A stretch of 64,000 nucleotides of DNA, taken from positions 1-64,000 of the forward strand of contig CAVQYV010000009.1 in the NCBI GenBank assembly GCA_963718295.1. Direction: 5' to 3'. The notes under the pieces are model-generated. The model made no database searches, was not told where the DNA came from, and was given only the letters and a program-made list of their open reading frames with translations. Both the position numbers and the translations under genes were made by a program. Each line of letters opens with the position of its first letter. Position 1 is the first letter of the stretch. Origin of the DNA: CAVQYV01 sp963718295 [NCBI: uncultured Methylomirabilota bacterium] (lineage in GTDB: Bacteria > Methylomirabilota > Methylomirabilia > CAVQYV01). Of this stretch, positions 1-64,000 are shown piece after piece.

Positions 1-745
1 CGTCCACTCATAAAAGAGGCACGGTCTCTGGTTCAGGGCGGCGCACTCGGCAAATTGGTGGCGGCCTCGGTTCTATGGGCACTATTCAAGCCGGCTGACT
101 ACTACCAGGTAGATTGGCGATGCAGGCGGCCAGGTGGTGGCCCGACGTTGATCAACCTCATCCATGACCTCGATAGCCTGCGCTTTATTTGTGGCGAAAT
201 CCGGCAGGTCTATGCTCAATCGAGCTGCAGCGGTGCGGGAGCTTGAGGTGGAGGATTCTTTGAGCATCACCCTTTCTTTCGAAAATGGGGCGCTGGGCTC
301 GGTTTTGGCGTCGGACACTACACCCTCCCCATGGTCCTACGAGGCTACCACCCAAGAAAATCCTCACTATTTCCACACCGATCAAAACTGTTATCATTTT
401 CTCGGCACATTGGGGTCGTTAGCCTTTCCACGAATGGAGTTGTGGCGTTATCCAGATCAGGCTCGAATGGGTTGGCAACATCCAATCGAGATGTCACGTT
501 ATAAGGTCAACGAAGCTCACCCGCTCATGTCCCAGCTGCAGCATTTCTGTGGGGTAGTCAAGGGTGAGGAAAAACCGTTAGTGGACGGCCGAGAGGGTAC
601 GCGGTCGCTTGCTGTTGCACTTGCCGTGCTGGAATCGGTCCGGCGCCAGGGGCCGGTTGAGCTTCCAGGATCGGAATCTGCGGAGTTGGGGGGTCGGAGC
701 TGGGGTTTAGGCTTGTCTTATTGGAGTATGGATTTGACTGTCTGA
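1..745 (+). CDS. Gfo/Idh/MocA-family oxidoreductase, C-terminal part, frameshifted
   Basis: NAD(P)-dependent sugar or inositol-type dehydrogenase; only the C-terminal domain lies in the window, since the 5' end is cut off by the window edge. Frame 1 from base 1 encodes the family's mid-region, including GGGPTLINLIHDLD and GEIRQVYAQSS. Frame 2 then continues with AAVRELEVEDSL, FENGALGSVLASDT and PWSYE through to the stop at 745. The two halves join without a gap if one base is removed near 223-226, so there is a one-base insertion. Substrate cannot be told from this part. The family call is firm; whether the break is real or a read error is open, but several other genes here carry similar indels. 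Confidence 0.8.
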
Positions 746-816
746 CCTGCGTTGCCAGGAAAATCAAGCGGCATCCGGCAACAGAACCTGATCCACAATG
801 TAGAGGAGGAGCCATC

Positions 817-1305
817 ATGTCATCACGATCCATCGGAAGCCTTTTGTTCATCCTGATGTTTGTCCTGATTGCATCGGGCGCCCTCGCCCAGATGCCCAAT
901 CCGTATGGCGCACCGATCAGCCTGGAGAACGCCAAGAAGGCCGCGGGTGCCGCGGTGGCGGAAGCGAGCAAGAACCACTGGACCATGGCGGTAGCCGTCA
1001 CCGACATCGGCGGCGACCTGGTCTACTTTGAGAAGATGGACGGCACCCAGACGGGGAGTGTGCAGGTGGCAATCGGCAAGGCCCGCACGGCGGCGCTCTT
1101 CAAGCGTCCGAGCAAGGTGTTTCAGGAGATCGTGGCGGGGGGTGGTAATGGTCTTCGGATCCTGGGCCTGGAAGGCGCGGTTCCCATTGAGGGCGGGGTG
1201 CCCCTCGTCATGGATGGCCAGATCGTGGGGGCCATCGGCCTCTCGGGCGCCACCAGCGACCAGGATGGCCAGTGCGCCAGGGCGGGCGCGGAGGCTGTGA
1301 AATAA
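817..1305 (+). CDS. secreted GlcG/HbpS-family haem-binding-type protein
   Basis: A 162-residue protein of the GlcG/HbpS family, small alpha/beta proteins linked to haem binding or found as accessories near catabolic genes. The start at 817 has a strong ribosome site (GAGGAG, 6 bases upstream); the open frame runs further 5' but without one. Residues 1-24 form a signal peptide ending ALA, so it should be periplasmic. The body shows the family pattern: AKKAAGAAVAEA helix, MAVAVTDIGGDLVYFEKMDG, an ALFKRPS segment and the glycine-rich VAGGGNGLRILGLEGAVPI followed by GGVPLVMDGQIVGAIGLSG. The precise ligand is unknown. It stands alone between the oxidoreductase and the riboswitch. Confidence 0.85.
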   Translation: MSSRSIGSLLFILMFVLIASGALAQMPNPYGAPISLENAKKAAGAAVAEASKNHWTMAVAVTDIGGDLVYFEKMDGTQTGSVQVAIGKARTAALFKRPSKVFQEIVAGGGNGLRILGLEGAVPIEGGVPLVMDGQIVGAIGLSGATSDQDGQCARAGAEAVK

Positions 1306-1604
1306 CGTGGATGCAGAAATTGCTTGACACGGGAAAAATAGGTTCACCGGACAAACCGGTACCTACCAGAGCAGCTTGAGCCCGAAAAAGCGTGATATCG
1401 AACACAATACCTCTTGAATTTAGCGGCATGAGGGGAAAATGGCGACGCAGTTTCTATATAGAACCCATTGTCCTTCGGAATCCGCCACGGGTGAGATCTT
1501 CCCGTCTGTTGTTCCGTATTGACCTGATGAATGGCGAGCAACCTTTAAAGCGGTGACTTTTGAACGCATGGAAAACGAGGTTCCCGAGAACCATCCGATT
1601 TGCA
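1306..1604. other. intergenic stretch, no gene recognised
   Basis: About 300 bases without a credible coding frame on either strand. A short inverted repeat (ACCGG, five-base spacer, CCGGT) lies near 1346-1360, just after the GlcG-like gene, and could help end its transcript, but it has no T-run. Nothing else was recognised before the riboswitch promoter. Confidence 0.5.
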
Positions 1605-1633
1605 TTGACAAGCTCAAACGGGTTGAGTATATT
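1605..1633 (+). promoter_or_regulatory. sigma70-type promoter of the manganese-riboswitch leader
   Basis: TTGACA at 1605-1610 and TATATT at 1628-1633 are separated by 17 bases. The expected start of transcription, about 1640, falls exactly where the riboswitch P1 stem begins at 1641-1642, which makes this an unusually well supported promoter. Confidence 0.75.
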
Positions 1634-1640
1634 GGCCCGC

Positions 1641-1757
1641 GGTAAAGGGGAGTAGCAAACGGCCGCTTCCTCGGTCGGGCCGATCTTCGTCAACACGGTG
1701 GCAGTTTCACCCGGAGGCGGCTCCAATTGTAGTCTGTCGGACTCGCGAGACCTTTAC
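1641..1757 (+). promoter_or_regulatory. yybP-ykoY manganese riboswitch aptamer
   Basis: The hallmark conserved strands of the yybP-ykoY (Mn2+) riboswitch are present: AAAGGGGAGTAGC at 1644-1656 and CGTCAACACGG near 1689-1697, then GGAGGCGGCTCC and GCGAGACCTTTAC at 1745-1757. The P1 stem is perfect: GTAAAGG (1642-1648) pairs with CCTTTAC (1751-1757). It stands upstream of a TerC/YjbE gene, the classic partner of this RNA. By family knowledge Mn2+ binding stabilises P1 and switches expression on. Confidence 0.9.
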
Positions 1758-1796
1758 TCACAGCATGGATTATCATGCCGCGGGTAAAGGTTTTTT
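1751..1796 (+). terminator. riboswitch-controlled intrinsic terminator
   Basis: CCTTTAC (1751-1757) can pair with GTAAAGG (1784-1790), with an inner stem GCATG/CATGC, followed by six T at 1791-1796. The 5' arm is the same segment that forms the 3' side of riboswitch P1, so aptamer folding and termination exclude each other. This is a textbook transcriptional ON switch: Mn2+ bound means P1 forms and the terminator does not. About 200 bases of leader follow before the TerC start. Confidence 0.85.
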
Positions 1797-2002
1797 GTTT
1801 GCCTGCGGCGGAAGACAGCACGGAGGCAAACAGTGCACCATTTCGTTCCATTACCTGCACGATCTGTTCCTCTTCCAATGACGCTGAGGTCGTCATTCCC
1901 TCACGTCTCCTCCTTGCTGGTAACACCGGATATCAGGCCCACTAGATCTTATTCCCATTTTCGGTACATTGTTGCATTCCCGAGGTCAACAAGGAGGACC
2001 TA

Positions 2003-2737
2003 ATGATTGATATGGGTTGGTTAGGCCAGATTTGGTTTAGCTGGGAATTCTTATACGCCGTGATGAGCATCGTCTTCATCGACCTGGTGCTGGCTGGTGA
2101 CAATGCGGTGGTCATCGCCATGGCGGTCAAGAATCTTGAGGGAAAAAAGCGGAAGCTTGGGATTATCCTGGGCGCCGGGGGCGCCGTATTCATCCGGGTG
2201 ATCTGCACTTTTCTGGTGGCTCAGCTGCTGAAGATGCAATTCGTCAAACTCGCCGGCGGCGCCGTGATCATTTGGATAGCAGTCAAGCTACTTACCGAAG
2301 GCACAAGGAATGAGTGCCACGGAAAGGAATGCAGCAGCGTTTGGCAGGCGTTGTGGGTCATCCTGGTGGCGGACTTGAGCATGGGCATCGACAACATGCT
2401 CGCCGTCGGCGCCGCCAGCCATGGCAATCTGTTCCTGCTGCTTTTCGGCCTCGCCCTCTCGATCCCCTTTGTGGTGTTCATGAGCAACCTGCTTTCGCGC
2501 TGGATGGAGCGCTACCCGATCATCCTGTGGATCGGTGCAGCCATTCTGGGGCGTGTGGGCGGGGAAATGATGATCAGCGACCCTTGGGTCCATTCGATGG
2601 TGCACCCGGCGAAGTGGGTGGAGTATGCGGTGCAGCTATTCTTCATCGCCTTCGTCCTCCTCTCTGCCAAGATCCTGCAGCGCCCTCGAAAAGCGGGGAT
2701 GGCTGTGACAGCTCCTGCCGAGGCCTCGGATTCGTAA
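2003..2737 (+). CDS. TerC/YjbE-family membrane protein, predicted Mn2+ exporter
   Basis: A 244-residue inner-membrane protein of the riboswitch-linked YjbE branch of the TerC family, which exports or meters manganese. Seven or so hydrophobic segments are visible. The two acidic family motifs are intact: DLVLAGDNAVVIAMA near residue 28 and ADLSMGIDNMLAVGAAS near residue 123. The start has a good site, AAGGAGG, 6 bases upstream. It lies downstream of the Mn riboswitch and its terminator, so expression should rise with Mn2+. The C-terminal tail is short and cytoplasmic-looking. A second predicted Mn exporter follows 149 bases later, probably on the same transcript. Confidence 0.88.
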   Translation: MIDMGWLGQIWFSWEFLYAVMSIVFIDLVLAGDNAVVIAMAVKNLEGKKRKLGIILGAGGAVFIRVICTFLVAQLLKMQFVKLAGGAVIIWIAVKLLTEGTRNECHGKECSSVWQALWVILVADLSMGIDNMLAVGAASHGNLFLLLFGLALSIPFVVFMSNLLSRWMERYPIILWIGAAILGRVGGEMMISDPWVHSMVHPAKWVEYAVQLFFIAFVLLSAKILQRPRKAGMAVTAPAEASDS

Positions 2738-2886
2738 GGCCTATTTGCCTCATTGCTCGTTGAGCACTTATCGGGATGAAGCAGAACTGCTCGGTGAATC
2801 TGCTCACTACCATGTCAGCCCACGATTCCGATACCTGTCATATCCGATGACAAGATACCTATTGGAAAGGAAATGGTAGAGGGAGT

Positions 2887-3636
2887 ATGGAGGCATTCTT
2901 TGCATCGCTGGTGTTCGTTGTATTGGCGGAGATGGGGGACAAAACGCAGCTTCTCGCGATGGCATTTGCCTGTCGATACCGTTGGCAAACGGTCATGTGG
3001 GGGGTATTTGTTGCCACAGCTGCCAATCACTTGTTGGCCGCCGCCCTCGGCAACTACTTAAGTTCCATTATTCCTCTTGTTTGGATCAAGGCAGCCGCGG
3101 CGGGTTCATTCATTCTGTTTGGATTGTGGACGATACGAGGAGATGTACTTGCAGGAGAGGATAAACGGTTTTCCTTCAGCCCATTTTGGACAGTCACGGT
3201 CGCTTTCTTCATGGCGGAAATGGGCGACAAGACCCAGCTTGCGACGATTGCTCTCGCTGTGGAGTATGATTCCCTTTTTTCGGTCTGGTCCGGTACCACA
3301 TTAGGTATGCTCGTGTCCAACGGCATCGGTATCGCTTTTTCCGTGATCATGGGCAAGCGGATACCCGAACGGGCGATCAAATGGGTGGCCTCTCTCGCAT
3401 TTATCGGTTTCGGCGTTTGGGGGTTGTACGATTCAATGCCTGCACAGGTCTGGAGCCCGATTGTAGTGGCAACCGGCACAGTGTGCCTTTCGGCGGCAGT
3501 CTATATAATGGCTCGATTCAGTCGGGCGAGAAGGCGCCTTTCCGAGGCCCCGTGTTTTAGACCCCCCAATGCCTCCGCGCCTGAACCGCGAATCTCCGTT
3601 TCTGAATCCCGGGTTGCGGGTACAGATAGCGCCTGA
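2887..3636 (+). CDS. TMEM165/GDT1-family (UPF0016) cation exporter
   Basis: A 249-residue membrane protein with the duplicated E-x-G-D-(K/R)-(T/S) signature of the GDT1/UPF0016 family: AEMGDKTQLLAMA near residue 15 and AEMGDKTQLATIA near residue 112. Each repeat has about three membrane spans. Bacterial members such as MneA export Mn2+; yeast and human members move Ca2+/Mn2+. The C-terminal 40 residues after the last span (RFSRARRRL onward) are polar and probably disordered. It follows the TerC gene with no clear terminator between them, so both exporters probably answer to the same Mn riboswitch. No second riboswitch was seen in the 149-base gap. Confidence 0.88.
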   Translation: MEAFFASLVFVVLAEMGDKTQLLAMAFACRYRWQTVMWGVFVATAANHLLAAALGNYLSSIIPLVWIKAAAAGSFILFGLWTIRGDVLAGEDKRFSFSPFWTVTVAFFMAEMGDKTQLATIALAVEYDSLFSVWSGTTLGMLVSNGIGIAFSVIMGKRIPERAIKWVASLAFIGFGVWGLYDSMPAQVWSPIVVATGTVCLSAAVYIMARFSRARRRLSEAPCFRPPNASAPEPRISVSESRVAGTDSA

Positions 3637-3780
3637 CAAACATTGGTGGGAGGAAGTGAAGGTTGGCGTGGGGAAGAACGGCTGGAGGGCGGGTAACGGC
3701 GGACATGGATCGGTTTGACGTTTGAAGGCTCTTACGCGCAAACCCTGCGATTCATGGTGCGCCCCTTCGTTAGACCCTGA

Positions 3781-3815
3781 GGACACAGAGGGGCGGCTGA
3801 GCCGCCCCTCTGTCC
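3781..3815. terminator. strong GC hairpin, likely bidirectional terminator
   Basis: CAGAGGGGCGGC at 3786-3797 pairs fully with GCCGCCCCTCTG at 3801-3812 around a TGA loop, extended by GGA/TCC. It sits just past the stop of the minus-strand SnoaL gene and after the plus-strand exporter pair. No long T-run is present. Confidence 0.65.
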
Positions 3816-3822
3816 TGAAGTC

Positions 3823-4302
3823 TTACTTGATCGCGCCCAGTTGCTTGAACAATCCATAGATGTCCATCACATCCCAGTGCTCAGCGAGCTTGCCGTCCTG
3901 TACCCGGAAGATGTCCACGGCGTCGAAGGCATATTTCTGCCCTGAAGCCGGGATCCCCAGCCAGTCCTTCTGCAGCGTACCCGCATAAGTTCCGTACACC
4001 CACACCTCGTCACCCTCGGCAACCAGCTTCTTCAATGAATATTGCCAGTCCGGAACAGAGGCGAACCAGGTCGAGAAGAATTCCTTGAACCCGCTTGCCC
4101 CCTGCTTCACCAAAGGATTGTGCTGGATGTAGTCGGGCCTCACATATTGATCTACCGCAGAAATATCCTTTTTCATGAAAACCGATTCCGCGAATGCCCC
4201 GAGCACCTGCTTGTTCGCATCCACCGTATTCCCTGCCATGGCCGTACCTCCTAAAGCAAAGATCAAAACAGCCGCCAATACTACCTTTACCGCTCCTTTC
4301 AT
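3823..4302 (-). CDS. secreted SnoaL-like protein (ester cyclase type)
   Basis: A 159-residue protein with a clear signal peptide (MKGAVKVVLAAVLIFALGG, cleavage after TAMA) followed by a SnoaL-like domain of the NTF2 fold. Typical features are YVRPDYIQHNPLVKQG, the FFSTWFASVPDW segment, the VAEGDEVWVYGTYAGT strand pair and the AVDIFRVQDGKLAEHWDVMD ending. Family members act as cyclases or isomerases or simply bind small ligands; the ligand here is unknown. AAAGGAGG stands in front of the start. It is divergent from an HxlR-type regulator, a common pairing, and probably regulated by it. Export to the periplasm is less usual for this family. Confidence 0.82.
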   Translation of the reverse strand: MKGAVKVVLAAVLIFALGGTAMAGNTVDANKQVLGAFAESVFMKKDISAVDQYVRPDYIQHNPLVKQGASGFKEFFSTWFASVPDWQYSLKKLVAEGDEVWVYGTYAGTLQKDWLGIPASGQKYAFDAVDIFRVQDGKLAEHWDVMDIYGLFKQLGAIK

Positions 4303-4344
4303 GATCGAGCCTCCTTTCAGATTTTCTTGGGTCGCGACGACCTG

Positions 4345-4373
4345 TTGACATTTATACCTATTAAGATTACTAT
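4345..4373 (+). promoter_or_regulatory. promoter for the HxlR-type regulator
   Basis: TTGACA (4345-4350), 17-base spacer, TACTAT (4368-4373) on the plus strand. It overlaps the opposing promoter almost completely, so one bound protein could block both. Confidence 0.65.
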
Positions 4374-4379
4374 TCGCAA
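4351..4379 (-). promoter_or_regulatory. promoter for the SnoaL-like gene
   Basis: On the minus strand TTGCGA (complement of 4374-4379), a 17-base spacer and TATAAA (complement of 4351-4356) drive the SnoaL gene at 4302. The -10 box overlaps the spacer of the plus-strand promoter. Confidence 0.6.
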
Positions 4380-4451
4380 GTAGGCACCTTTTTGTAATAT
4401 AGTATCCTCATGGAAACCAATTATGGAACCCCAAGAAAGAGAGGGCTTGCC

Positions 4452-4829
4452 ATGAAATGGGATGTCTATAACGAACATTGTCCCACCCGGATGGTGCTGG
4501 ACCGGATTGCGGACAAATGGACTGTGCTCATCATGGGGGCGCTGGAGAACAAGACGAAGCGGTTTGGGGAACTGCGAAGGGAAATCGGTGGGGTGTCGCA
4601 GAAGATGCTGACCCAGACCCTTCGAGGACTGGAGAGGGACGGCCTCGTGGCCCGTGTGGTATATGCCTCGGTGCCGCCGAAAGTGGAGTATTCTCTGACC
4701 GAACTGGGGAGGACGGTGATACGTATCCTGGAGGCGATACGGGAATGGTCAGAGAAAAACATCGAGGAGGTTTTGAAGGCTCGGGGTGAGTACGATACCA
4801 GAGCCAAGTTCCAGACATCTGAGGGATAA
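4452..4829 (+). CDS. HxlR-family winged-helix transcriptional regulator
   Basis: A 125-residue MarR-like regulator of the HxlR family, which senses oxidants or aldehydes, often through a conserved N-terminal cysteine. That cysteine is present (NEHCPTRMVLDRIADKWTV), followed by FGELRREIGGVSQKMLTQT (recognition helix), LERDGLVAR and the wing sequence PPKVEYSLTELG. An ATG at 4410 is in frame, but the one at 4452 has the better ribosome site (GAGAGGG) and gives the usual HxlR length, so it is chosen. It is transcribed away from the SnoaL gene; autoregulation and control of that gene are inferred from the shared promoter region. Confidence 0.85.
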   Translation: MKWDVYNEHCPTRMVLDRIADKWTVLIMGALENKTKRFGELRREIGGVSQKMLTQTLRGLERDGLVARVVYASVPPKVEYSLTELGRTVIRILEAIREWSEKNIEEVLKARGEYDTRAKFQTSEG

Positions 4830-4937
4830 ACCGAACGAATATCGCTTGGGGCGGAAACAGGACATCTTATGCTTTCCTTGCCTCATCGCCCCCGTGCATC
4901 GCCTTGCGGGAAGGTTCCCTGCTAAGTGAGGGAGAAT

Positions 4938-6057
4938 CTACCTCAGGTACATGGCCTCAGACGTCGTTGTGGCCCTCGCCTGCTCCGGGTTGCTATATTC
5001 CCGTGCAGCCTCGAAGCCATATAGGACGCGGCAGGCTCCCTCTGCCAAGGCCGCCATTTCGTTTTCACCCGGCATGATGTGTACCGGGCCGATGAACTGA
5101 ACGTATTCTCTGATACGGTCTGTGACGTAACAGGAATGTGCAATCCCGCCGGTGAGAATGATGGCATCCACACGCCCTCTGGCAGCAATTGCCACGGCTC
5201 CGATCTCGCGGGCGATCTGGTAGATCATGGCGTCGTAAACCAGCCGAGCATGCTCGTCTCCACCTGCGATTCTTTTTTCCACTTCGCGAGTGTCGCTGGT
5301 TCCGAGGTGAGCTACGATCCCCCCCTTGCCAGCAATCATGCGCAGGGCTGCAAGCAAAGAGATGCCTCCGCCCAGGATGAGTTCGCTCCACTGCCCCGCC
5401 TGCATGGTGCCGGATCTTTCCGGTGAAAACGGTCCTGAGCCATCGAGGGCGTTGTTGACATCGATGACCCGTCCGTCTCTATGGCACCCCACCGAGATGC
5501 CTCCGCCCAAATGGGCCACGATCAGCGTAAGCTCTTCATAAGGCCGGCCGATGGAGCATGCGAAGCGCTTGGCAACGCTCTTGTGATTCAGGGCGTGGAA
5601 AATGCTGCGCTTCTCGATTTCAGGGCATCCGGTAATTCGCGCAATGGGCTCCAGCTCATCCACTACAATTGGATCCACAATGAACGCAGGGCGATTCGCT
5701 TTTATTGCGAGTTCATACGCAATCAAGGCTCCCAAATTGGAGGCGTGCGAGCCATACCGGCATACGCGCAAGTCTTCGATCATGGCTGGGCTTACAACAT
5801 AGGTTCCTCCGGGGATGGGCCGGAGCAATCCACCCCTGCCCACGAAGGCATCGAAGTCATAGACGGAAAGTCCCTGTTCGCTCAAGAAGCTTCTGACGAT
5901 TCCCGCACGAAGTGGAAGCTGCTCAATAATGCCATCGAACTGTCGCAGTCTCCCCGCTCGTATGCCTCGCTGTCTGGCTCATTTGTTCCGAACCATCATG
6001 AAAGACGGCGATCCGGGTCGAAGTCGAGCCGGGATTGATCGCTAAGATGCGGTACAT
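4938..6057 (-). CDS. buk: butyrate (branched-chain fatty acid) kinase, frameshifted near 5'
   Basis: Acetokinase-family enzyme that makes ATP from acyl phosphate and ADP. From ATG at 6057 the frame reads MYRILAINPGSTSTRIAVF, the phosphate-1 motif of butyrate kinases, then hits a stop after about 43 codons. Removing one base from the G-run at 5952-5955 (CCCC on plus) joins it to the main frame (RLRQFDGIIEQLPLRAG, then VAHLGGGISVG, NNALDGSGPFSPERSG and ILTGGIAHS). The rebuilt protein is about 372 residues, normal for the family. It is last in the VOR operon, so it likely yields ATP from branched-chain or related acyl-CoA. No phosphotransbutyrylase gene is in the window. Confidence 0.88.
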
Positions 6058-6073
6058 GAACGCTCCCTGGCCG

Positions 6074-6646
6074 TCATTTGGGGACTGGCTTCACTTCCGC
6101 AACCGCCGCTTCTTTCATGGCCAAGTCGGCTCCGCGGCGCACGGCCTCTTCGAGACTCCTGAGCGCGACTTTCTTGTCGGCGAAAAGCTTGTTTATTGCA
6201 CCGGAAACGCAAGTGCGGGTCACTGCTCCGGTGGCGGCCACCAGGCAGCCGAGCGCCACCAGATTTGCTGCCCTGGGATTGCCGAGATCCAGCGCGATGT
6301 CACTGCACGGGATTCGATAGGTCTGAATATCTGTGCGGAACGAAAGATTTTCTATGAGTGACGAGTTGACGATCAGGACCCCTCCGCTGGCGATCAGCGG
6401 CTCGAACTTCTCGAAGGAGGGTGCGTTGAGCACGACTCCCCCCGTAGGTTCGGTCACAAACGGCGATCCGATCGGTTTGTCGGAAATGACAACCGAACAG
6501 TTCGCGGTGCCGCCTCGCATTTCGACACCGTACGAGGAGATGCAGGTTACTTGCTTTCCGTCCAGAAGCGCCGCATACGCCAAGATCTTGCCTGAGAGCA
6601 AAATCCCTTGTCCGCCGAATCCGGAAACGATGATCTCATGATGCAT
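6074..6646 (-). CDS. 2-oxoacid:ferredoxin oxidoreductase, gamma subunit (VOR type)
   Basis: The 190-residue gamma subunit of the pyruvate/2-ketoisovalerate ferredoxin oxidoreductase family. It opens with IIVSGFGGQGILLSGKILA, the glycine-rich motif of the domain, and has EMRGGTANCSVVISD near residue 45, both diagnostic. It associates with the beta, alpha and ferredoxin subunits encoded just upstream to oxidise a 2-oxoacid to acyl-CoA and CO2 with reduction of ferredoxin in the cytoplasm. Its start overlaps the end of the beta gene by 11 bases, suggesting translational coupling. Butyrate kinase follows directly. Confidence 0.9.
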   Translation of the reverse strand: MHHEIIVSGFGGQGILLSGKILAYAALLDGKQVTCISSYGVEMRGGTANCSVVISDKPIGSPFVTEPTGGVVLNAPSFEKFEPLIASGGVLIVNSSLIENLSFRTDIQTYRIPCSDIALDLGNPRAANLVALGCLVAATGAVTRTCVSGAINKLFADKKVALRSLEEAVRRGADLAMKEAAVAEVKPVPK

Positions 6647-7394
6647 GGGTTTGGACCCCTGGGCTTTTTAAGGTTCCGAGAGGATAGAAGGGGACCATGC
6701 TCTGCTCGACCCAAGTCATGGCTTCAATTGGCGACATCCCCCAGTTGACAGGGCACGTCGAGAGAATTTCGACCAGAGAGAAGCCAATTCCCTCCAGTTG
6801 ATTCAAGAATGCCTCGCGTATCGCTGCCTTTGCCTTGATGACATTCTTCGGATTGTTCACGGCGGTACGGGCAATATAGCCCGCTCCGTCCAGTGTGGCC
6901 AACATCTCCGAGACCCGGATGGGCATCCCTGCCCGCGCCGGGTCTCGTCCGCCGGGGGATGTGGAGGTGATCTGCCCTGGGAGGGTCGTCGGAGCCATCT
7001 GCCCGCCGGTCATTCCATAAATGGCATTGTTCACGAACACCGTTGTGATCCGTTCGCCCCGGGCTGCGGCATTCACGATCTCCCCGCACCCGATCGCCGC
7101 GAGGTCGCCGTCTCCCTGGTAGGTGAAGACGATGTCCTCCGGCCAGACCCGCTTGATCCCGGTGGCCACGGCAGGGGCACGGCCATGGGCGGCCTGCACC
7201 ATATCACAACGGAAATAATCGCAGGCAAGCACGGAGCAGCCCACCGAAGAAACGCCGACGGTCGTTTCCAGAACTCCCAGATCATCGATAACTTCGCCAA
7301 TGAGATTATGTATGATGCCGTGGCAGCAGCCCGGACAATAGTGGTAATCGATCGCCTTCAGGGACTCCGGGCGGCCAAAGGCCTTTTTCTTCAT
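6636..7394 (-). CDS. 2-oxoacid:ferredoxin oxidoreductase, beta (ThDP) subunit
   Basis: A 252-residue thiamine-diphosphate-binding subunit. Visible elements are YHYCPGCCHGIIHNLIGE (early CPGC motif), VGCSVLACDYFRCDMVQAAHG, and the ThDP/Mg loop TYQGDGDLAAIG followed by NNAIYGMTGGQMAPTT. The start at 7394 (MKKKAFGRPE) is chosen because GAGGGGTTGAG precedes it and the alpha-subunit stop lies just before. Together with the alpha, gamma and small ferredoxin subunits it forms the four-part enzyme of the 2-ketoisovalerate (VOR) or 2-oxoglutarate (KOR) type. VOR is preferred because of butyrate kinase in the same operon and the form of the alpha subunit. Confidence 0.9.
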   Translation of the reverse strand: MKKKAFGRPESLKAIDYHYCPGCCHGIIHNLIGEVIDDLGVLETTVGVSSVGCSVLACDYFRCDMVQAAHGRAPAVATGIKRVWPEDIVFTYQGDGDLAAIGCGEIVNAAARGERITTVFVNNAIYGMTGGQMAPTTLPGQITSTSPGGRDPARAGMPIRVSEMLATLDGAGYIARTAVNNPKNVIKAKAAIREAFLNQLEGIGFSLVEILSTCPVNWGMSPIEAMTWVEQSMVPFYPLGTLKSPGVQTHAS

Positions 7395-7395
7395 C

Positions 7396-8460
7396 TCAAC
7401 CCCTCTCCTTCCCTGAGATGGCCATGATCTCACCGAGTACTTCCCGGACCTCCGGAACCATACCCCCCATTCTTCCGTAGAAGTGAACCGGCCTGGTGTG
7501 CTCGACGGAAAGCAGCACGTCTTCCAGCATCTGCCCGGCGCTGAGCTCGAGGACCAGGAAGGCTTTAGCCCGTTTTGCGACTTCTTTTAGTGCTTTCCCG
7601 GGGAATGGCCAGAGAGTTCTTGGCCGCAGCATTCCGACCTTGAATCCCTTCGTTCGGGCCAACTCCATGGCTGACTGGGCGATGCGCGACATGATCCCGT
7701 ATGCCACCAGGACTAACTCGGCCTCTCCGGTGTGACTTTCTTCCCAAAGGACCTCCAGTCCAGCGATGGTCCGGTATTTGTCCTGCAGTTTCCGATTGTG
7801 ATCCTCGAGCTCCTCCGGTGTCAGGATCAGCGTTTTCACGATATTGTTCTGCTTTCTCCCCCGGAGTCCGGTTGTCGCCCATGGTTTTGGAATCATCTCC
7901 GGCTGATACGGCCTCTCATCGACTTTTTCCATCATCTGTCCCAAAGCCCCGTCGCCGAGGAGGAGCACCGGAATGCGGTAACGATCGGCGAGCTCGAAAG
8001 CGCGGATGGTCATATCAAACGATTCCTGCACGGAATTGGGGGCCAATACGATCGTGCGATAGTCACCATGTCCGCCTCCGCGCGTGGCCTGGAAATAGTC
8101 GCCCTGGGCCGGTGCGATCCCACCCAGTCCGGGGCCGGCCCGCATGATGTTCACGATGAGACAGGGAAGCTCTGCGCAGGCCAGATAGGATATCCCCTCC
8201 TGTTTCAAGCTAATGCCCGGGCTCGATGAGGACGTCATGGCGCGGGCCCCGGCAGCAGCCGCACCAAATACCATGTTGATCGCGGCAATCTCACTTTCTG
8301 CCTGCAGGCAGACGCCGTCGACCTCGGGCATGCGCCAGGCCATATATTCTATCAGCTCGTTTTGCGGCGTTATGGGATACCCGAAGTAATACCGGCATCC
8401 GGCAACGATCGCCGCCTCGGCGATGGCCTCGTTCCCCTTCATGAGTCTCACTTCCGACAT
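7396..8460 (-). CDS. vorB: 2-oxoacid:ferredoxin oxidoreductase, alpha subunit (VorB-like)
   Basis: A 354-residue pyrimidine-binding and core subunit. It begins MSEVRLMKGNEAIAEAAI and has CRYYFGYPITPQNELIEYM, the wording typical of VorB subunits, then SSSSPGISLKQEGISYLA and NIMRAGPGLGGIAPAQGDYF. The start at 8460 has GAGGTGATGAA before it, whereas the longer frame has no site. Length fits VorB (about 350) better than the longer KorA. The gene lies between the ferredoxin subunit (4 bases upstream) and the beta subunit (1 base downstream). Substrate preference among branched-chain, aromatic and 2-oxoglutarate acids cannot be decided from sequence alone. Confidence 0.88.
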   Translation of the reverse strand: MSEVRLMKGNEAIAEAAIVAGCRYYFGYPITPQNELIEYMAWRMPEVDGVCLQAESEIAAINMVFGAAAAGARAMTSSSSPGISLKQEGISYLACAELPCLIVNIMRAGPGLGGIAPAQGDYFQATRGGGHGDYRTIVLAPNSVQESFDMTIRAFELADRYRIPVLLLGDGALGQMMEKVDERPYQPEMIPKPWATTGLRGRKQNNIVKTLILTPEELEDHNRKLQDKYRTIAGLEVLWEESHTGEAELVLVAYGIMSRIAQSAMELARTKGFKVGMLRPRTLWPFPGKALKEVAKRAKAFLVLELSAGQMLEDVLLSVEHTRPVHFYGRMGGMVPEVREVLGEIMAISGKERG

Positions 8461-8464
8461 TTCA

Positions 8465-8698
8465 TCACCTCGCCGGCTCTTTGTGGATCTCGATCGCAAG
8501 GTCAGGACACATCATGGCGCAGAACCCACATCCGGTGCACTGGCTGTCCTCGGCCATCTCAGTGGGGCAATATCCTTTGAGGTTGAGCCTGCTGCTCATA
8601 GCCAGGGCCTTCTTGGGACAGAAGGCCACACACAGGCCGCATCCCTTACAGCGTTCGGGATTCAGATGCGCTTTCCAATGATCCATGATTCTATCCAT
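8465..8698 (-). CDS. 2-oxoacid:ferredoxin oxidoreductase, delta subunit (2[4Fe-4S] ferredoxin)
   Basis: A 77-residue ferredoxin-like subunit with two cluster motifs: CKGCGLCVAFCPKKAL near residue 17 and CTGCGFCAMMCPDLAI near residue 53. Each supplies the CxxCxxCxxxCP ligands for a [4Fe-4S] cluster. It passes electrons from the ThDP site to free ferredoxin. GGAG precedes the ATG at 8698; the in-frame ATG at 8686 lacks a site. Heads the four-subunit block, 38 bases after the M24-type gene, so the whole set probably shares one transcript. Confidence 0.9.
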   Translation of the reverse strand: MDRIMDHWKAHLNPERCKGCGLCVAFCPKKALAMSSRLNLKGYCPTEMAEDSQCTGCGFCAMMCPDLAIEIHKEPAR

Positions 8699-8736
8699 GC
8701 TTCAGGCTCCAACCCTTCGACCCTTTGAACCCTTCC

Positions 8737-9954
8737 TCATGACAACACGATGATCTCCTTGGGCGTCTGGTGGAGACACTCTCCTGGTCCAGATTTCGTC
8801 ATGAGGTAGTTGTCGCAAATGCCCGCCCAGACCCGGTCATTGCATGCAGTGGGGTGAATCGTCAGGTTCATGCCCGGCTGGATCCTCAAAGTCTCATCTT
8901 CCAGGAAGAACGGCCGTTCCACCAGATCATAGCCCTGCCCGTGGGCGTACAGGCGCAATTCCGGCTTGTATCCTTTCTTCTTAAGGAAGGCGTTGTTGGA
9001 TTGGAGGATCTGGCGGGGGTCGGCGGCGGGCATCAAGAGGCTCAAGGTGTGCTTTTGAGCTTCCACCGCATACCCGAAGGCATCCACCAGTTCCTGAGAA
9101 GGCTTTCCCAGTGAGAAGATGCGAGAGATTTCTGTGTAGAAGCCCCCGGGGCCGTTGACCTCGATCAGGAGGGAGACCTGATCTCCCTCTCGGATGGTCC
9201 GGTTTTGGAAGTGACGGAATTGAAACGGGGCAGGCGCGCCCTTTGGACCCGAACCCACCAGGATCAGCCCCCGCTCGCTTCCCTGTCGGGTCGTCGAATA
9301 GTGAGCTTCCGCATATACCTCAAAGTCACGCATTCCCGGTTTCAGGGTTTTCCTCACGTGTTGGATGGCCGCATCCTGAAGGGCTGCCGCCTTCCTGATC
9401 AGATCGAATTCCTCTTCGCTTTTCAGCGCCTTGATCCGGTCGATCTCATCGGTCAGGTCCACAAACTTCGCTCCTAGCAGATGATCGACCAGATACTGAT
9501 AGAAGTTCATGGGAAAAAAGGAGGGGCCGACCAGACCGATGGTCGAGCCCTTCTTCTCTTTCAACACGCCGACGGCGAGCTCCGCATCGTACGTGTGCGT
9601 GTAGCGAGCGGAGGGAAAATAGGGGGCGCTGAGCCTTCTCTTGACCCCCCGCACGGCCCAAGCCGGGGGAGCCGGCTCGCCCGGAGGGAAAGGGCCTACC
9701 GATATGAGGCTCATCTCCTCCTGGAGAGGGAAGATTACCGTGAAGGGATAGCTATGCCTTGCCGGCAGGTCGGTAAACCATCGCACATACCCTCCCATGA
9801 ACTCCTCGTCCCCTCGCAGGAGCAAATAGTCGATCTTGCGTTCCTTCATCGCCTCTCGGGTCGCTTTCCAACGCCGCTCCAGCTCCTCGGTAGAAATGCT
9901 GGCGGTCAGTCTTTGTTTCGGATCTTCCATGGCTTTTACTCCATCGCTCCTCAT
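8737..9954 (-). CDS. M24 (pita-bread) family protein with altered metal ligands
   Basis: A 405-residue protein with the creatinase/prolidase N-terminal domain (about residues 20-150) and M24 pita-bread domain (about 170-400). The usual five metal ligands D, D, H, E, E appear changed: LIEVNGPGG and FYTEISR in place of the two aspartates, a kept histidine in YAHGQGYDLVERPF, TIHP in place of TIEP, and ICDNYLMTKSG at the last position. It is therefore unlikely to be a plain aminopeptidase; it looks more like metal-free relatives such as creatinase. Start at 9954 chosen because ATGA overlaps the upstream stop, indicating translational coupling to the Tat Fe-S gene. Substrate unknown. Confidence 0.75.
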   Translation of the reverse strand: MRSDGVKAMEDPKQRLTASISTEELERRWKATREAMKERKIDYLLLRGDEEFMGGYVRWFTDLPARHSYPFTVIFPLQEEMSLISVGPFPPGEPAPPAWAVRGVKRRLSAPYFPSARYTHTYDAELAVGVLKEKKGSTIGLVGPSFFPMNFYQYLVDHLLGAKFVDLTDEIDRIKALKSEEEFDLIRKAAALQDAAIQHVRKTLKPGMRDFEVYAEAHYSTTRQGSERGLILVGSGPKGAPAPFQFRHFQNRTIREGDQVSLLIEVNGPGGFYTEISRIFSLGKPSQELVDAFGYAVEAQKHTLSLLMPAADPRQILQSNNAFLKKKGYKPELRLYAHGQGYDLVERPFFLEDETLRIQPGMNLTIHPTACNDRVWAGICDNYLMTKSGPGECLHQTPKEIIVLS

Positions 9955-10928
9955 CAACCCGGAATTTGCGACTCGCAGGGAACGCGGACCTGGCAAAGCC
10001 CGCAGCCATACCCCTTGAAGCCGAAATGCGCATTCACATACTCGGCAGACACTTCCCGAAGGTACTTCTCACAGGCAACCTTATCATGACCCTTCTCCTT
10101 GGAAATGGCCTTGGCCGGACAACGGACGGCGCAGGCCCCGCAGCGCCCCTGGGAGAAATAGAGACAATAGGCATGATGGTCCTGATAGGGACGAGGGGTG
10201 GGCGGCACCTGGATCTTGGCCACCACCGAACCGCAGCGCATGGCCTTCCCTTTGGGGGTGATCAGACCATCGCTCAGGCCAAAGGTCCCCAGGCCCGAGG
10301 CGTAGGCGGCGTGCCTTTCCGACCAGGTGGAGGCAAACCCAAAGCGCCCCGCTTTCGTCATCTTCCAGGAGGGGGAGAGGCAGGGGGCGATGGCGGGAAA
10401 CCCCTCCTCCGAGAGGCGGGCGGCCATATGCTTCCGTAAGGCATCGTTGAATTCCTCCCCGAAGACCCTCGATCGAGCCCATCTCTCGGAGGGATAGGTA
10501 GTCTCTTTTCGATGATCGGCCTTGGTCGCCTCCGTCTGGGGCAGGATCCAACTGATGACAGTCAGCTGATCCGCCGTAACGGACGCCTCGGGAAAGGCGA
10601 TCTGGAAGGCCTCCAGGGGGGTCCAGTGAAAGGGACCGACGTGCTCTTTGTAGGCCTCATAGAGGGCATCGTCACCCCGGGAGAACCCTACCAGCGGCTC
10701 GGCCCAGGCCTTTTCTCCCTGCGCATTCTGGAGGGAGTTTCGGGGAGATTCGAGCACGAAATCTCGGACCAACGAATCGATCCAAGCGGCCGGATCCTCC
10801 TGGGGCGGCGCACAGACTGCCTTTCCGCCCGGCAGGGCCAGGCCCCCCAACACTCCACTCAGGCCCGCGGCGGCGGCCCCCCGAGCCGAAACCTTCAAAA
10901 ACTCCCTGCGAGTGAATCCCCTTTTCAT
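9954..10928 (-). CDS. Tat-exported 4Fe-4S protein related to QueG/reductive dehalogenases
   Basis: A 324-residue protein with a twin-arginine signal (TRREFLKVSARGAAAAG) and a C-terminal part resembling epoxyqueuosine reductase and reductive dehalogenase ends: SERHAAYASGLGTFGLSDG, ITPKGKAMRCGSVV, then cluster ligands RCGACAVRCPAKAIS and a second set GCGLCQVRVPCES. Typically such proteins bind two [4Fe-4S] clusters and some bind a cobamide; no firm cobamide motif was seen here. Export folded through Tat implies a periplasmic redox role. It is coupled by ATGA overlap to the M24-type gene. The exact reaction is unknown. Confidence 0.75.
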   Translation of the reverse strand: MKRGFTRREFLKVSARGAAAAGLSGVLGGLALPGGKAVCAPPQEDPAAWIDSLVRDFVLESPRNSLQNAQGEKAWAEPLVGFSRGDDALYEAYKEHVGPFHWTPLEAFQIAFPEASVTADQLTVISWILPQTEATKADHRKETTYPSERWARSRVFGEEFNDALRKHMAARLSEEGFPAIAPCLSPSWKMTKAGRFGFASTWSERHAAYASGLGTFGLSDGLITPKGKAMRCGSVVAKIQVPPTPRPYQDHHAYCLYFSQGRCGACAVRCPAKAISKEKGHDKVACEKYLREVSAEYVNAHFGFKGYGCGLCQVRVPCESQIPG

Positions 10929-11136
10929 AGTGGAATATCTCCTTTACGCCCGCCCACTGGGAGAGAATCCCGAGGAGACGTCGAGTCCCGGTGCGGGCTT
11001 TGGGGCCGGGGCTTTGAGGGCGGGGCTTCCCAGAAAGGAAACAGATACTTCATGTTGTATTCTTTATATTCTGCCCCTTGACCCCGCCACAAGGCAGGGA
11101 CCTCCGGGCCACGCTCCGGACAAGGCTGCCGGGTCA

Positions 11137-12174
11137 TTAGTCCACTGGCTGCAGCACGATCTTCAGTCCATCTTTCTTCTCGAACTTCTCAAATCCCTTC
11201 TGCCAGTCGGTGATGGGCATCACATCGGTCACGAGGGGCCGGGTCTTCACCTTGCCCTGGGCCATGTACTGGATCGCCTTTCTCCAGGAGGTCCACTTGT
11301 GGGAAAAGACGCCGGTCGTCTTGATCTCCTTGTAGGCTATGGCCTCGAAGTTGACCTCGATCTTCTTCCCGAAGAGGCCGAACTGGGTGTATTTTCCCTG
11401 CTTGCGAAGCATCTGCATCCCCATATCCACGGCAGCGGGGGATCCTGAACATTCGAGCAGCACGTCGGCTCCATATCCCTCAGTCAGGTCCTTCACCGCG
11501 GCGACCGCATCTTCCTTCTCCACATTGAGGGTGTAGTCGGCCCCCAGCGTCTTGGCCAACTGCAGGCGAGGTCCATCCACCGAGGTGCCGACGGCCATGA
11601 CCGTCGCCCCCTCTCCCTTGGCCAGCTGCACATTGATCAGGCCCAGCGTTCCCGGGCCGCTCACGACCACGAAGTCGCCCGAGGTGATCCCGGTGAGGTC
11701 GGTCACCCCGTGGACGCAGCAGGCCAGCGGCTCGGTCAGGGCCCCAGAGAGGAAGTCCACATTCTCCGGAAGCTTATGGATACGGATCGCCGGGACGACC
11801 GTGTAGTTGGTGAACCCCCCATGGAACCAGTATCCCAGCACCCGGCGCTCCGCACAGAGCTGATAGTATCCGGTCCGGCAATAGAGGCACTTGCCACAGG
11901 TGGAAAAGGTAGTCTCGGTGGTCACCTTCTCTCCCACGGCAATTCCTTCCACGTCCTTCCCCACCTCGGCCACCACCCCGGCCATTTCGTGCCCCGTCAC
12001 CACCGGCAGGCGCATGGGGATGGCGATCGCCTCATGATAAACGTGGATGTCGGAGCCGCAGATGCCGGTCCCCTTGATCTCGATCTTCACCTGATCGGGC
12101 CCCACCTTCGGCTCTTCCAGTTCCCTGATCTCCATATTCCCGTGCCCGTGTGCTACCTTCATCAATCCCTTCAT
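11137..12174 (-). CDS. zinc-dependent medium-chain alcohol/polyol dehydrogenase
   Basis: A 345-residue cytoplasmic MDR-family dehydrogenase close to sorbitol and threonine dehydrogenases. Catalytic-zinc residues are visible in GTGICGSDIHVYH and VVTGHEMAGVVAEVG, and the structural-zinc cysteines in CGKCLYCRTGYYQLC near residue 95. The Rossmann motif is VVSGPGTLGLINVQLAKG near residue 168. Family members oxidise secondary alcohols with NAD(P)+. A ribosome site (GGAAAGGAGCG) precedes the ATG. It lies between the cupin gene and the Tat Fe-S gene on the same strand with gaps of 92 and 208 bases, so co-transcription is possible but not shown. Substrate unknown. Confidence 0.85.
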   Translation of the reverse strand: MKGLMKVAHGHGNMEIRELEEPKVGPDQVKIEIKGTGICGSDIHVYHEAIAIPMRLPVVTGHEMAGVVAEVGKDVEGIAVGEKVTTETTFSTCGKCLYCRTGYYQLCAERRVLGYWFHGGFTNYTVVPAIRIHKLPENVDFLSGALTEPLACCVHGVTDLTGITSGDFVVVSGPGTLGLINVQLAKGEGATVMAVGTSVDGPRLQLAKTLGADYTLNVEKEDAVAAVKDLTEGYGADVLLECSGSPAAVDMGMQMLRKQGKYTQFGLFGKKIEVNFEAIAYKEIKTTGVFSHKWTSWRKAIQYMAQGKVKTRPLVTDVMPITDWQKGFEKFEKKDGLKIVLQPVD

Positions 12175-12266
12175 TTTCCTTCGCTCCTTTCCTTTTCCGC
12201 AGATCCGAAATTAGATATGGAAACCCCCTGACTGCCCTTCTCCCATACATCCTTCACCACCAAAAG

Positions 12267-12602
12267 TCAAAAAGCGACCTTGTCTTCCGGCAGGTAAGGC
12301 ACTTTGATGAAAATAAGCTCGATTGCCTCTTTTGTATCATTGCGGATATCATGCTTTTCTGTGGCCTCCAGCCGGAAGGCATCCCCTTGTTTCACCCGTT
12401 GCTCCGTCCCTTCCACGACCATCAGGGGAGTTCCTTTCAAGAAAAAGAAGGTCTCCTCTACTTTCTGGTGATAATGAGGACCCAAGGACTGACCCGGAAG
12501 GAGCCGAATCAATCCCCATTCATGTAACGGCCCCCGAAAGAGATACTTCGGTCCCGAATCTCCCTGGCGATAGGCCAAATCCTTTTCATTCACTCTCTGC
12601 AT
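12267..12602 (-). CDS. small cupin-domain protein
   Basis: A 111-residue single-domain cupin. Motif 1 reads GPHYHQKVEETFFFLKG (metal ligands HxH and E) and motif 2 contributes the later histidine in ATEKHDIRNDT. Members of this size are metal-binding isomerases, dioxygenases or ligand-binding accessories, and the reaction cannot be read from sequence. GAGGGGAG lies just before the start. It is the most upstream gene of the minus-strand run that continues with the alcohol dehydrogenase, and 40 bases downstream of yifB, so it could be the tail of the housekeeping operon instead. Confidence 0.8.
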   Translation of the reverse strand: MQRVNEKDLAYRQGDSGPKYLFRGPLHEWGLIRLLPGQSLGPHYHQKVEETFFFLKGTPLMVVEGTEQRVKQGDAFRLEATEKHDIRNDTKEAIELIFIKVPYLPEDKVAF

Positions 12603-12641
12603 GCGCTCCCCTCCTCATTCCTCCGATCGCCTCAGATCTGC

Positions 12642-14183
12642 TCATCGGCCGAAGTAGGCCGGACCGCGATCCAGGCTCCGGTACTGGATTGCCTCGGCGA
12701 TGTGCTCTGCATCGATTCCCTCTTTTCCGGCCAGATCCGCGATGGTTCGGGCCACCTTCAGGATCCGGTCATGGGCCCGGGCCGAAAAGCCCAGGCGCTC
12801 CATGGCCGACTCCAGAAGTTGCTCTGACCCTCCCTGGAGGGCGCAGAACTTCCGCAGATGCCTGGAGCTCATGTGGGCGTTGCAGAAGATCTTGAATTTG
12901 GCGAACCTTTCCCCCTGGATGGAGCGCGCAGCCCTCACCCGGTCAGCGATGATGGCAGAAGACTCCCCGCACCGCCCCTTCGCCATCTCCTGATATTTCA
13001 GGGGTGGCACCTCTACATGGATATCGATCCGATCCAGCAAGGGACCGGAGATGCGAGAAAAATAGTGCTGGATCTGGGAGGGGGTGCAATAGCATTCCCT
13101 CCGAGGATCATTGAGGTAACCGCAGGGGCATGGATTCATAGCAGCAGCCAGCATGAAACGGGCCGGATAGGTGATGGAGGCCAGGGCGCGGGAGATCGTC
13201 ACCACCCCATCTTCCAGGGGCTGCCGCAAGGCCTCCAGGGCCCCCCGCTTGAACTCAGGCAGCTCATCCAGGAAGAGGACGCCATGGTTAGCCAGGCTCA
13301 CTTCGCCCGGTCGGGGCACGTTCCCACCCCCCACCAGTCCCACATCGGAGATGGTGTGATGGGGAGAGCGGAAAGGCCGCGTGGCCAGCAAGCCCGTCTC
13401 CGGAGGGAGCATCCCCGCTATGCTGTAGATCTTGGTGGTGACCAGGGCCTCCTCCAGGTGGAGCGGCGGAAGGATGGTGGGAAGGCGCCGGGCCAACATG
13501 GTCTTGCCGGCCCCAGGAGGGCCAAGGAGGAGGATGTTGTGGCCTCCGGCAGCGGCCACCTCCAGGGCCCTCTTCACATGCTCCTGACCATGTACATCGG
13601 CGATGTCGATATCATATCGGGAGTTCCGGGCGAAGATCGCCTCTACATCCACCTGGGCCGCTTGCACCTCCTTCTCCCCATCCAAAAACTGCAGGACCTC
13701 CGGCAGGCTGTGCAGGCCATAGACCTGGATATCCTTCACCACAGCAGCCTCCTGCTGGTTTTCCCAAGGGAGGATGATTCCCTCCAATCCCTGGTCCCGC
13801 GCTACGATCGCCATGGGCAGGACCCCCTTGATGGGTCGCAGCAGGCCATCCAGCGAGAGCTCCCCCACCAATAGGTACAAGCCCAATCGGGTCTTCTTTA
13901 CCTGATCCTGCGCTGCCAAAATCCCCACCGCCATGGGCAGATCGAAGGCGGCCCCTTCTTTCTTGATCCCAGCAGGGGCGAGGTTCACGGTGATCCGCTT
14001 GGAGGGGAATTTGAGGCCGGAATTCTTGATGGCCGCCTTGATCCGGTCCCGGCTCTCTTTCACTGAAACATCGGGCAGGCCAACCGTGGAAAAGGCGGGC
14101 AATCCCTGGCTGATATCGATCTCCACCTCCACCAGGTAGGCCTCGATCCCGGAAACGGCTCCGCTCCAGACCTTGGCAAGCAT
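12642..14183 (-). CDS. comM: YifB/ComM-family AAA+ ATPase (Mg-chelatase-like)
   Basis: A 513-residue protein of the YifB/ComM family. The N-terminal Lon-S5-like domain ([37 protein letters not shown]) is followed by an AAA+ core with Walker [18 protein letters not shown] near residue 220, Walker [10 protein letters not shown] and the Mg-chelatase C-terminal part with the cysteine cluster [17 protein letters not shown]. ComM in competent bacteria is a helicase that aids branch migration during recombination of incoming DNA. It directly abuts the cNMP-domain gene upstream, at the distal end of the ffh operon. Confidence 0.92.
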
Positions 14184-14648
14184 CTAAAAGCCCTTGGTGA
14201 TGGAGAACAGGCTGGTGATCTTTTCGTTCGTCTCTCGCAGCCGTCGAGACAGGGTTTGACAGAATACCCAGAGCAGCTTGTAGGCCAGTTCTTTGTTTTG
14301 AGAAAGAAGCTTGTTGAAGTCGGCCTTGTCCATGAGCAGGAGTCGGCAATCGGTATGGGCGATGGCTGAGGCAGAGCGGGGAAATTCGTCGATCAGGGCC
14401 ATCTCTCCGAAATAGCTGCCTTTCTCCAAGACGGCCAGGGCCTCCTCTCCGATTCCCGCCACATACTTGCTAATCCGAACCTTTCCCTCCAGCACCGCAT
14501 AGAACGCATCTCCCACCTCTCCTTCGTGGAAGACCACCTCCTCCGCCGAATAGTCCCTCTCGGCGCTGATGCCCGAAACCAAGGCAAGCTCCCCATCGGA
14601 TAGATCCCTGAAGAGAAAGACGTTTCGAAATAGCGCAGCGATATCCAT
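14184..14648 (-). CDS. stand-alone cyclic-nucleotide-binding-domain protein
   Basis: A 154-residue protein made of one Crp-type cNMP-binding beta-barrel (LFRDLSDGELALVSG, GDAFYAVLEGKVRI, GSYFGEMALIDEFPRSASA) plus a C-terminal helix (LLWVFCQTLSRRLRETNEKI). There is no helix-turn-helix, so it is not a transcription factor by itself. The phosphate-binding cassette GEMALIDEFPRSA is complete, which suggests that a nucleotide can bind. It sits between yraN and yifB, a recurrent position in Desulfobacterota gene runs. Partner unknown. Confidence 0.85.
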   Translation of the reverse strand: MDIAALFRNVFLFRDLSDGELALVSGISAERDYSAEEVVFHEGEVGDAFYAVLEGKVRISKYVAGIGEEALAVLEKGSYFGEMALIDEFPRSASAIAHTDCRLLLMDKADFNKLLSQNKELAYKLLWVFCQTLSRRLRETNEKITSLFSITKGF

Positions 14649-14671
14649 GGCTCTCCCTCCTGATTCCTCCC

Positions 14672-15052
14672 TCAGGCGAAGGTTTCGACCCCCTCTTCGT
14701 CAAATGCATCCCGGATCAATTCCATATCCTCCAGCTTCCCATCCGGGGAAATCTGAATGGCCACCACATCGAAGCGACAGTCCCCCTCCCACTTCCTCTG
14801 GGCCAGAAAAAACTGTGCAGCCTTGATCACCTGTCTCTGTTTGGTGAGATTGATCGAGGCCGCCGGGCTTATACCTCCCGTTCGGCTCCGTACCTCGACG
14901 AAAACGAGGACCTTCTTCTCCAGGGCGATCAGATCCACCTCCCCCAAGGGACAGGTATAATTCTCCTCCAGGATACGATAGCCTTCCTTCTGCAACCGAC
15001 CCTTGGCCAGTTCTTCTGCTCGCTTGCCCAGGGACTTTCTTTCCTGGGTCAC
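14672..15052 (-). CDS. YraN-family (UPF0102) endonuclease-like protein
   Basis: A 126-residue protein of UPF0102, which has a PD-(D/E)xK nuclease-like fold. The active-site pattern is clear: GYRILEENYTCPLGEVDLIA gives the acidic residues and VFVEVRSRTG gives the ExK-like strand, here E-V-R rather than E-V-K. The family is widespread and commonly next to rnhB, as here, where it overlaps rnhB by 4 bases; it may help DNA processing, but a role is not established. Length is normal. Confidence 0.9.
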   Translation of the reverse strand: MTQERKSLGKRAEELAKGRLQKEGYRILEENYTCPLGEVDLIALEKKVLVFVEVRSRTGGISPAASINLTKQRQVIKAAQFFLAQRKWEGDCRFDVVAIQISPDGKLEDMELIRDAFDEEGVETFA

Positions 15053-15693
15053 GGATGGGGTTCCCCAAAGAGATCACCCATTTCCTCGTTGGGAAGCAGC
15101 TCCTTTACCCCTTTGAAGGTCCGACGATGGATGGGGCAAGGCCCATATTCCCTCAAGGCCCGCAGATGGTCCGCCGTCCCGTATCCTTTGTGCTGAATGA
15201 AACCATAGCAGGGAAAGATCTCGTGATATAGGGCCATTAGACGGTCACGGGTGACCTTGGCCACGATAGAGGCAGCGGCGATGGAAGGAGAATGGGATTC
15301 GCCCTTGGGCAGTGCGAGCGCAGGGATGGAAAGGGAAGGCAGCTGGTTCCCGTCGATGAGGAGGAAATCAGGACGGGGTTGGAGGGGGGATACCGCCCTC
15401 TCCATGGCCAGGAGGGTGGCACGCAGGATATTGATGCGGTCGATTGTCTTTTCATCCACTATCCCAATGCCGATACCCAAGGCGGTGGAATGGATGATCG
15501 GGAAGAGCCTTTCCCGCTGCTTTGGCCTCAGCTGTTTGGAATCGCGTAACCCTTCAATCCGGGCGCCGAGGGGCAGCACGACCGCTGCGGCCACCACCGC
15601 GCCGGCCAAAGTCCCCCTCCCTGCTTCATCGATGCCGGCAATGATTCGGTAACCGGAGGCATGAAGCTCTCGTTCGTAGTCCTTGAGGGCCAT
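15049..15693 (-). CDS. rnhB: ribonuclease HII
   Basis: A 214-residue type 2 RNase H that removes ribonucleotides from RNA-DNA hybrids and misincorporated sites. The catalytic start GIDEAGRGTLAGAVVAAAV, the acidic LLIDGNQLP and the AAASIVAKVTRDRLM block are present; GTLAGA replaces the more common GPLAGP. The ending PCPIHRRTFKGVKELL is typical. It overlaps yraN by 4 bases and follows the DUF502 gene by 20 bases. Confidence 0.95.
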   Translation of the reverse strand: MALKDYERELHASGYRIIAGIDEAGRGTLAGAVVAAAVVLPLGARIEGLRDSKQLRPKQRERLFPIIHSTALGIGIGIVDEKTIDRINILRATLLAMERAVSPLQPRPDFLLIDGNQLPSLSIPALALPKGESHSPSIAAASIVAKVTRDRLMALYHEIFPCYGFIQHKGYGTADHLRALREYGPCPIHRRTFKGVKELLPNEEMGDLFGEPHP

Positions 15694-15713
15694 GCGATAT
15701 CCTGGCCAAAAGT

Positions 15714-16364
15714 TTATATCGATGCACCAGGCCCTGCGGCCCGGACAGTGAGTCGGGGAGGAGTCGCGATCCCTCCCGAGAGGATGATCCGTATCCCCTC
15801 CTCGATGCTGAGATCGGAGTAGTACACCTCCTCCCGGGGGAAAAAGACGATCTCCCCCAGATAGAGATGATTGGTCGGGATATAGACGGCGGCGAGGGGC
15901 TCTCTTGTCGGCCCTTCCCCTCCCAGGGCGGAGATGTCACACTCCAGCTCCGACTGGTCGGTGAGGAAACCGAAGGCATATATACCCTTGCGAGGATATT
16001 CCACCATCACAAAACGCTTGAAGGAGGCCCTCCCCGCGGGCGAGAAGGCATCCACCATCTGCTTTAACGAGGGATAAATGCTTCTGATTAGAGGGATCCT
16101 GGCCAGCAGGGAATCACCCCAAAAGATGAGGCGCTGTCCCACAACATTGGTGGTCACCAGCCCGACCAGAAGGATCAAGACGATCGTCGAGATGAACCCT
16201 AACCCTGGAATATGATATCCCAAGATCCGATCATAGATCGGCGCCAGAAATCCATCCACCAGGTTAAAGACCCACCAGATGAGAAAAAGCGTGACCGAGA
16301 TGGGAATGAGCACCACCAGGCCCGCGACGAATTTCCTCTTAATGCTTGCCCTTAGATTTCCCAT
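15714..16364 (-). CDS. DUF502-family membrane protein
   Basis: A 216-residue inner-membrane protein with two N-terminal spans (VVLIPISVTLFLIWWVFNLV and ISTIVLILLVGLVTTNVVG) and a soluble C-terminal domain ending in proline-rich sequence. The marker IRSIYPSLKQMVDAFSP and PRKGIYAFGFLTDQS fit DUF502. Function is unknown across bacteria; the position beside rplS and rnhB suggests only co-regulation with growth genes. Confidence 0.88.
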   Translation of the reverse strand: MGNLRASIKRKFVAGLVVLIPISVTLFLIWWVFNLVDGFLAPIYDRILGYHIPGLGFISTIVLILLVGLVTTNVVGQRLIFWGDSLLARIPLIRSIYPSLKQMVDAFSPAGRASFKRFVMVEYPRKGIYAFGFLTDQSELECDISALGGEGPTREPLAAVYIPTNHLYLGEIVFFPREEVYYSDLSIEEGIRIILSGGIATPPRLTVRAAGPGASI

Positions 16365-16397
16365 CCCTGCGCCTTCTCATCGACACCTTCTGGCCGA

Positions 16398-16748
16398 TCA
16401 TCTCAGCCTCTTCTCCTTGATGCGAGCCGCCTTCCCTCTTAACTTCCGCAGGTAATAGAGTTTGGCCCGCCTCACCAGGCCCCTGCGCACCACCTCCACC
16501 TTCTCAATCATGGGGGAATGCAAGGGAAAGGTGCGTTCCACCCCTACGCCATAGGTGACCTTCCGCACGGTGAAAGTGGAGCCCAAACCACCCCTTCTTA
16601 TGCGCATTACCACGCCCTCGAAGGCCTGAAGCCTCTCTTTTTCTCCTTCCTTCACCTTGACTTGGACCTTCACCGTGTCGCCCGGCTCAAAACCGACCAG
16701 GTCCTTTCGCAGCATCTCTTCTTCCACGGCATTGATGATATGATTCAT
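16398..16748 (-). CDS. rplS: 50S ribosomal protein L19
   Basis: A 116-residue L19 that lies at the 30S-50S interface. Sequence such as [39 protein letters not shown] and [17 protein letters not shown] is standard. A good ribosome site (AAGGAGAGACG) precedes the start. It follows trmD by 52 bases in the conserved rpsP-rimM-trmD-rplS order. Confidence 0.97.
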
Positions 16749-16800
16749 TTTCGTCTCTCCTTACTTCAAACCAAACGGGAAGGAAAGCTTGAGGTAAAGC

Positions 16801-17538
16801 TCAGTTCTCCTCCCTCTCAATCTCCTTCAACACGAGCACATCTTCATCGGATAACGGTGCGATCTCGAGGAGGTCCGGCCTTCTGGTCCGGGTTCGCCGC
16901 AGGGCCTCCTTTCGCCGCCACCGGCGTATATCTTCATGATTGCCCGAGATGAGGATCGGCGGCACCTCCATCCCCTCGAAAGCAGCAGGCCGGGTATAGT
17001 GAGGATGCTCCAGGATGCCTTCGTAGAAGGAGTCCCCTCGGGCCGAATCCTCGTCCCCTAAAACTCCGGGGATCAGGCGCACCAAGGCCTCCACCATCAC
17101 CAGAGATGGCAACTCACCGCCGGAAAGGACATAATCGCCAATGGAGATCTCATCGGTGACCAGCGACTCCCTCACCCGCTCATCCACTCCCTTATAGCGT
17201 CCACAGATGAAGATCAGATGGTCCTCCTGGGCCAGCCTCTTCGCCAACTCCTGGTCGAAACGGCATCCCTGGGGGGACAAGAGGACGACCCGAGCGGAGG
17301 AGTCCCGGCTCAGGCAGTCTCTGACCGCAGAAGAGATGGGCTCCACCTTCAAGACCATGCCAGGCCCTCCGCCAAAAGGGAGATCATCGACAACTCGATG
17401 CCTGTCTTTCGCGTACTCGCGAAAATTCACCACATTGATTTTCAGAAGGCCCTTTTCCTGGGCCCGACGTACGATGCTCTCCCGAAGGGGAGCCAGCACC
17501 ATCTCGGGAAATAAAGTCAGGATATCATATATTTTCAA
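16801..17538 (-). CDS. trmD: tRNA (guanine37-N1)-methyltransferase
   Basis: A 245-residue SPOUT-class methyltransferase that makes m1G37 in tRNAs and prevents frameshifting. The knot region [19 protein letters not shown] and the block [20 protein letters not shown] are diagnostic. The N-terminus [19 protein letters not shown] is normal. It overlaps rimM by 14 bases, a sign of coupling. Confidence 0.97.
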
Positions 17539-18043
17539 GGCTCATCAATCCTATGGTGTCTTCGACGTGCAATTCGCCCTTCTCCAGATCGACCCGCCGG
17601 ATGATCTCCTTCGTAGCCGGCAACAGCCACTCTTCTCCCTCATGCTCAACCACATAGACGTCATTGGCCCCGGTGCCCCAGATCTGGGCAATCCTGCCTC
17701 TCGGATGTCCATCCAAGATGACCCGAAGGCCGATGATGTCATGGTGATAGTAGGTTAATTCGGGGAGGGCTGGGGCCGTTTCTCTTGGGATACCCACCTT
17801 GCAGCCGGAGAGCTTCTCAGCACTCTGGTAATCCGAATCATCTTTGAATTTGAGGATTACAAAGGACTTATGAAAGCGAAAGCCTTCCAGGGCCAGAAAT
17901 TGGGCCGACTCGCCCCTTTCCAAATAGAGCCCGTCCCTTCCGGGAAGGATGTGCCCGATATCGCCATAAGGCAGTAGCTTGACTTCTCCCTTCGTTCCCC
18001 AGGGCCTGACGATCTCCCCCAAAAGGAGCATTAAAGATCCCAT
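17525..18043 (-). CDS. rimM: ribosome maturation factor RimM
   Basis: A 172-residue 30S assembly factor. The N-terminal barrel contains [20 protein letters not shown] and the C-terminal PRC-barrel contains [11 protein letters not shown] and [18 protein letters not shown]. The ATG at 18043 follows GGAGTAGGAGGCAG directly; a second ATG four codons on is too far from it. It lies 7 bases after khpA and overlaps trmD. Confidence 0.93.
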
Positions 18044-18050
18044 CTGCCTC

Positions 18051-18326
18051 CTACTCCAGGATTTCTAAGGTAGCCTTCTTTTTCCGGTGGGCAGCGCTGG
18101 CGGCGAGCAAAGCCCGAATTGCCTTGGCCGTTCTCCCCTGTTTGCCGATCACCCTGCCCAAGTCGCTCGAAGCCACCCTCAGCTGGATGAGGACTGTCTC
18201 CTCCTCGTGAACTTCCGATACCGAAACCTCCTCCGGATGATCGACCAGGGACTTGGCCACGAACTCCACCAGACCCTTCAGGGACAGATTTGTCGACTCA
18301 ATAGGGGCGTCGGCTTCATGCTCCAA
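18051..18326 (-). CDS. khpA: KhpA-type KH-domain RNA-binding protein
   Basis: A 91-residue single KH-domain protein of the KhpA/YlqC family, which binds RNA, usually with KhpB/EloR. The KH signature is [20 protein letters not shown]. The N-terminal 15 residues are an extra acidic stretch before [19 protein letters not shown]. It overlaps rpsP by 11 bases and precedes rimM, its usual place. Confidence 0.93.
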
Positions 18327-18618
18327 GGGATTCCGATCCTTTCACCACCTTTTCTTCCTTTACCCGTAGCTTCCGATCTATCAATCCTACCTTTATCAGA
18401 AGCTGTCTCACCATGTCCGTCGGCTGAGCCCCGTTCTTTAGCCAATAGGATGCACGTTCCTCCTTCAAAGTTACCTGGGACGGGTTCTTAAGCGGGTCAT
18501 AGGTACCGATCTCCTCTATGAATCTCCCGTCCCGCGGCATCCGTGAATCGGCAATGACGATTCGATAGAAGGGCTTCATCTTCGCCCCCATCCGCCTTAA
18601 TCTGATCTTGACAGCCAT
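18316..18618 (-). CDS. rpsP: 30S ribosomal protein S16
   Basis: A 100-residue S16. The start [19 protein letters not shown] at 18618 is the family start and follows GGAAGGGGG; the frame extends upstream but that part is not protein-like. [20 protein letters not shown] and [16 protein letters not shown] complete the domain. First of the small ribosomal genes after ffh, 106 bases downstream of it. Confidence 0.97.
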
Positions 18619-18724
18619 CCATAAACCCCCTTCCTGCGATTTCGCACGTCCATTTCTTCTGCAAACTGATCCAGCCCATCCCTGGGCCAACGCTCCCACA
18701 CGCCGATGCATCAAAGGATCCAAC

Positions 18725-20053
18725 TCACAAAGGCAGAGGAAAACGAAGCCCCCTAAATTTCTTGCCTCCTTTGGAGACCTGTCTCAAGGCTTTTTGCATC
18801 TGGGTAAAGCCCTTCAGGAGCTTATTCACCTCCATCACCGAAGTACCAGAGCCCGTGGCGATTCTCCGCCTCCGGCTGCCGTTGATGATCTCCGCATGAA
18901 GGCGCTCCCTTTTCGTCATGGAGTCGATAATGGCCTCCATCCGCTTCAGCTCCGAACTCTCCGGCTCCAACTCCATTTCACCCATCCGCGAGAAGCCGGG
19001 AATCATTTTGACCAATTGATCCAGGGGTCCCATGGATTTCAAAGCCCGAAGCTGCTCCCGGAAATCCTCCAGAGTAAAGGAATCCGATTGCATCTTCTTT
19101 TGCAGCTCGACGGCCTTCTTGCGGTCAAAGGCCTCCTCGGCTTTTTCTACCAGGGAGATGATATCACCCATCCCCAGGATCCGGGAGGCCATGCGGTCCG
19201 GATAGAAGACCTCCAGGGCCTGCGGTTTCTCTCCGATCCCTATGAGTTTAATCGGCTTTCCCGTGATGGCCCGAATCGAGAGAGCCGCCCCTCCCTTGGC
19301 ATCTCCATCCAATTTGGTCAGAATCACCCCTGAGAGGTCCAATTCCGCATCAAAGGAGGAGACTGATTTGACCGCATCCTGGCCCGTCATGGCATCGGCC
19401 ACCATCAGGATCTCGGCGGGGTCCAGGCTGGCCTTGATCTGTCTGAGCTCAGCCATCATCTCTGCATCGATGTGCAACCGACCCCCCGTATCCAGGATCA
19501 TTACCTCGATGCCACGAGATTTGCAGTGAGATAGCGCGTCCTGAGCAATCCTGGGAGCGTCTTCGTTCCCTTCAAAGACCGGGAAGCCCAATTGGCCTCC
19601 CAGCGTCTTCAATTGCTCCCTCGCCGCCGGTCGATGGGTATCGGCAGCCACCAGCAGAGGCTCCTTTTTCCGTTGCTTTCGGAGATAGAGGGCCAGTTTC
19701 GCAGCCGTGGTGGTCTTGCCCGAACCCTGTAATCCAACCAACATGATCGTGGTCGGAGGTGCGGATTGGAGGTCTAAAGTGCCCTCCCGATCTCCCAGCA
19801 ATTTCACCATGCGATCATAGACGATCTTGACCACCTGATGAGCGGGAGATAGACTTTCCAGGACCTCCTTTCCGACTGCCTCCTGTCTGACCTCCTCCAG
19901 GAAGTCCTTCACCACCCGAAAGTGGACATCCGCCTCCAAGAGCGCCAGGCGCACCTCTCTTAGGGCCTCCGCGATGTTGGCCTCGCTAAGGCGGCCGTGT
20001 CCTCTCAACTTTCGGAAGATCGTTTCGAATTTTTTCGTCAGAGCATCGAACAT
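18725..20053 (-). CDS. ffh: signal recognition particle protein Ffh
   Basis: A 442-residue SRP54 GTPase that targets nascent membrane proteins with the 4.5S RNA. The N domain is followed by the G domain with [15 protein letters not shown] (G1), DTGGRLHID (G3), [13 protein letters not shown] (G4) and [13 protein letters not shown]. The methionine-rich M domain begins about residue 320 with the [23 protein letters not shown]-binding segment. It leads the operon that runs to yifB. Confidence 0.97.
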
Positions 20054-20072
20054 GGCGCACGAAAACCCTTTA

Positions 20073-20100
20073 TTTATATTTCTTTGGCCGGACTTGTCAA
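20073..20100 (-). promoter_or_regulatory. promoter of the ffh-rpsP operon
   Basis: On the minus strand TTGACA (complement of 20095-20100), 16-base spacer, TATAAA (complement of 20073-20078). The expected start lies only about 13 bases before the ffh ATG, giving a very short leader. Confidence 0.5.
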
Positions 20101-20200
20101 GCTTAAATTGCCCCGAGGCCCTCTGGCTCCCCTCCCTGTGCCCTTTCCCAGGTTACTCGTCCCCCTCGGGACCCCATACCCTTCCTTTTTCCTTTCGGAC

Positions 20201-20437
20201 CTACTGAGTCTTCTTTCTCCGCTGTTCGATAGCCCTCTTGCAGTCCGGGCAAATCATACGAGGCAGAGGGTAGGGATAGCGTACTTTCTCCTGGCCTAAG
20301 CCCCAATCGATGATATCTTCCACCAACAGCTCTTCCCGAATCACGTGGTCGGCGCAGATTCCCATGCCGCAGACGACGCATATCGCCACCGCCTCATTCA
20401 TTTTTCCCTGCCCCGCACAAGGGTAGCACTTCATCAA
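20201..20437 (-). CDS. small DUF2180-type zinc-ribbon protein
   Basis: A 78-residue protein with three paired-cysteine units: MKCYPCAGQG at the start, ICVVCGMGICADH in the middle and RMICPDCKRAIEQ near the end. The pattern fits small zinc-binding proteins of the DUF2180 kind, known from archaea and Desulfobacterota. It probably binds two zinc ions; function unknown. A good ribosome site (GGAAAGGAG) lies upstream. Free-standing between ffh and the four-span membrane protein gene. Confidence 0.7.
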   Translation of the reverse strand: MMKCYPCAGQGKMNEAVAICVVCGMGICADHVIREELLVEDIIDWGLGQEKVRYPYPLPRMICPDCKRAIEQRRKKTQ

Positions 20438-20680
20438 AGACTCCTTTCCCGGATAGATGTCAGAGACTCATGATGATCGATTGCCTTCAATCTAAATGGT
20501 TTCCCGCAAGAAATCAAGAATTTGTAATCCGGGAGGGGGTAAAGACCCAGAGGCAAGGGGGGCCCGGGGAACTCGTCCTTTCGGTGGGCTCGACTTGATT
20601 CATCCTGAAGGAGGATCCTGAAGGGATATTCAGGCCAATCGAGCCAATTTGCTCGGTGCGAAGGAAGGCAGACTGTTACC

Positions 20681-21019
20681 TCAATCGATGAACCAATTGA
20701 TCAAGGCCGAGAGAAAACTGATGATCAGTGCCCCCCCAACTGCCGCCCAAAAACCCTGCAGAGTCAAGGTGGAGGTCACCCTGGACACCAAGAACAGGAT
20801 GAAGCCATTGACAACCAGGGTAAACAGTCCCAGGGTGAGGATGTTTAGGGGCAGGGTGAAAAGGAGGAGAAGGGGTCGGATCACCGCGTTGAATATCCCC
20901 AAGATCGCGGCAGCGACAATGGCCCCTTTCAGCCCGCTCACCTGTAATCCCTTCACGAAATGAGCAGTGATGAAGATGGCCACCGTATTGGCGGCCCAAC
21001 GCAGGATCAAGCCCTTCAT
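20681..21019 (-). CDS. four-span membrane protein, phage-holin-4_2/YvlD type
   Basis: A 112-residue very hydrophobic protein with four predicted spans, starting MKGLILRWAANTVAIFITA and containing GIFNAVIRPLLLLFTLPLN, the family signature region. Despite the Pfam name it is a chromosomal membrane protein of unknown role, not evidence of a prophage. GGGGAGGGTG precedes the ATG. No phage genes are near. Confidence 0.85.
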   Translation of the reverse strand: MKGLILRWAANTVAIFITAHFVKGLQVSGLKGAIVAAAILGIFNAVIRPLLLLFTLPLNILTLGLFTLVVNGFILFLVSRVTSTLTLQGFWAAVGGALIISFLSALINWFID

Positions 21020-21083
21020 ATCACCCTCCCCTTCTTACCGGATCGTGCCCCGCGAAATGCGCCGGTGGGCAAAGATCTTTACT

Positions 21084-21131
21084 GAGAGAAGGGCTCCGCC
21101 GACTTTGCACCGTCGGCGGAGCCCTTCTCTC
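21084..21131. terminator. 20-bp perfect hairpin, likely terminator
   Basis: A 20-base arm at 21084-21103 pairs without mismatch with 21112-21131 around an 8-base loop. It lies just past the monohaem cytochrome gene, ending the periplasmic redox operon. There is no long T-run, so termination may depend on the stem length or another factor. Confidence 0.65.
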
Positions 21132-21192
21132 CAATTCGCGCCTCTCCCCCGTCCTGACTACCCGGGTGGGAGAGAGGCCCAAGCCTCTCCCC

Positions 21193-21864
21193 CTAATGCT
21201 TTCCGGGAACCGCCACCTCCCCTTTGTTGGCCCAAAGAATATAGGTCTCCAGGGCCTTCAGCTTGGGGTCATCATCGGAAAGCTTCTTCCCTTCCTGCGG
21301 ATTTTCAATACACCAATTGATCACATCTCGCAGGAGGGCCACCTTTTTCAACTGAGTCTGGAACTTGGGATAGGTATAAGGATGCGTATCCATAGCATCC
21401 GGATGGCACATATCGCAGGAAATCCCGTTGGTCCCCAGACCAGAATCATGGAATATGCGATACCCTTCCTTCACCGCGTTATCCAACTCGCTATCCCAGG
21501 TTCTCATCTCCCTACGGGTATGGGGCTCTCCCTTATGGGCCAGGACCATGGGGGCCTCTTGGGTCTGGGAACCCTTCATCTTCCCCCACTCCTCCATCAG
21601 GAGGGCAGCCACCTGCTCAGCAGTTTCCCTGGACATCTTGCCCGTCCTCTCGGTATCCGCCACCTCGATCACGATTTTGGTCTCTCCGTCGCACAGCTTA
21701 AAGGCCCTGGCATCAGAGCCAATGCTGCCTCCGTCGCCTGAACAGGAAACGGATTCCACCGATTTGACCTTGGGGGAGGAATTTCCCGAAGCCACATAGG
21801 AAAAGGCGATCAGCCCTAAGGCCAACACGGCCAAAAATATAATCGGAGCATGTCTCTTTCGCAT
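21193..21864 (-). CDS. exported monohaem c-type cytochrome
   Basis: A 223-residue protein with an N-terminal signal or anchor (APIIFLAVLALGLIAFSYVA) and one haem-binding motif, CDMCH near residue 149, in the context LGTNGISCDMCHPDAMDTHP. The C-terminal PQEGKKLSDDDPKLKALETY resembles the ligand-side region of dihaem SoxA/TsdA-like cytochromes, but only one CxxCH is present. It follows the Tat phosphoesterase by 25 bases and the dihaem peroxidase further upstream, so it could carry electrons to the peroxidase. That role is inferred. Confidence 0.75.
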   Translation of the reverse strand: MRKRHAPIIFLAVLALGLIAFSYVASGNSSPKVKSVESVSCSGDGGSIGSDARAFKLCDGETKIVIEVADTERTGKMSRETAEQVAALLMEEWGKMKGSQTQEAPMVLAHKGEPHTRREMRTWDSELDNAVKEGYRIFHDSGLGTNGISCDMCHPDAMDTHPYTYPKFQTQLKKVALLRDVINWCIENPQEGKKLSDDDPKLKALETYILWANKGEVAVPGKH

Positions 21865-21889
21865 CTTCAGTCTCCTCTTCTTCCCTCGA

Positions 21890-22948
21890 TTAATAGTGGG
21901 GCCCTACTTCATAGGGATCGGGAAGGGTGGCCTCATTCACCGTCGAGAGCCACTCGTAGGTTACCTTGATGGGCTTGCGGCCCCATAGATCATAGTTCTT
22001 GTTGACGGCTCCATTGGCCAGGACTTCTACCCTTCCCCATCCGCACCCATCGAATTGATCGAAGGGATCCGCTCGATCCATTTGCCGCGTGAACCGCGGG
22101 AGCCCTTTGTGGGCGTAGGGCCAGGGCCAAGCCGTGGAGAGGACCCCATGGAATTGGATGTTTCCGATCCGATTCGTCAGAAGCTGATGGGTGTGGGCAT
22201 GGATTACCGTGACCCCCTGGAAGGGCGCCAGGATCGCCTGAACCTGCTCCGCGTCATCGGTCCAGAAGTTCCAGTTTTTGTAATATTTATAGAGGGGAGA
22301 GTGGGAGAAAACGATGATCGGCTTGTTCCGGGGGACTCCCGACAGGTCCTTCTTGAGCCAATCCCTCTGCGCCTCTCCCACGGTGAAGGGCCGGCCGTTC
22401 GGATTATCCAGCTGCGCCATGGCCTGCATTCGTTCCGTCGGCGTCAATTTGGGGCCGGTCCAGTAGTCCTCCACGATGACGCTGTTCAAAACCACGAAAT
22501 GGATGCCCTTGTGGTCGAAGGAATAAGTATCGGGACCGAACAGCTCCCGCCAGTGCTCTCCCATGTCCAGGTACCAATCGTGTTCTCCGACCATCATATA
22601 TCTCTTGGCCCGGACACCGCTCAGGATCTCCTTGCCCAGGTCCAGCTCCCCCTTCGCCCCTAACTGGGCCAGGTCGCCTCCAAAGAAAACGAAATCGGGC
22701 TGAGGATCCAGGGCATTGACATCAGCGACTGCCTTTTCGATCGCTCTGACAAAGCGTTTGTTCAGCTTCTTTTCGTAAAGATGGGTGTCCGAAATATAGG
22801 CAAAGGTGAAGGGCTGAGCATCCGGCGAGGCCTCCGCGGGTCTCGTTCCGGCCAACCCCAACCCGCCGATCAGGCCACTCAATCCTGCGGCGGCTGCCCC
22901 CTGCGCCGATACCTTCAGGAACTCCCTTCGGGTCAGTTTTTTCTCCAT
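21890..22948 (-). CDS. Tat-exported calcineurin-like metallophosphoesterase
   Basis: A 352-residue enzyme with a Tat signal (TRREFLKVSAQGAAAAG) and the complete dinuclear metallophosphoesterase motif set: AYISDTHLYEKK, FFGGDLAQLG, MVGEHDW (the N of GNHD is replaced by E), IVFSHSPLY and VIHAHTHQL. It should fold with metals in the cytoplasm and act in the periplasm on phosphate esters or nucleotides. Start at 22948 is chosen because the Tat motif follows directly; the frame runs upstream into non-homologous sequence. It lies in an operon with the dihaem peroxidase and a cytochrome. Confidence 0.85.
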   Translation of the reverse strand: MEKKLTRREFLKVSAQGAAAAGLSGLIGGLGLAGTRPAEASPDAQPFTFAYISDTHLYEKKLNKRFVRAIEKAVADVNALDPQPDFVFFGGDLAQLGAKGELDLGKEILSGVRAKRYMMVGEHDWYLDMGEHWRELFGPDTYSFDHKGIHFVVLNSVIVEDYWTGPKLTPTERMQAMAQLDNPNGRPFTVGEAQRDWLKKDLSGVPRNKPIIVFSHSPLYKYYKNWNFWTDDAEQVQAILAPFQGVTVIHAHTHQLLTNRIGNIQFHGVLSTAWPWPYAHKGLPRFTRQMDRADPFDQFDGCGWGRVEVLANGAVNKNYDLWGRKPIKVTYEWLSTVNEATLPDPYEVGPHY

Positions 22949-22993
22949 GATGCGATTCCTCCTTGGCTCCTTGTCTCCTTTATTCCAGACCAC

Positions 22994-24085
22994 TCACTGA
23001 GAGGGGATGGGACCACCAATCTTGTCCACCTCCGGGCTGGTAAGGGTCTTCATGAATTCCACCAGATCCTTCTTCTCTTGTTCGGTCAATTTGAGGGGCT
23101 GAATCCCGCCGTCCAGGTAGCGGTTGGGAACCCCTCCCTTATCATAGAGTTCCACCACCGACTCGAGGGTAGGCTCGCTACCATCGTGCATGTAGGGGGC
23201 CGTGAGGGCCACGTTGCGGAGGCCGGAGGTCTTGAAGGCGCCCGTATCTTTATCTTCCTTGGTCGCTTCATATCGGCCCCGGTCGGGATTGGGCTTGTCC
23301 ATCCCCACCCCCACATTGTGGAATTTGTTGTCGGTGAACAGGGCAAAGGAAGGTAGGATCTCGTGGCAGGTGACGCATCGCCCTCTCTCCTGAAACACCT
23401 TGAGCCCACGCTTGGCCGCTTCCGAGATGGCGTTCTCCTCCTTGCCGTAGAAGTACCGATCAAAGGGAGAATCCCCTGCCAGCAAGGTCCGCTCGTAAGC
23501 TGCGATCGCCTTGGCGATGTTGTCCGCCGTGATCCCCCCCTCGAAGGCCAGCTTGAATGACTTCTGGTACTCTGGGACTTTCTTCAGCTTCTCCACCAGG
23601 ACGTCCAACGAGGGCATACCCATCTCCAACGGATTGACGATGGGGCCCTTGGCCTGCTCCTCCAGGCTGGGTGCCCTCCCATCCCAGAACTGCAGGTCAT
23701 AGAGGGCCGAATTCAAAGTGGTGGGGGAATTGCGATTCCCCTTTTTCTCCTGAATGCCGGTGCTCACCTTTTCGTCCTCTGCGAAGCCCTTCTTCGGGTC
23801 GTGACAGGTGGCACAGCTCACGGTGTCATCCACCGAAAGCCTCTTGTCGAAATAGAGCTGCCTCCCCAATTCGATCTTGGCCGCAGTCATCGGATTGTCC
23901 TGCGGCACCTCGGGATCGATGAGCCCCAGGGGTATCCTGAACGAATAGTCGGAGGCCGCGTAGGCCCCTGTCCAGGAGAGGCGCGGGTTCGAAACCGGAT
24001 CGCTCAGGACCCAACCCACCATCCCTAACCCGAAAAGGAACAGAACCCCCCACTTCCCGGGATTACCTCTCAACCTTCTCTCCAT
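22994..24085 (-). CDS. dihaem cytochrome c peroxidase (CcpA/MauG family)
   Basis: A 363-residue periplasmic enzyme that reduces H2O2 with electrons from cytochromes, or a MauG-like relative. A signal or anchor (LFLFGLGMVGWVL) is followed by two haem sites, CATCH at residues 91-95 and CVTCH at 237-241. Features between them (GRAPSLEEQAKGPIVNPLEMG) and after them (FKTSGLRNVALTAPYMHDGS) are characteristic. It heads the operon with the metallophosphoesterase (45 bases) and monohaem cytochrome. Confidence 0.92.
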   Translation of the reverse strand: MERRLRGNPGKWGVLFLFGLGMVGWVLSDPVSNPRLSWTGAYAASDYSFRIPLGLIDPEVPQDNPMTAAKIELGRQLYFDKRLSVDDTVSCATCHDPKKGFAEDEKVSTGIQEKKGNRNSPTTLNSALYDLQFWDGRAPSLEEQAKGPIVNPLEMGMPSLDVLVEKLKKVPEYQKSFKLAFEGGITADNIAKAIAAYERTLLAGDSPFDRYFYGKEENAISEAAKRGLKVFQERGRCVTCHEILPSFALFTDNKFHNVGVGMDKPNPDRGRYEATKEDKDTGAFKTSGLRNVALTAPYMHDGSEPTLESVVELYDKGGVPNRYLDGGIQPLKLTEQEKKDLVEFMKTLTSPEVDKIGGPIPSQ

Positions 24086-24259
24086 AGGATTCGCTCCTTT
24101 GCTCCTGAGTCCTCAGGATGAAACAAGGTCCTACATCTTTATCGCGCGGGTTCTGCGACCGATCTTCTTCTCCAATCCCTCAACCAAAGTAAGCGGTGCG
24201 ATACATATCGGTCCGTCTTGGCGCACCAAAAGTTGATGGACCCTCGCTCAACCTTCTCT

Positions 24260-24637
24260 CTAACTCGACTTCCACAAACCGTGAAGGTTACAATATGCTC
24301 TGGCGGTCACCTTTTCGCCTCGAATTTCAAATTCCGCCTCCGGTGGACCGCCGGGGCTCAGAAATTTCCGGCAAACCTTGCCGTCGGCGATGATTTCGAT
24401 CCACTCGATGTAGTGTTTCTCTTCCATCGGATGAGGCACGGAACCTACCTTGACCTTGATCCCTGCCCCGGTGCTCTCTATGACCGGCACATGCTTTTCC
24501 TTGCCCGCATCTTCCGTCTTTTCCACAAGTCTTTCCATGGGCTGTCCACAGCATACTAACTCGCCGGCCCCTCCATGGATCACTTCCACCACGTTGCCAC
24601 AGACATTGCACTTATAGATCTGCCTGATCTCGGTCAT
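24260..24637 (-). CDS. dfx: desulfoferrodoxin (superoxide reductase, class II)
   Basis: A 125-residue protein with an N-terminal rubredoxin-like centre ([12 protein letters not shown] and CCGQPM supplying four cysteines, Fe(SCys)4) and the SOR domain whose histidines and cysteine bind the catalytic iron: [15 protein letters not shown] and [11 protein letters not shown]. It reduces superoxide to H2O2 without making O2, marking an anaerobe. It is 14 bases downstream of the ferritin-like gene, and the pair probably protect against oxygen. Confidence 0.96.
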
Positions 24638-24651
24638 CCTTCGCTCCCCAT

Positions 24652-25083
24652 CTATATCTCTTCCAACAGGGTAGAAAACGTGTCGTGATGTTCTTCTTCA
24701 TCCGCCAAGATCTGCCGAAACAGCCGGTTGGTGACCTCGTCTCCCTCCTTACGGGATACCTCAATGATCTTGCTGTAGAGCTCGATGGCAACCTCTTCAT
24801 CCTTTTGGTCCTGCTTGATCATCTCGGGAAGGGTTTTCCCGATGAAGATGGGATCCGGCCTGGTGGTCGGGATCCCCCCGAGGTAATTGAGCCGTTCCGC
24901 GATCGCCTCCGCATGCTTCATTTCGGAGATGGCAATGCTCTTCAGCTCTTCCTTCACGGCAAACCCTTTGACCCCACTCCAGAGGACGTGTTGCCACATA
25001 TACTGGACGGAGACCTGAATCTCCCGGGCGATGCCCTGGTTCAATAAATCCATCAACTCCTTCGATGTCTTTTTCCTCTTCAT
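24652..25083 (-). CDS. ferritin-like di-iron protein (bacterioferritin/DPS type)
   Basis: A 143-residue four-helix protein. Di-iron ligands are visible: [35 protein letters not shown] (ExxH) and [12 protein letters not shown] (ExxHH-like). It may store iron or destroy oxidants. The start [16 protein letters not shown] at 25083 follows a G-rich ribosome region; a further upstream in-frame start adds five residues. It is co-transcribed with the desulfoferrodoxin gene. Confidence 0.85.
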
Positions 25084-25158
25084 GGCAGCTACCTCCATTT
25101 TTGGGTGGATCGGTTAGATAGATTCGATCACATTCGACTACGGATTCAACAGCGAATT

Positions 25159-25186
25159 ATTTTATCATTTCGGCGCCGGAAGTCAA
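25159..25186 (-). promoter_or_regulatory. promoter of the ferritin-desulfoferrodoxin pair
   Basis: Minus-strand TTGACT (complement of 25181-25186), 16-base spacer, TAAAAT (complement of 25159-25164), about 70 bases before the ferritin-like start. Confidence 0.5.
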
Positions 25187-25202
25187 TGGCCCATTTTCCA
25201 GC

Positions 25203-25667
25203 TTAAATCCCAGGGATGCACCCCGGAGCCCGCACCATGAGGACCGGCACGCAGGCAGACTGGAGGATCCGGTCGGCCACGCTCCCCCAGTACCAGCGAC
25301 TGATCCCCGAGCGCCCATGAGTGGCTATGATGATCAGACCGACCTCTTTGTTTTTGGCATAGTCGGCGATGCTCTCCGCCGGCTTCCCCTCCAGAATCTC
25401 CGCCCGAGCGGCCAGTCCCGATTTCTGAAGTTGACTTGCCATTTTCCTCAAGTACTTCTCCGCCTCTGACTTCCGGCCTGCCTCCATGCGATTCAGCTCA
25501 TCCGCGGTAAAGACGAGGTAAGTATCGGGTGGCATCTCGGCTGCCTCGACCACCCGAACCAGAACCACATCTTTCACTCCACAGCCCTTGCCGAGCGCCT
25601 CTACATGCGGAATCACGCACTCGGCCAGCTTCGAGCCATCCAATGGCACCATGATTCTGTCGTACAT
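25203..25667 (-). CDS. UspA-family universal stress protein
   Basis: A 154-residue Usp domain: MYDRIMVPLDGSKLAECVIP opening and the ATP-binding loop IIIATHGRSGISRWYWGSVA before CVPVLMVR. The G-2x-G-9x-G(S/T) pattern is kept, which suggests an ATP-binding subtype. The start at 25667 follows GAGGAGGAGCT; the longer frame is not protein-like. It stands between the ferritin pair and the multihaem cytochrome. Confidence 0.9.
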   Translation of the reverse strand: MYDRIMVPLDGSKLAECVIPHVEALGKGCGVKDVVLVRVVEAAEMPPDTYLVFTADELNRMEAGRKSEAEKYLRKMASQLQKSGLAARAEILEGKPAESIADYAKNKEVGLIIIATHGRSGISRWYWGSVADRILQSACVPVLMVRAPGCIPGI

Positions 25668-25841
25668 AGCTCCTCCTCCCCGAGAAGATTTCGAAGCGAA
25701 TCCAGCCACCTAGGTGTAATGCTCAAGGGTATCAAGCCCCCCCTCTATGGGAAAAGGCTTACCGGAAATGAGGTCTCATTTTGCGCATTCCATCGATCGT
25801 GTTCCTTTGGCGCGGACAAGACGAATCGGACAGGGCATGGC

Positions 25842-27180
25842 TCACTCGGCAGATCTTGGCGAGTGAAACTCCATCTTGAATGGTGGGTGCGGGACAATCA
25901 CCTCCCGATTGGCCGCCGGGTCGCCCGGCGCCAGATCCTCTTTCTGCAAAAAAATCCGGGAATTTCCGTGACAACCCTGACAGGTCTTGTTCCGATAGGT
26001 CACCCTCTGGATGTTGTGGGGTGAGGTTCCCTTCCAGTTCGGGATCAGATCATAATCGGGCAGGGCGTTCTTCAGCTTTGACTCAAAGGTATCGCGTACG
26101 ATCGGGACATGCCTTAGCAGCATATAGCGATAAGGTCTGTCGACTCTCACATTCTTGCCGATCTTGAATTGGAGGTGGGACTTGGAGCCCTTTCCGATAT
26201 GACATTCATAACAGCCTTTGTATAAGGCCGAGTGGCACACCTGGCACTGGATATCCTTGCCATGGATCTCATGGGACATGATGGCGGAAGGGGCTTGGAA
26301 TTGATCTTGGTGGCAATCCAGGCAGGAAACCTTGGAGATCAAGGGGTATCGATCCTGGTAAGGGGTCTCGCTCCCGTGAAACTCCCTCGGATTATGGCAG
26401 TCGAAGCAGTCCATGCCCGCCTTCGCGAAATGGACATCCGCAGGCTGTCCCTCGTGCTTGCCGTAGTATTCGGGGGAGACGCGCCCCCCATGGCAGCTCC
26501 CACAGGTCTGATCGGTGGGCGGTCTGGCGAAGAATCGATGTCCGGCAATCAGGCCGCCGCCTCCGGAAGGATGCCGGCTCACATGGCAATGACCACAGGT
26601 GGCATGGCATCCGACGCAGGATTCCTGGTAGATCGGCTCCAATTCCACCCAGCGAGATCCTGCCCTCTTCTTCAGCACCGTCTCATAGCCCTTCACCGTG
26701 GCGTGGATGGAGGTCTGGTATCTCGCCGCGATCTCAGGGTGGCAAGGTGAGCAGCTGTTCCTTTCCCCTGCCGAGGGATCCTTGATCAGACCCCGGTGGG
26801 CAGAGGACTTCTGGGTGGCTAAAGCGTTCCCCTCATGGCAGGCGGGACAGCCTAAAGCCCCATGCTTTGAGGCCAAGAAATCGGGACTCACCCAGTATAG
26901 CTCCGTCCGGTCCCCCACCGGGGGAGGAGAACCTGCTCAGCTTTCCTCCCCTTCTTCCGCAGACTTGGGGGAAAGGGGGTCGAGAGAGCCCTTGAGGGCG
27001 ATCTTATCGGTATGGCAATTCTCACAACCATCGCCGGATGCCAGGCCAAACCTTTGGATGGAAAAACAGGCAAATGCCACCGAAGATAAGGGCCAGAGCC
27101 AGGGTCGCGGAAATCGTCCTCCTCTTTTCCCATCTTATGATCTTCCTCATCATCTTCCTCCCCGTCATCGACTTCACCAT
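25842..27180 (-). CDS. membrane-anchored multihaem c-type cytochrome, interrupted near 5' end
   Basis: The main frame (GTG at 26918 to 25842) encodes ten CxxCH motifs: CPACH, CSPCH, CVGCH, CGHCH, CGSCH, CFDCH, CLDCH, CQVCH, CYECH and CQGCH. It lacks a signal peptide. Upstream the same frame holds an eleventh site (CENCH near 27010), separated by a TGA at 26937-26939. A membrane anchor (TLALALIFGGICLF) lies in another frame starting at 27180. Deleting one T from the run of five near 27070 joins anchor and CENCH. The whole would be about 445 residues with eleven haems, probably a NapC/Nrf-like or octahaem-type electron carrier. The TGA remains unexplained, so decay is possible here. Confidence 0.75.
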
Positions 27181-27199
27181 CGACCTTCGCCCAGGGGAA

Positions 27200-29651
27200 T
27201 CACTTGCCATCTCCCTCATTTGCTGCTTGATTGGCATTGGCGGACCCCGCCTTCTCCTTCCCCTCCTCCTTCATGAAATCCCGCAGCTGACGGGCCAATT
27301 CCTGGAGTCTTTTATCCACGCGGTCATTGACAGTATCCGGCTCAAAGGTGCGATCGGACCTCCTCTCGCCTGCTTTGTGCCCGGTGAGGATCTCGATCCC
27401 CTCATCGATGGTCTTGACCGGCCAGATATGGAATTTCCCTTCCCCCACTGCCTCCAAGATCTCCTCCCTCAGCATCAGGTTGGCCATGTTGGACTCGGGA
27501 ATGACCACTCCCTGATCTTTTGCGAGGCCTTTGGCCTGACAGACCTTGAAGAATCCCTCGATCTTCTGGTTGACCCCACCGATGGCCTGCACCTGCCCCT
27601 TCTGATTCACTGAACCGGTGACGGCGATCCCCTGACAGATCGGCAGGCCAGAGAGGGCGGAAAGAAGGGCATAGAGCTCGGTGCTGGAGGCCGAATCCCC
27701 CTCCACCTCCTCATAGCTCTGTTCGAAGACTACCCGGGCGGAGAGGGCGAGGGGTTTGTCCTGGGCGTATCGATCCGCAAGGAAGCCGGACAGGATCATC
27801 ACCCCTTTGGTGTGGATACGGCCGCCCAGTTTGGCCTCCCGCTCGATATCGATCAGTCCCTCCCGGCCCATGCCGATGCTGACCGTGATGCGGTTGGGCC
27901 GCCCAAAGGCGAAATCGCCCAGGCTGATTACGGCCAGCCCGTTCACCTGCCCCACCACTTCCCCCTGGGTATCGATGAAGAAAACCCCCTTCTCAATCAA
28001 CTCGCTCACCTTCTCCTGGATGAGGTTGGAGCGGTAGATCCTCTCCTCGATTGCCTTCTCCACCTGGGCCTTGGTAACCAAAGGGGCCCCATCTGACGAG
28101 GCGTAGTGATTCGCCTCCCGCAGGATGTCCGCAATCTCGATGAAACGGGTGGAGAGCTTCTCCTGATGCTCTGCCAGCCGAGAGCTATGCTCGATGAGTT
28201 TCGCTACCGCCCCTGCGTCCATGTGCTTTAGCCTCTCCTTACAGCAGAGGGACCAAAGGGAAGCCGCGTAGCTCTTGACATTTTCCGCGGTCCGTTCCAT
28301 GCGGGTATCGAAGTCGGCTTTGACCTTAAAGAGCTCGTCGAAATCGCCATCATGGGCATAAAGGAGATGATAGAAGAGAGGACTGCCGATCAGGATGACC
28401 TTGGTGGTGAGGGGGATCGGCTCCGGGCTCAGACTCTTGGTGGCAATGAAGCCGAGGCGCTCGCCGGCGTCTTCGATGATGATCTCCCGATTGCGGATGC
28501 ACCGCTTCAGTCCGTCCCAAGAGAGGATATTCCGAAGCACATCCTCCATCTGCAACACCAGATACCCCCCGTTCGCCCGGTGGATGGACCCTGCACGAAT
28601 CATGGTGAAATCCGTCACTAACGCTCCGAACTCCGACTCCTTCTCGATCCGTCCAAAGAGGTTGTTATAGGTGGGATTAAATTCCAGGATCACCGGGGCC
28701 CCGGTCATGCCCGAATTGTCCACTATTACGTTCACCTGGTATTTGCGAAAGGCCAGCTCTTTCATTCGGGCCATGGGAAAGAACATCTCGCCCCCCGCCT
28801 CGCTCCCTCCCCGGAATTGGCCGATCTTTTCCAAGATGTCCTCTTCCACTTCCTTTAAGGTAACTCAGCACCTGAGGGAGGCCCTCATATTTCTCCTTGA
28901 GATCACTGAAAAGGTATCCCACTGCCAAGAGGGCCACCTCGCGATCCAGCTTCTGCAGCTCCTCGTTGGCCTCCTTCTCTGCACCCTTCAGCTCCTTCAT
29001 GACTGCCTTCAGCTCTTCTTCGACGACGCCGCGCCTTTTCAGGGTCTCCTCTTTGGTCTCCGGGGGCAAGGCCATGAAGTCCTGGTCGCTCATAGGATTG
29101 CCATTCACCACCGGGATGATGAGCAATCCCGCCTGGGAGCTTTGGATCATGAAGCCCTTCTGCTGGGCGCTCTCGCCCAGCCGGGTGAAAAGCGCTTCCC
29201 TCTTCTTGCGCAGGGTGTCCCCAATCTTCTCTCTCCGCAGGGTATAATCTTCCTTCTCGAAGACCCTGGGGATCTCGCCGCGGGCCTCCTCGACCAGTTT
29301 CCGCACGTCCTCCTGCAAGGCCCTTCCGGTGCCGGCGGGCAACTGCAGGGCCCGGGGACGATAGGGATCCGCAAAGTTATGGACATAACACCAATCGGCG
29401 GGGACCTGCTTGTCCTTGGCAACCTGCTCCAGGAAGGCCCGCACCGCAGTGGTTCTTCCGGTGCCGGGAAGACCTGCCACATAGATGTTGAACCCATGTT
29501 CCTGGATGCCCAGGCCAAATTGCAGCGCCCGAATGGCCCGGGCCTGCCCGATGATGCCCTCCATCGGCGTCAGCTCTTCTGTGGTGCGAAATCCGAGAGA
29601 GGCCGGATCGCAGATCCTGCGCAGCCCCTCTACCGGAATCTCCGGATGCAT
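27200..29651 (-). CDS. LonB-type ATP-dependent protease, frameshifted
   Basis: A bacterial Lon-like protease with an AAA_32 ATPase part and C-terminal Lon serine-lysine domain. The 5' frame (29651 down to about 28855) has VAGLPGTGRTTAVRAFL (Walker A) and a long coiled-coil insert ending LPQVLSYLK. The second frame continues EVEEDILEKIGQFRGG, GGYLVLQMEDVL, TVSIGMGREGLIDIEREAK and the catalytic serine region EGDSASSTELYALLSALSG. Dropping one A from the AAA run near 28855 restores one protein of about 816 residues, normal for this group. It degrades damaged proteins. The start overlaps nothing upstream; the cytochrome gene follows. Confidence 0.88.
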
Positions 29652-30058
29652 GATTTCTCCTCCTTGAAAGATGGGATGCGTATCAGGGCTCCCTTTACCT
29701 CTCTTGCCTTCTCAACCACCGACCTCGCGGTCTTCCCCCCCCGCCCCCGTGAGGTCTATGGAGGCCTATCCCATGAGCCAAGCCTCCTGCCCCATCAGGG
29801 CAGTCCGCATCATATTCATCTTGCCGCACCTCGTCAAGAAGAGAGTCAAGAAGCAGTAAACCCCCCCACAAAATCCTTGATTTTGTGGGGGGAATGGTCT
29901 CCGTGGGCAGGACGTTGCACTCTGCCCTTGGCAAGGGGGCCCTATCCCCCTACACCCTACCATCCGGAAGAGAACAAATTCCCTTGCCAGGAGGGGCAGG
30001 CAAAGGTAAGATAAGTTGGTATGGGTGAGATGGCATTCAGAATAACGGAGGGAAAGAG
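29652..30058. other. intergenic region between divergent lonB and the HD-domain gene, with a hairpin
   Basis: About 400 bases without a supported gene. It holds the common upstream region of the minus-strand protease and the plus-strand HD-domain gene. A 13-base-pair hairpin lies at 29862-29892 (CCCCCCACAAAAT paired with ATTTTGTGGGGGG) with no T-run. A possible promoter for the HD gene is listed separately. Confidence 0.5.
29984..30012 (+). promoter_or_regulatory. possible promoter of the HD-domain gene
   Basis: TTGCCA (29984-29989), 17-base spacer, TAAGAT (30007-30012), with a ribosome site GGAGGGAAAGAG just before the start at 30059. A modest match to consensus. Confidence 0.4.
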
Positions 30059-30637
30059 ATGGAGGAGAGGTTGGACCTGGGTATCTCCGAAGAGGGCGCA
30101 AGAGAGCTCTTTCAGGAATATGTGAAGGCAGGGAACTTGGCCAAACATTGCCTGGCCACAGAGGCAATCATGAAGGCTCTGGCCAGAAGATCGGGGGAGG
30201 ACGAGGTCCTTTGGGGCATCGTTGGCCTCCTCCATGATTTGGACTTCGAGGAGACCAAGGATGATCCCGCCTCCCATACCCTCAAATCAGCCCAGATCCT
30301 GGGGGAAAAGGGGATCCACCCCCTGATCATCCAGGCCATAAAATCCCACAATGCCGAGGCCTTGGGCATGGAGAGGGTCCGCCCCATCGATTTTGCTCTG
30401 AGCGCCGCAGAGAACATAACCGGCCTGATCGTCGCGGCTGCCCTGGTCCAACCGGAGAAGAGATTGGCGTCGGTCAAGGCCTCCTCAGTCATCAAGCGCA
30501 TGAAGGAGAAGGCCTTCGCCAAGAACGTCAGGCGGGAGGCCATCCTGGAGTGTGAGAGGATCGGCCTGAGCCTCGATGAGTTCGTCGAGGTCAGCCTGGG
30601 AGCCATGCAGGAAATCCATGAGGCATTGGGGTTATAG
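30059..30637 (+). CDS. HD-domain (HDIG) phosphohydrolase
   Basis: A 192-residue protein of the HDIG/HD superfamily. Metal-site residues are visible in AKHCLATEAIMKALARR (first H), IVGLLHDLDFEET (HD) and IKSHNAEALGMERVRP with a later H. Such small stand-alone HD proteins hydrolyse nucleotides or phosphate esters; substrate is unknown. It starts a plus-strand run with the nuclease, pyrF, an unknown gene, pyrE and rarA. Confidence 0.85.
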   Translation: MEERLDLGISEEGARELFQEYVKAGNLAKHCLATEAIMKALARRSGEDEVLWGIVGLLHDLDFEETKDDPASHTLKSAQILGEKGIHPLIIQAIKSHNAEALGMERVRPIDFALSAAENITGLIVAAALVQPEKRLASVKASSVIKRMKEKAFAKNVRREAILECERIGLSLDEFVEVSLGAMQEIHEALGL

Positions 30638-30644
30638 ATTCGCC

Positions 30645-31367
30645 ATGGTGCTCCGCCTGCCTGCATCCTTGTTGATACCTTGCTGGGTGTTGCTGTGCTG
30701 GCTGACTCCGCTGTCCGGAACCGCCCAAGAGGCCGCCCTGGAGACCTATTGCGATCGGGTGATCGACGGATGGACCCTTCACTCGCCTGACTTCGGGGAG
30801 ATCCGGTTCCTGGGGATCGAGCCCCTCGATGGCCGGGAGAAGATCGCCCTGGAGGGGCCGATCAGGAAGGAGTTATCCTTTATGGTGGAAGGAAAGAAGA
30901 TCAAGTTGGAATTTGAGGGTCCCATGGAGGATTCCCGGGGAAGGCTTCTGGCCTATGTCCTGAAGGGAGAGGTCTTGCTCAATGCCTGGATCCTGAAGAA
31001 TGGGTATGGCCGAATCTCCCCCGGACTCCGACCCCTGAAGCACCAGCCGCTCTTCCAGGATCAGGAAAAAGATGCCAGGATCCATCGAAGAGGGATTTGG
31101 GGGCTCCCCCCGCCCATACCAACCGAGCCCTCATCTTCCACCGACGCGCAAAAGGCCATGGCGCCCAAGAGGGAGGGGAGCCCTCCTCAAGCATTAGGGC
31201 CAATGCAGCCCTCTTCCCAAGGGAAGATCATTGCCAGCAAAAAGAGCCGTTACTATTATCGGCCCGGGCAATTCTACTATGATAAGGTAGAGTCTCGGCA
31301 CCGGGTCTATTTCGAGAGCGGGGAGGCAGCCCGAAGGGCTGGCTTCCGCCCCTATTTGAAGGATTAG
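30645..31367 (+). CDS. secreted staphylococcal-nuclease-like protein with Ada-type C-terminal repeat
   Basis: A 240-residue exported protein starting at MVLRLPASLLIPCWVLLCW (signal peptide, cleavage near GTAQ). Residues 25-150 form an SNase-like domain: IRFLGIEPLDGREKIAL, EDSRGRLLAYVLKGEVLLN and KNGYGRISP. Catalytic R-E-R residues are only partly kept. After a proline/serine-rich linker comes SRYYYRPGQFYYDKV and FESGEAARRAGFRPYLKD, like the Ada metal-binding repeat but without its cysteines. It follows the HD gene by 7 bases. Possibly an extracytoplasmic nucleic-acid binding or cleaving protein. Confidence 0.75.
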   Translation: MVLRLPASLLIPCWVLLCWLTPLSGTAQEAALETYCDRVIDGWTLHSPDFGEIRFLGIEPLDGREKIALEGPIRKELSFMVEGKKIKLEFEGPMEDSRGRLLAYVLKGEVLLNAWILKNGYGRISPGLRPLKHQPLFQDQEKDARIHRRGIWGLPPPIPTEPSSSTDAQKAMAPKREGSPPQALGPMQPSSQGKIIASKKSRYYYRPGQFYYDKVESRHRVYFESGEAARRAGFRPYLKD

Positions 31368-31376
31368 AGGCAAGAA

Positions 31377-32090
31377 GTGAACAAGCTGATCCTGGCCCTG
31401 GATGTCAAGACCCAAAGGGAAGCGGAAGGCTTCGTCGATCTGCTCAGAGGGAAGGTGGGGGCATTCAAGATCGGGATGCAGCTCTTCACCGCCCATGGGC
31501 CCGCGGTGATCAAAATGGTCCAGGACCAGGGGGAAGGGGTTTTCCTGGATCTGAAGTTTCACGACATACCCAACACCGTCGCGGGAGCGGTGGCAGAGGC
31601 CTGCAAGTTGGGGGTTTTCATGGTGAACCTCCACGCCTCGGGAGGATCGGAGATGATGAGCGCAGCGGCTCATGCCGCCACCAGAGCCGCAGACCAGAGC
31701 GGCCAGCCTCGTCGTCGGCCATTCCTGCTGGCAGTTACCGTGCTCACCAGCCTGAATCAGGCGATCTTGAAGGAAGAGCTGGCCATTCAACGACCTCTCG
31801 GAGATCAGGTCGTACATTGGGCGCGGATGGCCCGGGAGGCCGGCCTGGATGGGGTGGTAGCATCTCCCCAGGAGATCCGCGAGATCCGTGCCGCCTGCGG
31901 GAAGGACTTTTTGATCGTCACCCCCGGCGTACGACCCACCTGGGCAGCAGCCGGGGACCAGAAGCGCGTTATGACTCCCAAAGAGGCCGTCGAGGCAGGA
32001 GCGGATTACATCGTGGTGGGGCGACCTATCCTCGCGGCCCCCGATCCCGCCGCTGCGGCTGCCAGCATCCTCGAAGAGATGGAGGGATGA
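31377..32090 (+). CDS. pyrF: orotidine 5'-phosphate decarboxylase
   Basis: A 237-residue TIM-barrel enzyme forming UMP from OMP. It opens KLILALDVKTQREAEGFVDL and holds the catalytic DxKxxD motif in FLDLKFHDIPNTV near residue 60, and VTPGVRPTWAAAGDQKRVM for the phosphate loop. The start codon is GTG at 31377, following AGAGGCAAGAA. pyrE is two genes further on. Confidence 0.96.
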   Translation: MNKLILALDVKTQREAEGFVDLLRGKVGAFKIGMQLFTAHGPAVIKMVQDQGEGVFLDLKFHDIPNTVAGAVAEACKLGVFMVNLHASGGSEMMSAAAHAATRAADQSGQPRRRPFLLAVTVLTSLNQAILKEELAIQRPLGDQVVHWARMAREAGLDGVVASPQEIREIRAACGKDFLIVTPGVRPTWAAAGDQKRVMTPKEAVEAGADYIVVGRPILAAPDPAAAAASILEEMEG

Positions 32091-32178
32091 GGAGGGAGAG
32101 GGCCTCCCTCCAGGCAGGGCATCCTTGAAGATGATCCAGATCGACGCGGACTACTGACGAGAAAGGGAAGAAACCATC

Positions 32179-32448
32179 ATGGGCATTTCCGGAAACCCTA
32201 AATCCCTGGCGACGGACATCGCGGATGGCTTTTTAATCCTCACCCCAGCCACGCTGAAACGTTACAGCCCTTCGGAGATGAAAGTCATCCATTCTAATCT
32301 GAATCTGGTCCTGCGGGAGGTGAGAGGAGAGGCCATCCCTCCCGAGGATTCGACCGGCATCAAGAAGAAAAACCTGCGCACTCAGCGCATCCATCAGGCC
32401 CTTCTGATCCTTTCCAATTATTGCCGGAGTCAAAAGATCCCCCTGTAG
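32179..32448 (+). CDS. unknown 89-residue protein between pyrF and pyrE
   Basis: Not recognised. The start at 32179 has a ribosome site (AAGGGAAGAAACC) and the frame is followed by pyrE 94 bases later, so it is likely real. It has no signal or membrane segment. The N-terminal half looks alpha/beta (TDIADGFLILTPATLKRY), the middle has a charged helix (SEMKVIHSNLNLVLREVRGE), and the C-terminal part is basic (TGIKKKNLRTQRIHQALLIL). That charge suggests nucleic-acid or nucleotide binding, an inference only. No cysteine or histidine cluster. Confidence 0.6.
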   Translation: MGISGNPKSLATDIADGFLILTPATLKRYSPSEMKVIHSNLNLVLREVRGEAIPPEDSTGIKKKNLRTQRIHQALLILSNYCRSQKIPL

Positions 32449-32542
32449 AAACCTGCCAGGGGAGCGAAGAGAACAGAAAAAACCCTGGTCCATCTTCTCA
32501 GGCCAAAACCGGGTCCGCCCAACCAGAAGAGGGGGAGAATCG

Positions 32543-33139
32543 ATGAATGGATCTATGAGTACTGAAGAGGTGTTAAAGATCTTCCGGGACTGTGACGCCT
32601 TATTGGAGGGACACTTCCTCCTGACCTCCGGCCTCCACAGCGCCCAATACCTCCAATGCGCCCTGGTCCTTCAATATCCGCCTCATGCGGAAAGACTTTG
32701 CTCCCTCCTCGCCCAGCCCTTTCAGGGAAAGGGCATCGAGGCAGTGGTTGCACCTGCCCTGGGTGGAATCATCGTGGCCCACGAAGTGGCCAAGGCACTA
32801 AAGGCTCGTGCCCTCTTCACCGAGCGGGTGGAAGGTCGAATGACCCTCCGGCGAGGCTTTCAGATCCTGCCCGGGGAGCGCACGCTGGTGGTGGAGGATG
32901 TGGTTACCACAGGAGGCTCCACCCGTGAGGTCATGGAGGTGGTGGCGGAGGCCGGGGCCATTGTGGCCGGGGTGGGATGCCTGGTGGATCGAAGCAGAGG
33001 GATCCAATGGGAGGTGGAGCGGCATGCCCTGGTCCGTCTCGAAATCCCCAACTATCCGCCGGAGACGTGCCCTCTGTGCAAGGAGGGAAGACCTGTGGTG
33101 AAACCGGGCAGCCGCCCGGGTGGTCCAAAGGCACAATGA
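32543..33139 (+). CDS. pyrE: orotate phosphoribosyltransferase
   Basis: A 198-residue enzyme joining orotate and PRPP to give OMP. Seen are LLEGHFLLTSGLHSAQYLQ, VVAPALGGIIVAHEVAKAL, and the PRPP motif LVVEDVVTTGGSTREVMEVV near residue 118. A C-terminal zinc-ribbon-like pair CPLCKEG is present. The ATG at 32543 follows AGAGGGGGAGAAT; a second ATG at 32555 is possible. Its stop overlaps the rarA start (ATGA). Confidence 0.95.
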   Translation: MNGSMSTEEVLKIFRDCDALLEGHFLLTSGLHSAQYLQCALVLQYPPHAERLCSLLAQPFQGKGIEAVVAPALGGIIVAHEVAKALKARALFTERVEGRMTLRRGFQILPGERTLVVEDVVTTGGSTREVMEVVAEAGAIVAGVGCLVDRSRGIQWEVERHALVRLEIPNYPPETCPLCKEGRPVVKPGSRPGGPKAQ

Positions 33140-34482
33140 GGATGGATCTATTCCCGGAGAGGAAACCGCCCAAATCCCCTCCCCGACATGCGCCCCTGGC
33201 GGAGAGGATGCGGCCCAAGGAGCTCAGCGAGTTTCTCGGTCAGGAGCATATCCTGGGGAAGGGAAAACCCCTGCGGGAGGCCATCCTTCAGGACGAGATC
33301 TCCTCCCTCATCTTATGGGGGCCGCCCGGCTCAGGAAAGACCACATTGGCCCAGATCATCGCCCAGATGACCGGATCCCACTTCATCCCTTTCTCGGCGG
33401 TCACCTCCGGAATCAAAGAGATCAAGGAGGTGATCCGGGAGGCGGATGAGGAGCAGCGCTACTCGGGTAAACGGACCATCCTCTTCATCGATGAGATCCA
33501 TCGCTTCAACAAGGCCCAGCAGGATGCCTTTCTTCCCCATGTGGAGAAGGGAACGATCATCCTGATCGGGGCCACCACCGAGAATCCCTCCTTCGAGGTC
33601 ATCGCCCCCCTTCTATCTCGAACCAAGGTCTTCATGCTCCATCCTCTGTCGGAGGAGGATCTGCTTGCCGTCCTGAACCGGGCCTTGGCCGACCAGGAAA
33701 AAGGATTGGGCCGCATCAGAGCAGCAGTGGCAGAGGAGGCCTTACGATACATTGCCGCCCTCGCCGACGGAGACGCCCGGCGGGCCCTCAACACCTTGGA
33801 GATGGCCGTCCTTACGACCCGACCTGATGAGGGGGGGGTTCGTCAAATCAGTCTGCGGGTGGCCGAGGAGGCAGGCCAGAAGAAGGCCCTCCTCTACGAT
33901 CGTGTGGGAGAGGAACATTATAATCTGATTTCCGCGCTTCACAAGAGCCTCCGCGGAAGTGACCCCGATGCCGCCCTCTATTGGCTGGGGAGAATGCTGG
34001 CTGCAGGAGAGGATCCCCTCTATCTGGCACGGCGCATGGTGCGGTTTGCCTCGGAGGATATCGGAAATGCCGATCCGGCTGCCCTGCAGGTGGCCATAGC
34101 TGCCAAGGAGGCCTATCATTTCCTGGGTTCTCCGGAGGGGGAGTTGGCCCTGGCGCAGTGTGCGGTCTATCTGGCCACGGCCCCCAAAAGCAACGCCATC
34201 TATGTTGCCTTCAACGGGGTCCAAAAGGACATTCAGGAGGCCCCTGCCCTTCCCGTTCCCCTTCATCTGCGCAATGCCCCTACGGCCCTCATGACGGAGT
34301 TGGGCTATGCCAAAGGTTACAAATACCCCCATGATTTTCCTGAGGCCTATGTGGATGAGGAGTATCTGCCGGAGAACCTCCGAGACAGGGTCTATTACCG
34401 CCCTTCTGACCGAGGCCATGAAGGGAATATGAAGGAAATCCTCGAGCGGCGAAGATCAAAGAAAAAGGCCTCTGGCAAATGA
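33136..34482 (+). CDS. rarA: replication-associated recombination protein A (MgsA)
   Basis: A 448-residue AAA+ ATPase of the RarA/Mgs1/WRNIP1 family acting at stalled replication forks. Seen are LAERMRPKELSEFLGQEH, Walker A LWGPPGSGKTTLAQIIA, Walker B ILFIDEIHRFNKAQQDAFLP, sensor 1 GATTENPSFEV and the C-terminal tetramer domain AIYVAFNGVQKDIQE. Start at 33136 is fixed by the ATGA overlap with pyrE; the frame upstream is a shadow of pyrE. Confidence 0.95.
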   Translation: MRMDLFPERKPPKSPPRHAPLAERMRPKELSEFLGQEHILGKGKPLREAILQDEISSLILWGPPGSGKTTLAQIIAQMTGSHFIPFSAVTSGIKEIKEVIREADEEQRYSGKRTILFIDEIHRFNKAQQDAFLPHVEKGTIILIGATTENPSFEVIAPLLSRTKVFMLHPLSEEDLLAVLNRALADQEKGLGRIRAAVAEEALRYIAALADGDARRALNTLEMAVLTTRPDEGGVRQISLRVAEEAGQKKALLYDRVGEEHYNLISALHKSLRGSDPDAALYWLGRMLAAGEDPLYLARRMVRFASEDIGNADPAALQVAIAAKEAYHFLGSPEGELALAQCAVYLATAPKSNAIYVAFNGVQKDIQEAPALPVPLHLRNAPTALMTELGYAKGYKYPHDFPEAYVDEEYLPENLRDRVYYRPSDRGHEGNMKEILERRRSKKKASGK

Positions 34483-34768
34483 TGGGAAGATGATTTCCCT
34501 TTGCGGAAAAGAGGAGGTCTGTGCTATACGTTATAAGTGTAAGTGCGACAAGCCATTCCCTTCGTTTCAGCACCCCACAAATGCTTCAATTGCCTCAAGT
34601 ACCTCAATTGAATCTTGACCTCATGGGGTCTTCTATTTGCGATAGAGAAACATGAAAGGCGGTGATGAGTCGGCCATCTAAGGATCGAATCGGAGAATGA
34701 AGAGTGGGAGAAGCGGACTTTTGAGACATCCAGATCTGGAGGAAGCAACAGGAGGAGGAACGAGAAAC

Positions 34769-35746
34769 ATGACAAAAGCGAGCAGACTATTAGGCGTTTT
34801 AGTGCTTAGCCTCGCAATGGGCCTCTTCACCGGCACAACTTTTGCCGGCACGGCCTTTCAGTATGGAGCAGGTGATGAGGTAGGGTCTCTCAACGAAATG
34901 ACCTCGGCCTCGGTTGTGGCTGCGGCTAAGCTGGTTCAAAAAGGAAAGGTTTATGATTTAGATCCCGGCCGCTTCCGGGGAATGCCCCTGTGGCCCGGTC
35001 ATCCGCCCTTTGAGGTGCTGACCTTCCGGACCCCTCTGGGATTATACAACCAGAAGGACCAGGGTTGGCTGATGAAGAACAACGATGCCCACATCGGCTT
35101 CATCAGTGACGTAATCATCGGCACTGTGCACACGGGATGCCACTTTGATAGCCTGGCGCATATCACCGTGGGCCCGGACAACCACTGGTATAATGGCTTC
35201 AAGGAGTCGACCGACTTAGGGGACTGGGGGCCATTGAAGGCTGATGCCTCCACGATTCCGCCCGTGGTGACCCGGGGCGTCATGATCGATGTGGCCAGCC
35301 ACAAGGGAATGAAGATGTTGCCGGCTGCCTATTGCATCACCGTGGCAGACCTGAAGGCCTCCCTGAAGAAGCAGGGGACGGTGCTGAAGCCGGGAGATAC
35401 TGTCCTGGTCCGGACTGGCCAGCTCTCAGTATGGCCCGATAAGGCCGAGATGGCCAAGGGTAATGGCGCGGGATTAGGGCTGGAAGCAGTGAAGTGGTTG
35501 GCAGAGCAGAACAAGACCATCTTAATGGGGGTGGATCAGGCCGCCTTCGAGTGCGATTCCCCGGATCCGACCAATCCCCATCCGGTTCATCAGTACATGC
35601 TGATCGATAATGGCATCCACATCATGGAGTTCGTCTATCTCGAAGACCTGGCCAAAGATAAAGTCTACGAGTTCATGTTTGTGGTGGAACCCCTGAAGAT
35701 CAAGGGCGCCACCGGCTCCATGATCCGTCCCATCGCGGTCAACTAA
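34769..35746 (+). CDS. secreted cyclase-family (kynurenine formamidase-like) hydrolase
   Basis: A 325-residue protein of the PF04199 cyclase family, with a signal peptide (LLGVLVLSLAMGLFTGTTFA). The metal site HxGTHxDxPxH is changed to HTGCHFDSLAH near residue 130, C replacing T. Other parts are PGDTVLVRTGQL and GVDQAAFECDSPDPTNPHPVH. GGAGGAGG precedes the start at 34769. Related enzymes hydrolyse N-formylkynurenine, creatinine-like or aromatic amides; the substrate here is unknown. A second, tandem-domain cyclase lies at 43425-45192. Confidence 0.85.
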   Translation: MTKASRLLGVLVLSLAMGLFTGTTFAGTAFQYGAGDEVGSLNEMTSASVVAAAKLVQKGKVYDLDPGRFRGMPLWPGHPPFEVLTFRTPLGLYNQKDQGWLMKNNDAHIGFISDVIIGTVHTGCHFDSLAHITVGPDNHWYNGFKESTDLGDWGPLKADASTIPPVVTRGVMIDVASHKGMKMLPAAYCITVADLKASLKKQGTVLKPGDTVLVRTGQLSVWPDKAEMAKGNGAGLGLEAVKWLAEQNKTILMGVDQAAFECDSPDPTNPHPVHQYMLIDNGIHIMEFVYLEDLAKDKVYEFMFVVEPLKIKGATGSMIRPIAVN

Positions 35747-35851
35747 TTTAGAGATGGCAGGGTTCCAAAGAAGGATAGGATCTCTCTAACAAGCTCTTTC
35801 AGTTCTGGAGAGTTGAGGTAGGATCGAATCGCGTCCGCGATTCCCATTTTG

Positions 35852-35880
35852 GCCCCCTCGGATCTTCCGAGGGGGCTTTT
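35852..35880 (+). terminator. intrinsic terminator after the cyclase gene
   Basis: GCCCCCTCGGA (35852-35862) pairs with TCCGAGGGGGC (35866-35876) around TCT, followed by TTTT. It ends the plus-strand transcript before the opposing DUF362 gene. Confidence 0.8.
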
Positions 35881-35914
35881 CCCTTTATTCTGCGGTCTTC
35901 AAGGGGCGGCTGCT

Positions 35915-37054
35915 TTACCTCCTGCCTCCTAACCAACGTCCGGCCCATCCCTGTTGGGTCTTCACCGCCCCCTCCGGGCACAACTCCTGACAGCAGAAGC
36001 ACCGGATGCACTTTGAGCTATCGATGGTCAATTTCCCATCTGCCTCCCAGATCGCCTCGGATGGGCATGCCCGGCTACAGGTGTAGCAGAGGATACACCG
36101 GGTCGCATCGATCACGGGACGGGCGGTGAGAGCATTCCTGGCGATGCGCTGGAGAATGGGAGGCATCCCCCAGCCCAGATCCATGGATGCAGGCGGTGAG
36201 AAGGCGGGAATTCGGAGGGCCTCAAGGGATTCGCCTTTCGTCTCTATCCCACTCAGGTCAGAGGGAGAAAGTCCCCTCTCCTGAGCGACCCTGATCGTGG
36301 GAACCGAGGTGAGGGCAATGCCTACCCATCGACAGATCGCCATGTCCAAGGCTATACCATCCTCGCTGGCTGCGATCAGATGACCCCATCGCGGCCTCCC
36401 TCCGCTCCCCGGCCCATCCCCCTCCATGGCTAAGATCCCATCCAGGATGTTGAGCCTGGGTTTGAGGCTCAGATAGAGCTCCAGGAGCATCTCTGCAAAA
36501 AGGTCCCGGTCCTGGCCCGCCTGGAGGTGCCACTGGGCCTTCCTTTTCCCGGGGACGCATCCGAACATATTCTTCACCGACAGCGTGAGGGTCATCTGGC
36601 TGTGGGTCTTGAGCTTGGGTAAATTGATGATGCCATCCACTTGCCGGGCTGCCCGGGCCACTTCCATCCTCTTGAAGCGAAAGTGGGAGGGAACCTTCAC
36701 CTCCTCCATCTGATCGAAGGGGATCATCTCCACTCCCTCTTGCTCTGCCACCTCCCGGATGCCGGCCCTCTCGGCAGCCTTGGCCAGGGTGGCCATTCCA
36801 GGACTATCTCCGATAAGAGGCGTGCCTCCCGCCTCCCGGACCAATTCAATGACCCCTCGGACGATGGCCGGGTGAGTGGTGATCGCCTTCTCCGGTAGAG
36901 CGGGAGTGAGGAGGTTGGGCTTGATGAGGATCCGTTCTTTGGGCGAGACAAAATGGCCGATGCCTCCCAAGAGATCGATCGCCTCCCTCAAGGCGCGATA
37001 CACGCCGCGGGGATCATAGTCTGGCTGGTGGATGAAAGATAGAGATGGAGGCAT
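35915..37054 (-). CDS. DUF362-domain protein fused to a 2[4Fe-4S] ferredoxin
   Basis: A 379-residue protein: residues 1-300 are a DUF362 domain (ILIKPNLLTPALPEKAITTH, THSQMTLTLSVKNMFG, ILDGILAMEGDGPG) and residues 320-375 carry two cluster motifs, CILCYTCSRACPSEAI and CIRCFCCQELCPEGAV. Such proteins are common in anaerobes; the reaction is unknown, likely a redox or flavin-independent electron-transfer step. It follows the NYN gene by 37 bases. Confidence 0.88.
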   Translation of the reverse strand: MPPSLSFIHQPDYDPRGVYRALREAIDLLGGIGHFVSPKERILIKPNLLTPALPEKAITTHPAIVRGVIELVREAGGTPLIGDSPGMATLAKAAERAGIREVAEQEGVEMIPFDQMEEVKVPSHFRFKRMEVARAARQVDGIINLPKLKTHSQMTLTLSVKNMFGCVPGKRKAQWHLQAGQDRDLFAEMLLELYLSLKPRLNILDGILAMEGDGPGSGGRPRWGHLIAASEDGIALDMAICRWVGIALTSVPTIRVAQERGLSPSDLSGIETKGESLEALRIPAFSPPASMDLGWGMPPILQRIARNALTARPVIDATRCILCYTCSRACPSEAIWEADGKLTIDSSKCIRCFCCQELCPEGAVKTQQGWAGRWLGGRR

Positions 37055-37091
37055 AAGTAGTGGGATGGAAAAAGGGACCTATCGGAGGTGC

Positions 37092-37613
37092 TTAGAGTTG
37101 AAGCAACTTGGCCTGCCGCTGCCGGCGGGCCTTGGGCAGCCTTTTCGGATTGCCTTTTTTCCTTTGGCCAGAACGACCCTCCTCCTCTTCCTCTGGCAAA
37201 TCGTCCTGGGCCAGAAGCACTGTGGGCCTTATCATCTTCTGTTCGAATTCATCGGAGCGGATGGTGGTGGAGCCCTGCTTCTCTGCGAAGATGGCAAGCT
37301 CCCGGTCAGAGGTTACGACCACCACACCCTCCCGGCCCGTGGAAGCGAGGCGTTTGATGACCTCGTCCGCCGTCTCCCCCCTTTTGGAATAGGCGATGGA
37401 GATCCCATGGGACCACTCCTGCCTCTGGGATGAATAGACACCCTCTGCGGCATCAAAGACCACCACGATCTGGTGTCCCTTCCTGTGCCGGTAATCCGAA
37501 AGCCTCCTCACCAACTCCCTGCGGGCTGCCTCCAGGCCTTGGCTTTCGATCCGGCTCAGCTCAGGAGATTGGCGGATGAAGTTGTAGCCATCCACGATCA
37601 CTCGCATCAGCAT
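37092..37613 (-). CDS. YacP-like NYN-domain ribonuclease
   Basis: A 173-residue PIN-like NYN-domain protein, related to Rae1/YacP ribosome-associated RNases. The nuclease acidic residues appear in VIVDGYNFIRQSPEL, VVFDAAEGVYSSQ, GETADEVIKRLA and VVVTSDRELAIFAE. The C-terminal 30 residues are strongly basic (GQRKKGNPKRLPKARRQRQ), suited to RNA binding. The start is near a second in-frame codon (MRVIVDGYN), and either is possible. It lies between thiC and the DUF362 gene. Confidence 0.88.
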   Translation of the reverse strand: MLMRVIVDGYNFIRQSPELSRIESQGLEAARRELVRRLSDYRHRKGHQIVVVFDAAEGVYSSQRQEWSHGISIAYSKRGETADEVIKRLASTGREGVVVVTSDRELAIFAEKQGSTTIRSDEFEQKMIRPTVLLAQDDLPEEEEEGRSGQRKKGNPKRLPKARRQRQAKLLQL

Positions 37614-37714
37614 ACCTTTTGGGCTGCGATTGGTTTCCTCCCCGAAGAAGAGTTACCTCGACTACCTTGAGCAGAGGTCCCCAATTGGAGATGAGGACTC
37701 CCCTCGTGGGCCTC

Positions 37715-38992
37715 TTAACGAATTTCCGAGGTCAGCTTCATGGCACAGAAATCGCCGCACATGGTGCAGGTGTCTTCCTTGACCGGGCTCCTCTCTTTCC
37801 GATACTTCCCTGCCTTCTCCGGATCGATGGAGAGCTCGATCTGCCTCTCCCAGTGCAGGGCCTTTCTTTCCCTGGCCATCTCCCGATCCCAGGCCCAGGC
37901 ATTGGGGACACCCTTGACCAGATCGGCTGCGTGGCCGGCGATTCGAGCGGCAATGACACCCTCCTTTACCTCCTCGGCAGTCGGCAATCCCAGGTGCTCG
38001 GAGGGGGTCACATAGCAGATGTAGTCGGCCCCTGCTGCAGCAGCCAATGCCCCACCGATGGCAGCGGTGATGTGATCGTAACCCGGGGCGACGTCGGTCA
38101 CCAGGGGCCCCAGAACGTAGAAAGGAGCGCCCTTGCAGAGGCGCTTTTGCAGCTTGATGTTGGCCTCGATCTGATCCAGGGGGACGTGGCCGGGCCCTTC
38201 CACCATCACCTGAACTCCGGCATCCCATGCCCTCTGGACCAATTCACCCAGGATGATCAGCTCCTGGATTTGGGCCCGGTCGGTGGCATCCGCCAGGCAG
38301 CCCGGTCGCAGCCCGTCTCCCAGGCTCAAGGTCACATCGTGCTCGGCCGCGATCTGCAGAAGTCGATCGTAGCTCTCAAAGAGAGGATTCTCCCGCTGAT
38401 TGCGAACCATCCAACAATCTAGAAACGCCCCTCCCCGACTCACGATATCGGTAATCCGCCCCTGGTCCCTCAAGCGACGGATCGTCTCCAGGGTTACCCC
38501 ACAGTGGACGGTAATAAAATCCACACCCCCTCGGGCCTGCCTCTCGATGACTTCGAAGAGCTCATCTTCTTTCATGTCAGTGATGCTTCCATGGCGTTGG
38601 AGGGCCTCAATGGCTGCCTGGTAGATCGGGACCGTCCCCAGAGGAAGATGGGTGGCATTCAGGATGCCAGCCCGCGCCTGATCGATGTTCCCTCCGGTAG
38701 AGAGGTCCATGATCGTGTCCGCACCCGCCCGGGCCGCGACCTTCGCCTTCTCCACCTCCTTCTCGACATCCGGAAGGTCCGAGGAGGTCCCCACATTGGC
38801 ATTGACTTTGGTGCGAAGGCCCTGGCCGATTCCCATGGGCCGCAGGCCCTCATGATGAATATTGGCAGGGATGATGGCCGTACCCTGCGCGATACGCTGA
38901 AGGAGGATCTCAGGATCGATCCCTTCCTCATCGGCCACCTTCCGCATCTCGGGAGTGATTTCACCCTCTAAGGCTCTTTGCATCTGCGTCAT
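37715..38992 (-). CDS. thiC: phosphomethylpyrimidine synthase ThiC
   Basis: A 425-residue radical-SAM enzyme converting AIR to HMP phosphate. Features are [19 protein letters not shown], the [15 protein letters not shown] segment, [10 protein letters not shown], the zinc-site area [15 protein letters not shown], and the unusual C-terminal cluster motif [11 protein letters not shown] (CxxCxxxxC). Length fits the shorter anaerobe-type ThiC. Third gene of the TPP riboswitch operon, 34 bases after thiE. Confidence 0.97.
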
Positions 38993-39026
38993 TGTGCTTC
39001 CTCCTGCTCACAGGCGATCTCTCCGC

Positions 39027-39677
39027 CTATGCGGATATTCTTTTCCCCTTTGCCCTCTCGATGACCGTCCTCAACTGCTGGGCAGCCGCCCTGGGGTCCT
39101 TTGCCTGCAAGATGGCTGAGATCACGGCAACACCTGAGGCTCCCTTTTTGATGACTTCTTCCACATTCGCTACCTGAATCCCCCCGATGGCCACGATCGG
39201 GATCTCTACGGTCCGGCTCACTTCGGCGATCCTCTCGGTGCCAATGGGTTTTCCCGCATCCGGTTTGCTGCTGGTGGCGAAGATGCTGCCCAGGCCGATA
39301 TAGGAGGCACCCATCCTCTCTGCCTCTCGGGCGTCTTCCAAAGAAGCGGCCGAAACCCCCAGAATCATATCCTGGGGCAGAATTCGACGAGTCTCCCCGG
39401 CCGGAAGATCCTCCTGGCCCACGTGAACGCCTCCCGCACCGGTCGCCAGGGCGATGTCGAGGCGATCGTTGATGATCAGAGGAACCCCATGGCGGCGGCT
39501 GACTTCTCCGATTTCCCTGGCGAGCTCAAAGAATTCGCGGGCCTTCTCCCCCTTGTACCGAAGCTGGAGCATGCTAACCCCTCCCTCGATCGCTTCCTCC
39601 GCCAGCTCGCTGAGAGGACGGCCGGGGGCAAGCCAGGGATCCAGGATCAGGTACAAGGAGTAATCGGGGATGGTCAA
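39027..39677 (-). CDS. thiE: thiamine-phosphate synthase
   Basis: A 216-residue TIM-barrel enzyme joining HMP-PP and thiazole phosphate. Key stretches are LQLRYKGEKAREFFELA, IINDRLDIALATGAGGVHVGQ and GLGSIFATSSKPDAG with VAIGGIQVANVEEV. The ORF is open further 5', but that part is an antisense-like copy of the nudix region. The start is placed at TTG 39677, after GGAGGATCCCCCCG, overlapping the nudix stop (TTGA). Confidence 0.9.
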   Translation of the reverse strand: MTIPDYSLYLILDPWLAPGRPLSELAEEAIEGGVSMLQLRYKGEKAREFFELAREIGEVSRRHGVPLIINDRLDIALATGAGGVHVGQEDLPAGETRRILPQDMILGVSAASLEDAREAERMGASYIGLGSIFATSSKPDAGKPIGTERIAEVSRTVEIPIVAIGGIQVANVEEVIKKGASGVAVISAILQAKDPRAAAQQLRTVIERAKGKRISA

Positions 39678-40135
39678 CGGGGGGATCCTCCGTAGTAGAT
39701 GTGTTCCTTTTCCGAGAGTCCCATCACCTCCAAGACCACCTGTCTGGTGCGATCGGTCATGTCCAGGCCTTCCATCTCCGCGGGATCGGCCCAGCGGGCC
39801 TCCAAGATGTCGGAGGCGGCGTGAAGCTCCCCGCTCTTCCAGTATCCCAGGAAATCGACCAGCACATAATGGTAGTGAATCCCTTGGCCTTCCTGGGGAA
39901 CGATGCGCTCCAGCACAGCCACCACATCCGTCAACTCGACCTCGATGCTGCACTCCTCCCGGATCTCTCTCTTCATTCCCTCTTCCAGGGTCTCTCCCAA
40001 CTCCAGCATTCCCCCGGGTATGCTCCATTTGCCATATCCTGGTTGTTTTCCCCTTCTGACCAGGAGCACCTTGCCGTCGTTGAGCACGATGCCCCCCACT
40101 CCCACCCGGGGTTGTTTAGCCAATTCCGTGTCCAT
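39674..40135 (-). CDS. Nudix hydrolase at the head of the thiamine operon
   Basis: A 153-residue Nudix protein: GGMLELGETLEEGMKREIREE is the Nudix box and RVGVGGIVLNDGKVLLVRRG opens the fold. Family members hydrolyse nucleotide or other diphosphates; homologues near thiamine genes can clear HMP-PP or damaged thiamine diphosphates, so that role is plausible. The start MDTELAKQPR at 40135 is preferred because the longer frame would run through the riboswitch terminator. Translation is coupled to thiE (overlap of the stop with TTG). Confidence 0.85.
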   Translation of the reverse strand: MDTELAKQPRVGVGGIVLNDGKVLLVRRGKQPGYGKWSIPGGMLELGETLEEGMKREIREECSIEVELTDVVAVLERIVPQEGQGIHYHYVLVDFLGYWKSGELHAASDILEARWADPAEMEGLDMTDRTRQVVLEVMGLSEKEHIYYGGSPR

Positions 40136-40159
40136 AGGAGAAGGTCCTTTCCGGGAAAC

Positions 40160-40192
40160 AAAAAACCGCACAGCATGCTGAAACCCGTGCGG
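40160..40192 (-). terminator. TPP-riboswitch-controlled terminator
   Basis: On the minus strand CCGCAC (complement of 40187-40192) pairs with GTGCGG (complement of 40166-40171), followed by six U (A-run at 40160-40165). The 5' arm overlaps an antiterminator formed with riboswitch P1, so TPP binding favours termination. Confidence 0.85.
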
Positions 40193-40216
40193 CTTTCGGT
40201 GGTATCAGGTCCCAAA

Positions 40217-40306
40217 GCCGCTTCCCTTCGCTGGTATTACCCAGATCAGGTGCTAAGGGTCGGTGGCGATCCGCCACCTTCTCAGCCATGGTGCGCCCCT
40301 AGCGGC
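40217..40306 (-). promoter_or_regulatory. TPP (THI-box) riboswitch
   Basis: On the minus strand the aptamer shows the conserved thi-box parts: CTAGGGGCG, GGCTGAGAA, ACCCTT, ACCTGATCTGG and TAATACCAGCGAAGGGAAG. P1 is GCCGCT (complement of 40301-40306) with AGCGGC (complement of 40217-40222). The AGCGGCTTT segment can instead pair with AAAGCCGC (complement of 40189-40196) as an antiterminator. By family knowledge TPP binding turns expression off. Confidence 0.95.
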
Positions 40307-40328
40307 ATGCTTTTCTCTTCTGATTGTG

Positions 40329-40357
40329 ATTTTAGAACCCTGATCTTCTTCTGTCAA
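40329..40357 (-). promoter_or_regulatory. promoter of the thiamine operon
   Basis: Minus-strand TTGACA (complement of 40352-40357), 17-base spacer, TAAAAT (complement of 40329-40334), placed just upstream of the TPP riboswitch. Confidence 0.75.
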
Positions 40358-40390
40358 TATATTTTTCTTTTGGGACAGGTGGTTGTCGGC

Positions 40391-40396
40391 TATAAT
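40391..40396 (+). promoter_or_regulatory. possible -10 box for ligA
   Basis: TATAAT on the plus strand about 75 bases before ligA. The only -35-like hexamer, TTGGGA, is 15 bases upstream, so the match is weak. Confidence 0.35.
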
Positions 40397-40455
40397 GCCT
40401 CCGAGAAGCATTTGCGCGGCAACAGGGATGTGCAAATCGGCTGCTGAGGCCGTAG

Positions 40456-42486
<2,031 letters not shown>

Positions 42487-42592
42487 GAGCCCAAGGGCAA
42501 GATCGCCTTGACAGGACGGAGGCGGCCTGCGTATCTCCTCGAGGGGATGGGCCATGGGGGTCTTTTTCGATCTGAAGGGAAAGGAGAAAAGG

Positions 42593-43255
42593 ATGAGGGA
42601 GGAGATCACACGCAGGGGGTTCCTCAAGGCCGTGGCCAGTGGTGCCGCCCTTCTGGCTTTAGAGGGACTCCCGGACGGAGGAGCCCTGAGTGAAGCAGGA
42701 GAGGCAGAGAAGAAGGCTTCCGGACCTGAGGCCCGGGAGGAACAAGCAAGGGCTCGCACGCAGGTAGCGACGGCCCAAGGAAAGGAGACGGAGAATTTGA
42801 GCGTGCCAGAAGAGCGGGTGCAACAGATCTTCGACAGCGGCTTCAACTGTGCGGAGTCGGTGCTGAAGGCCTGTCAGGAGCTTTATCAGCTCCCGGGGGC
42901 CGAGGTGGTTCCCCGGGTGGCCACTGGCTTTGGAGGTGGGATCGGTCGCAAGGGATCGGTCTGCGGGGCCCTCACCGGGGGGATCATAGCCCTGGGCCTC
43001 GAGATGGGCCGGGTGGATCCCAAGGATGCCCAGGCCCGGGATCGGCTCTACGCCATCTCCCGGGAGATCTACGAGAAGTTCGAAAAGGAGTTCGGCACGG
43101 CCCTCTGCTTCAACCTCACTCAGTGCGATCTAACCACCCCGGAGGGGCAGAAGAAGGCCAAGGAACTCAACCTCCACCAGAACCTCTGCAGCCAGTTCGT
43201 CCAGAGGGTGGTGAAGTGGGTGGGGGAGGCTTTGGAGGAGCAGCGGAAGGCCTGA
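42593..43255 (+). CDS. Tat-exported C_GCAxxG_C_C-family redox protein
   Basis: A 220-residue protein with a Tat signal (TRRGFLKAVASGAALLALEG), then a long charged linker, then the C_GCAxxG_C_C domain from about residue 95: FNCAESVLKACQEL, GRKGSVCGALTGGIIALG, and later cysteines at ALCFNLTQCD and NLCSQF. The domain is common in anaerobes and is probably a redox or metal-binding fold. The start at 42593 has GGAGAAAAGG upstream. A Tat-exported version is not the usual form. Confidence 0.8.
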   Translation: MREEITRRGFLKAVASGAALLALEGLPDGGALSEAGEAEKKASGPEAREEQARARTQVATAQGKETENLSVPEERVQQIFDSGFNCAESVLKACQELYQLPGAEVVPRVATGFGGGIGRKGSVCGALTGGIIALGLEMGRVDPKDAQARDRLYAISREIYEKFEKEFGTALCFNLTQCDLTTPEGQKKAKELNLHQNLCSQFVQRVVKWVGEALEEQRKA

Positions 43256-43322
43256 GCCATCCATCGATCCCGGTCGGAATCCCCCGACCAGGATTTTCCA
43301 ATGATCGCATACACAAAAAAGA

Positions 43323-43353
43323 GGCGGGGATGAGCGATCATCCCCGCCTTTTT
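43323..43353. terminator. bidirectional intrinsic terminator
   Basis: GGCGGGGATGA (43323-43333) pairs with TCATCCCCGCC (43338-43348) around GCGA. TTTTT follows on plus and an A-run precedes, so it works both ways, between the redox protein gene and the converging cyclase gene. Confidence 0.85.
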
Positions 43354-43424
43354 CATTTCCGATTCACTGCTCGGGGTAAAGACACCTCTTAAGCTTCAGG
43401 GTGTCCCTACCTCGTGCCGATCCT

Positions 43425-45192
43425 TCAGGGCATGATGGCGATGGCACGGCCCGCCATGCCCGATCCGATGGTCTTGGGAGGCAGGTAGATGAAGAAAGCG
43501 CCGGTGTTAGGCAGATTGGCGGTGTTCATCACCATCTCGATATAGATCATCTCCCTGCTCAGGCCGACGATGTGGGTGGCGAACCAATCTTCTCCGCCCA
43601 TGGAGGGGATATCGGCCACGTAGTTCTTCACCCCCCTATCGGCCAACAAGTTGACGAATTCGGGGTTGGGGGCCGGCCAACCCTCAGCCTTGCCGCCCAG
43701 GACATCAGCCACGCAGCGGCTGCCTTCCGGGAACGGCAGATAATACTTGTCGTCGTAGCCGGTCCGCATCAGCACCACATCTCCGGGCTGGATTTTTCCA
43801 TGAGCCTTCTCGAAGTCCAGGATCGCCTGAGGACCAACCGAAGGTCTCTTTCCAGGGCCGGCAGTGCCTTCCATCAGCCCCACATCCACGACCTTCAAAG
43901 GCCCGCAGAACCACTCCACGGGGATCTTCTCGTTGGTCATCTCGCTATGGGGCCACTTGTCGTCTATAACTCTCCACTTCCGGGATCCGGCCCACTTGTC
44001 GGAGATCTCTTTCGCCGACTTCTGGATACCGGCACCTTGGTAATCCTTGATTTTGAAGCCTGGAGGCGGGATGAAGTGGGTCGGAGCATCGTGATGGGTG
44101 CCCGGATGCTCGTCCAGGGTCTTGAATTCCGACTTCCACGGGCCGCCTGGGCCCCAGATGTTCTCTACTACGATGTTCAGCGGGAAGTGACCCGGCCACA
44201 CACAGGGCCACTTGGGGGACAGGAGGGTGGTCATGTCGATGACCTTGCCCGCCTTGGCGGCCGCATTGAGGGCCTCGGCCTGGGGGCCGACGATGGCGAT
44301 GGCCCTTCCGATATCACCGCTGGCTCCCTCGGTCTTCAGGGGCAGGAAGCAGAAGAAGGCGCCTTTGGCCGGGACCTTGTCCAGGTTGGCGGCGCACTCC
44401 ACATAGATCATCTCCCGGCCCAAGCCGGCCCAGTGGGTGAAGATGGCCTTCTTGCCAGTCACATCGCCCATGCTGGCACCGTCGGTTACCAGCATCTTCA
44501 CGCCCTTGTCAGCTAAGGTAGGTAGCGCACTCCGGGGTGGGGGTGGGCCAGCCCTCGGCCTTGCCGACCAGGGGATCATAGGCATACCCGTTCCCGGCGG
44601 GGAGCTTCACATACTTCTTGTCCCACTTGCACATGAAGGCCACCACGTCCCCGGCCTGGATGGGACCATACTTGCTTTCGTGCATCTTGACGTCGTCCAC
44701 CGTGATATTGGGTCCCGCAGGCCATTCGGACTTGGGGATCTTGCCCATGGTATGGGTCACATCCACGACTTTCAGGGGACCGACAAACCAGGTTACGGGG
44801 ACCTTGTCGTTGTTGATCGGGCTGGTTGCCCGCGGTCCGTACTTGGCCTCGAATTCCGCCAATACCTCCTTGGCAAAGGGGGTATAGGTGTCGTTGTCGA
44901 AGCCTGGAGGCGGGATGAAGTGCTGCGGGGAATCGTAATGGGTCGCGCAATGGGAATCGATGATGTGGGTCCGGGTCCAGTAGGGGCCACGCCACCCATC
45001 ATGCTTGTTGTAGTCAACTACTGCATAGGGAACCACCACAAAAGGCCACCAGCCAGGCAGGTCCATGGAAACCGTCAGCGAGAGGTCCACGACCTCGCCC
45101 TTCTTCACCGCGGTGGTGAACGCCGCGGAGCTGAAGGTGACGGCTGCCAGGACAAAGATGGCGGCCAGGGAAAAGATTAGACTTTTTCGCAT
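43425..45192 (-). CDS. secreted tandem cyclase-domain protein, frameshifted
   Basis: A protein of about 588 residues with a signal peptide (LIFSLAAIFVLAAVTFSSA) and two PF04199 cyclase domains in tandem. Metal motif of domain 1: HCATHYDSPQHF; domain 2: HPGTHHDAPTHF. The 5' frame ends after TPTPECATYLS near 44512; one extra base at 44511-44520 (CTTAGCTGAC on minus) shifts it, and the downstream frame continues LADKGVKMLVTDGASMGD. Both domains end with the same MIYxE segment. Cyclase proteins hydrolyse amides or lactones; a fused double enzyme may act as an internal dimer. Substrate unknown. Confidence 0.85.
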
Positions 45193-45447
45193 GCTATTCC
45201 TCCCTGATTGAGTGCCATACGGCTGAAAACTTCAGTACTCCATGCTTGAGGTTATACCTCGACTGCGAAGCATCCATCACGAAGCATTACTCGATAGCCA
45301 TCCCCCCTTTCTCAGTGTTGAAGGTGGGACAACAAGGTGAGGTGGGAAAATTTGGAATGCGCCCTCACTCTATTCGTGTGGCCCACGCTTGTCAAGACAA
45401 ATTTGCATCGGGAAGCAGGTCGGAGAATCGTCCCCCCAACTGCCAGA

Positions 45448-46134
45448 CTACGAGAACATCCTGAATCCGGAATAGCCGAAATAGGCCCCGAAGCCCACCA
45501 GGAAAATGCCGCAGACGCCCACCACCCCCCGGTAGATCCGGTCGGAGATCGCCTTGCGGCCCAAGGTCAGGGCGAGGGCCACGAAGCTATACCAAGACAG
45601 ATCGGAAAGGATATGTCCCACATAGAAGGATACCAGGCCCACCATCCCCAACCGGCGAGACAGGGCGATATAGCCCAGTCCGATGGTGGCCCACCAGATC
45701 GTCCAATAGGGATTGGAGAGGCTGGTGAGGATGCCGGCGACTACCGGATGATCCACAAATCGATTCTCTTGGCTCCCCTTTTGGAGCGAAAGGGAAAGGC
45801 CCTTGAGACTCCGTAGGATGCCCCATCCGAAATAGACCAGGACCACTCCTCCGATGAGGGCAATCGTCCCGATCACCGGCTTGGCAGTGATGACGCGCCC
45901 CAGGCCCAAGGTGACGGCAGCCACCAGGGAAAGCTCCAGGATCCCGTGGCCCAGCACGATCAAGGGGCCGGCCAGGAAACCCCGAAAGGCTACCTGGCTG
46001 ATGGTAACCGTCAAGACCGGACCCGGCATCAAGGCCCCGGAGAGGCCCACCAGAAAGGAGGTGACGAAGATTCGCCGCCAGGCTATCCATTCCCCTTCTC
46101 CGCCGAAAGAGGATTGGCGAAGCGATCGAGGCAC
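45448..46134 (-). CDS. LysE/RhtB-family exporter
   Basis: A 228-residue inner-membrane protein with six hydrophobic spans. SGALMPGPVLTVTISQV near residue 35 is the family signature. It exports amino acids or related solutes. Start is uncertain: the GTG at 46134 lies 52 bases inside the nitroreductase gene, while an ATG at 46090 with a good ribosome site is one base out of frame, which may be another read error. Confidence 0.85.
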   Translation of the reverse strand: MPRSLRQSSFGGEGEWIAWRRIFVTSFLVGLSGALMPGPVLTVTISQVAFRGFLAGPLIVLGHGILELSLVAAVTLGLGRVITAKPVIGTIALIGGVVLVYFGWGILRSLKGLSLSLQKGSQENRFVDHPVVAGILTSLSNPYWTIWWATIGLGYIALSRRLGMVGLVSFYVGHILSDLSWYSFVALALTLGRKAISDRIYRGVVGVCGIFLVGFGAYFGYSGFRMFS

Positions 46135-46631
46135 ACCAGCTCGTCAAGCTCTCGGCGGCTCGGGGAAGAATCGGATGCCGCCGGATATCCCAGGGTGAGC
46201 ACCGCCATCAACTCAAAATGGGGAGGAACTTTAAGGAGCCTCTCCACTTCCTCCCGGTGATTCAGGATCTCCCCCTGCCAGGAGGCGCCCAGGCCCAAAG
46301 AGTGAGCAGCCAGGAGCATATTCTGCATACAGGCACCGATCGCCTGGAGATCCTTCACCCGATCATATCCGGATTGGGAGTCCAGGAATACGGCAATTGC
46401 AGCGGATGCCTGGGCGATGATGGATCCGTAGCGAGTATGGTTGGACAAGGCCTCTTTGGCCTCCGGATCCTGAATCAGGATGAAACGCCAGGGCTGGCTG
46501 TTCTTGCCGGAGGGCGCCCACCTCCCCGCCTCCAAAATCGAAAGAAGGAAATCCTCTGTGACCTTTTGCGAGGAATAGCGCCGGATCGTACGCCGGTCTC
46601 GTATGGCCCCTAATACCGCGTTCTCCTTCAT
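46083..46631 (-). CDS. nitroreductase-family flavoprotein
   Basis: A 182-residue FMN-dependent oxidoreductase: RDRRTIRRYSSQKVTEDF, EAGRWAPSGKNSQPWRFILI and the C-terminal GLGASWQGEILNHREEV. Members reduce nitro compounds or quinones. Start MKENAVLGAI at 46631 is preceded by AGGGGAAGAG. Overlaps the LysE gene, so the two are coupled. Confidence 0.88.
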   Translation of the reverse strand: MKENAVLGAIRDRRTIRRYSSQKVTEDFLLSILEAGRWAPSGKNSQPWRFILIQDPEAKEALSNHTRYGSIIAQASAAIAVFLDSQSGYDRVKDLQAIGACMQNMLLAAHSLGLGASWQGEILNHREEVERLLKVPPHFELMAVLTLGYPAASDSSPSRRELDELVCLDRFANPLSAEKGNG

Positions 46632-46711
46632 CTCTTCCCCTCCTCCCAATCCATTCATCTACCAGGCCAGGGTAGCATGGGCTTCGGCAGTTTTCAAGCG
46701 CCTTTGCTTGC

Positions 46712-46740
46712 TTGACAGGGGAATATGAGTGTTATAGATT
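46712..46740 (+). promoter_or_regulatory. likely promoter of accD-folC
   Basis: TTGACA at 46712-46717 followed at 15-17 bases by TATAGATT (46733-46740). accD starts at 46777. Confidence 0.5.
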
Positions 46741-46776
46741 AGCTCAACCTTTCTCAGGACGGCAGGAGGGAAGGCA

Positions 46777-47640
46777 ATGATCTGGTTCAAAAAGAAAGAG
46801 GAGACCGGAGCGGCCAAAGAGAGCAAGCCAAAGGTCCCCGATGGTCTCTGGATCAAGTGTGAAGCCTGCAAGGAGATCATTTACAAGGCGGAGGTGGAAC
46901 GGGCCCTCAAGGTCTGCCCCAAATGTAACTACCACTTTCGAATCGGAGCCAAGGAGCGTCTCGCCCTCCTCCTCGACCCGGGGAGCTTCAAGGAGTATGA
47001 TGCCCGCCTGCATCCCACGGATCCCCTCCATTTCAGAGACCTGAAATCCTACCGAGAGAGGGTGAGGGAGGCAAAGAAGTCCACCGGAATGAATGAGGCG
47101 GTCCTCTGCGGCACGGGAAAGATCGGGGGATTCCCCGTGTCCATCACCGCATTTGAGTTCGCATTCCTGGGGGGGAGTATGGCTTCAGTCGTGGGAGAAA
47201 AGATCACCCGGGCCATCGAACGGGCCATCAAGGAGAGGTGTCCCGTCATCATCATCTCCTCCTCCGGAGGGGCAAGGATGCAGGAGGGGGTCCTCTCCCT
47301 GATGCAGATGGCGAAGACCTCTGCCGCCCTCGCCAAATTGGGGAAGGCAGGGCAGGCATTCATCTCCGTCCTCACCGATCCCACCACCGGGGGGGTAACT
47401 GCCAGCTTTGCCATGTTGGGAGACATCATCCTGGCAGAACCCAAGGCCCTCATCGGTTTTGCGGGCCCCCGGGTCATCGAGCAGACGATCCGACAAGAGC
47501 TTCCCGCAGGCTTTCAACGCTCGGAATTCCTCTTGGAGCACGGGATGATCGATATGATCGTAGAGCGCAAGAGCATGCGGGAGGTCCTCATTAAGCTCCT
47601 TGGCTACCTCTCCTCTCCCCCATCCAAGAAGGTTTCGTGA
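46777..47640 (+). CDS. accD: acetyl-CoA carboxylase carboxyltransferase beta subunit
   Basis: A 287-residue AccD. The N-terminal zinc ribbon [20 protein letters not shown] plus CPKCNYHF near residue 28-50 is complete, and the carboxyltransferase motif [17 protein letters not shown] near 160 is present. It transfers carboxyl to acetyl-CoA for fatty-acid synthesis. Stop overlaps the folC GTG, a known arrangement. Confidence 0.97.
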
Positions 47641-48968
47641 TCCTCCACCAAGATTATCAACAAAGCCTCTCCTATCTCTTCTCCCTGCAGAAATTCGGCA
47701 TCAAGTTGGGCCTTGCCAATATGGAGGCCTTGATGGCAGGACTCGGCGATCCTCATCTTGGATATCCCTCGGTGCTCATCGGGGGGACCAATGGAAAAGG
47801 GTCCACCGCCGCTTTCTTGGATTCCATCCTGAGGGAATCAGGCTATCGGGTCGGCCTGTATACCTCTCCCCATCTTCTCGACTTTCGCGAGCGCATCCGC
47901 GTCCAGGGAAGGGCCATTGCTGAAAGGCAGGTCGCGGAGGGGGCAGATCGAATGCGATCTCTCATCGATTCCCTGATGGATCCGGAGTCCCCCTCCAGCC
48001 CGCGACTGAACTCCCATCCCACTTTTTTCGAGGTCTCCACTGCCCTGGCCTTCCAATACTTCGCCCAAAGGGAGATAGAAATGGCCGTGGTAGAGGTAGG
48101 CATGGGGGGAAGATTTGATGCTACCAACGTCCTGGAGCCCATCCTCTCCATCATTACCAACGTGGATCTGGACCACCAGGAGCATCTGGGGGTCGGCCTC
48201 CCCCAAATTGCCTGGGAGAAGGCCGGAATCATCAGGGAGGGAGGCCGGCTCATCTCTGGCGTGACCCGTCCAGAGGCCTTGGAGGTCATCCAGCGAACCG
48301 CTCATCAAAGAGGAGCCAGCATCTGCCGCTTGGGATCCGATGTGACCTGGGGGATTCAAAGGATAACCTGGAAAGGGCAGCAGATTTCCATCCGGGGATT
48401 GCATTCCGATTACCCCAATACAGAGATTCACTTGCTGGGAACTCATCAGGCGATAAATGCGGCCGCTGCGGTAGCTGCTGCCGAGATCCTGAAGGATCAG
48501 GGGTTTCCCATCCCCAAGGAATGTATTTACCAGGGGTTGGCGAAGGCCCGCTGGCCAGGAAGGATGCAGGTCCTGAGTCAGAATCCGCTCCTGATCGTAG
48601 ATTCTGCCCACAACCCGGCCGGCACCCAGATCCTCTCCCAGGCGATATCCGACCTGAATGGATATCGCCGGCTCTACTTGGTCTTCGGGGTCATGAAGGA
48701 CAAGGACTGGAGGAGCATGCTCCAGATGCTGGGTCCCCTGGCAGCGAAGGTCATCCTTACCCGACCTCCGACCGAGAGGGCTGCCGATCCCATCCATTTG
48801 AGGGAGGAGATGGCGACGGAATTTGGGGAGATCGAGGTCCGAGAGGAGGTAGGGGAGGCGATCTCCCTGGCCAGATCCTTGGCAAAGGAGGAGGATGCCA
48901 TCCTCATCGCCGGCTCCATCTTCACCGCCGCCGAGGCCCTGAGGGTCCTGGGAGCCAGGGTCCCTTAG
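47637..48968 (+). CDS. folC: bifunctional folylpolyglutamate/dihydrofolate synthase
   Basis: A 443-residue Mur-like ligase: ATP loop [47 protein letters not shown], and a C-terminal [13 protein letters not shown] with [12 protein letters not shown]. The start is GTG overlapping the accD stop (GTGA). Adds glutamate to folates. Confidence 0.95.
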
Positions 48969-49151
48969 AAAAGGGCCCATGCCCACTGAGCCCAGAATCC
49001 CTATCGCTCCCATCCCGCATCCCTCTCCTGGGGGGATACCAGCGGTGGAGTTCATCTTGCAGGGGAATCGGTTTCCCTGGAAGGATTGGAGCAGTTGTGA
49101 TATGGTAAACCAGCCGATAAGGCCCATACTGACCCCTATACGGGAGACCCC

Positions 49152-50551
49152 ATGAAAGAGATTTCGGGAGTGGTTTTGGCGGCGGGAGAGGGAAAGAGGA
49201 TGCGATCCAAACATCCCAAGATCCTCCATCCTCTCTGGGGCAGGCCCATGGTGGAATACGTGCTGGATGTCTGCGAAGAGCTTTCACTGGCCCAGGTCTT
49301 TCTGGTGATTGGCCATCAGGCGGGGCGAGTGAAGCAGGCCTTAGCTCACCGTAGCGTGGATTTCGTCCTGCAGAGGGAACAGAAGGGAAGTGGACACGCC
49401 CTGATGCAGGTGGAGGATCAACTGCAGAACCTCCGGGGAGATCTCCTGGTAATATGCGGGGATATCCCTCTCATTTCCCAGGAGATCCTGCAAGCCATGA
49501 TTCGTGACCACCGTAAGGCAAAGGCAGCTGCCACCATCCTTACGACCCATCTGGAGGATCCCACCGGGTATGGTCGGGTGGTCAGAGACAGTCCGGGCCA
49601 TCTGCAGGATATCATAGAAGAAGTCGATGCCAATGCCCGCCAGAAGGGCATACAGGAAGTGAATACCGGGATCTACTGCTTTGCCCTGCCGACCCTCTTC
49701 GGAACGCTCCAGGAAATCGGATGCTCCAATCGTCAAGGTGAATGCTATCTGCCAGCGGTATTCGCCTTGCTTCGAAAGAAGGACCTGAAGGTGCAGGTCT
49801 CCTTCACCCCCGATTGGCAAAAGGTGATGGGGATCAATTCCCGGGAAGAGTTGTCCAGGGCCCTGGAGTCTCTGCGGTGGGCGAAGCTGAAGGAACTGAT
49901 GCGGCAGGGGGTCACCATCCTTGATCCGAAGAGCACCTTCATCGACACGGCCGCTCATATCGGCCGAGATACGGTCATCTATCCCCATAGCTATATCGAG
50001 GGGAAAACGGTCATCGGTGAGGATTGTATCCTCTATCCGGGAAGTCGCATCTTGGAATCCAAGCTCGGGAATGGGGTGACCCTCTTCGATCATTGCCTGA
50101 TCCTGCAGAGCGAGATCGCCGATGGCTCCCGGATCGGCCCCTTCGCCCATCTGAGGCCCCAGAGCCAGATAGGCAAGGGGGCAAAGGTCGGGAATTTCGT
50201 GGAGATCAAAAAGTCCGAGATCGGAGAGGGCTCCAAAGTCCCCCACCTTTCCTATGTGGGGGATTCAACCATCGGCAAGAAGGTGAATATCGGCGCCGGC
50301 AGCATCACCTGCAATTACGACGGGTATGAGAAACACCGGACCCAGATCCAGGATGGGGTCTTTGTCGGCTCCAACACCCTCTTCGTCGCCCCGGTGAAGG
50401 TGGGGGAGGGAGCCATCATCGCTGCCGGCTCCGTGATCACCCAGGATGTTCCCCCCGATCCCTGGCGGTCGCTCGCGCCCGCCAGGTCAACAAAGAGGAC
50501 TGGGCCGTGGCCTGGCACCATCGCAAGAAGGTGCCCAAACACGAGCCGTGA
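49152..50551 (+). CDS. glmU: bifunctional UDP-GlcNAc pyrophosphorylase/GlcN-1-P acetyltransferase, 3' frameshift
   Basis: An essential enzyme of cell-wall precursor synthesis. The N-terminal domain shows VVLAAGEGKRMRSKHPK and the C-terminal left-handed beta-helix ends VKVGEGAIIAAGSVITQDVP. A one-base deletion near 50458 pushes the frame into a false tail; restoring one base gives LAVARARQVNKEDWAVAWHH and KKVPKHEP with the stop at 50549-50551, a standard GlmU end of about 466 residues. Since the enzyme is essential, the indel is more likely a read error. Confidence 0.93.
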
Positions 50552-50604
50552 ACCTTTCCCGCTTTCGGCTCATGGGAGGCAGGGAGGCGTTTTAGGAGGA
50601 GAAC

Positions 50605-52434
50605 ATGTGTGGAATCGTTGGCTACATCGGGCAGCAAAAGGCCTTCCCCATCCTCTTGGATGGATTGAAGCGCCTGGAATATCGGGGATATGACTCGGCA
50701 GGGATAGCGGTAATCCAGGATCATCAGATGGTGGTCTACCGGTGTGTGGGGAAGGTGAAGGACCTGGAAAAGGCCGTTTGGGGAAAGGACCTTCTGGGCA
50801 ATATCGGAGTGGGGCACACCCGCTGGGCCACTCACGGTCGGCCCAGCGAGGAAAACGCTCATCCGGTCACCGACTGCAGCGGGGAGATCGTGGTGGTCCA
50901 CAACGGGATCATCGAGAACTATCTCTCCATCAAGAAGCGCCTCCAGGAAAAAGGACATCATTTCAAATCGGAGACCGACACCGAGGTCATCGCCCACCTC
51001 ATCGAGGAGCATCTGGAGGACGACCTGGAGGAGGCGGTCCGCAAAGCCCTTCAGGAGATCAAAGGGGCATATGCCATTGGCGTGCTATGGAAGAAAGACC
51101 CGGGGCACATCGTGGGCGCCCGATGTGGGAGCCCCCTCATCGTGGGATTGGGGGATGGGGAGTTCTTCCTCGCCTCCGACATCCCCGCCGTTCTCAACCA
51201 TACCCGGAATGTCCTCTTTCTCAATGACGAGGAGATGGCCGTTCTCGGCCAGGACGGGGTGAATGTCTCCACCCTGAGTGGGGAGCAGGTTTTACCCAGC
51301 GTTCAGAAGGTCCTCTGGGACCCGGTCATGGCGGAAAAGGGTGGCTACAAGCACTATATGCTCAAGGAGATCTACGAGCAGCCCAGATCATTTCGAGACA
51401 CCATCCGGGGCCGATTCTCCCAGGAGACGGGGGAGATTTTCTTCGAGGAGATGGAGGTCATCCGAGAGGCGACGAGCCGCGCCCAGAAGATATTTCTGGT
51501 GGCCTGTGGCACTTCCTGGCATGCTGCCCTGGTGGGGAAATTCATGATCGAGGCCTGCTCTCGCATCCCGGTGGAGGTGGATTACGGCTCCGAGTTCCGC
51601 TACCGAAATCCGATCCTCGATGAGGGAAGCCTGGTGGTTCCCATCAGCCAATCCGGTGAGACCATGGACACCCTGGCATCCCTGAAGGAGGCAAAGGCGG
51701 CCAAGGCCTCCATCATCTCCATATGCAACGTGGTGGGCGCCTCCATCCCCCGGGAAAGCCATGCCTCCATCTTCACCCATGCCGGACCGGAGATCGGGGT
51801 GGCTTCCACCAAGGCCTTCACATCCCAGTTGGCGGCGCTCTACCTCCTGGCCCTTTACCTGGGCCGCCAGCGGGGATTCATCGACGAGGCCCGGGTGAAA
51901 CGGATGTTAGAGGATCTCATCAAGCTGCCCCAGCTTCTGGAGTCCTTGCTCCATCAGGGGGAAGAGCTGGAACGATTGAGCCATCAGTTCTATGCCAAGA
52001 ATCACTTCCTCTATCTGGGCAGGGGGATCAATTATCCCGTGGCCCTGGAGGGGGCGCTCAAGCTGAAGGAGATCTCTTACATCCATGCTGAGGGTTATCC
52101 GGCCGGGGAGATGAAGCACGGTCCCATCGCTTTGATCGATGAGGAGATGCCGGTGGTGATCCTGGCTCCGGCCGATAGGACCTATGAAAAGATCCTGGGC
52201 AACATCGAGGAGGTAAAGACCCGGGGGGGTATCGTCATCGCCTTCGGGAATGACGGAGATGAGGATCTGAAGAAGAAGGTCGATTATCTATTCCCCGTTC
52301 CTCCCACCTCTCCTCTGCTGACCCCAGTGCTCTTTGCGCTTCCGCTTCAGCTATTGGCCTACTACACTGCGGTGCGCAAGGGCTGTGACGTGGATCAGCC
52401 CCGAAACCTGGCCAAGAGTGTGACGGTCGAATAG
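50605..52434 (+). CDS. glmS: glutamine:fructose-6-phosphate amidotransferase (isomerizing)
   Basis: A 609-residue GlmS: catalytic Cys2 in MCGIVGYIGQQKAFPILL, THGRPSEENAHPVTDC, then two SIS domains (VACGTSWHAALVGKFMIE and GRGINYPVALEGALKLKE) and the C-terminal DQPRNLAKSVTVE. Makes glucosamine-6-P, feeding GlmU just upstream. No glmS ribozyme was seen. Confidence 0.98.
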   Translation: MCGIVGYIGQQKAFPILLDGLKRLEYRGYDSAGIAVIQDHQMVVYRCVGKVKDLEKAVWGKDLLGNIGVGHTRWATHGRPSEENAHPVTDCSGEIVVVHNGIIENYLSIKKRLQEKGHHFKSETDTEVIAHLIEEHLEDDLEEAVRKALQEIKGAYAIGVLWKKDPGHIVGARCGSPLIVGLGDGEFFLASDIPAVLNHTRNVLFLNDEEMAVLGQDGVNVSTLSGEQVLPSVQKVLWDPVMAEKGGYKHYMLKEIYEQPRSFRDTIRGRFSQETGEIFFEEMEVIREATSRAQKIFLVACGTSWHAALVGKFMIEACSRIPVEVDYGSEFRYRNPILDEGSLVVPISQSGETMDTLASLKEAKAAKASIISICNVVGASIPRESHASIFTHAGPEIGVASTKAFTSQLAALYLLALYLGRQRGFIDEARVKRMLEDLIKLPQLLESLLHQGEELERLSHQFYAKNHFLYLGRGINYPVALEGALKLKEISYIHAEGYPAGEMKHGPIALIDEEMPVVILAPADRTYEKILGNIEEVKTRGGIVIAFGNDGDEDLKKKVDYLFPVPPTSPLLTPVLFALPLQLLAYYTAVRKGCDVDQPRNLAKSVTVE

Positions 52435-52491
52435 GGGTCAGGGCCATTCAAGCTCCTCGCAGCAAGGCTGCCAGGACTTGGCCCTCTATCC

Positions 52492-52978
52492 TCATTCCAC
52501 GGGGCAAGGCGGGCTCTTCACTTTCAGGTGCGCTATCCTTTCCGGCGTGAGGACGCTCTTCAGCTGCCAATCGGATCGAGCGAAGTCGTCCCTTTTTTTG
52601 ATCAAAAGCCATTCTTTCCCCGTCGGTCCCCTCTTCAAGCGAAGCAAGGAGAAGCCTCCCTGCAGTTTCTCCCCCAGGAGTTCAAAGGCGAGACTCGCCC
52701 CTTCCCAACGCCTCCTGGGGATTTCCCTCGCTCAGCCATCGATATTCTCCTTGATCCCAGATCATTACCTCACCCGCCCCATACTCTCCTTCCGGGATGA
52801 TTCCCTCCCAGCTCCCGTAGGATAAAGGATGATCGGGGACCTGAATTGCCAATCGTTTCTCTGCGGGATTGAGGGACGGGCCCTTGGGAACCGCCCAGGA
52901 TTTGAGGGCGTCATCCATTTGGAGGCGAAAATCGAAGTGATAATGCCTCGCCCGGTGCTCGTGCACTATGAATCGCAT
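52492..52978 (-). CDS. stand-alone LigD-type 3'-phosphoesterase domain, frameshifted
   Basis: The first frame reads RFIVHEHRARHYHFDFRL, KSWAVPKGPSLNPAEKRL and YGSWEGIIPEGEYGAGEVM, the phosphoesterase (PE) domain of ligase D. It stops near 52682. Removing one G from the GGGG run near 52690 joins it to ASLAFELLGEKLQGGFSLL and RGPTGKEWLLIKKRDDFA, the usual PE ending, stop at 52492, about 162 residues. It can trim 3'-phosphates at DNA breaks; no polymerase or ligase domain is attached, and Ku is not in the window. Confidence 0.85.
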
Positions 52979-53037
52979 CCCTTTTCCTTCTTCTCGGATG
53001 ATCCCCTCATCGCCCTCCTTGAGGAAGATGAGAGCAC

Positions 53038-54027
53038 TCAGATATGAAGCTCCACCACATCTTGGTCCTGAACGACATAGTCCCGCTCCACCTTCTGGCC
53101 ATCATACTTTCCGCGCCCCCAAATGCGGGCGTATCTCAGCTGATGTCGGAAATCCTTGTGGATCTCTGAGGCCAACTCCAGGATCGAGCTTCCTTTTGCC
53201 AGCACCACCGGCTCGTGGTAGGAGGGATCCTTGCCTGGGGTCTTGGTATATACCCGCACGATCTCCAGGAGTTCGAAGGTCCTGGCAGGCACTTGTTCCA
53301 GGCCCTCTCCGGTCAGGGTCGATGCACCGATGAGGCGGAACCTCTCTCGGTACAGGCCCTGCAAGGCCTCCAGATTTGCCTGAGCCGATTCCCCTTCCCC
53401 CTTGGTCCCCATCATGAGTGCGCGCTTTTCCCAGCGGCCGTTCTCGTCTGGCTCCCTCTGGCTGGGCCACTTGCCCAGCAAGATCCGAGCCCTCTCCAGC
53501 TCCTCCAGCAAGGCCTCGGTCTGCTCCAACAGATCAAGCGCCTGGAGGTCGAGCACCAACAGGGCGAGATCCGCGTTGCGGATGATCGAGAAGACCCAGC
53601 CCTCCGTCTGACCCCGGGCGATCGGAGGCAGGTCCACCAGCTGGATCTGAATATTCTCGAAAGTCATCATTCCGGGCAACGGCTTGCGGGTGGAAAAGGG
53701 ATAGTCTGCAATTTCCGGCAGGGCGTGGGTCAGGGCCGCCAACAGGGACGATTTCCCCGAATTCGGCGGGCCAACCAGGACTGCCTGCCCGGCTCCCTGC
53801 CGGTCCACGGAGAAGAGATACGCCCGTTGGGGGCCTCCCTTCCTCTGAGCCTCCCCCCTGAACTTGGAGAGCCGGCGTTTGATATCTGCCCGGAGCTTTT
53901 CCGTCCCCTTGTGTTTGGGGATGACCGCCATCATCTCCTCCAAGGCCTCGATCTTCTCCGGTGCCGTCTTGGCGAGGCGAAACCTCCTCTCCGCCTCCAG
54001 ATATTGGGGGGTCAGATTGGCGGGCAT
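53038..54027 (-). CDS. OBG/DRG-type GTPase with TGS domain
   Basis: A 329-residue GTPase. Residues 1-80 are helical, then the G domain has VLVGPPNSGKSSLLAALTHA (G1), LVDLPPIARGQTEG (G3) and a C-terminal TGS region, the end being YVVQDQDVVELHI. It resembles DRG-like and archaeal GTPases rather than ObgE. It may act on ribosomes. It overlaps nothing; DtxR lies 3 bases upstream. Confidence 0.85.
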   Translation of the reverse strand: MPANLTPQYLEAERRFRLAKTAPEKIEALEEMMAVIPKHKGTEKLRADIKRRLSKFRGEAQRKGGPQRAYLFSVDRQGAGQAVLVGPPNSGKSSLLAALTHALPEIADYPFSTRKPLPGMMTFENIQIQLVDLPPIARGQTEGWVFSIIRNADLALLVLDLQALDLLEQTEALLEELERARILLGKWPSQREPDENGRWEKRALMMGTKGEGESAQANLEALQGLYRERFRLIGASTLTGEGLEQVPARTFELLEIVRVYTKTPGKDPSYHEPVVLAKGSSILELASEIHKDFRHQLRYARIWGRGKYDGQKVERDYVVQDQDVVELHI

Positions 54028-54030
54028 GGA

Positions 54031-54687
54031 TCAGCTCTCCGAAGATCTCCAGACGAAGATATCGGCTGCCACCTCCGCCTCCAATGCCAACTGAGTCTCA
54101 TCATACTGGATGACAAAGGAGGGTGACTTCTGGTGGACTTTGATCAGTACCCCCGGACAGAGGCCGAAAGCGACCAGCTTATGGAGCCGGCTGTGCTTCC
54201 TGGTATTGATATAGGCGATTCGAGCCGCCTCACCGGAGGTCAGTTGAGCCAAGGAGACTACCACCTTTTCCACCACCCGGCGAGCCTCTTTGCAGCACTG
54301 GCCTTCGGGAATGGGAGAGCCATGGGGGCACTCCCGGGGATGACCCAGGAGGGTACAGATGCTCTCCGTCACCTCTGGGACCACGGCGTGTTCAAATTCA
54401 CAGGCATTGCTCTCCGCCTCTTCGGCATTCATCCCCAGGACATCGTTGAGAAGCCTCTCTGCCAAGCGATGCCTTCTTACGATCTGTCCGGCTTCCTGTC
54501 TTCCCTGCCCAGTGAGATAGATGCCATCCTTCTCCAGCCTGATCAGACCCTTTTCTCCCAGTTCCTGCAGTAATTCCTCCTCCAGATCGAATTGGGCATC
54601 CCTCTGGACCTGTTCCTGGGTTCGATACCCCTTTTCCTCTGCGGTCCAGATCGCCTCTAAGACCTCTTCCGCTTTCCTCTGCAGCAT
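54031..54687 (-). CDS. DtxR/IdeR-family metal-dependent regulator with FeoA-like domain
   Basis: A 218-residue regulator: a winged-helix DNA-binding part (EELLQELGEKGLIRLEKDG) followed by the dimer domain with metal residues in CEFEHAVVPEVTESI and HPRECPHGSPIPEG, plus a C-terminal FeoA-like barrel. Responds to Fe2+ or Mn2+. Because Mn exporters lie far off in this window, whether it controls them is unknown. Confidence 0.88.
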   Translation of the reverse strand: MLQRKAEEVLEAIWTAEEKGYRTQEQVQRDAQFDLEEELLQELGEKGLIRLEKDGIYLTGQGRQEAGQIVRRHRLAERLLNDVLGMNAEEAESNACEFEHAVVPEVTESICTLLGHPRECPHGSPIPEGQCCKEARRVVEKVVVSLAQLTSGEAARIAYINTRKHSRLHKLVAFGLCPGVLIKVHQKSPSFVIQYDETQLALEAEVAADIFVWRSSES

Positions 54688-54895
54688 GGCTCATCCCCTT
54701 TAGATGGATTGAAGGTCATCGCCCATCCTTAACCCATTGAAGCACCCTGCAACAAGCTGCGGGGAATCTCTCAATGCAGAGAGTTCCCATTCTATTCGTA
54801 TTCGGTCGCCAACCCCGCAGCAGGGATGCGGGACCTCCGCTCGCTGGACACTTCCATGACACCCCCCCGTCCGAACCCACGACCCTCATCTTCCC

Positions 54896-54937
54896 CAAAA
54901 TAAAACACCTCCCCGCAGAGGTTGAGTGCAGGGGAGG
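54896..54937 (-). terminator. intrinsic terminator of the atp operon
   Basis: Minus strand CCTCCCC (complement of 54931-54937) pairs with GGGGAGG (complement of 54908-54914) with inner TGCA/TGC pairing, followed by TGTTTTATTTT. It lies 22 bases past atpE. Confidence 0.8.
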
Positions 54938-54959
54938 CGTGGGCTTCTGCAGATGTTCT

Positions 54960-55325
54960 TCAGGGGACCACGAATTTCAGGAAGGGATTGGCAAAGAAGA
55001 GGATCAGGACGATCAGAAGGACATAGATGGCCAAGGATTCGATCATAGCTAACCCGATGATCATAGCCGTCTGAATTCGCCCAGCCGCACTGGGTTGGCG
55101 GGCAATCCCGTCCAAGGCGGCCGCAACCGCCTTACCCTGGGCAAGGGCAGCGGCGGCCGATCCTATCGCCATCGCGAAGCCCCCTGTCAGGACCGTGACC
55201 AGGAAAAAGGGAGCACTGCCCTTTTCCTCCGAGGGGGATCGGGCGTCAGCTGCAGCAACCCCTCCCGCAGCTACTATGCTGATCAAGAAGAACAGTAACG
55301 CGACGCCCAACCATTTGAATTTCAT
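54960..55325 (-). CDS. atpE: ATP synthase F0 subunit c with N-terminal leader
   Basis: A 121-residue proteolipid: an N-terminal signal-like leader (LLFFLISIVAAGGVAAADA) followed by two spans. The carboxylate is in GLAMIESLAIYVL and a glutamine appears in AALAQGKAVAAALDG. The pattern Q-E-S matches the Na+-binding ligand set, though the threonine after ES is leucine here. The start MKFKWLGVAL at 55325 follows AAGGAGTAGG. Leader-bearing c subunits are seen in some Desulfobacterota. Confidence 0.92.
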   Translation of the reverse strand: MKFKWLGVALLFFLISIVAAGGVAAADARSPSEEKGSAPFFLVTVLTGGFAMAIGSAAAALAQGKAVAAALDGIARQPSAAGRIQTAMIIGLAMIESLAIYVLLIVLILFFANPFLKFVVP

Positions 55326-55330
55326 CAATC

Positions 55331-56059
55331 CTACTCCTTTCTCCCTTCCTGGGATTCCATTTTCTCCCGGTGCCCACCTTCTCCGGCACCTGCTATATAG
55401 ATCATCGATAGCATAACAAAGACGAAGGCCTGGACGCAACTGGTGAAGATGGCCAAAACCATCATGGGCAATGGAATGAGGAGCGGCACCAGCGCAAGGA
55501 GGATCAGCAACACCGTATCCTCCCCGAAGATATTTCCAAAGAGACGAACCGAGAGGGAAACCGGGCGCGCCAGCTGACCGATGATCTCAACGGGCACCAT
55601 CATGGGGGCCAACCACCAGACGGGACCCACGAAGTGCTTCAAATAGCGAAGGGCCCCCTGTTCTCTGATCCCAATGATGTGGGTGGAAAAGAAGACAACC
55701 AGCGCGCACGCCACCGTGGTATTGAGGTTGTTGGTCGGAGAATGGAAGCCGGGAATCAAGCCCAGAAGATTACACCCGAGGATGAAGAGGGCGAGGCTTC
55801 CTATGAGCGGCAGATATCTCCTGCCCCTCCATCCCATCATCGCCTCCAGGATCCCCTCCAGGCTCTCCACCAAGAACTCCAGGACATTCTGGAGGGGACC
55901 GGGCACGGACCGTAGCCTCCTGGTCGCCAGCAGGGAAGGAATGACCAAGATCAGCATGACCACCCAGGTCATGGCAACCAGCTCCATTTCCGATGTCAGG
56001 TGGAGGCCCAACTTTTGGGAGAAAAAATGGATCCAGGAAAAGCTCTCCAAGCCTTCCAC
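55331..56059 (-). CDS. atpB: ATP synthase F0 subunit a
   Basis: A 242-residue membrane protein with five or six spans. The essential arginine is in RPVSLSVRLFGNIFGEDTVL. It forms the ion half-channels with subunit c. atpZ ends directly before it. The b, delta and F1 genes are not in this window. Confidence 0.94.
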   Translation of the reverse strand: MEGLESFSWIHFFSQKLGLHLTSEMELVAMTWVVMLILVIPSLLATRRLRSVPGPLQNVLEFLVESLEGILEAMMGWRGRRYLPLIGSLALFILGCNLLGLIPGFHSPTNNLNTTVACALVVFFSTHIIGIREQGALRYLKHFVGPVWWLAPMMVPVEIIGQLARPVSLSVRLFGNIFGEDTVLLILLALVPLLIPLPMMVLAIFTSCVQAFVFVMLSMIYIAGAGEGGHREKMESQEGRKE

Positions 56060-56284
56060 TCAGTCATCCCCTCTCAATCTATGGACTTCCCGAAATAGGT
56101 TGACGAATCCGGCAGCGATACCGAACAAGAGAAAAAGCATCAGCAGCCAGGGGGAGGTCTTCAACCACTTGTCCAGGTGGTATCCGATTGCCAATCCAAT
56201 CGCCGTGGCCGCTACCAGGTTAAGCCCCAGGCTGGCCAGATAACCGATTTGCTTCCATCCGCTAAGGTCGAAGCCTTTCATCAT
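56060..56284 (-). CDS. atpZ: AtpZ/AtpI-family ATP synthase accessory protein
   Basis: A 74-residue two-span protein: QIGYLASLGLNLVAATAIGL and SPWLLMLFLLFGIAAGFVN. AtpZ/AtpI help c-ring assembly or Mg/Ca transport. The chosen start is ATG 56284; a TTG at 56296 is also possible. First of the F0 operon. Confidence 0.85.
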   Translation of the reverse strand: MMKGFDLSGWKQIGYLASLGLNLVAATAIGLAIGYHLDKWLKTSPWLLMLFLLFGIAAGFVNLFREVHRLRGDD

Positions 56285-56356
56285 GACCAAACGCAATCAC
56301 AAAGCATCCTTGCTGTCAAGCCCAAACCGATTTGTCCACCCCGAACGTCAAGGGCC

Positions 56357-57907
56357 TCACGCTCTCAATCGGAACCATCCCCAGGCCACACACGGAGTCA
56401 ATCGCTCTCGATCCCGCGCCCAACTATGAGCTGCCTGATTCGAAGGGGGAGCAAGGCCTCCTCCTGGCAACAGGGGCTTTGATTTCCTGCGGAAGAGCAC
56501 CCACTCTCCTTTGGTGGCTGCGATCTCAAAGCCAGAGCGATCTCGAAGGGTCTCCTCCAGAAATGACCGGGCCTTCCCCTTGAAGTCCTTTTGGAAGTAG
56601 GTGATCCGATGCGGACCTTGAGGGTCAATCAGGACGTAGTCCACATCGAGATAGTCGATCTTTGGGCCGTGGTACTCTTTCCTGCTGAATTCATGAAGCC
56701 TCTGCCGCCGGGACAAGGCCGGCATCAGGATGGGATCGCTGGTTACCGACGCTCCTTTAGGTATTTCCTCGATAAGGGACCAGGCTTCATAATCCGAAGG
56801 GCTCATGGAGTACCGATACTGAACCCTGATCAGGAAGGGGTCAAAAATGACAAAAGCCAGCAACAGACAGGCAGCGATGGGCATCGCCATTCGGGGAAAG
56901 GAAGATCGGCCTTTCAGGGCCTTCCATCTTGTCATTCGAACCAGGCCATAAATCAACGAGATGAACAGAATACCAACCAGGGGAAAATAATAGCGAGGAT
57001 GGATGAGCACGGCAAATCCCCCGAAAAGGACATAGGGCATTGCCAGAATGAATGCCTCCCACGATAAGAAGAGAAAGAGGACGGCGAGACCCATGAAAGA
57101 AAGGACCTCTTTGTAGGAACTCCAGGCCAGGAGGTTGAGGGAGGAGAACAACTGATGGGAGCGGATGTGCTTGTAGCGGGCTCCAGATGCCCAAGGCACG
57201 TAAACGTACATGGAAATTAGAAGGACTACCAGTCCTATCAGCAAAGGCAGCAGAACCCAACGCAGATCCCGCTTCCTGACCCAGGAAAGGAGGCCGAACA
57301 TCATGATCAAAGGTGCAACGTGTTCGGTGGTGGTGGACGTCAGCACCAAAAAGATCAGGAACCCAGGAAGTCGGCGGGCCTGCCAAAAATAGAAAGAGAA
57401 CAGCAGCAGCGGCAGCGAAAGAACGGAGGGTTTGAGGTCATAAAGGTTGAAGTAATGAAGTCCAGGGTAAATGAGATAGAAGATTCCCATCAGCACGCCC
57501 CAATGCCTGGCTCCCAATTGATCCCTGGCCGTGAGATAGACGGCAATGGCACCTGAGGCGAGGATCAGGGAATAGAAAAGAAAGAGGGGAAAGATATGGT
57601 CGGTCAGCCGATAGACAGGCGCGAAGAGAAACAGGATTGGATAGAAATGATTCAGCCCTCCCACATAAAGGACGGTCTGCTGAAGGAATCGGCCCTGGGA
57701 CGTATTCCAGATCGCCTGGTTGTGCGCCGCCATATCCTGGGGAACTCTGCTCTCGAAGCTCCGAAACTGCGAATAGGATATCCAGGAAAATAGGAGGGCA
57801 TAGGTCAGCATTGAAAGGGCCAGGATGAGGAGCAGGCAGTCGAGTCTCCCGGAGCGAATTCTGCTATTGGACTGGGAATCGACTTTCAGTGGGCGCCTCC
57901 TTATCAT
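56357..57907 (-). CDS. DUF2079-family polytopic membrane protein
   Basis: A 516-residue protein with about ten spans. RVPQDMAAHNQAIWNTSQG and GVLMGIFYLIYPGLHYFNLYD are typical of DUF2079, related to GT-C glycosyltransferases, which use polyprenyl-linked sugars. It may add a sugar to an extracytoplasmic glycan, which suits the adjoining lipopolysaccharide cluster. Its start lies 11 bases after the upstream glycosyltransferase. Confidence 0.8.
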   Translation of the reverse strand: MIRRRPLKVDSQSNSRIRSGRLDCLLLILALSMLTYALLFSWISYSQFRSFESRVPQDMAAHNQAIWNTSQGRFLQQTVLYVGGLNHFYPILFLFAPVYRLTDHIFPLFLFYSLILASGAIAVYLTARDQLGARHWGVLMGIFYLIYPGLHYFNLYDLKPSVLSLPLLLFSFYFWQARRLPGFLIFLVLTSTTTEHVAPLIMMFGLLSWVRKRDLRWVLLPLLIGLVVLLISMYVYVPWASGARYKHIRSHQLFSSLNLLAWSSYKEVLSFMGLAVLFLFLSWEAFILAMPYVLFGGFAVLIHPRYYFPLVGILFISLIYGLVRMTRWKALKGRSSFPRMAMPIAACLLLAFVIFDPFLIRVQYRYSMSPSDYEAWSLIEEIPKGASVTSDPILMPALSRRQRLHEFSRKEYHGPKIDYLDVDYVLIDPQGPHRITYFQKDFKGKARSFLEETLRDRSGFEIAATKGEWVLFRRKSKPLLPGGGLAPPSNQAAHSWARDRERLTPCVAWGWFRLRA

Positions 57908-57918
57908 GGATATGAGGA

Positions 57919-59073
57919 TCAGGGTCTTCGATTGGAGGGGAACTTGCTATCTTCTATCTCGGCAAAGAGATCCTGGTACTGGCGGACCGCCCTTTGGATC
58001 GGGAAACGGCTCAGGGCGTACTCTCGGGCCCTTTTCCCCATATCCCCTGCCAACTTGCGATCTTCGAGGATCTGCCCTATCCCCCGGCGCAGGGAGTCTT
58101 CGTCCTTGGGTCTCACCAGTATTCCTAAGGTCGAAGAGGGGATGATCTCCCTGATCGCAGGGATATCGCTAACTACGACTGGCCTCTCAGCCGCCATAGC
58201 CTCGACGACGGCAGTGCCCATTCCCTCCCATAAAGAGGGGAACACGAAGACCTCCATGATCCGCAGGACGGGATAGACATCCCTCCGGAACCCAACCAGG
58301 TGGACATCATTGCCGATGCCTAATTCTTCTGCCCTTTTTTGCAGGAACCCTCGCAACGGACCATCGCCCACGATGAGGAGCTTCAAGTCCCAATTTTTCG
58401 GCAGATTTGCGAAGGCCTCCAACAGGGTGGCGTGGTCCTTCTGGGGTGTTATTCTCCCGATCGTCCCTACGATGCGGGAATGGGGTGGAATTCCCAGAGT
58501 GGCCTTTACCTCTTCGATCCTGACCTCTCCCTGGAACTGGGCCGGATCGATACCATTGTAGATCACTCGCACCTTTTCATCAGCAATGGCATCATAGCGG
58601 ATGATGTCCGACTTGACGCACTCCGAGACCGCTACGATCCGATCGGTATATCTCGCAAGGATGTGGTTGATCCTCTCCCGATGCCATTTCCTCCTCCGAT
58701 AGATATTGTGAAAAGAGGAGACGATGACCGGGGTCCCTGCCAACAGGGCTGCCAGCCTCCCATAAAGGCCCGCCTCATATTGGTGGGTCCGAAGGATACG
58801 AACCCCCCGCTGCCGCAGCAAACGGCTGATCTGAAGGACAAGCATGGGATCGAACTGATGGACTTTCCTTCGTCCCAGAGCGATCACCTCAGTCCCAGCC
58901 TCTTCGATCTCTCGCCCAGTTTCTCCCTTTCCCCGTATGCTGCACACCATGGGAGATAGGAGACTTCGATCGTAGCGACGAGTGACCTGAAACAACTGGT
59001 TTTCCACCCCCCCGACCCCCAGCCGAGAGATGAGGTGAAGGACGAGGCCGGGTGGCTCCTTACCTATTCCCAT
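57919..59073 (-). CDS. GT4-family glycosyltransferase
   Basis: A 384-residue GT-B glycosyltransferase: ISRLGVGGVENQLFQVTRR, the GTIGRITPQKDHATLLEAF nucleotide-sugar motif and the FPSLWEGMGTAVVEAMAAE end with the E-x7-E pair. It overlaps the kinase gene by 14 bases. Close to the transferase at 61823-62965. Confidence 0.92.
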   Translation of the reverse strand: MGIGKEPPGLVLHLISRLGVGGVENQLFQVTRRYDRSLLSPMVCSIRGKGETGREIEEAGTEVIALGRRKVHQFDPMLVLQISRLLRQRGVRILRTHQYEAGLYGRLAALLAGTPVIVSSFHNIYRRRKWHRERINHILARYTDRIVAVSECVKSDIIRYDAIADEKVRVIYNGIDPAQFQGEVRIEEVKATLGIPPHSRIVGTIGRITPQKDHATLLEAFANLPKNWDLKLLIVGDGPLRGFLQKRAEELGIGNDVHLVGFRRDVYPVLRIMEVFVFPSLWEGMGTAVVEAMAAERPVVVSDIPAIREIIPSSTLGILVRPKDEDSLRRGIGQILEDRKLAGDMGKRAREYALSRFPIQRAVRQYQDLFAEIEDSKFPSNRRP

Positions 59074-59899
59074 GCACAGATCCCTCTCTCATCCGGGGCC
59101 TTCTAAGGCCTTCTGACTCCCAATGGGCCAGGAGCGCCTCGGCCTGAGCCGTCTTTACGGCAGAGAGGTAAGATCGCAGGAAGTCTCGCCTCTCCTCCGC
59201 AGAAAAGAAGTCTTGCAAAGAAGAGAGGAGGCGAGTCATGTCCTTTTCTGCCCCCACTGCCGGGAATCTTGCCCTGGGCCCATTTTCGAAGCGGGAGGCC
59301 TTCAAGTCGGTGAACAGGAAACCCCAGTTCTCCCCGTCTTCCCTCACCAGGATGTTGCTTCCCTTCAAATCGAGATGGATCATGCCCCTGTCATGCATCT
59401 GCCTCACAGCAAAAGCCAACCCACTGAGAAAGGCTCTAACGGTTTTCGATGCCCACCTCCCCTCCCCCGCCTCTTCTCGGAGATACTGAGTCAGGGTGAG
59501 GAAGCCGGATTGATCGGGGGTGATCAAAAGGGACTGAGAGTGCAGCAATCCCCTCCGCTTCTCCAGATAGGCCAGGGGCTCGGGGGTGGGGATTCCCATC
59601 CGGTGGGCACGAAGGCTTGCCCGCCATTGCCGCCGCAGCCGGCCGCGATTCAAGAGGCCTTTCAGCAACAGAGGCCAATCCTTCCATCCCTGAGGGAATT
59701 CCTCCTTCAGGTGAAGGTCCTCCCGGATCTTGACGGCCCGGTTAGCCCTCATCTTCACCACCACGCCCGAGGCCTGACCGATTTCCGGCAGCAGATCCTT
59801 CAGCGGGATGGATGAAGGCCAGGGTTCTTTGATCCACCCTCGAAAGCCCAAAAGCGTTACCTCTCGGTAATCTCTTGCCAATCCTCTTTTCCCCTTCAT
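59060..59899 (-). CDS. Kdo/WaaP-type lipopolysaccharide kinase
   Basis: A 279-residue eukaryotic-like kinase fold. Seen are RLRRQWRASLRAHRMGIPTP, the catalytic loop MIHLDLKGSNILVRED and FTDLKASRF in place of DFG. It phosphorylates sugars of the lipid A-core. The start at 59899 is fixed by the ATGA overlap with the methyltransferase stop; the long frame upstream is not real. Confidence 0.88.
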   Translation of the reverse strand: MKGKRGLARDYREVTLLGFRGWIKEPWPSSIPLKDLLPEIGQASGVVVKMRANRAVKIREDLHLKEEFPQGWKDWPLLLKGLLNRGRLRRQWRASLRAHRMGIPTPEPLAYLEKRRGLLHSQSLLITPDQSGFLTLTQYLREEAGEGRWASKTVRAFLSGLAFAVRQMHDRGMIHLDLKGSNILVREDGENWGFLFTDLKASRFENGPRARFPAVGAEKDMTRLLSSLQDFFSAEERRDFLRSYLSAVKTAQAEALLAHWESEGLRRPRMREGSVHGNR

Positions 59900-60576
59900 C
59901 TCACAGATGATGAGCCATCCTGCTTCAGGCAGAGGACCATCCACTTCTCGGAAAAAAGCCAGGAAGGACGGAAGATGCGGTGAACCCGGAGCCCGGCGGA
60001 ATCCAGGATCCCCATCAGCTCCGCTTTCTCCATGCGCTTCTTGGACTTCCCCCTCTTCTTCCCTTGGCGGAAGGCCCTCCGGAGCCATCCCTTGGGGCCG
60101 CCCACCATCAGGCAATCGAAGAAGACCCACCTCTTGCTCACCCTTGCCAGCTCGCACAAGGCGGTTTGGCGAAGGGCCGGAGGCAAATGAAGCAGGAAGC
60201 GGGCGGTGAAGGTTAAATCGAAGCAGGAATCCTTGAAGGGCAACTCCTCGACGGAGCACTGAATGAAGCTCATCCCCTGCCCAGGGAACCGATGGGAGGC
60301 CACCCTCATCATCTCCAGGGAGATATCGGCACTGACCAATTCCCGCGCATGCTCGGCCAGGGTCGGCATGAACCGGCCCGTGCCACAGGGCAGATCCAAC
60401 AGGAAGTCCGCTGGGCCGACCTCCCTCAGCGCCCTCAGGACTAAGGCCCGATCTCTTCCCAACTTCATCCTTCCCAGGAGGCCCGAGAATCGATCACGGT
60501 CGTAGCCCTCAGCAATTCGGCTATCCCGGTATTTCCCCCTCGCCTTGTATTCGTATTTTTGGGAATCCAATCTCAT
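59896..60576 (-). CDS. SAM-dependent class I methyltransferase
   Basis: A 226-residue methyltransferase: LLDLPCGTGRFMPTLAEHA is motif I and CSVEELPFKDSCFDLTFTAR the later motifs. Substrate may be a sugar, lipid or quinone. Overlaps the kinase by 4 bases and the O-antigen ligase by 4. Confidence 0.88.
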   Translation of the reverse strand: MRLDSQKYEYKARGKYRDSRIAEGYDRDRFSGLLGRMKLGRDRALVLRALREVGPADFLLDLPCGTGRFMPTLAEHARELVSADISLEMMRVASHRFPGQGMSFIQCSVEELPFKDSCFDLTFTARFLLHLPPALRQTALCELARVSKRWVFFDCLMVGGPKGWLRRAFRQGKKRGKSKKRMEKAELMGILDSAGLRVHRIFRPSWLFSEKWMVLCLKQDGSSSVR

Positions 60577-61826
60577 TCCTTTCCCTCCAGTGACATCACC
60601 ATTCCGGCCAGGAGCCAGAACATAGCAAAGGACCGGAAGTCATAAAAGGAGGTCCCCACGGCCCCGCATACCAGAAAGGAGAGAAGAGAGGCCGAAGTCG
60701 CCAGGAGGGGGAGGGGAGGGCCCCTCCTTCTCTTCCACAGGGAGAGGAGGAGGATAGCCAGGATAAAGACAAAGGTCGCCATTCCCACCAGTCCTTGACC
60801 GGCCAATAGCTCGAGATAGATGCTATGGGGGTGATAGATGGGAAAGACAATGCCCTTCCCACCCCTTGCGATCTTCTCCGACAGGGAGGGAGAAAGATAG
60901 GATCTTTGCCGGTCCGCATTTCTCTTGTAATTGTCGAAGAAATCGACGCCTTTGCCCAGGATTGGCCGGGAAAGGAACATGCGATAGCTGATCTGCCAGG
61001 CCAGTAACCTCTGATGCTTCTGTTCGGATATCAAATCCCTCACGGAGAAGAGGCTCGCCCTGCCCCTGGCCATGGGCAGCATCCCTAATGCCAGGATCAT
61101 GAATGCAATCGAGATCAGCAAGGGGATTCTATGGCGAGAAAAGGCAGCCAGGAAAAGGATCACCAAAGACAAGGCAATCCATACGCTCCGCGTCTGCGAA
61201 AGCAGTGCGCTGGCGACAAAGGCCACCGCAGCCACGCCAAGAAAGGCCCTTTTCCACCCATTCCCTCCTTCTCCCCATAGACAGAGGGAAAAGGGCAGAA
61301 AAGGCAGTACGTATTCGAAGAAGGCGGGGGATCCCAGGTGAGCCCTCACCCTGCCTTTCCAGAGACCGGCCTCACGGATCAAGTCGTAACCTCGAAGGTA
61401 CTGCACCAACCCATCAGCCCCGATCAGAAGGATCACCCAGGTGCTGACCCAGAATAGCTTGCGATATCGATCTCGATCCCTCAAATATTCCAGGGAACCG
61501 AAGAAGATCACCAGGATCTTGGGCGCCTTCGAGAAGAAGTCCCGAAAGCTATGAGAAAGATCTTCGGCAAAGAAGCTGGAGAGAAGCAGCGAGATCAGAA
61601 AGAGGAGCAGGGGAAGTCGAAGCGGTACCTGGGGCAAAAAGGGAGAGCAGGCCAACCGGCGGATGATCCAGGAGAGCGCAACCAGGATCAGGGCTACATT
61701 TCCTGCCCGGTGGGAGAAGAAGATCAGAAAGACAAAGGCCAAGAAGGAAGTCTCCAGGACCAGATCGGCTATGTCCTGGACGCGCTCTGACCGCAGGAGG
61801 TTCAAGACAGCTCTTAACCCTTTCAT
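60573..61826 (-). CDS. O-antigen ligase/polymerase-family (Wzy/WaaL) membrane protein
   Basis: A 417-residue protein with about eleven spans. The periplasmic loop signature HPHSIYLELLAGQGLVGMA near residue 335 marks O-antigen ligases and polymerases. It attaches or extends surface polysaccharide. Overlaps both neighbours by 4 bases. Confidence 0.88.
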   Translation of the reverse strand: MKGLRAVLNLLRSERVQDIADLVLETSFLAFVFLIFFSHRAGNVALILVALSWIIRRLACSPFLPQVPLRLPLLLFLISLLLSSFFAEDLSHSFRDFFSKAPKILVIFFGSLEYLRDRDRYRKLFWVSTWVILLIGADGLVQYLRGYDLIREAGLWKGRVRAHLGSPAFFEYVLPFLPFSLCLWGEGGNGWKRAFLGVAAVAFVASALLSQTRSVWIALSLVILFLAAFSRHRIPLLISIAFMILALGMLPMARGRASLFSVRDLISEQKHQRLLAWQISYRMFLSRPILGKGVDFFDNYKRNADRQRSYLSPSLSEKIARGGKGIVFPIYHPHSIYLELLAGQGLVGMATFVFILAILLLSLWKRRRGPPLPLLATSASLLSFLVCGAVGTSFYDFRSFAMFWLLAGMVMSLEGKE

Positions 61827-62965
61827 GGATGACCGTCAGGGGCCTTTCGGGAGAGAATCTCCTGGTAAAGATCCTGATAAGTGCTTACCACTCGGGCCAG
61901 GGAGAAATCCTGGATGGCCCGATCCTTCGCTGCAATTACCCTGGTTTCCCAAGGCTTCCCATTCCTCCAGATCCCCAGGATGGCTTGGGCCAAGGCCTCT
62001 GGATCCCCGGGAGGGACCAGGGAGCCGTATCTTTCATCCGGAATGATCTCCCGCACACAGGGAAGATCGGAGGCGACGATGGGGACCTGTGCGGCCATAG
62101 CCTCCAGCAAGGCGGTTCCGAAGCCCTCCCAGAGGGATGGAAAAACGAAAACGTCCATGGCTCGGAGAAGCTGGGGGACATCTCGCCGAACCCCCAAGAA
62201 TTTCACCTTCTCTGCACATCCGGACTGGAGGGCCTGCCTTTCCAGGCCAACCCGGAGTTCCCCATCCCCCACCATCATCACCCAGTAGTCTCTGAGGCCT
62301 CTCTCTTCCAGGAGGGGAAGGGCGCTCAAGAGATTGCCAAATCCCTTCTGAGCCTTCATTCTCCCTATCCCTCCAATCACCCAGGCGTCGGGAGGGGTTT
62401 CTACTCGCTTCTGGGCCTGTTCTTTGGAAGGCAGATTCTCAAATTCCCGTAAATCGACCCCATTGTGGATCACTCGAATCTTCGATCTGGGAACGCCTAT
62501 TCCCTCCGTCAGATTCTCCGCAACCGCCTGGGAAACGGCCACCACCTCATCGCTCATTCGGGAGAGGAAGCGTATCATCGATCTTCTCTTTGCCTTGCGG
62601 ATGGCCTGGGGGAGATGAAAGGAGGGGATGATCACTGGCACCTTGGCCATTCTTCCCGCCAGAACCCCATAGAGGGCAGAACGGTACTTGTGCGGCCTCA
62701 GAACCGCTATTCTCTCCGCCCGCAGAAGGTGAAAAAGGCGCCAGAGCAGCTTGGGACTGAAACCAGCGGCCTTTGACCCCAGGGCCTTCACCTCTACCCC
62801 CATCCTTTCCAACTCGTCCCCGATCTCTCCTTTGTGGCTGAGACAGCATACGGAGGGCGAGAATGCGGGCCGATCGTAGGAGGAAACCACCTTTGCCAAT
62901 TGATTCTGAACCCCTCCCACGCTCAATGCGGTGATGAGATGGAGGATTCGATAGGGTCGTTCCAT
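61823..62965 (-). CDS. GT4-family glycosyltransferase
   Basis: A 380-residue enzyme much like the one at 57919-59073: ITALSVGGVQNQLAKVVSSY, GGIGRMKAQKGFGNLLSAL and FPSLWEGFGTALLEAMAAQ. It acts in the cytoplasm on core or O-antigen sugars. Overlaps the O-antigen ligase by ATGA. Confidence 0.92.
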   Translation of the reverse strand: MERPYRILHLITALSVGGVQNQLAKVVSSYDRPAFSPSVCCLSHKGEIGDELERMGVEVKALGSKAAGFSPKLLWRLFHLLRAERIAVLRPHKYRSALYGVLAGRMAKVPVIIPSFHLPQAIRKAKRRSMIRFLSRMSDEVVAVSQAVAENLTEGIGVPRSKIRVIHNGVDLREFENLPSKEQAQKRVETPPDAWVIGGIGRMKAQKGFGNLLSALPLLEERGLRDYWVMMVGDGELRVGLERQALQSGCAEKVKFLGVRRDVPQLLRAMDVFVFPSLWEGFGTALLEAMAAQVPIVASDLPCVREIIPDERYGSLVPPGDPEALAQAILGIWRNGKPWETRVIAAKDRAIQDFSLARVVSTYQDLYQEILSRKAPDGHP

Positions 62966-62971
62966 GTCTCC

Positions 62972-63973
62972 TCAGCCCTCGATGAGCTGAACTCCCAGTT
63001 CCTGGCCCAGGAGGGAAAACATCTCCCGGAAGCGATCGCGATAGGTGTATTGGGCCAACACCCTCCCTCTCCCCCGCTCGGCGATCTTCCTCCTGGCCTC
63101 CTCTCGGGAGATATAGAAGCGGATCTTGTCCATCATCTCCTCCTCTCCGGAAAAGGTCTCGATCTCCTTCCCCGGCTCGAGCACTTCCTCGATCCCTTCC
63201 ACCTCTTGGCAGAGGTAGAAAGCGCCGCAGCCCACAGCCATGTAGAGCCGCTGGCTCATGGACTTCCGCAGATGCGGGGCCCGGTCGAAGGCGAGGAAGA
63301 TGCGGGAGAGGAGGGCCACCTTCGCATACTCAGGTCCATAGACGAATCGACCTCCATAGGCACGGCCCAGGGGTGAAAGGAGGAGGGCGAGGTTCCCAAG
63401 TTTTAGGCCAGGACGCGGCCCCCACCACTTCAGATCGAAACCTTCCCCCAATGCCCGGGCCAGACTCCTTCTTCTCCCCACATACTCCGGCAGTTCGCTG
63501 AGATTTCCCACAAAGGCCAAGGCCGAGCCATACAAGGCCCGGTCTTGCGCCGAGATCCCCCCCGGTTCAAAGAAAGAAGGGGCAAAGCCCTGGGACAGCC
63601 AGGCGACCCTGGAAATACCTGCCCGGCGGAAATCCTCTACCAGGCCTTGGGCCATGGTGAAGAAGAAATCCACCTTTCTTGCCAGCCTGAGGACCGTCTC
63701 GTCCAAGAGGGGGTCGGGGTGCCATTGCACGATGGGGATGGACCGGGATCTGGCACAATCCAACCATTCCTCCGCCACGCCCGTCCCCTTGGTCAGCAGC
63801 AGAAGATCGGGGACAGATCCTTCCAGGAACGAGGGGAAATCCTGACGGTCGCGGTTCCCCGCCTCCGGATCAAAGCCCTCCACCGTGACCCCTAATTCAC
63901 GGAGCCCCTGGGCATAATAGTGTCCATTATTCCAGGGATGGCGGAAACGGGTCAGGAGGAGGACTTTCTTCAT
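62972..63973 (-). CDS. CgeB/DUF3880-type glycosyltransferase-like protein
   Basis: A 333-residue protein of the CgeB/GT-B kind: MKKVLLLTRFRHPWNNGHYY, WHPDPLLDETVLRLARKVDF and QRLYMAVGCGAFYLCQEVEG. The family adds sugars to spore or surface structures. GGAGGATTTCC lies a little upstream. First of the cluster in the window; the gene before it is cut off by the edge. Confidence 0.85.
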   Translation of the reverse strand: MKKVLLLTRFRHPWNNGHYYAQGLRELGVTVEGFDPEAGNRDRQDFPSFLEGSVPDLLLLTKGTGVAEEWLDCARSRSIPIVQWHPDPLLDETVLRLARKVDFFFTMAQGLVEDFRRAGISRVAWLSQGFAPSFFEPGGISAQDRALYGSALAFVGNLSELPEYVGRRRSLARALGEGFDLKWWGPRPGLKLGNLALLLSPLGRAYGGRFVYGPEYAKVALLSRIFLAFDRAPHLRKSMSQRLYMAVGCGAFYLCQEVEGIEEVLEPGKEIETFSGEEEMMDKIRFYISREEARRKIAERGRGRVLAQYTYRDRFREMFSLLGQELGVQLIEG

Positions 63974-63975
63974 GA

Positions 63976-64000
63976 TTCAGGAGGATTTCCGATGACGTTT
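63976..64000 (-). CDS. possible 3' end of an upstream gene cut by the window edge
   Basis: The last 25 bases hold an open minus-strand frame ending TGA at 63976-63978, two bases before the CgeB-type start. This spacing suits the coupled style of the cluster, but the stretch is far too short to be sure. Confidence 0.25.

What the first reader, a model, noticed from the sequence alone, without database searches (positions are those of the whole stretch)
1605..2003. Complete manganese riboswitch with visible ON-switch logic before two Mn exporters
Promoter, aptamer P1 and terminator are all readable: the segment CCTTTAC (1751-1757) is the 3' side of P1 and also the 5' arm of the terminator ending in six U. 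The next two genes are both predicted Mn exporters of unrelated families (TerC/YjbE and GDT1), so one switch may control two parallel exporters. The 200-base leader after the terminator is unexplained.
Basis: partly seen in the sequence, partly recalled or inferred. Interest (0 to 1): 0.65.

Follow-up and report, generated by a model that had tools for sequence, protein, structure and literature searches.

The report
Manganese riboswitch before metal transporter genes
The stretch is a genuine manganese-sensing RNA switch of a well-known class that should turn on a TerC-type metal transporter gene (and probably a second transporter gene behind it) when manganese is high; it is a new member of a known kind, but the standard RNA-family search misses it and most of the relatives tried.

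Summary
Promoter (1605-1633), aptamer (1642-1757), terminator (1749-1796) and shared CCTTTAC (1751-1757) are where stated. That test is insensitive: it does not list the E. coli alx riboswitch and scores E. coli mntP below cut-off. A covariance model from nine leaders of this clade finds E. coli alx; 11 of 30 related terC loci carry the element (eight of the 11 are in the model); 54 aligned members covary strongly. It is a yybP-ykoY Mn2+ riboswitch acting as a transcriptional ON switch, by homology; Mn2+ response was not tested. GDT1 has no riboswitch of its own here, three homologues do, so read-through control is likely but unproven. The unexplained leader contains the end of an IS21-like insertion element (1949-1982, probably to 1991, beside the Shine-Dalgarno). 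A further feature: the terminator's 3' arm can also pair with 1798-1809; this recurs in terC leaders and may lock the ON state. New member of a known kind, modest interest.

The parts
1605..1633 (+). sigma-70 type promoter TTGACA-17-TATATT
   Evidence: 11/12 consensus; same placement in 38 of 48 related leaders vs 1.5% of shuffles
1642..1757 (+). Mn2+ riboswitch aptamer (yybP-ykoY class, P2-bearing four-way-junction form)
   Evidence: model R1 match 1640-1758, 102 bits (window is in the model); covariation
1642..1648 (+). P1.1 5' strand GTAAAGG
   Evidence: pairs with 1751-1757; sequence, alignment
1651..1651 (+). conserved L1 adenosine, taken as the A-minor A10 of the X. oryzae aptamer
   Evidence: 54 of 54 aligned members (21 of them were fetched with a pattern that fixes this base); equivalence to A10 inferred from the passage
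1660..1677 (+). P2 hairpin (1660-1664 with 1673-1677)
   Evidence: covarying helix 3
1679..1721 (+). P3.1 (1679-1682 with 1718-1721), L3 CGUCA 1688-1692, P3.2 hairpin (1697-1701 with 1707-1711), CGG 1712-1714
   Evidence: helices 4 and 5
1692..1692 (+). near-invariant L3 adenosine, expected Mn2+ ligand (A41 in L. lactis, A48 in X. oryzae)
   Evidence: 53 of 54 members (not fixed by the search pattern); role by homology with passages
1722..1741 (+). P4 hairpin (1722-1724 with 1739-1741)
   Evidence: helix 6
1751..1757 (+). switch segment CCTTTAC: P1.1 3' strand and terminator 5' arm
   Evidence: same overlap in 45 of 49 leaders by script
1749..1796 (+). intrinsic terminator: 1749-1767 with 1774-1790, six U 1791-1796
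   Evidence: predicted -22.1 kcal/mol; consensus fold of 11 leaders
1777..1809 (+). post-terminator hairpin: terminator 3' arm 1777-1788 with 1798-1809, 12 pairs, U-tract in the loop
1949..1991 (-). end of an IS21-like insertion element; 1949-1982 by sequence match, 1983-1991 inferred tip beside the Shine-Dalgarno
   Evidence: 34-bp matches to ends beside a transposase ORF
1991..1997 (+). Shine-Dalgarno AAGGAGG of terC
2003..2737 (+). terC, YjbE subfamily (244 aa)
   Evidence: PF03741 8.4e-47, TIGR03717 2.2e-58
2887..3636 (+). GDT1/UPF0016 gene (249 aa), probably read through from terC
   Evidence: PF01169 3.4e-43

Best explanation
A transcriptional ON riboswitch of the yybP-ykoY (Mn2+) class. 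Transcription starts close to the 5' strand of P1.1. When Mn2+ is high it bridges loops L1 and L3 (A1692 being the expected ligand), docks the two legs and stabilises P1.1, which holds CCUUUAC (1751-1757); the terminator cannot form and polymerase reads into terC and probably GDT1. When Mn2+ is low, GUAAAGG at 1784-1790 captures CCUUUAC, the terminator forms and transcription ends at the U-tract. Shown here: anatomy, conservation, covariation, mutual exclusivity on paper. Inferred from homology: start site, Mn2+ binding, direction and size of the response, and co-transcription of GDT1.
For: Same element 174-210 nt before terC in 11 of 30 related loci; eight of these 11 went into model R1, while L013, L016 and L024 were found by it independently. 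R1, built only from this clade, finds the E. coli alx leader (L047:2873-2981, 20.8 bits, E 1e-4; E 0.003 in the larger search) as its only match at E<=10 in 9 kb. Covariation, 54 sequences: 89.8% of cells paired, score 0.466 against 0.157 in shuffles and at most 0.087 in slid registers, 0 of 500 shuffles reach it (alignment fitted to the model, so it leans towards it, and the 52 sources were chosen because they had matched before). RNAalifold consensus of 11 leaders also gives P2, P3, P3.2, P4 and the terminator. L3 adenosine in 53 of 54. Downstream genes of related copies are Mn-type: TerC of three types, GDT1, P-type ATPase (several named by eye). Terminator overlap with P1.1 in 45 of 49 leaders. 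Mechanism described for L. lactis and X. oryzae (passages).
Against: RF00080 gives no match at the window even at E<=10, none over gathering in 30 loci, and 1 of 39 further loci at E<=0.1 (these E-values count all 4227 families). R1 does not find E. coli mntP. The window's P3.1 has an A.G and a C.A mismatch, and by energy alone the aptamer prefers another inner pairing (-42.0 kcal/mol against -23.0 for the drawn structure, tertiary contacts not counted). V. parahaemolyticus RNA-seq showed no coverage drop at predicted yybP-ykoY elements (passages), so the mechanism may vary between species. No Mn2+ data for this organism.
Confidence: 0.92

Rival explanations
1. The switch regulates terC only; GDT1 is transcribed from its own unrecognised promoter and is not under Mn2+ control here.
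For: 149-base gap; TerC followed by GDT1 was not seen in the 30 related terC loci, where the only two GDT1 genes found (L008, L016) have their own riboswitches.
Against: No promoter-like or terminator-like site listed in the gap (simple consensus scans). GDT1 homologues (58-61% identical) in L008, L016, L062 carry their own Mn riboswitch, so GDT1 belongs to this regulon in relatives; L087 shows riboswitch-htpX-GDT1 in one direction.
Confidence: 0.3
2. A decayed riboswitch: insertion of an element into the leader has uncoupled it and the switch is no longer functional.
For: IS21-like end just before the Shine-Dalgarno; weaker P3.1 than in several relatives.
Against: Promoter, P1.1, L1, L3 and terminator are all intact; the remnant lies after the terminator; predicted Shine-Dalgarno accessibility is 0.53, within the 0.15-0.76 of ten relatives, and 143 of 200 shuffled leaders are at least as closed.
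Confidence: 0.07
3. A related aptamer that senses another divalent ion or pH rather than Mn2+.
For: The ligand was not tested here; TerC and UPF0016 relatives are also linked to Ca (PMC10550928, passage).
Against: The Mn2+-sensing adenosine is conserved, and the associated genes are the usual Mn set.
Confidence: 0.04

Closest known systems
yybP-ykoY (Mn2+) riboswitch upstream of L. lactis yoaB
   Same: P1.1 switch helix shares its 3' segment with an intrinsic terminator; ON with Mn2+ (passages of PMC11087558; start of the abstract of PMC9190785 in a search listing)
   Different: different host and downstream gene (YjbE-type TerC); a post-terminator hairpin here, whose presence in L. lactis I did not check
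E. coli alx (PRE) Mn2+ riboswitch
   Same: found by the clade's own model at E 1e-4; alx is annotated as a Mn2+ exporter and is a TerC-family gene (recalled)
   Different: much shorter P2 in the alignment; expression platform differs (recalled: mainly translational)
Riboswitch-controlled GDT1/UPF0016 genes
   Same: a review states that 328 of 333 screened strains with a UPF0016 gene have it under yybP-ykoY (PMC7380456, passage)
   Different: in the window GDT1 is the second gene and no riboswitch of its own was found
Vibrio parahaemolyticus mneA and terC
   Same: a GDT1-type and a TerC gene both predicted under yybP-ykoY control (PMC13274385, passages)
   Different: there two separate genes, VP0023 and VPA0856; here one element before both

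Membership tests
yybP-ykoY Mn2+ riboswitch (RF00080) | P1.1 plus L1 GGGGAGUAG and 3' L1/P1.1 AGACCUUU (motifs recalled; also seen in E. coli alx/mntP) | tested here: met
   1642-1656 and 1748-1757; near-invariant in 54 members, 21 of which were fetched with a pattern fixing these motifs
yybP-ykoY Mn2+ riboswitch (RF00080) | L3 CGUCA with invariant Mn2+-binding adenosine | tested here: met
   1688-1692; A1692 in 53 of 54
yybP-ykoY Mn2+ riboswitch (RF00080) | two legs joined at a junction (P1, P2, P3, P4) | tested here: met
   covarying helices; docking itself not tested
yybP-ykoY Mn2+ riboswitch (RF00080) | homology to an experimentally known member | tested here: met
   R1 finds E. coli alx leader, E 1e-4; does not find mntP
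yybP-ykoY Mn2+ riboswitch (RF00080) | match to the Rfam model (a classification rule) | tested here: inconclusive
   no match, but positive controls fail too: alx not listed at E<=1, mntP 41.6 < 45 bits
yybP-ykoY Mn2+ riboswitch (RF00080) | placed before Mn homeostasis genes | tested here: met
   TIGR03717 R_switched_YjbE and GDT1
yybP-ykoY Mn2+ riboswitch (RF00080) | Mn2+ binding and Mn2+-dependent expression | not testable with these tools
   needs in-line probing or transcription assays
IS21-like element end (leader 1949-1991) | sequence shared with ends of elements that encode an rve/HTH transposase | tested here: met
   34 bp at 91% just upstream of a transposase ORF in L112; pattern at 5 places in 3 of 198 genomes, reversed-pattern control 0; the same ORF start follows in L113 and L114
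IS21-like element end (leader 1949-1991) | complete element with both ends and its transposase genes | tested here: not met
   only one end is recognised and no ORF in 1800-2003 is long enough for a transposase, so it is at most a remnant; the name IS21 is recalled, not from a call

The most novel reading that the evidence does not exclude
The leader is a three-way switch: the terminator's 3' arm has a second, downstream partner (1798-1809). When Mn2+ keeps P1.1 closed, this post-terminator hairpin traps the arm behind the polymerase, makes the ON decision irreversible and keeps the read-through mRNA from folding back into the terminator. It would be a conserved ON-state lock in Mn riboswitches of terC-type leaders of this bacterial group.
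Probability: 0.3. Interest if true: 0.5.

Novelty: new member of a known kind. Interest (0 to 1): 0.3.

Why it matters
The riboswitch itself is ordinary, but the case shows that the Rfam model in use is nearly blind to a whole clade: it lists 1 of 39 loci at E<=0.1 and none over its cut-off, although all 39 carry an element that a clade model recognises. Surveys that rely on it will under-count Mn regulation in these bacteria, including candidate regulon members such as htpX and Tim44-like genes; I found no paper naming those two with this riboswitch as a target, but the main survey (Dambach 2015) is not held. The post-terminator hairpin gives a simple test of whether riboswitches lock their decision after the polymerase has passed.

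Tried and rejected
Rfam search as the deciding test: negative, then shown to be insensitive by E. coli controls. Subthreshold Rfam matches (nrdJ 15.3 bits, snoRNA, lncRNA) rejected as chance; the nrdJ match happens to cover the post-terminator hairpin.

Shine-Dalgarno sequestration by CCUCCUU in the leader (1909-1915): the two can pair (-17.1 kcal/mol as isolated strands), but the mean unpaired probability of the Shine-Dalgarno is 0.53, and 143 of 200 shuffled leaders are at least as closed; rejected.

Minus-strand ORF 1690-1926 as a real gene: its first 34 residues have only chance-level matches (10 of 155 genomes at E<=1; weak matches); rejected as a gene, origin of 1810-1948 left open. No plasmid match for 1800-1995; plasmid matches to 1635-2740 cover only 5% of it, inside terC (5 of 7 records listed); none in viral contigs for GDT1.

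A riboswitch before GDT1 in the window: R1 at E<=1 finds none there.

Post-terminator hairpin as a second terminator: no U-run follows it in the window; rejected. The hairpin is not universal: cognate pairing beats swapped partners for YjbE leaders (14, p 0.0038), Alx-type leaders (8, p 0.0022) and Tim44 leaders (5, p 0.015), but not for HtpX (5, p 0.16), P-type ATPase (7, p 0.25) or four others (p 0.16); L001 and L010 are weak one by one (z -0.19, -0.94). Swaps ignore relatedness.

Script limits: L066, L068, L074, L077 gave no leader (pattern too strict) and L095 was dropped as a duplicate, so searches use 49 leaders or fewer (47, 48, 48, 49). L016 and L096 had no U-tract by script (one search took L016 with a looser pattern); L058 and L072 were misread. 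In one search the script picked start codons too early for L003 and L004. Searches scored only 23 and 9 candidates per genome, so their tallies are lower bounds.

Full report
What is there. At 1605-1633 lies a promoter-like site with 11 of 12 consensus bases (the count of such sites in the region is not above chance). Eight bases later begins an RNA element of about 115 nt, followed by a terminator with six U (1749-1796). The next genes are terC of the YjbE subfamily (2003-2737; TIGR03717, whose NCBI name is R_switched_YjbE) and a GDT1/UPF0016 gene (2887-3636).

The Rfam test. RF00080 gave no match in the window at the gathering score or at E<=10 in 511 or 146 bases. I therefore ran positive controls: of the two known E. 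coli Mn riboswitches, the mntP leader scores 41.6 bits, below the 45-bit cut-off, and the alx leader is not listed at E<=1 (the E-value counts all 4227 families). In a single-family search of 12 relatives' genomes no match is over the cut-off; of the 11 terC leaders there, one (L008, 20.1 bits) is touched at E<=10. In 14 control genomes the family rings in 9 and is over its cut-off in 2. In the model's printed structure the 5' strand of P1.1 is unpaired. So its silence is weak evidence.

Relatives. A scan of genome contigs with TerC gave 30 loci, mostly MAGs titled Syntrophales, Syntrophobacterales, Desulfobacterales or Deltaproteobacteria; 11 of 30 have the same element 174-210 nt before terC. 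The other 19 include loci with little or no upstream DNA (L021, L029) and second terC copies of assemblies that have one switched copy (for example L012 beside L001). A covariance model from nine leaders, the window and eight of these loci (R1), finds the 11, the window and two GDT1 leaders and nothing else at E<=1 in 305,841 bases; L013, L016, L024 and the GDT1 leaders were not in the model. In 9 kb of E. coli it finds the alx leader alone, E 1e-4. This places the element in the yybP-ykoY class without Rfam. Genome searches found matches in 6 of 155 and 18 of 389 genomes, both lower bounds, and the pattern AARGGGGAGTAGC-N70-100-AGACCTTTAY in 20 of 395 genomes, with no match of the reversed pattern.

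Structure. On ten leaders, hand-drawn P1.1, P1.2, P2, P3.1, P3.2 and P4 have 90.0% of cells paired and 14 pairs with changes on both sides; no shuffle of 500 reaches this and slid registers give 32-47% paired. On 54 matches aligned to R1 the covariation score is 0.466 against 0.157 in shuffles and at most 0.087 slid; this alignment is fitted to the structure. RNAalifold on 11 leaders gives P2, P3, P3.2, P4 and the terminator by itself. Bases near-invariant in 54 members include GGGGAGUAG (1647-1655) and AGACCUUU (1748-1755), which were fixed by the search pattern for 21 of them, and C1688, C1691, A1692 and GG 1713-1714, which were not. A1692 should be the adenosine whose N7 binds Mn2+ (A41 in L. 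lactis, A48 in X. oryzae; passages of PMC6754395). Against the drawing: energy alone prefers another inner pairing for the window's aptamer (-42.0 against -23.0 kcal/mol), and its P3.1 has two mismatches.

Mechanism. In L. lactis, Mn2+ stabilises P1.1 and thereby prevents the terminator (passages of PMC11087558). The window has the same overlap, as do 45 of 49 leaders by script; of the other four, two have no U-tract by the script and two were misread. I infer the same ON logic here. The promoter is placed alike in 38 of 48 leaders against 1.5% in shuffles. In V. parahaemolyticus, RNA-seq showed no coverage drop at predicted elements (passages of PMC13274385).

The two genes. No riboswitch, promoter-like or terminator-like site was found between terC and GDT1. 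GDT1 homologues 58-61% identical to the window's in L008, L016 and L062 have their own Mn riboswitch, and in L087 a GDT1 gene follows a riboswitch-controlled htpX-like gene. GDT1 is thus a natural member of this regulon, here probably served by read-through. TerC and UPF0016 are called related in one paper (PMC10550928, passage), so 'unrelated families' is too strong; the same paper describes TerC proteins as metalating exported enzymes, so 'exporter' is one of two readings. A review states that 328 of 333 screened strains with UPF0016 have it under this riboswitch (PMC7380456, passage), and V. parahaemolyticus has mneA and terC each under one (PMC13274385, passages). A single element serving TerC and GDT1 in tandem I did not see described in the passages read; some searches were the only searches made for it.

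The long leader. From U-tract to terC start is 26-36 nt in nine relatives (73 in L024) and 206 in the window. Bases 1949-1982 match at 91% the region just upstream of an rve/HTH transposase ORF in L112, and a pattern made from it occurs at 5 places in 3 of 198 genomes, two of them near contig starts as expected of repeats; the reversed pattern has none. The same ORF start follows in L113 and L114. The element tips there read TGTCAA; the window's TGTTGAC, next to the Shine-Dalgarno, is taken as its tip by inference. The family name IS21 is from recall; what lies between 1810 and 1948 is unassigned.

The post-terminator hairpin. In the window the terminator's 3' arm 1777-1788 can also pair with 1798-1809, 12 pairs, with the U-tract in the loop. 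The other ten terC leaders folded there also pair part of this arm downstream, weakly in L001 (-6.6 kcal/mol). Against shuffles of the downstream stretch the window is strong (z -4.7, 0 of 200); the other ten terC leaders scored range from z -0.2 to -3.7. Partner swaps give p 0.0038 for 14 YjbE leaders and no effect for 7 ATPase leaders; relatedness is not corrected for. Because the downstream arm is made after the termination point, it cannot prevent termination; it could lock the read-through state. This is the most novel reading and is untested.

Verdict. A real Mn2+ riboswitch, new member of a known class, with ordinary ON logic; modest added interest from the Rfam blind spot, the element remnant and the possible lock.

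Noticed in passing
L082, L083, L086, L087, L088 (about 1497-1619): The same Mn riboswitch precedes genes that look like the membrane protease htpX (Peptidase_M48 confirmed for L087 only; the others by similar N-termini). HtpX co-purified with TerC proteins in B. subtilis (PMC10550928, passage).
   Followed up: partly
L058, L064, L065, L067, L071: Mn riboswitch before Tim44-like genes (Pfam confirmed for L058 only; others by similar N-termini); in L058 a Bax-inhibitor-like ORF follows (by eye).
   Followed up: partly
L078, L090-L094, L096, L097: Shorter Mn riboswitches without the long P2, before genes that look like P-type cation ATPases (by eye); the seven of them tested (not L096) show no post-terminator pairing.
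   Followed up: no
L084, L085: One riboswitch before a TerC gene; in L084 a second TerC-like ORF follows and a divergent GDT1 gene lies next door (gene order listed for L084 only).
   Followed up: no
L098: A riboswitch-like element (60.9 bits) about 400 nt before a VTT-domain (DedA-like) gene; whether it controls that gene is open.
   Followed up: no
L008:2858-4732: Divergent GDT1 and terC, each with its own Mn riboswitch, on a contig titled Candidatus Riflebacteria although its terC is 71% identical to the window's, like those of Syntrophobacterales-titled contigs: misbinned contig or transfer.
   Followed up: no
window 40206-40310, minus strand: TPP riboswitch, 71.9 bits.
   Followed up: no
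Rfam RF00080: The 177-position model in this copy lists 1 of 39 loci of this kind at E<=0.1 and none over cut-off, and does not list E. coli alx.
   Followed up: yes
window 1810-1948: Leader segment without any convincing match; its reverse strand has a Shine-Dalgarno-like AAGGAGG (1909-1915) and an ATG, perhaps a gene-start remnant of the inserted element.
   Followed up: partly
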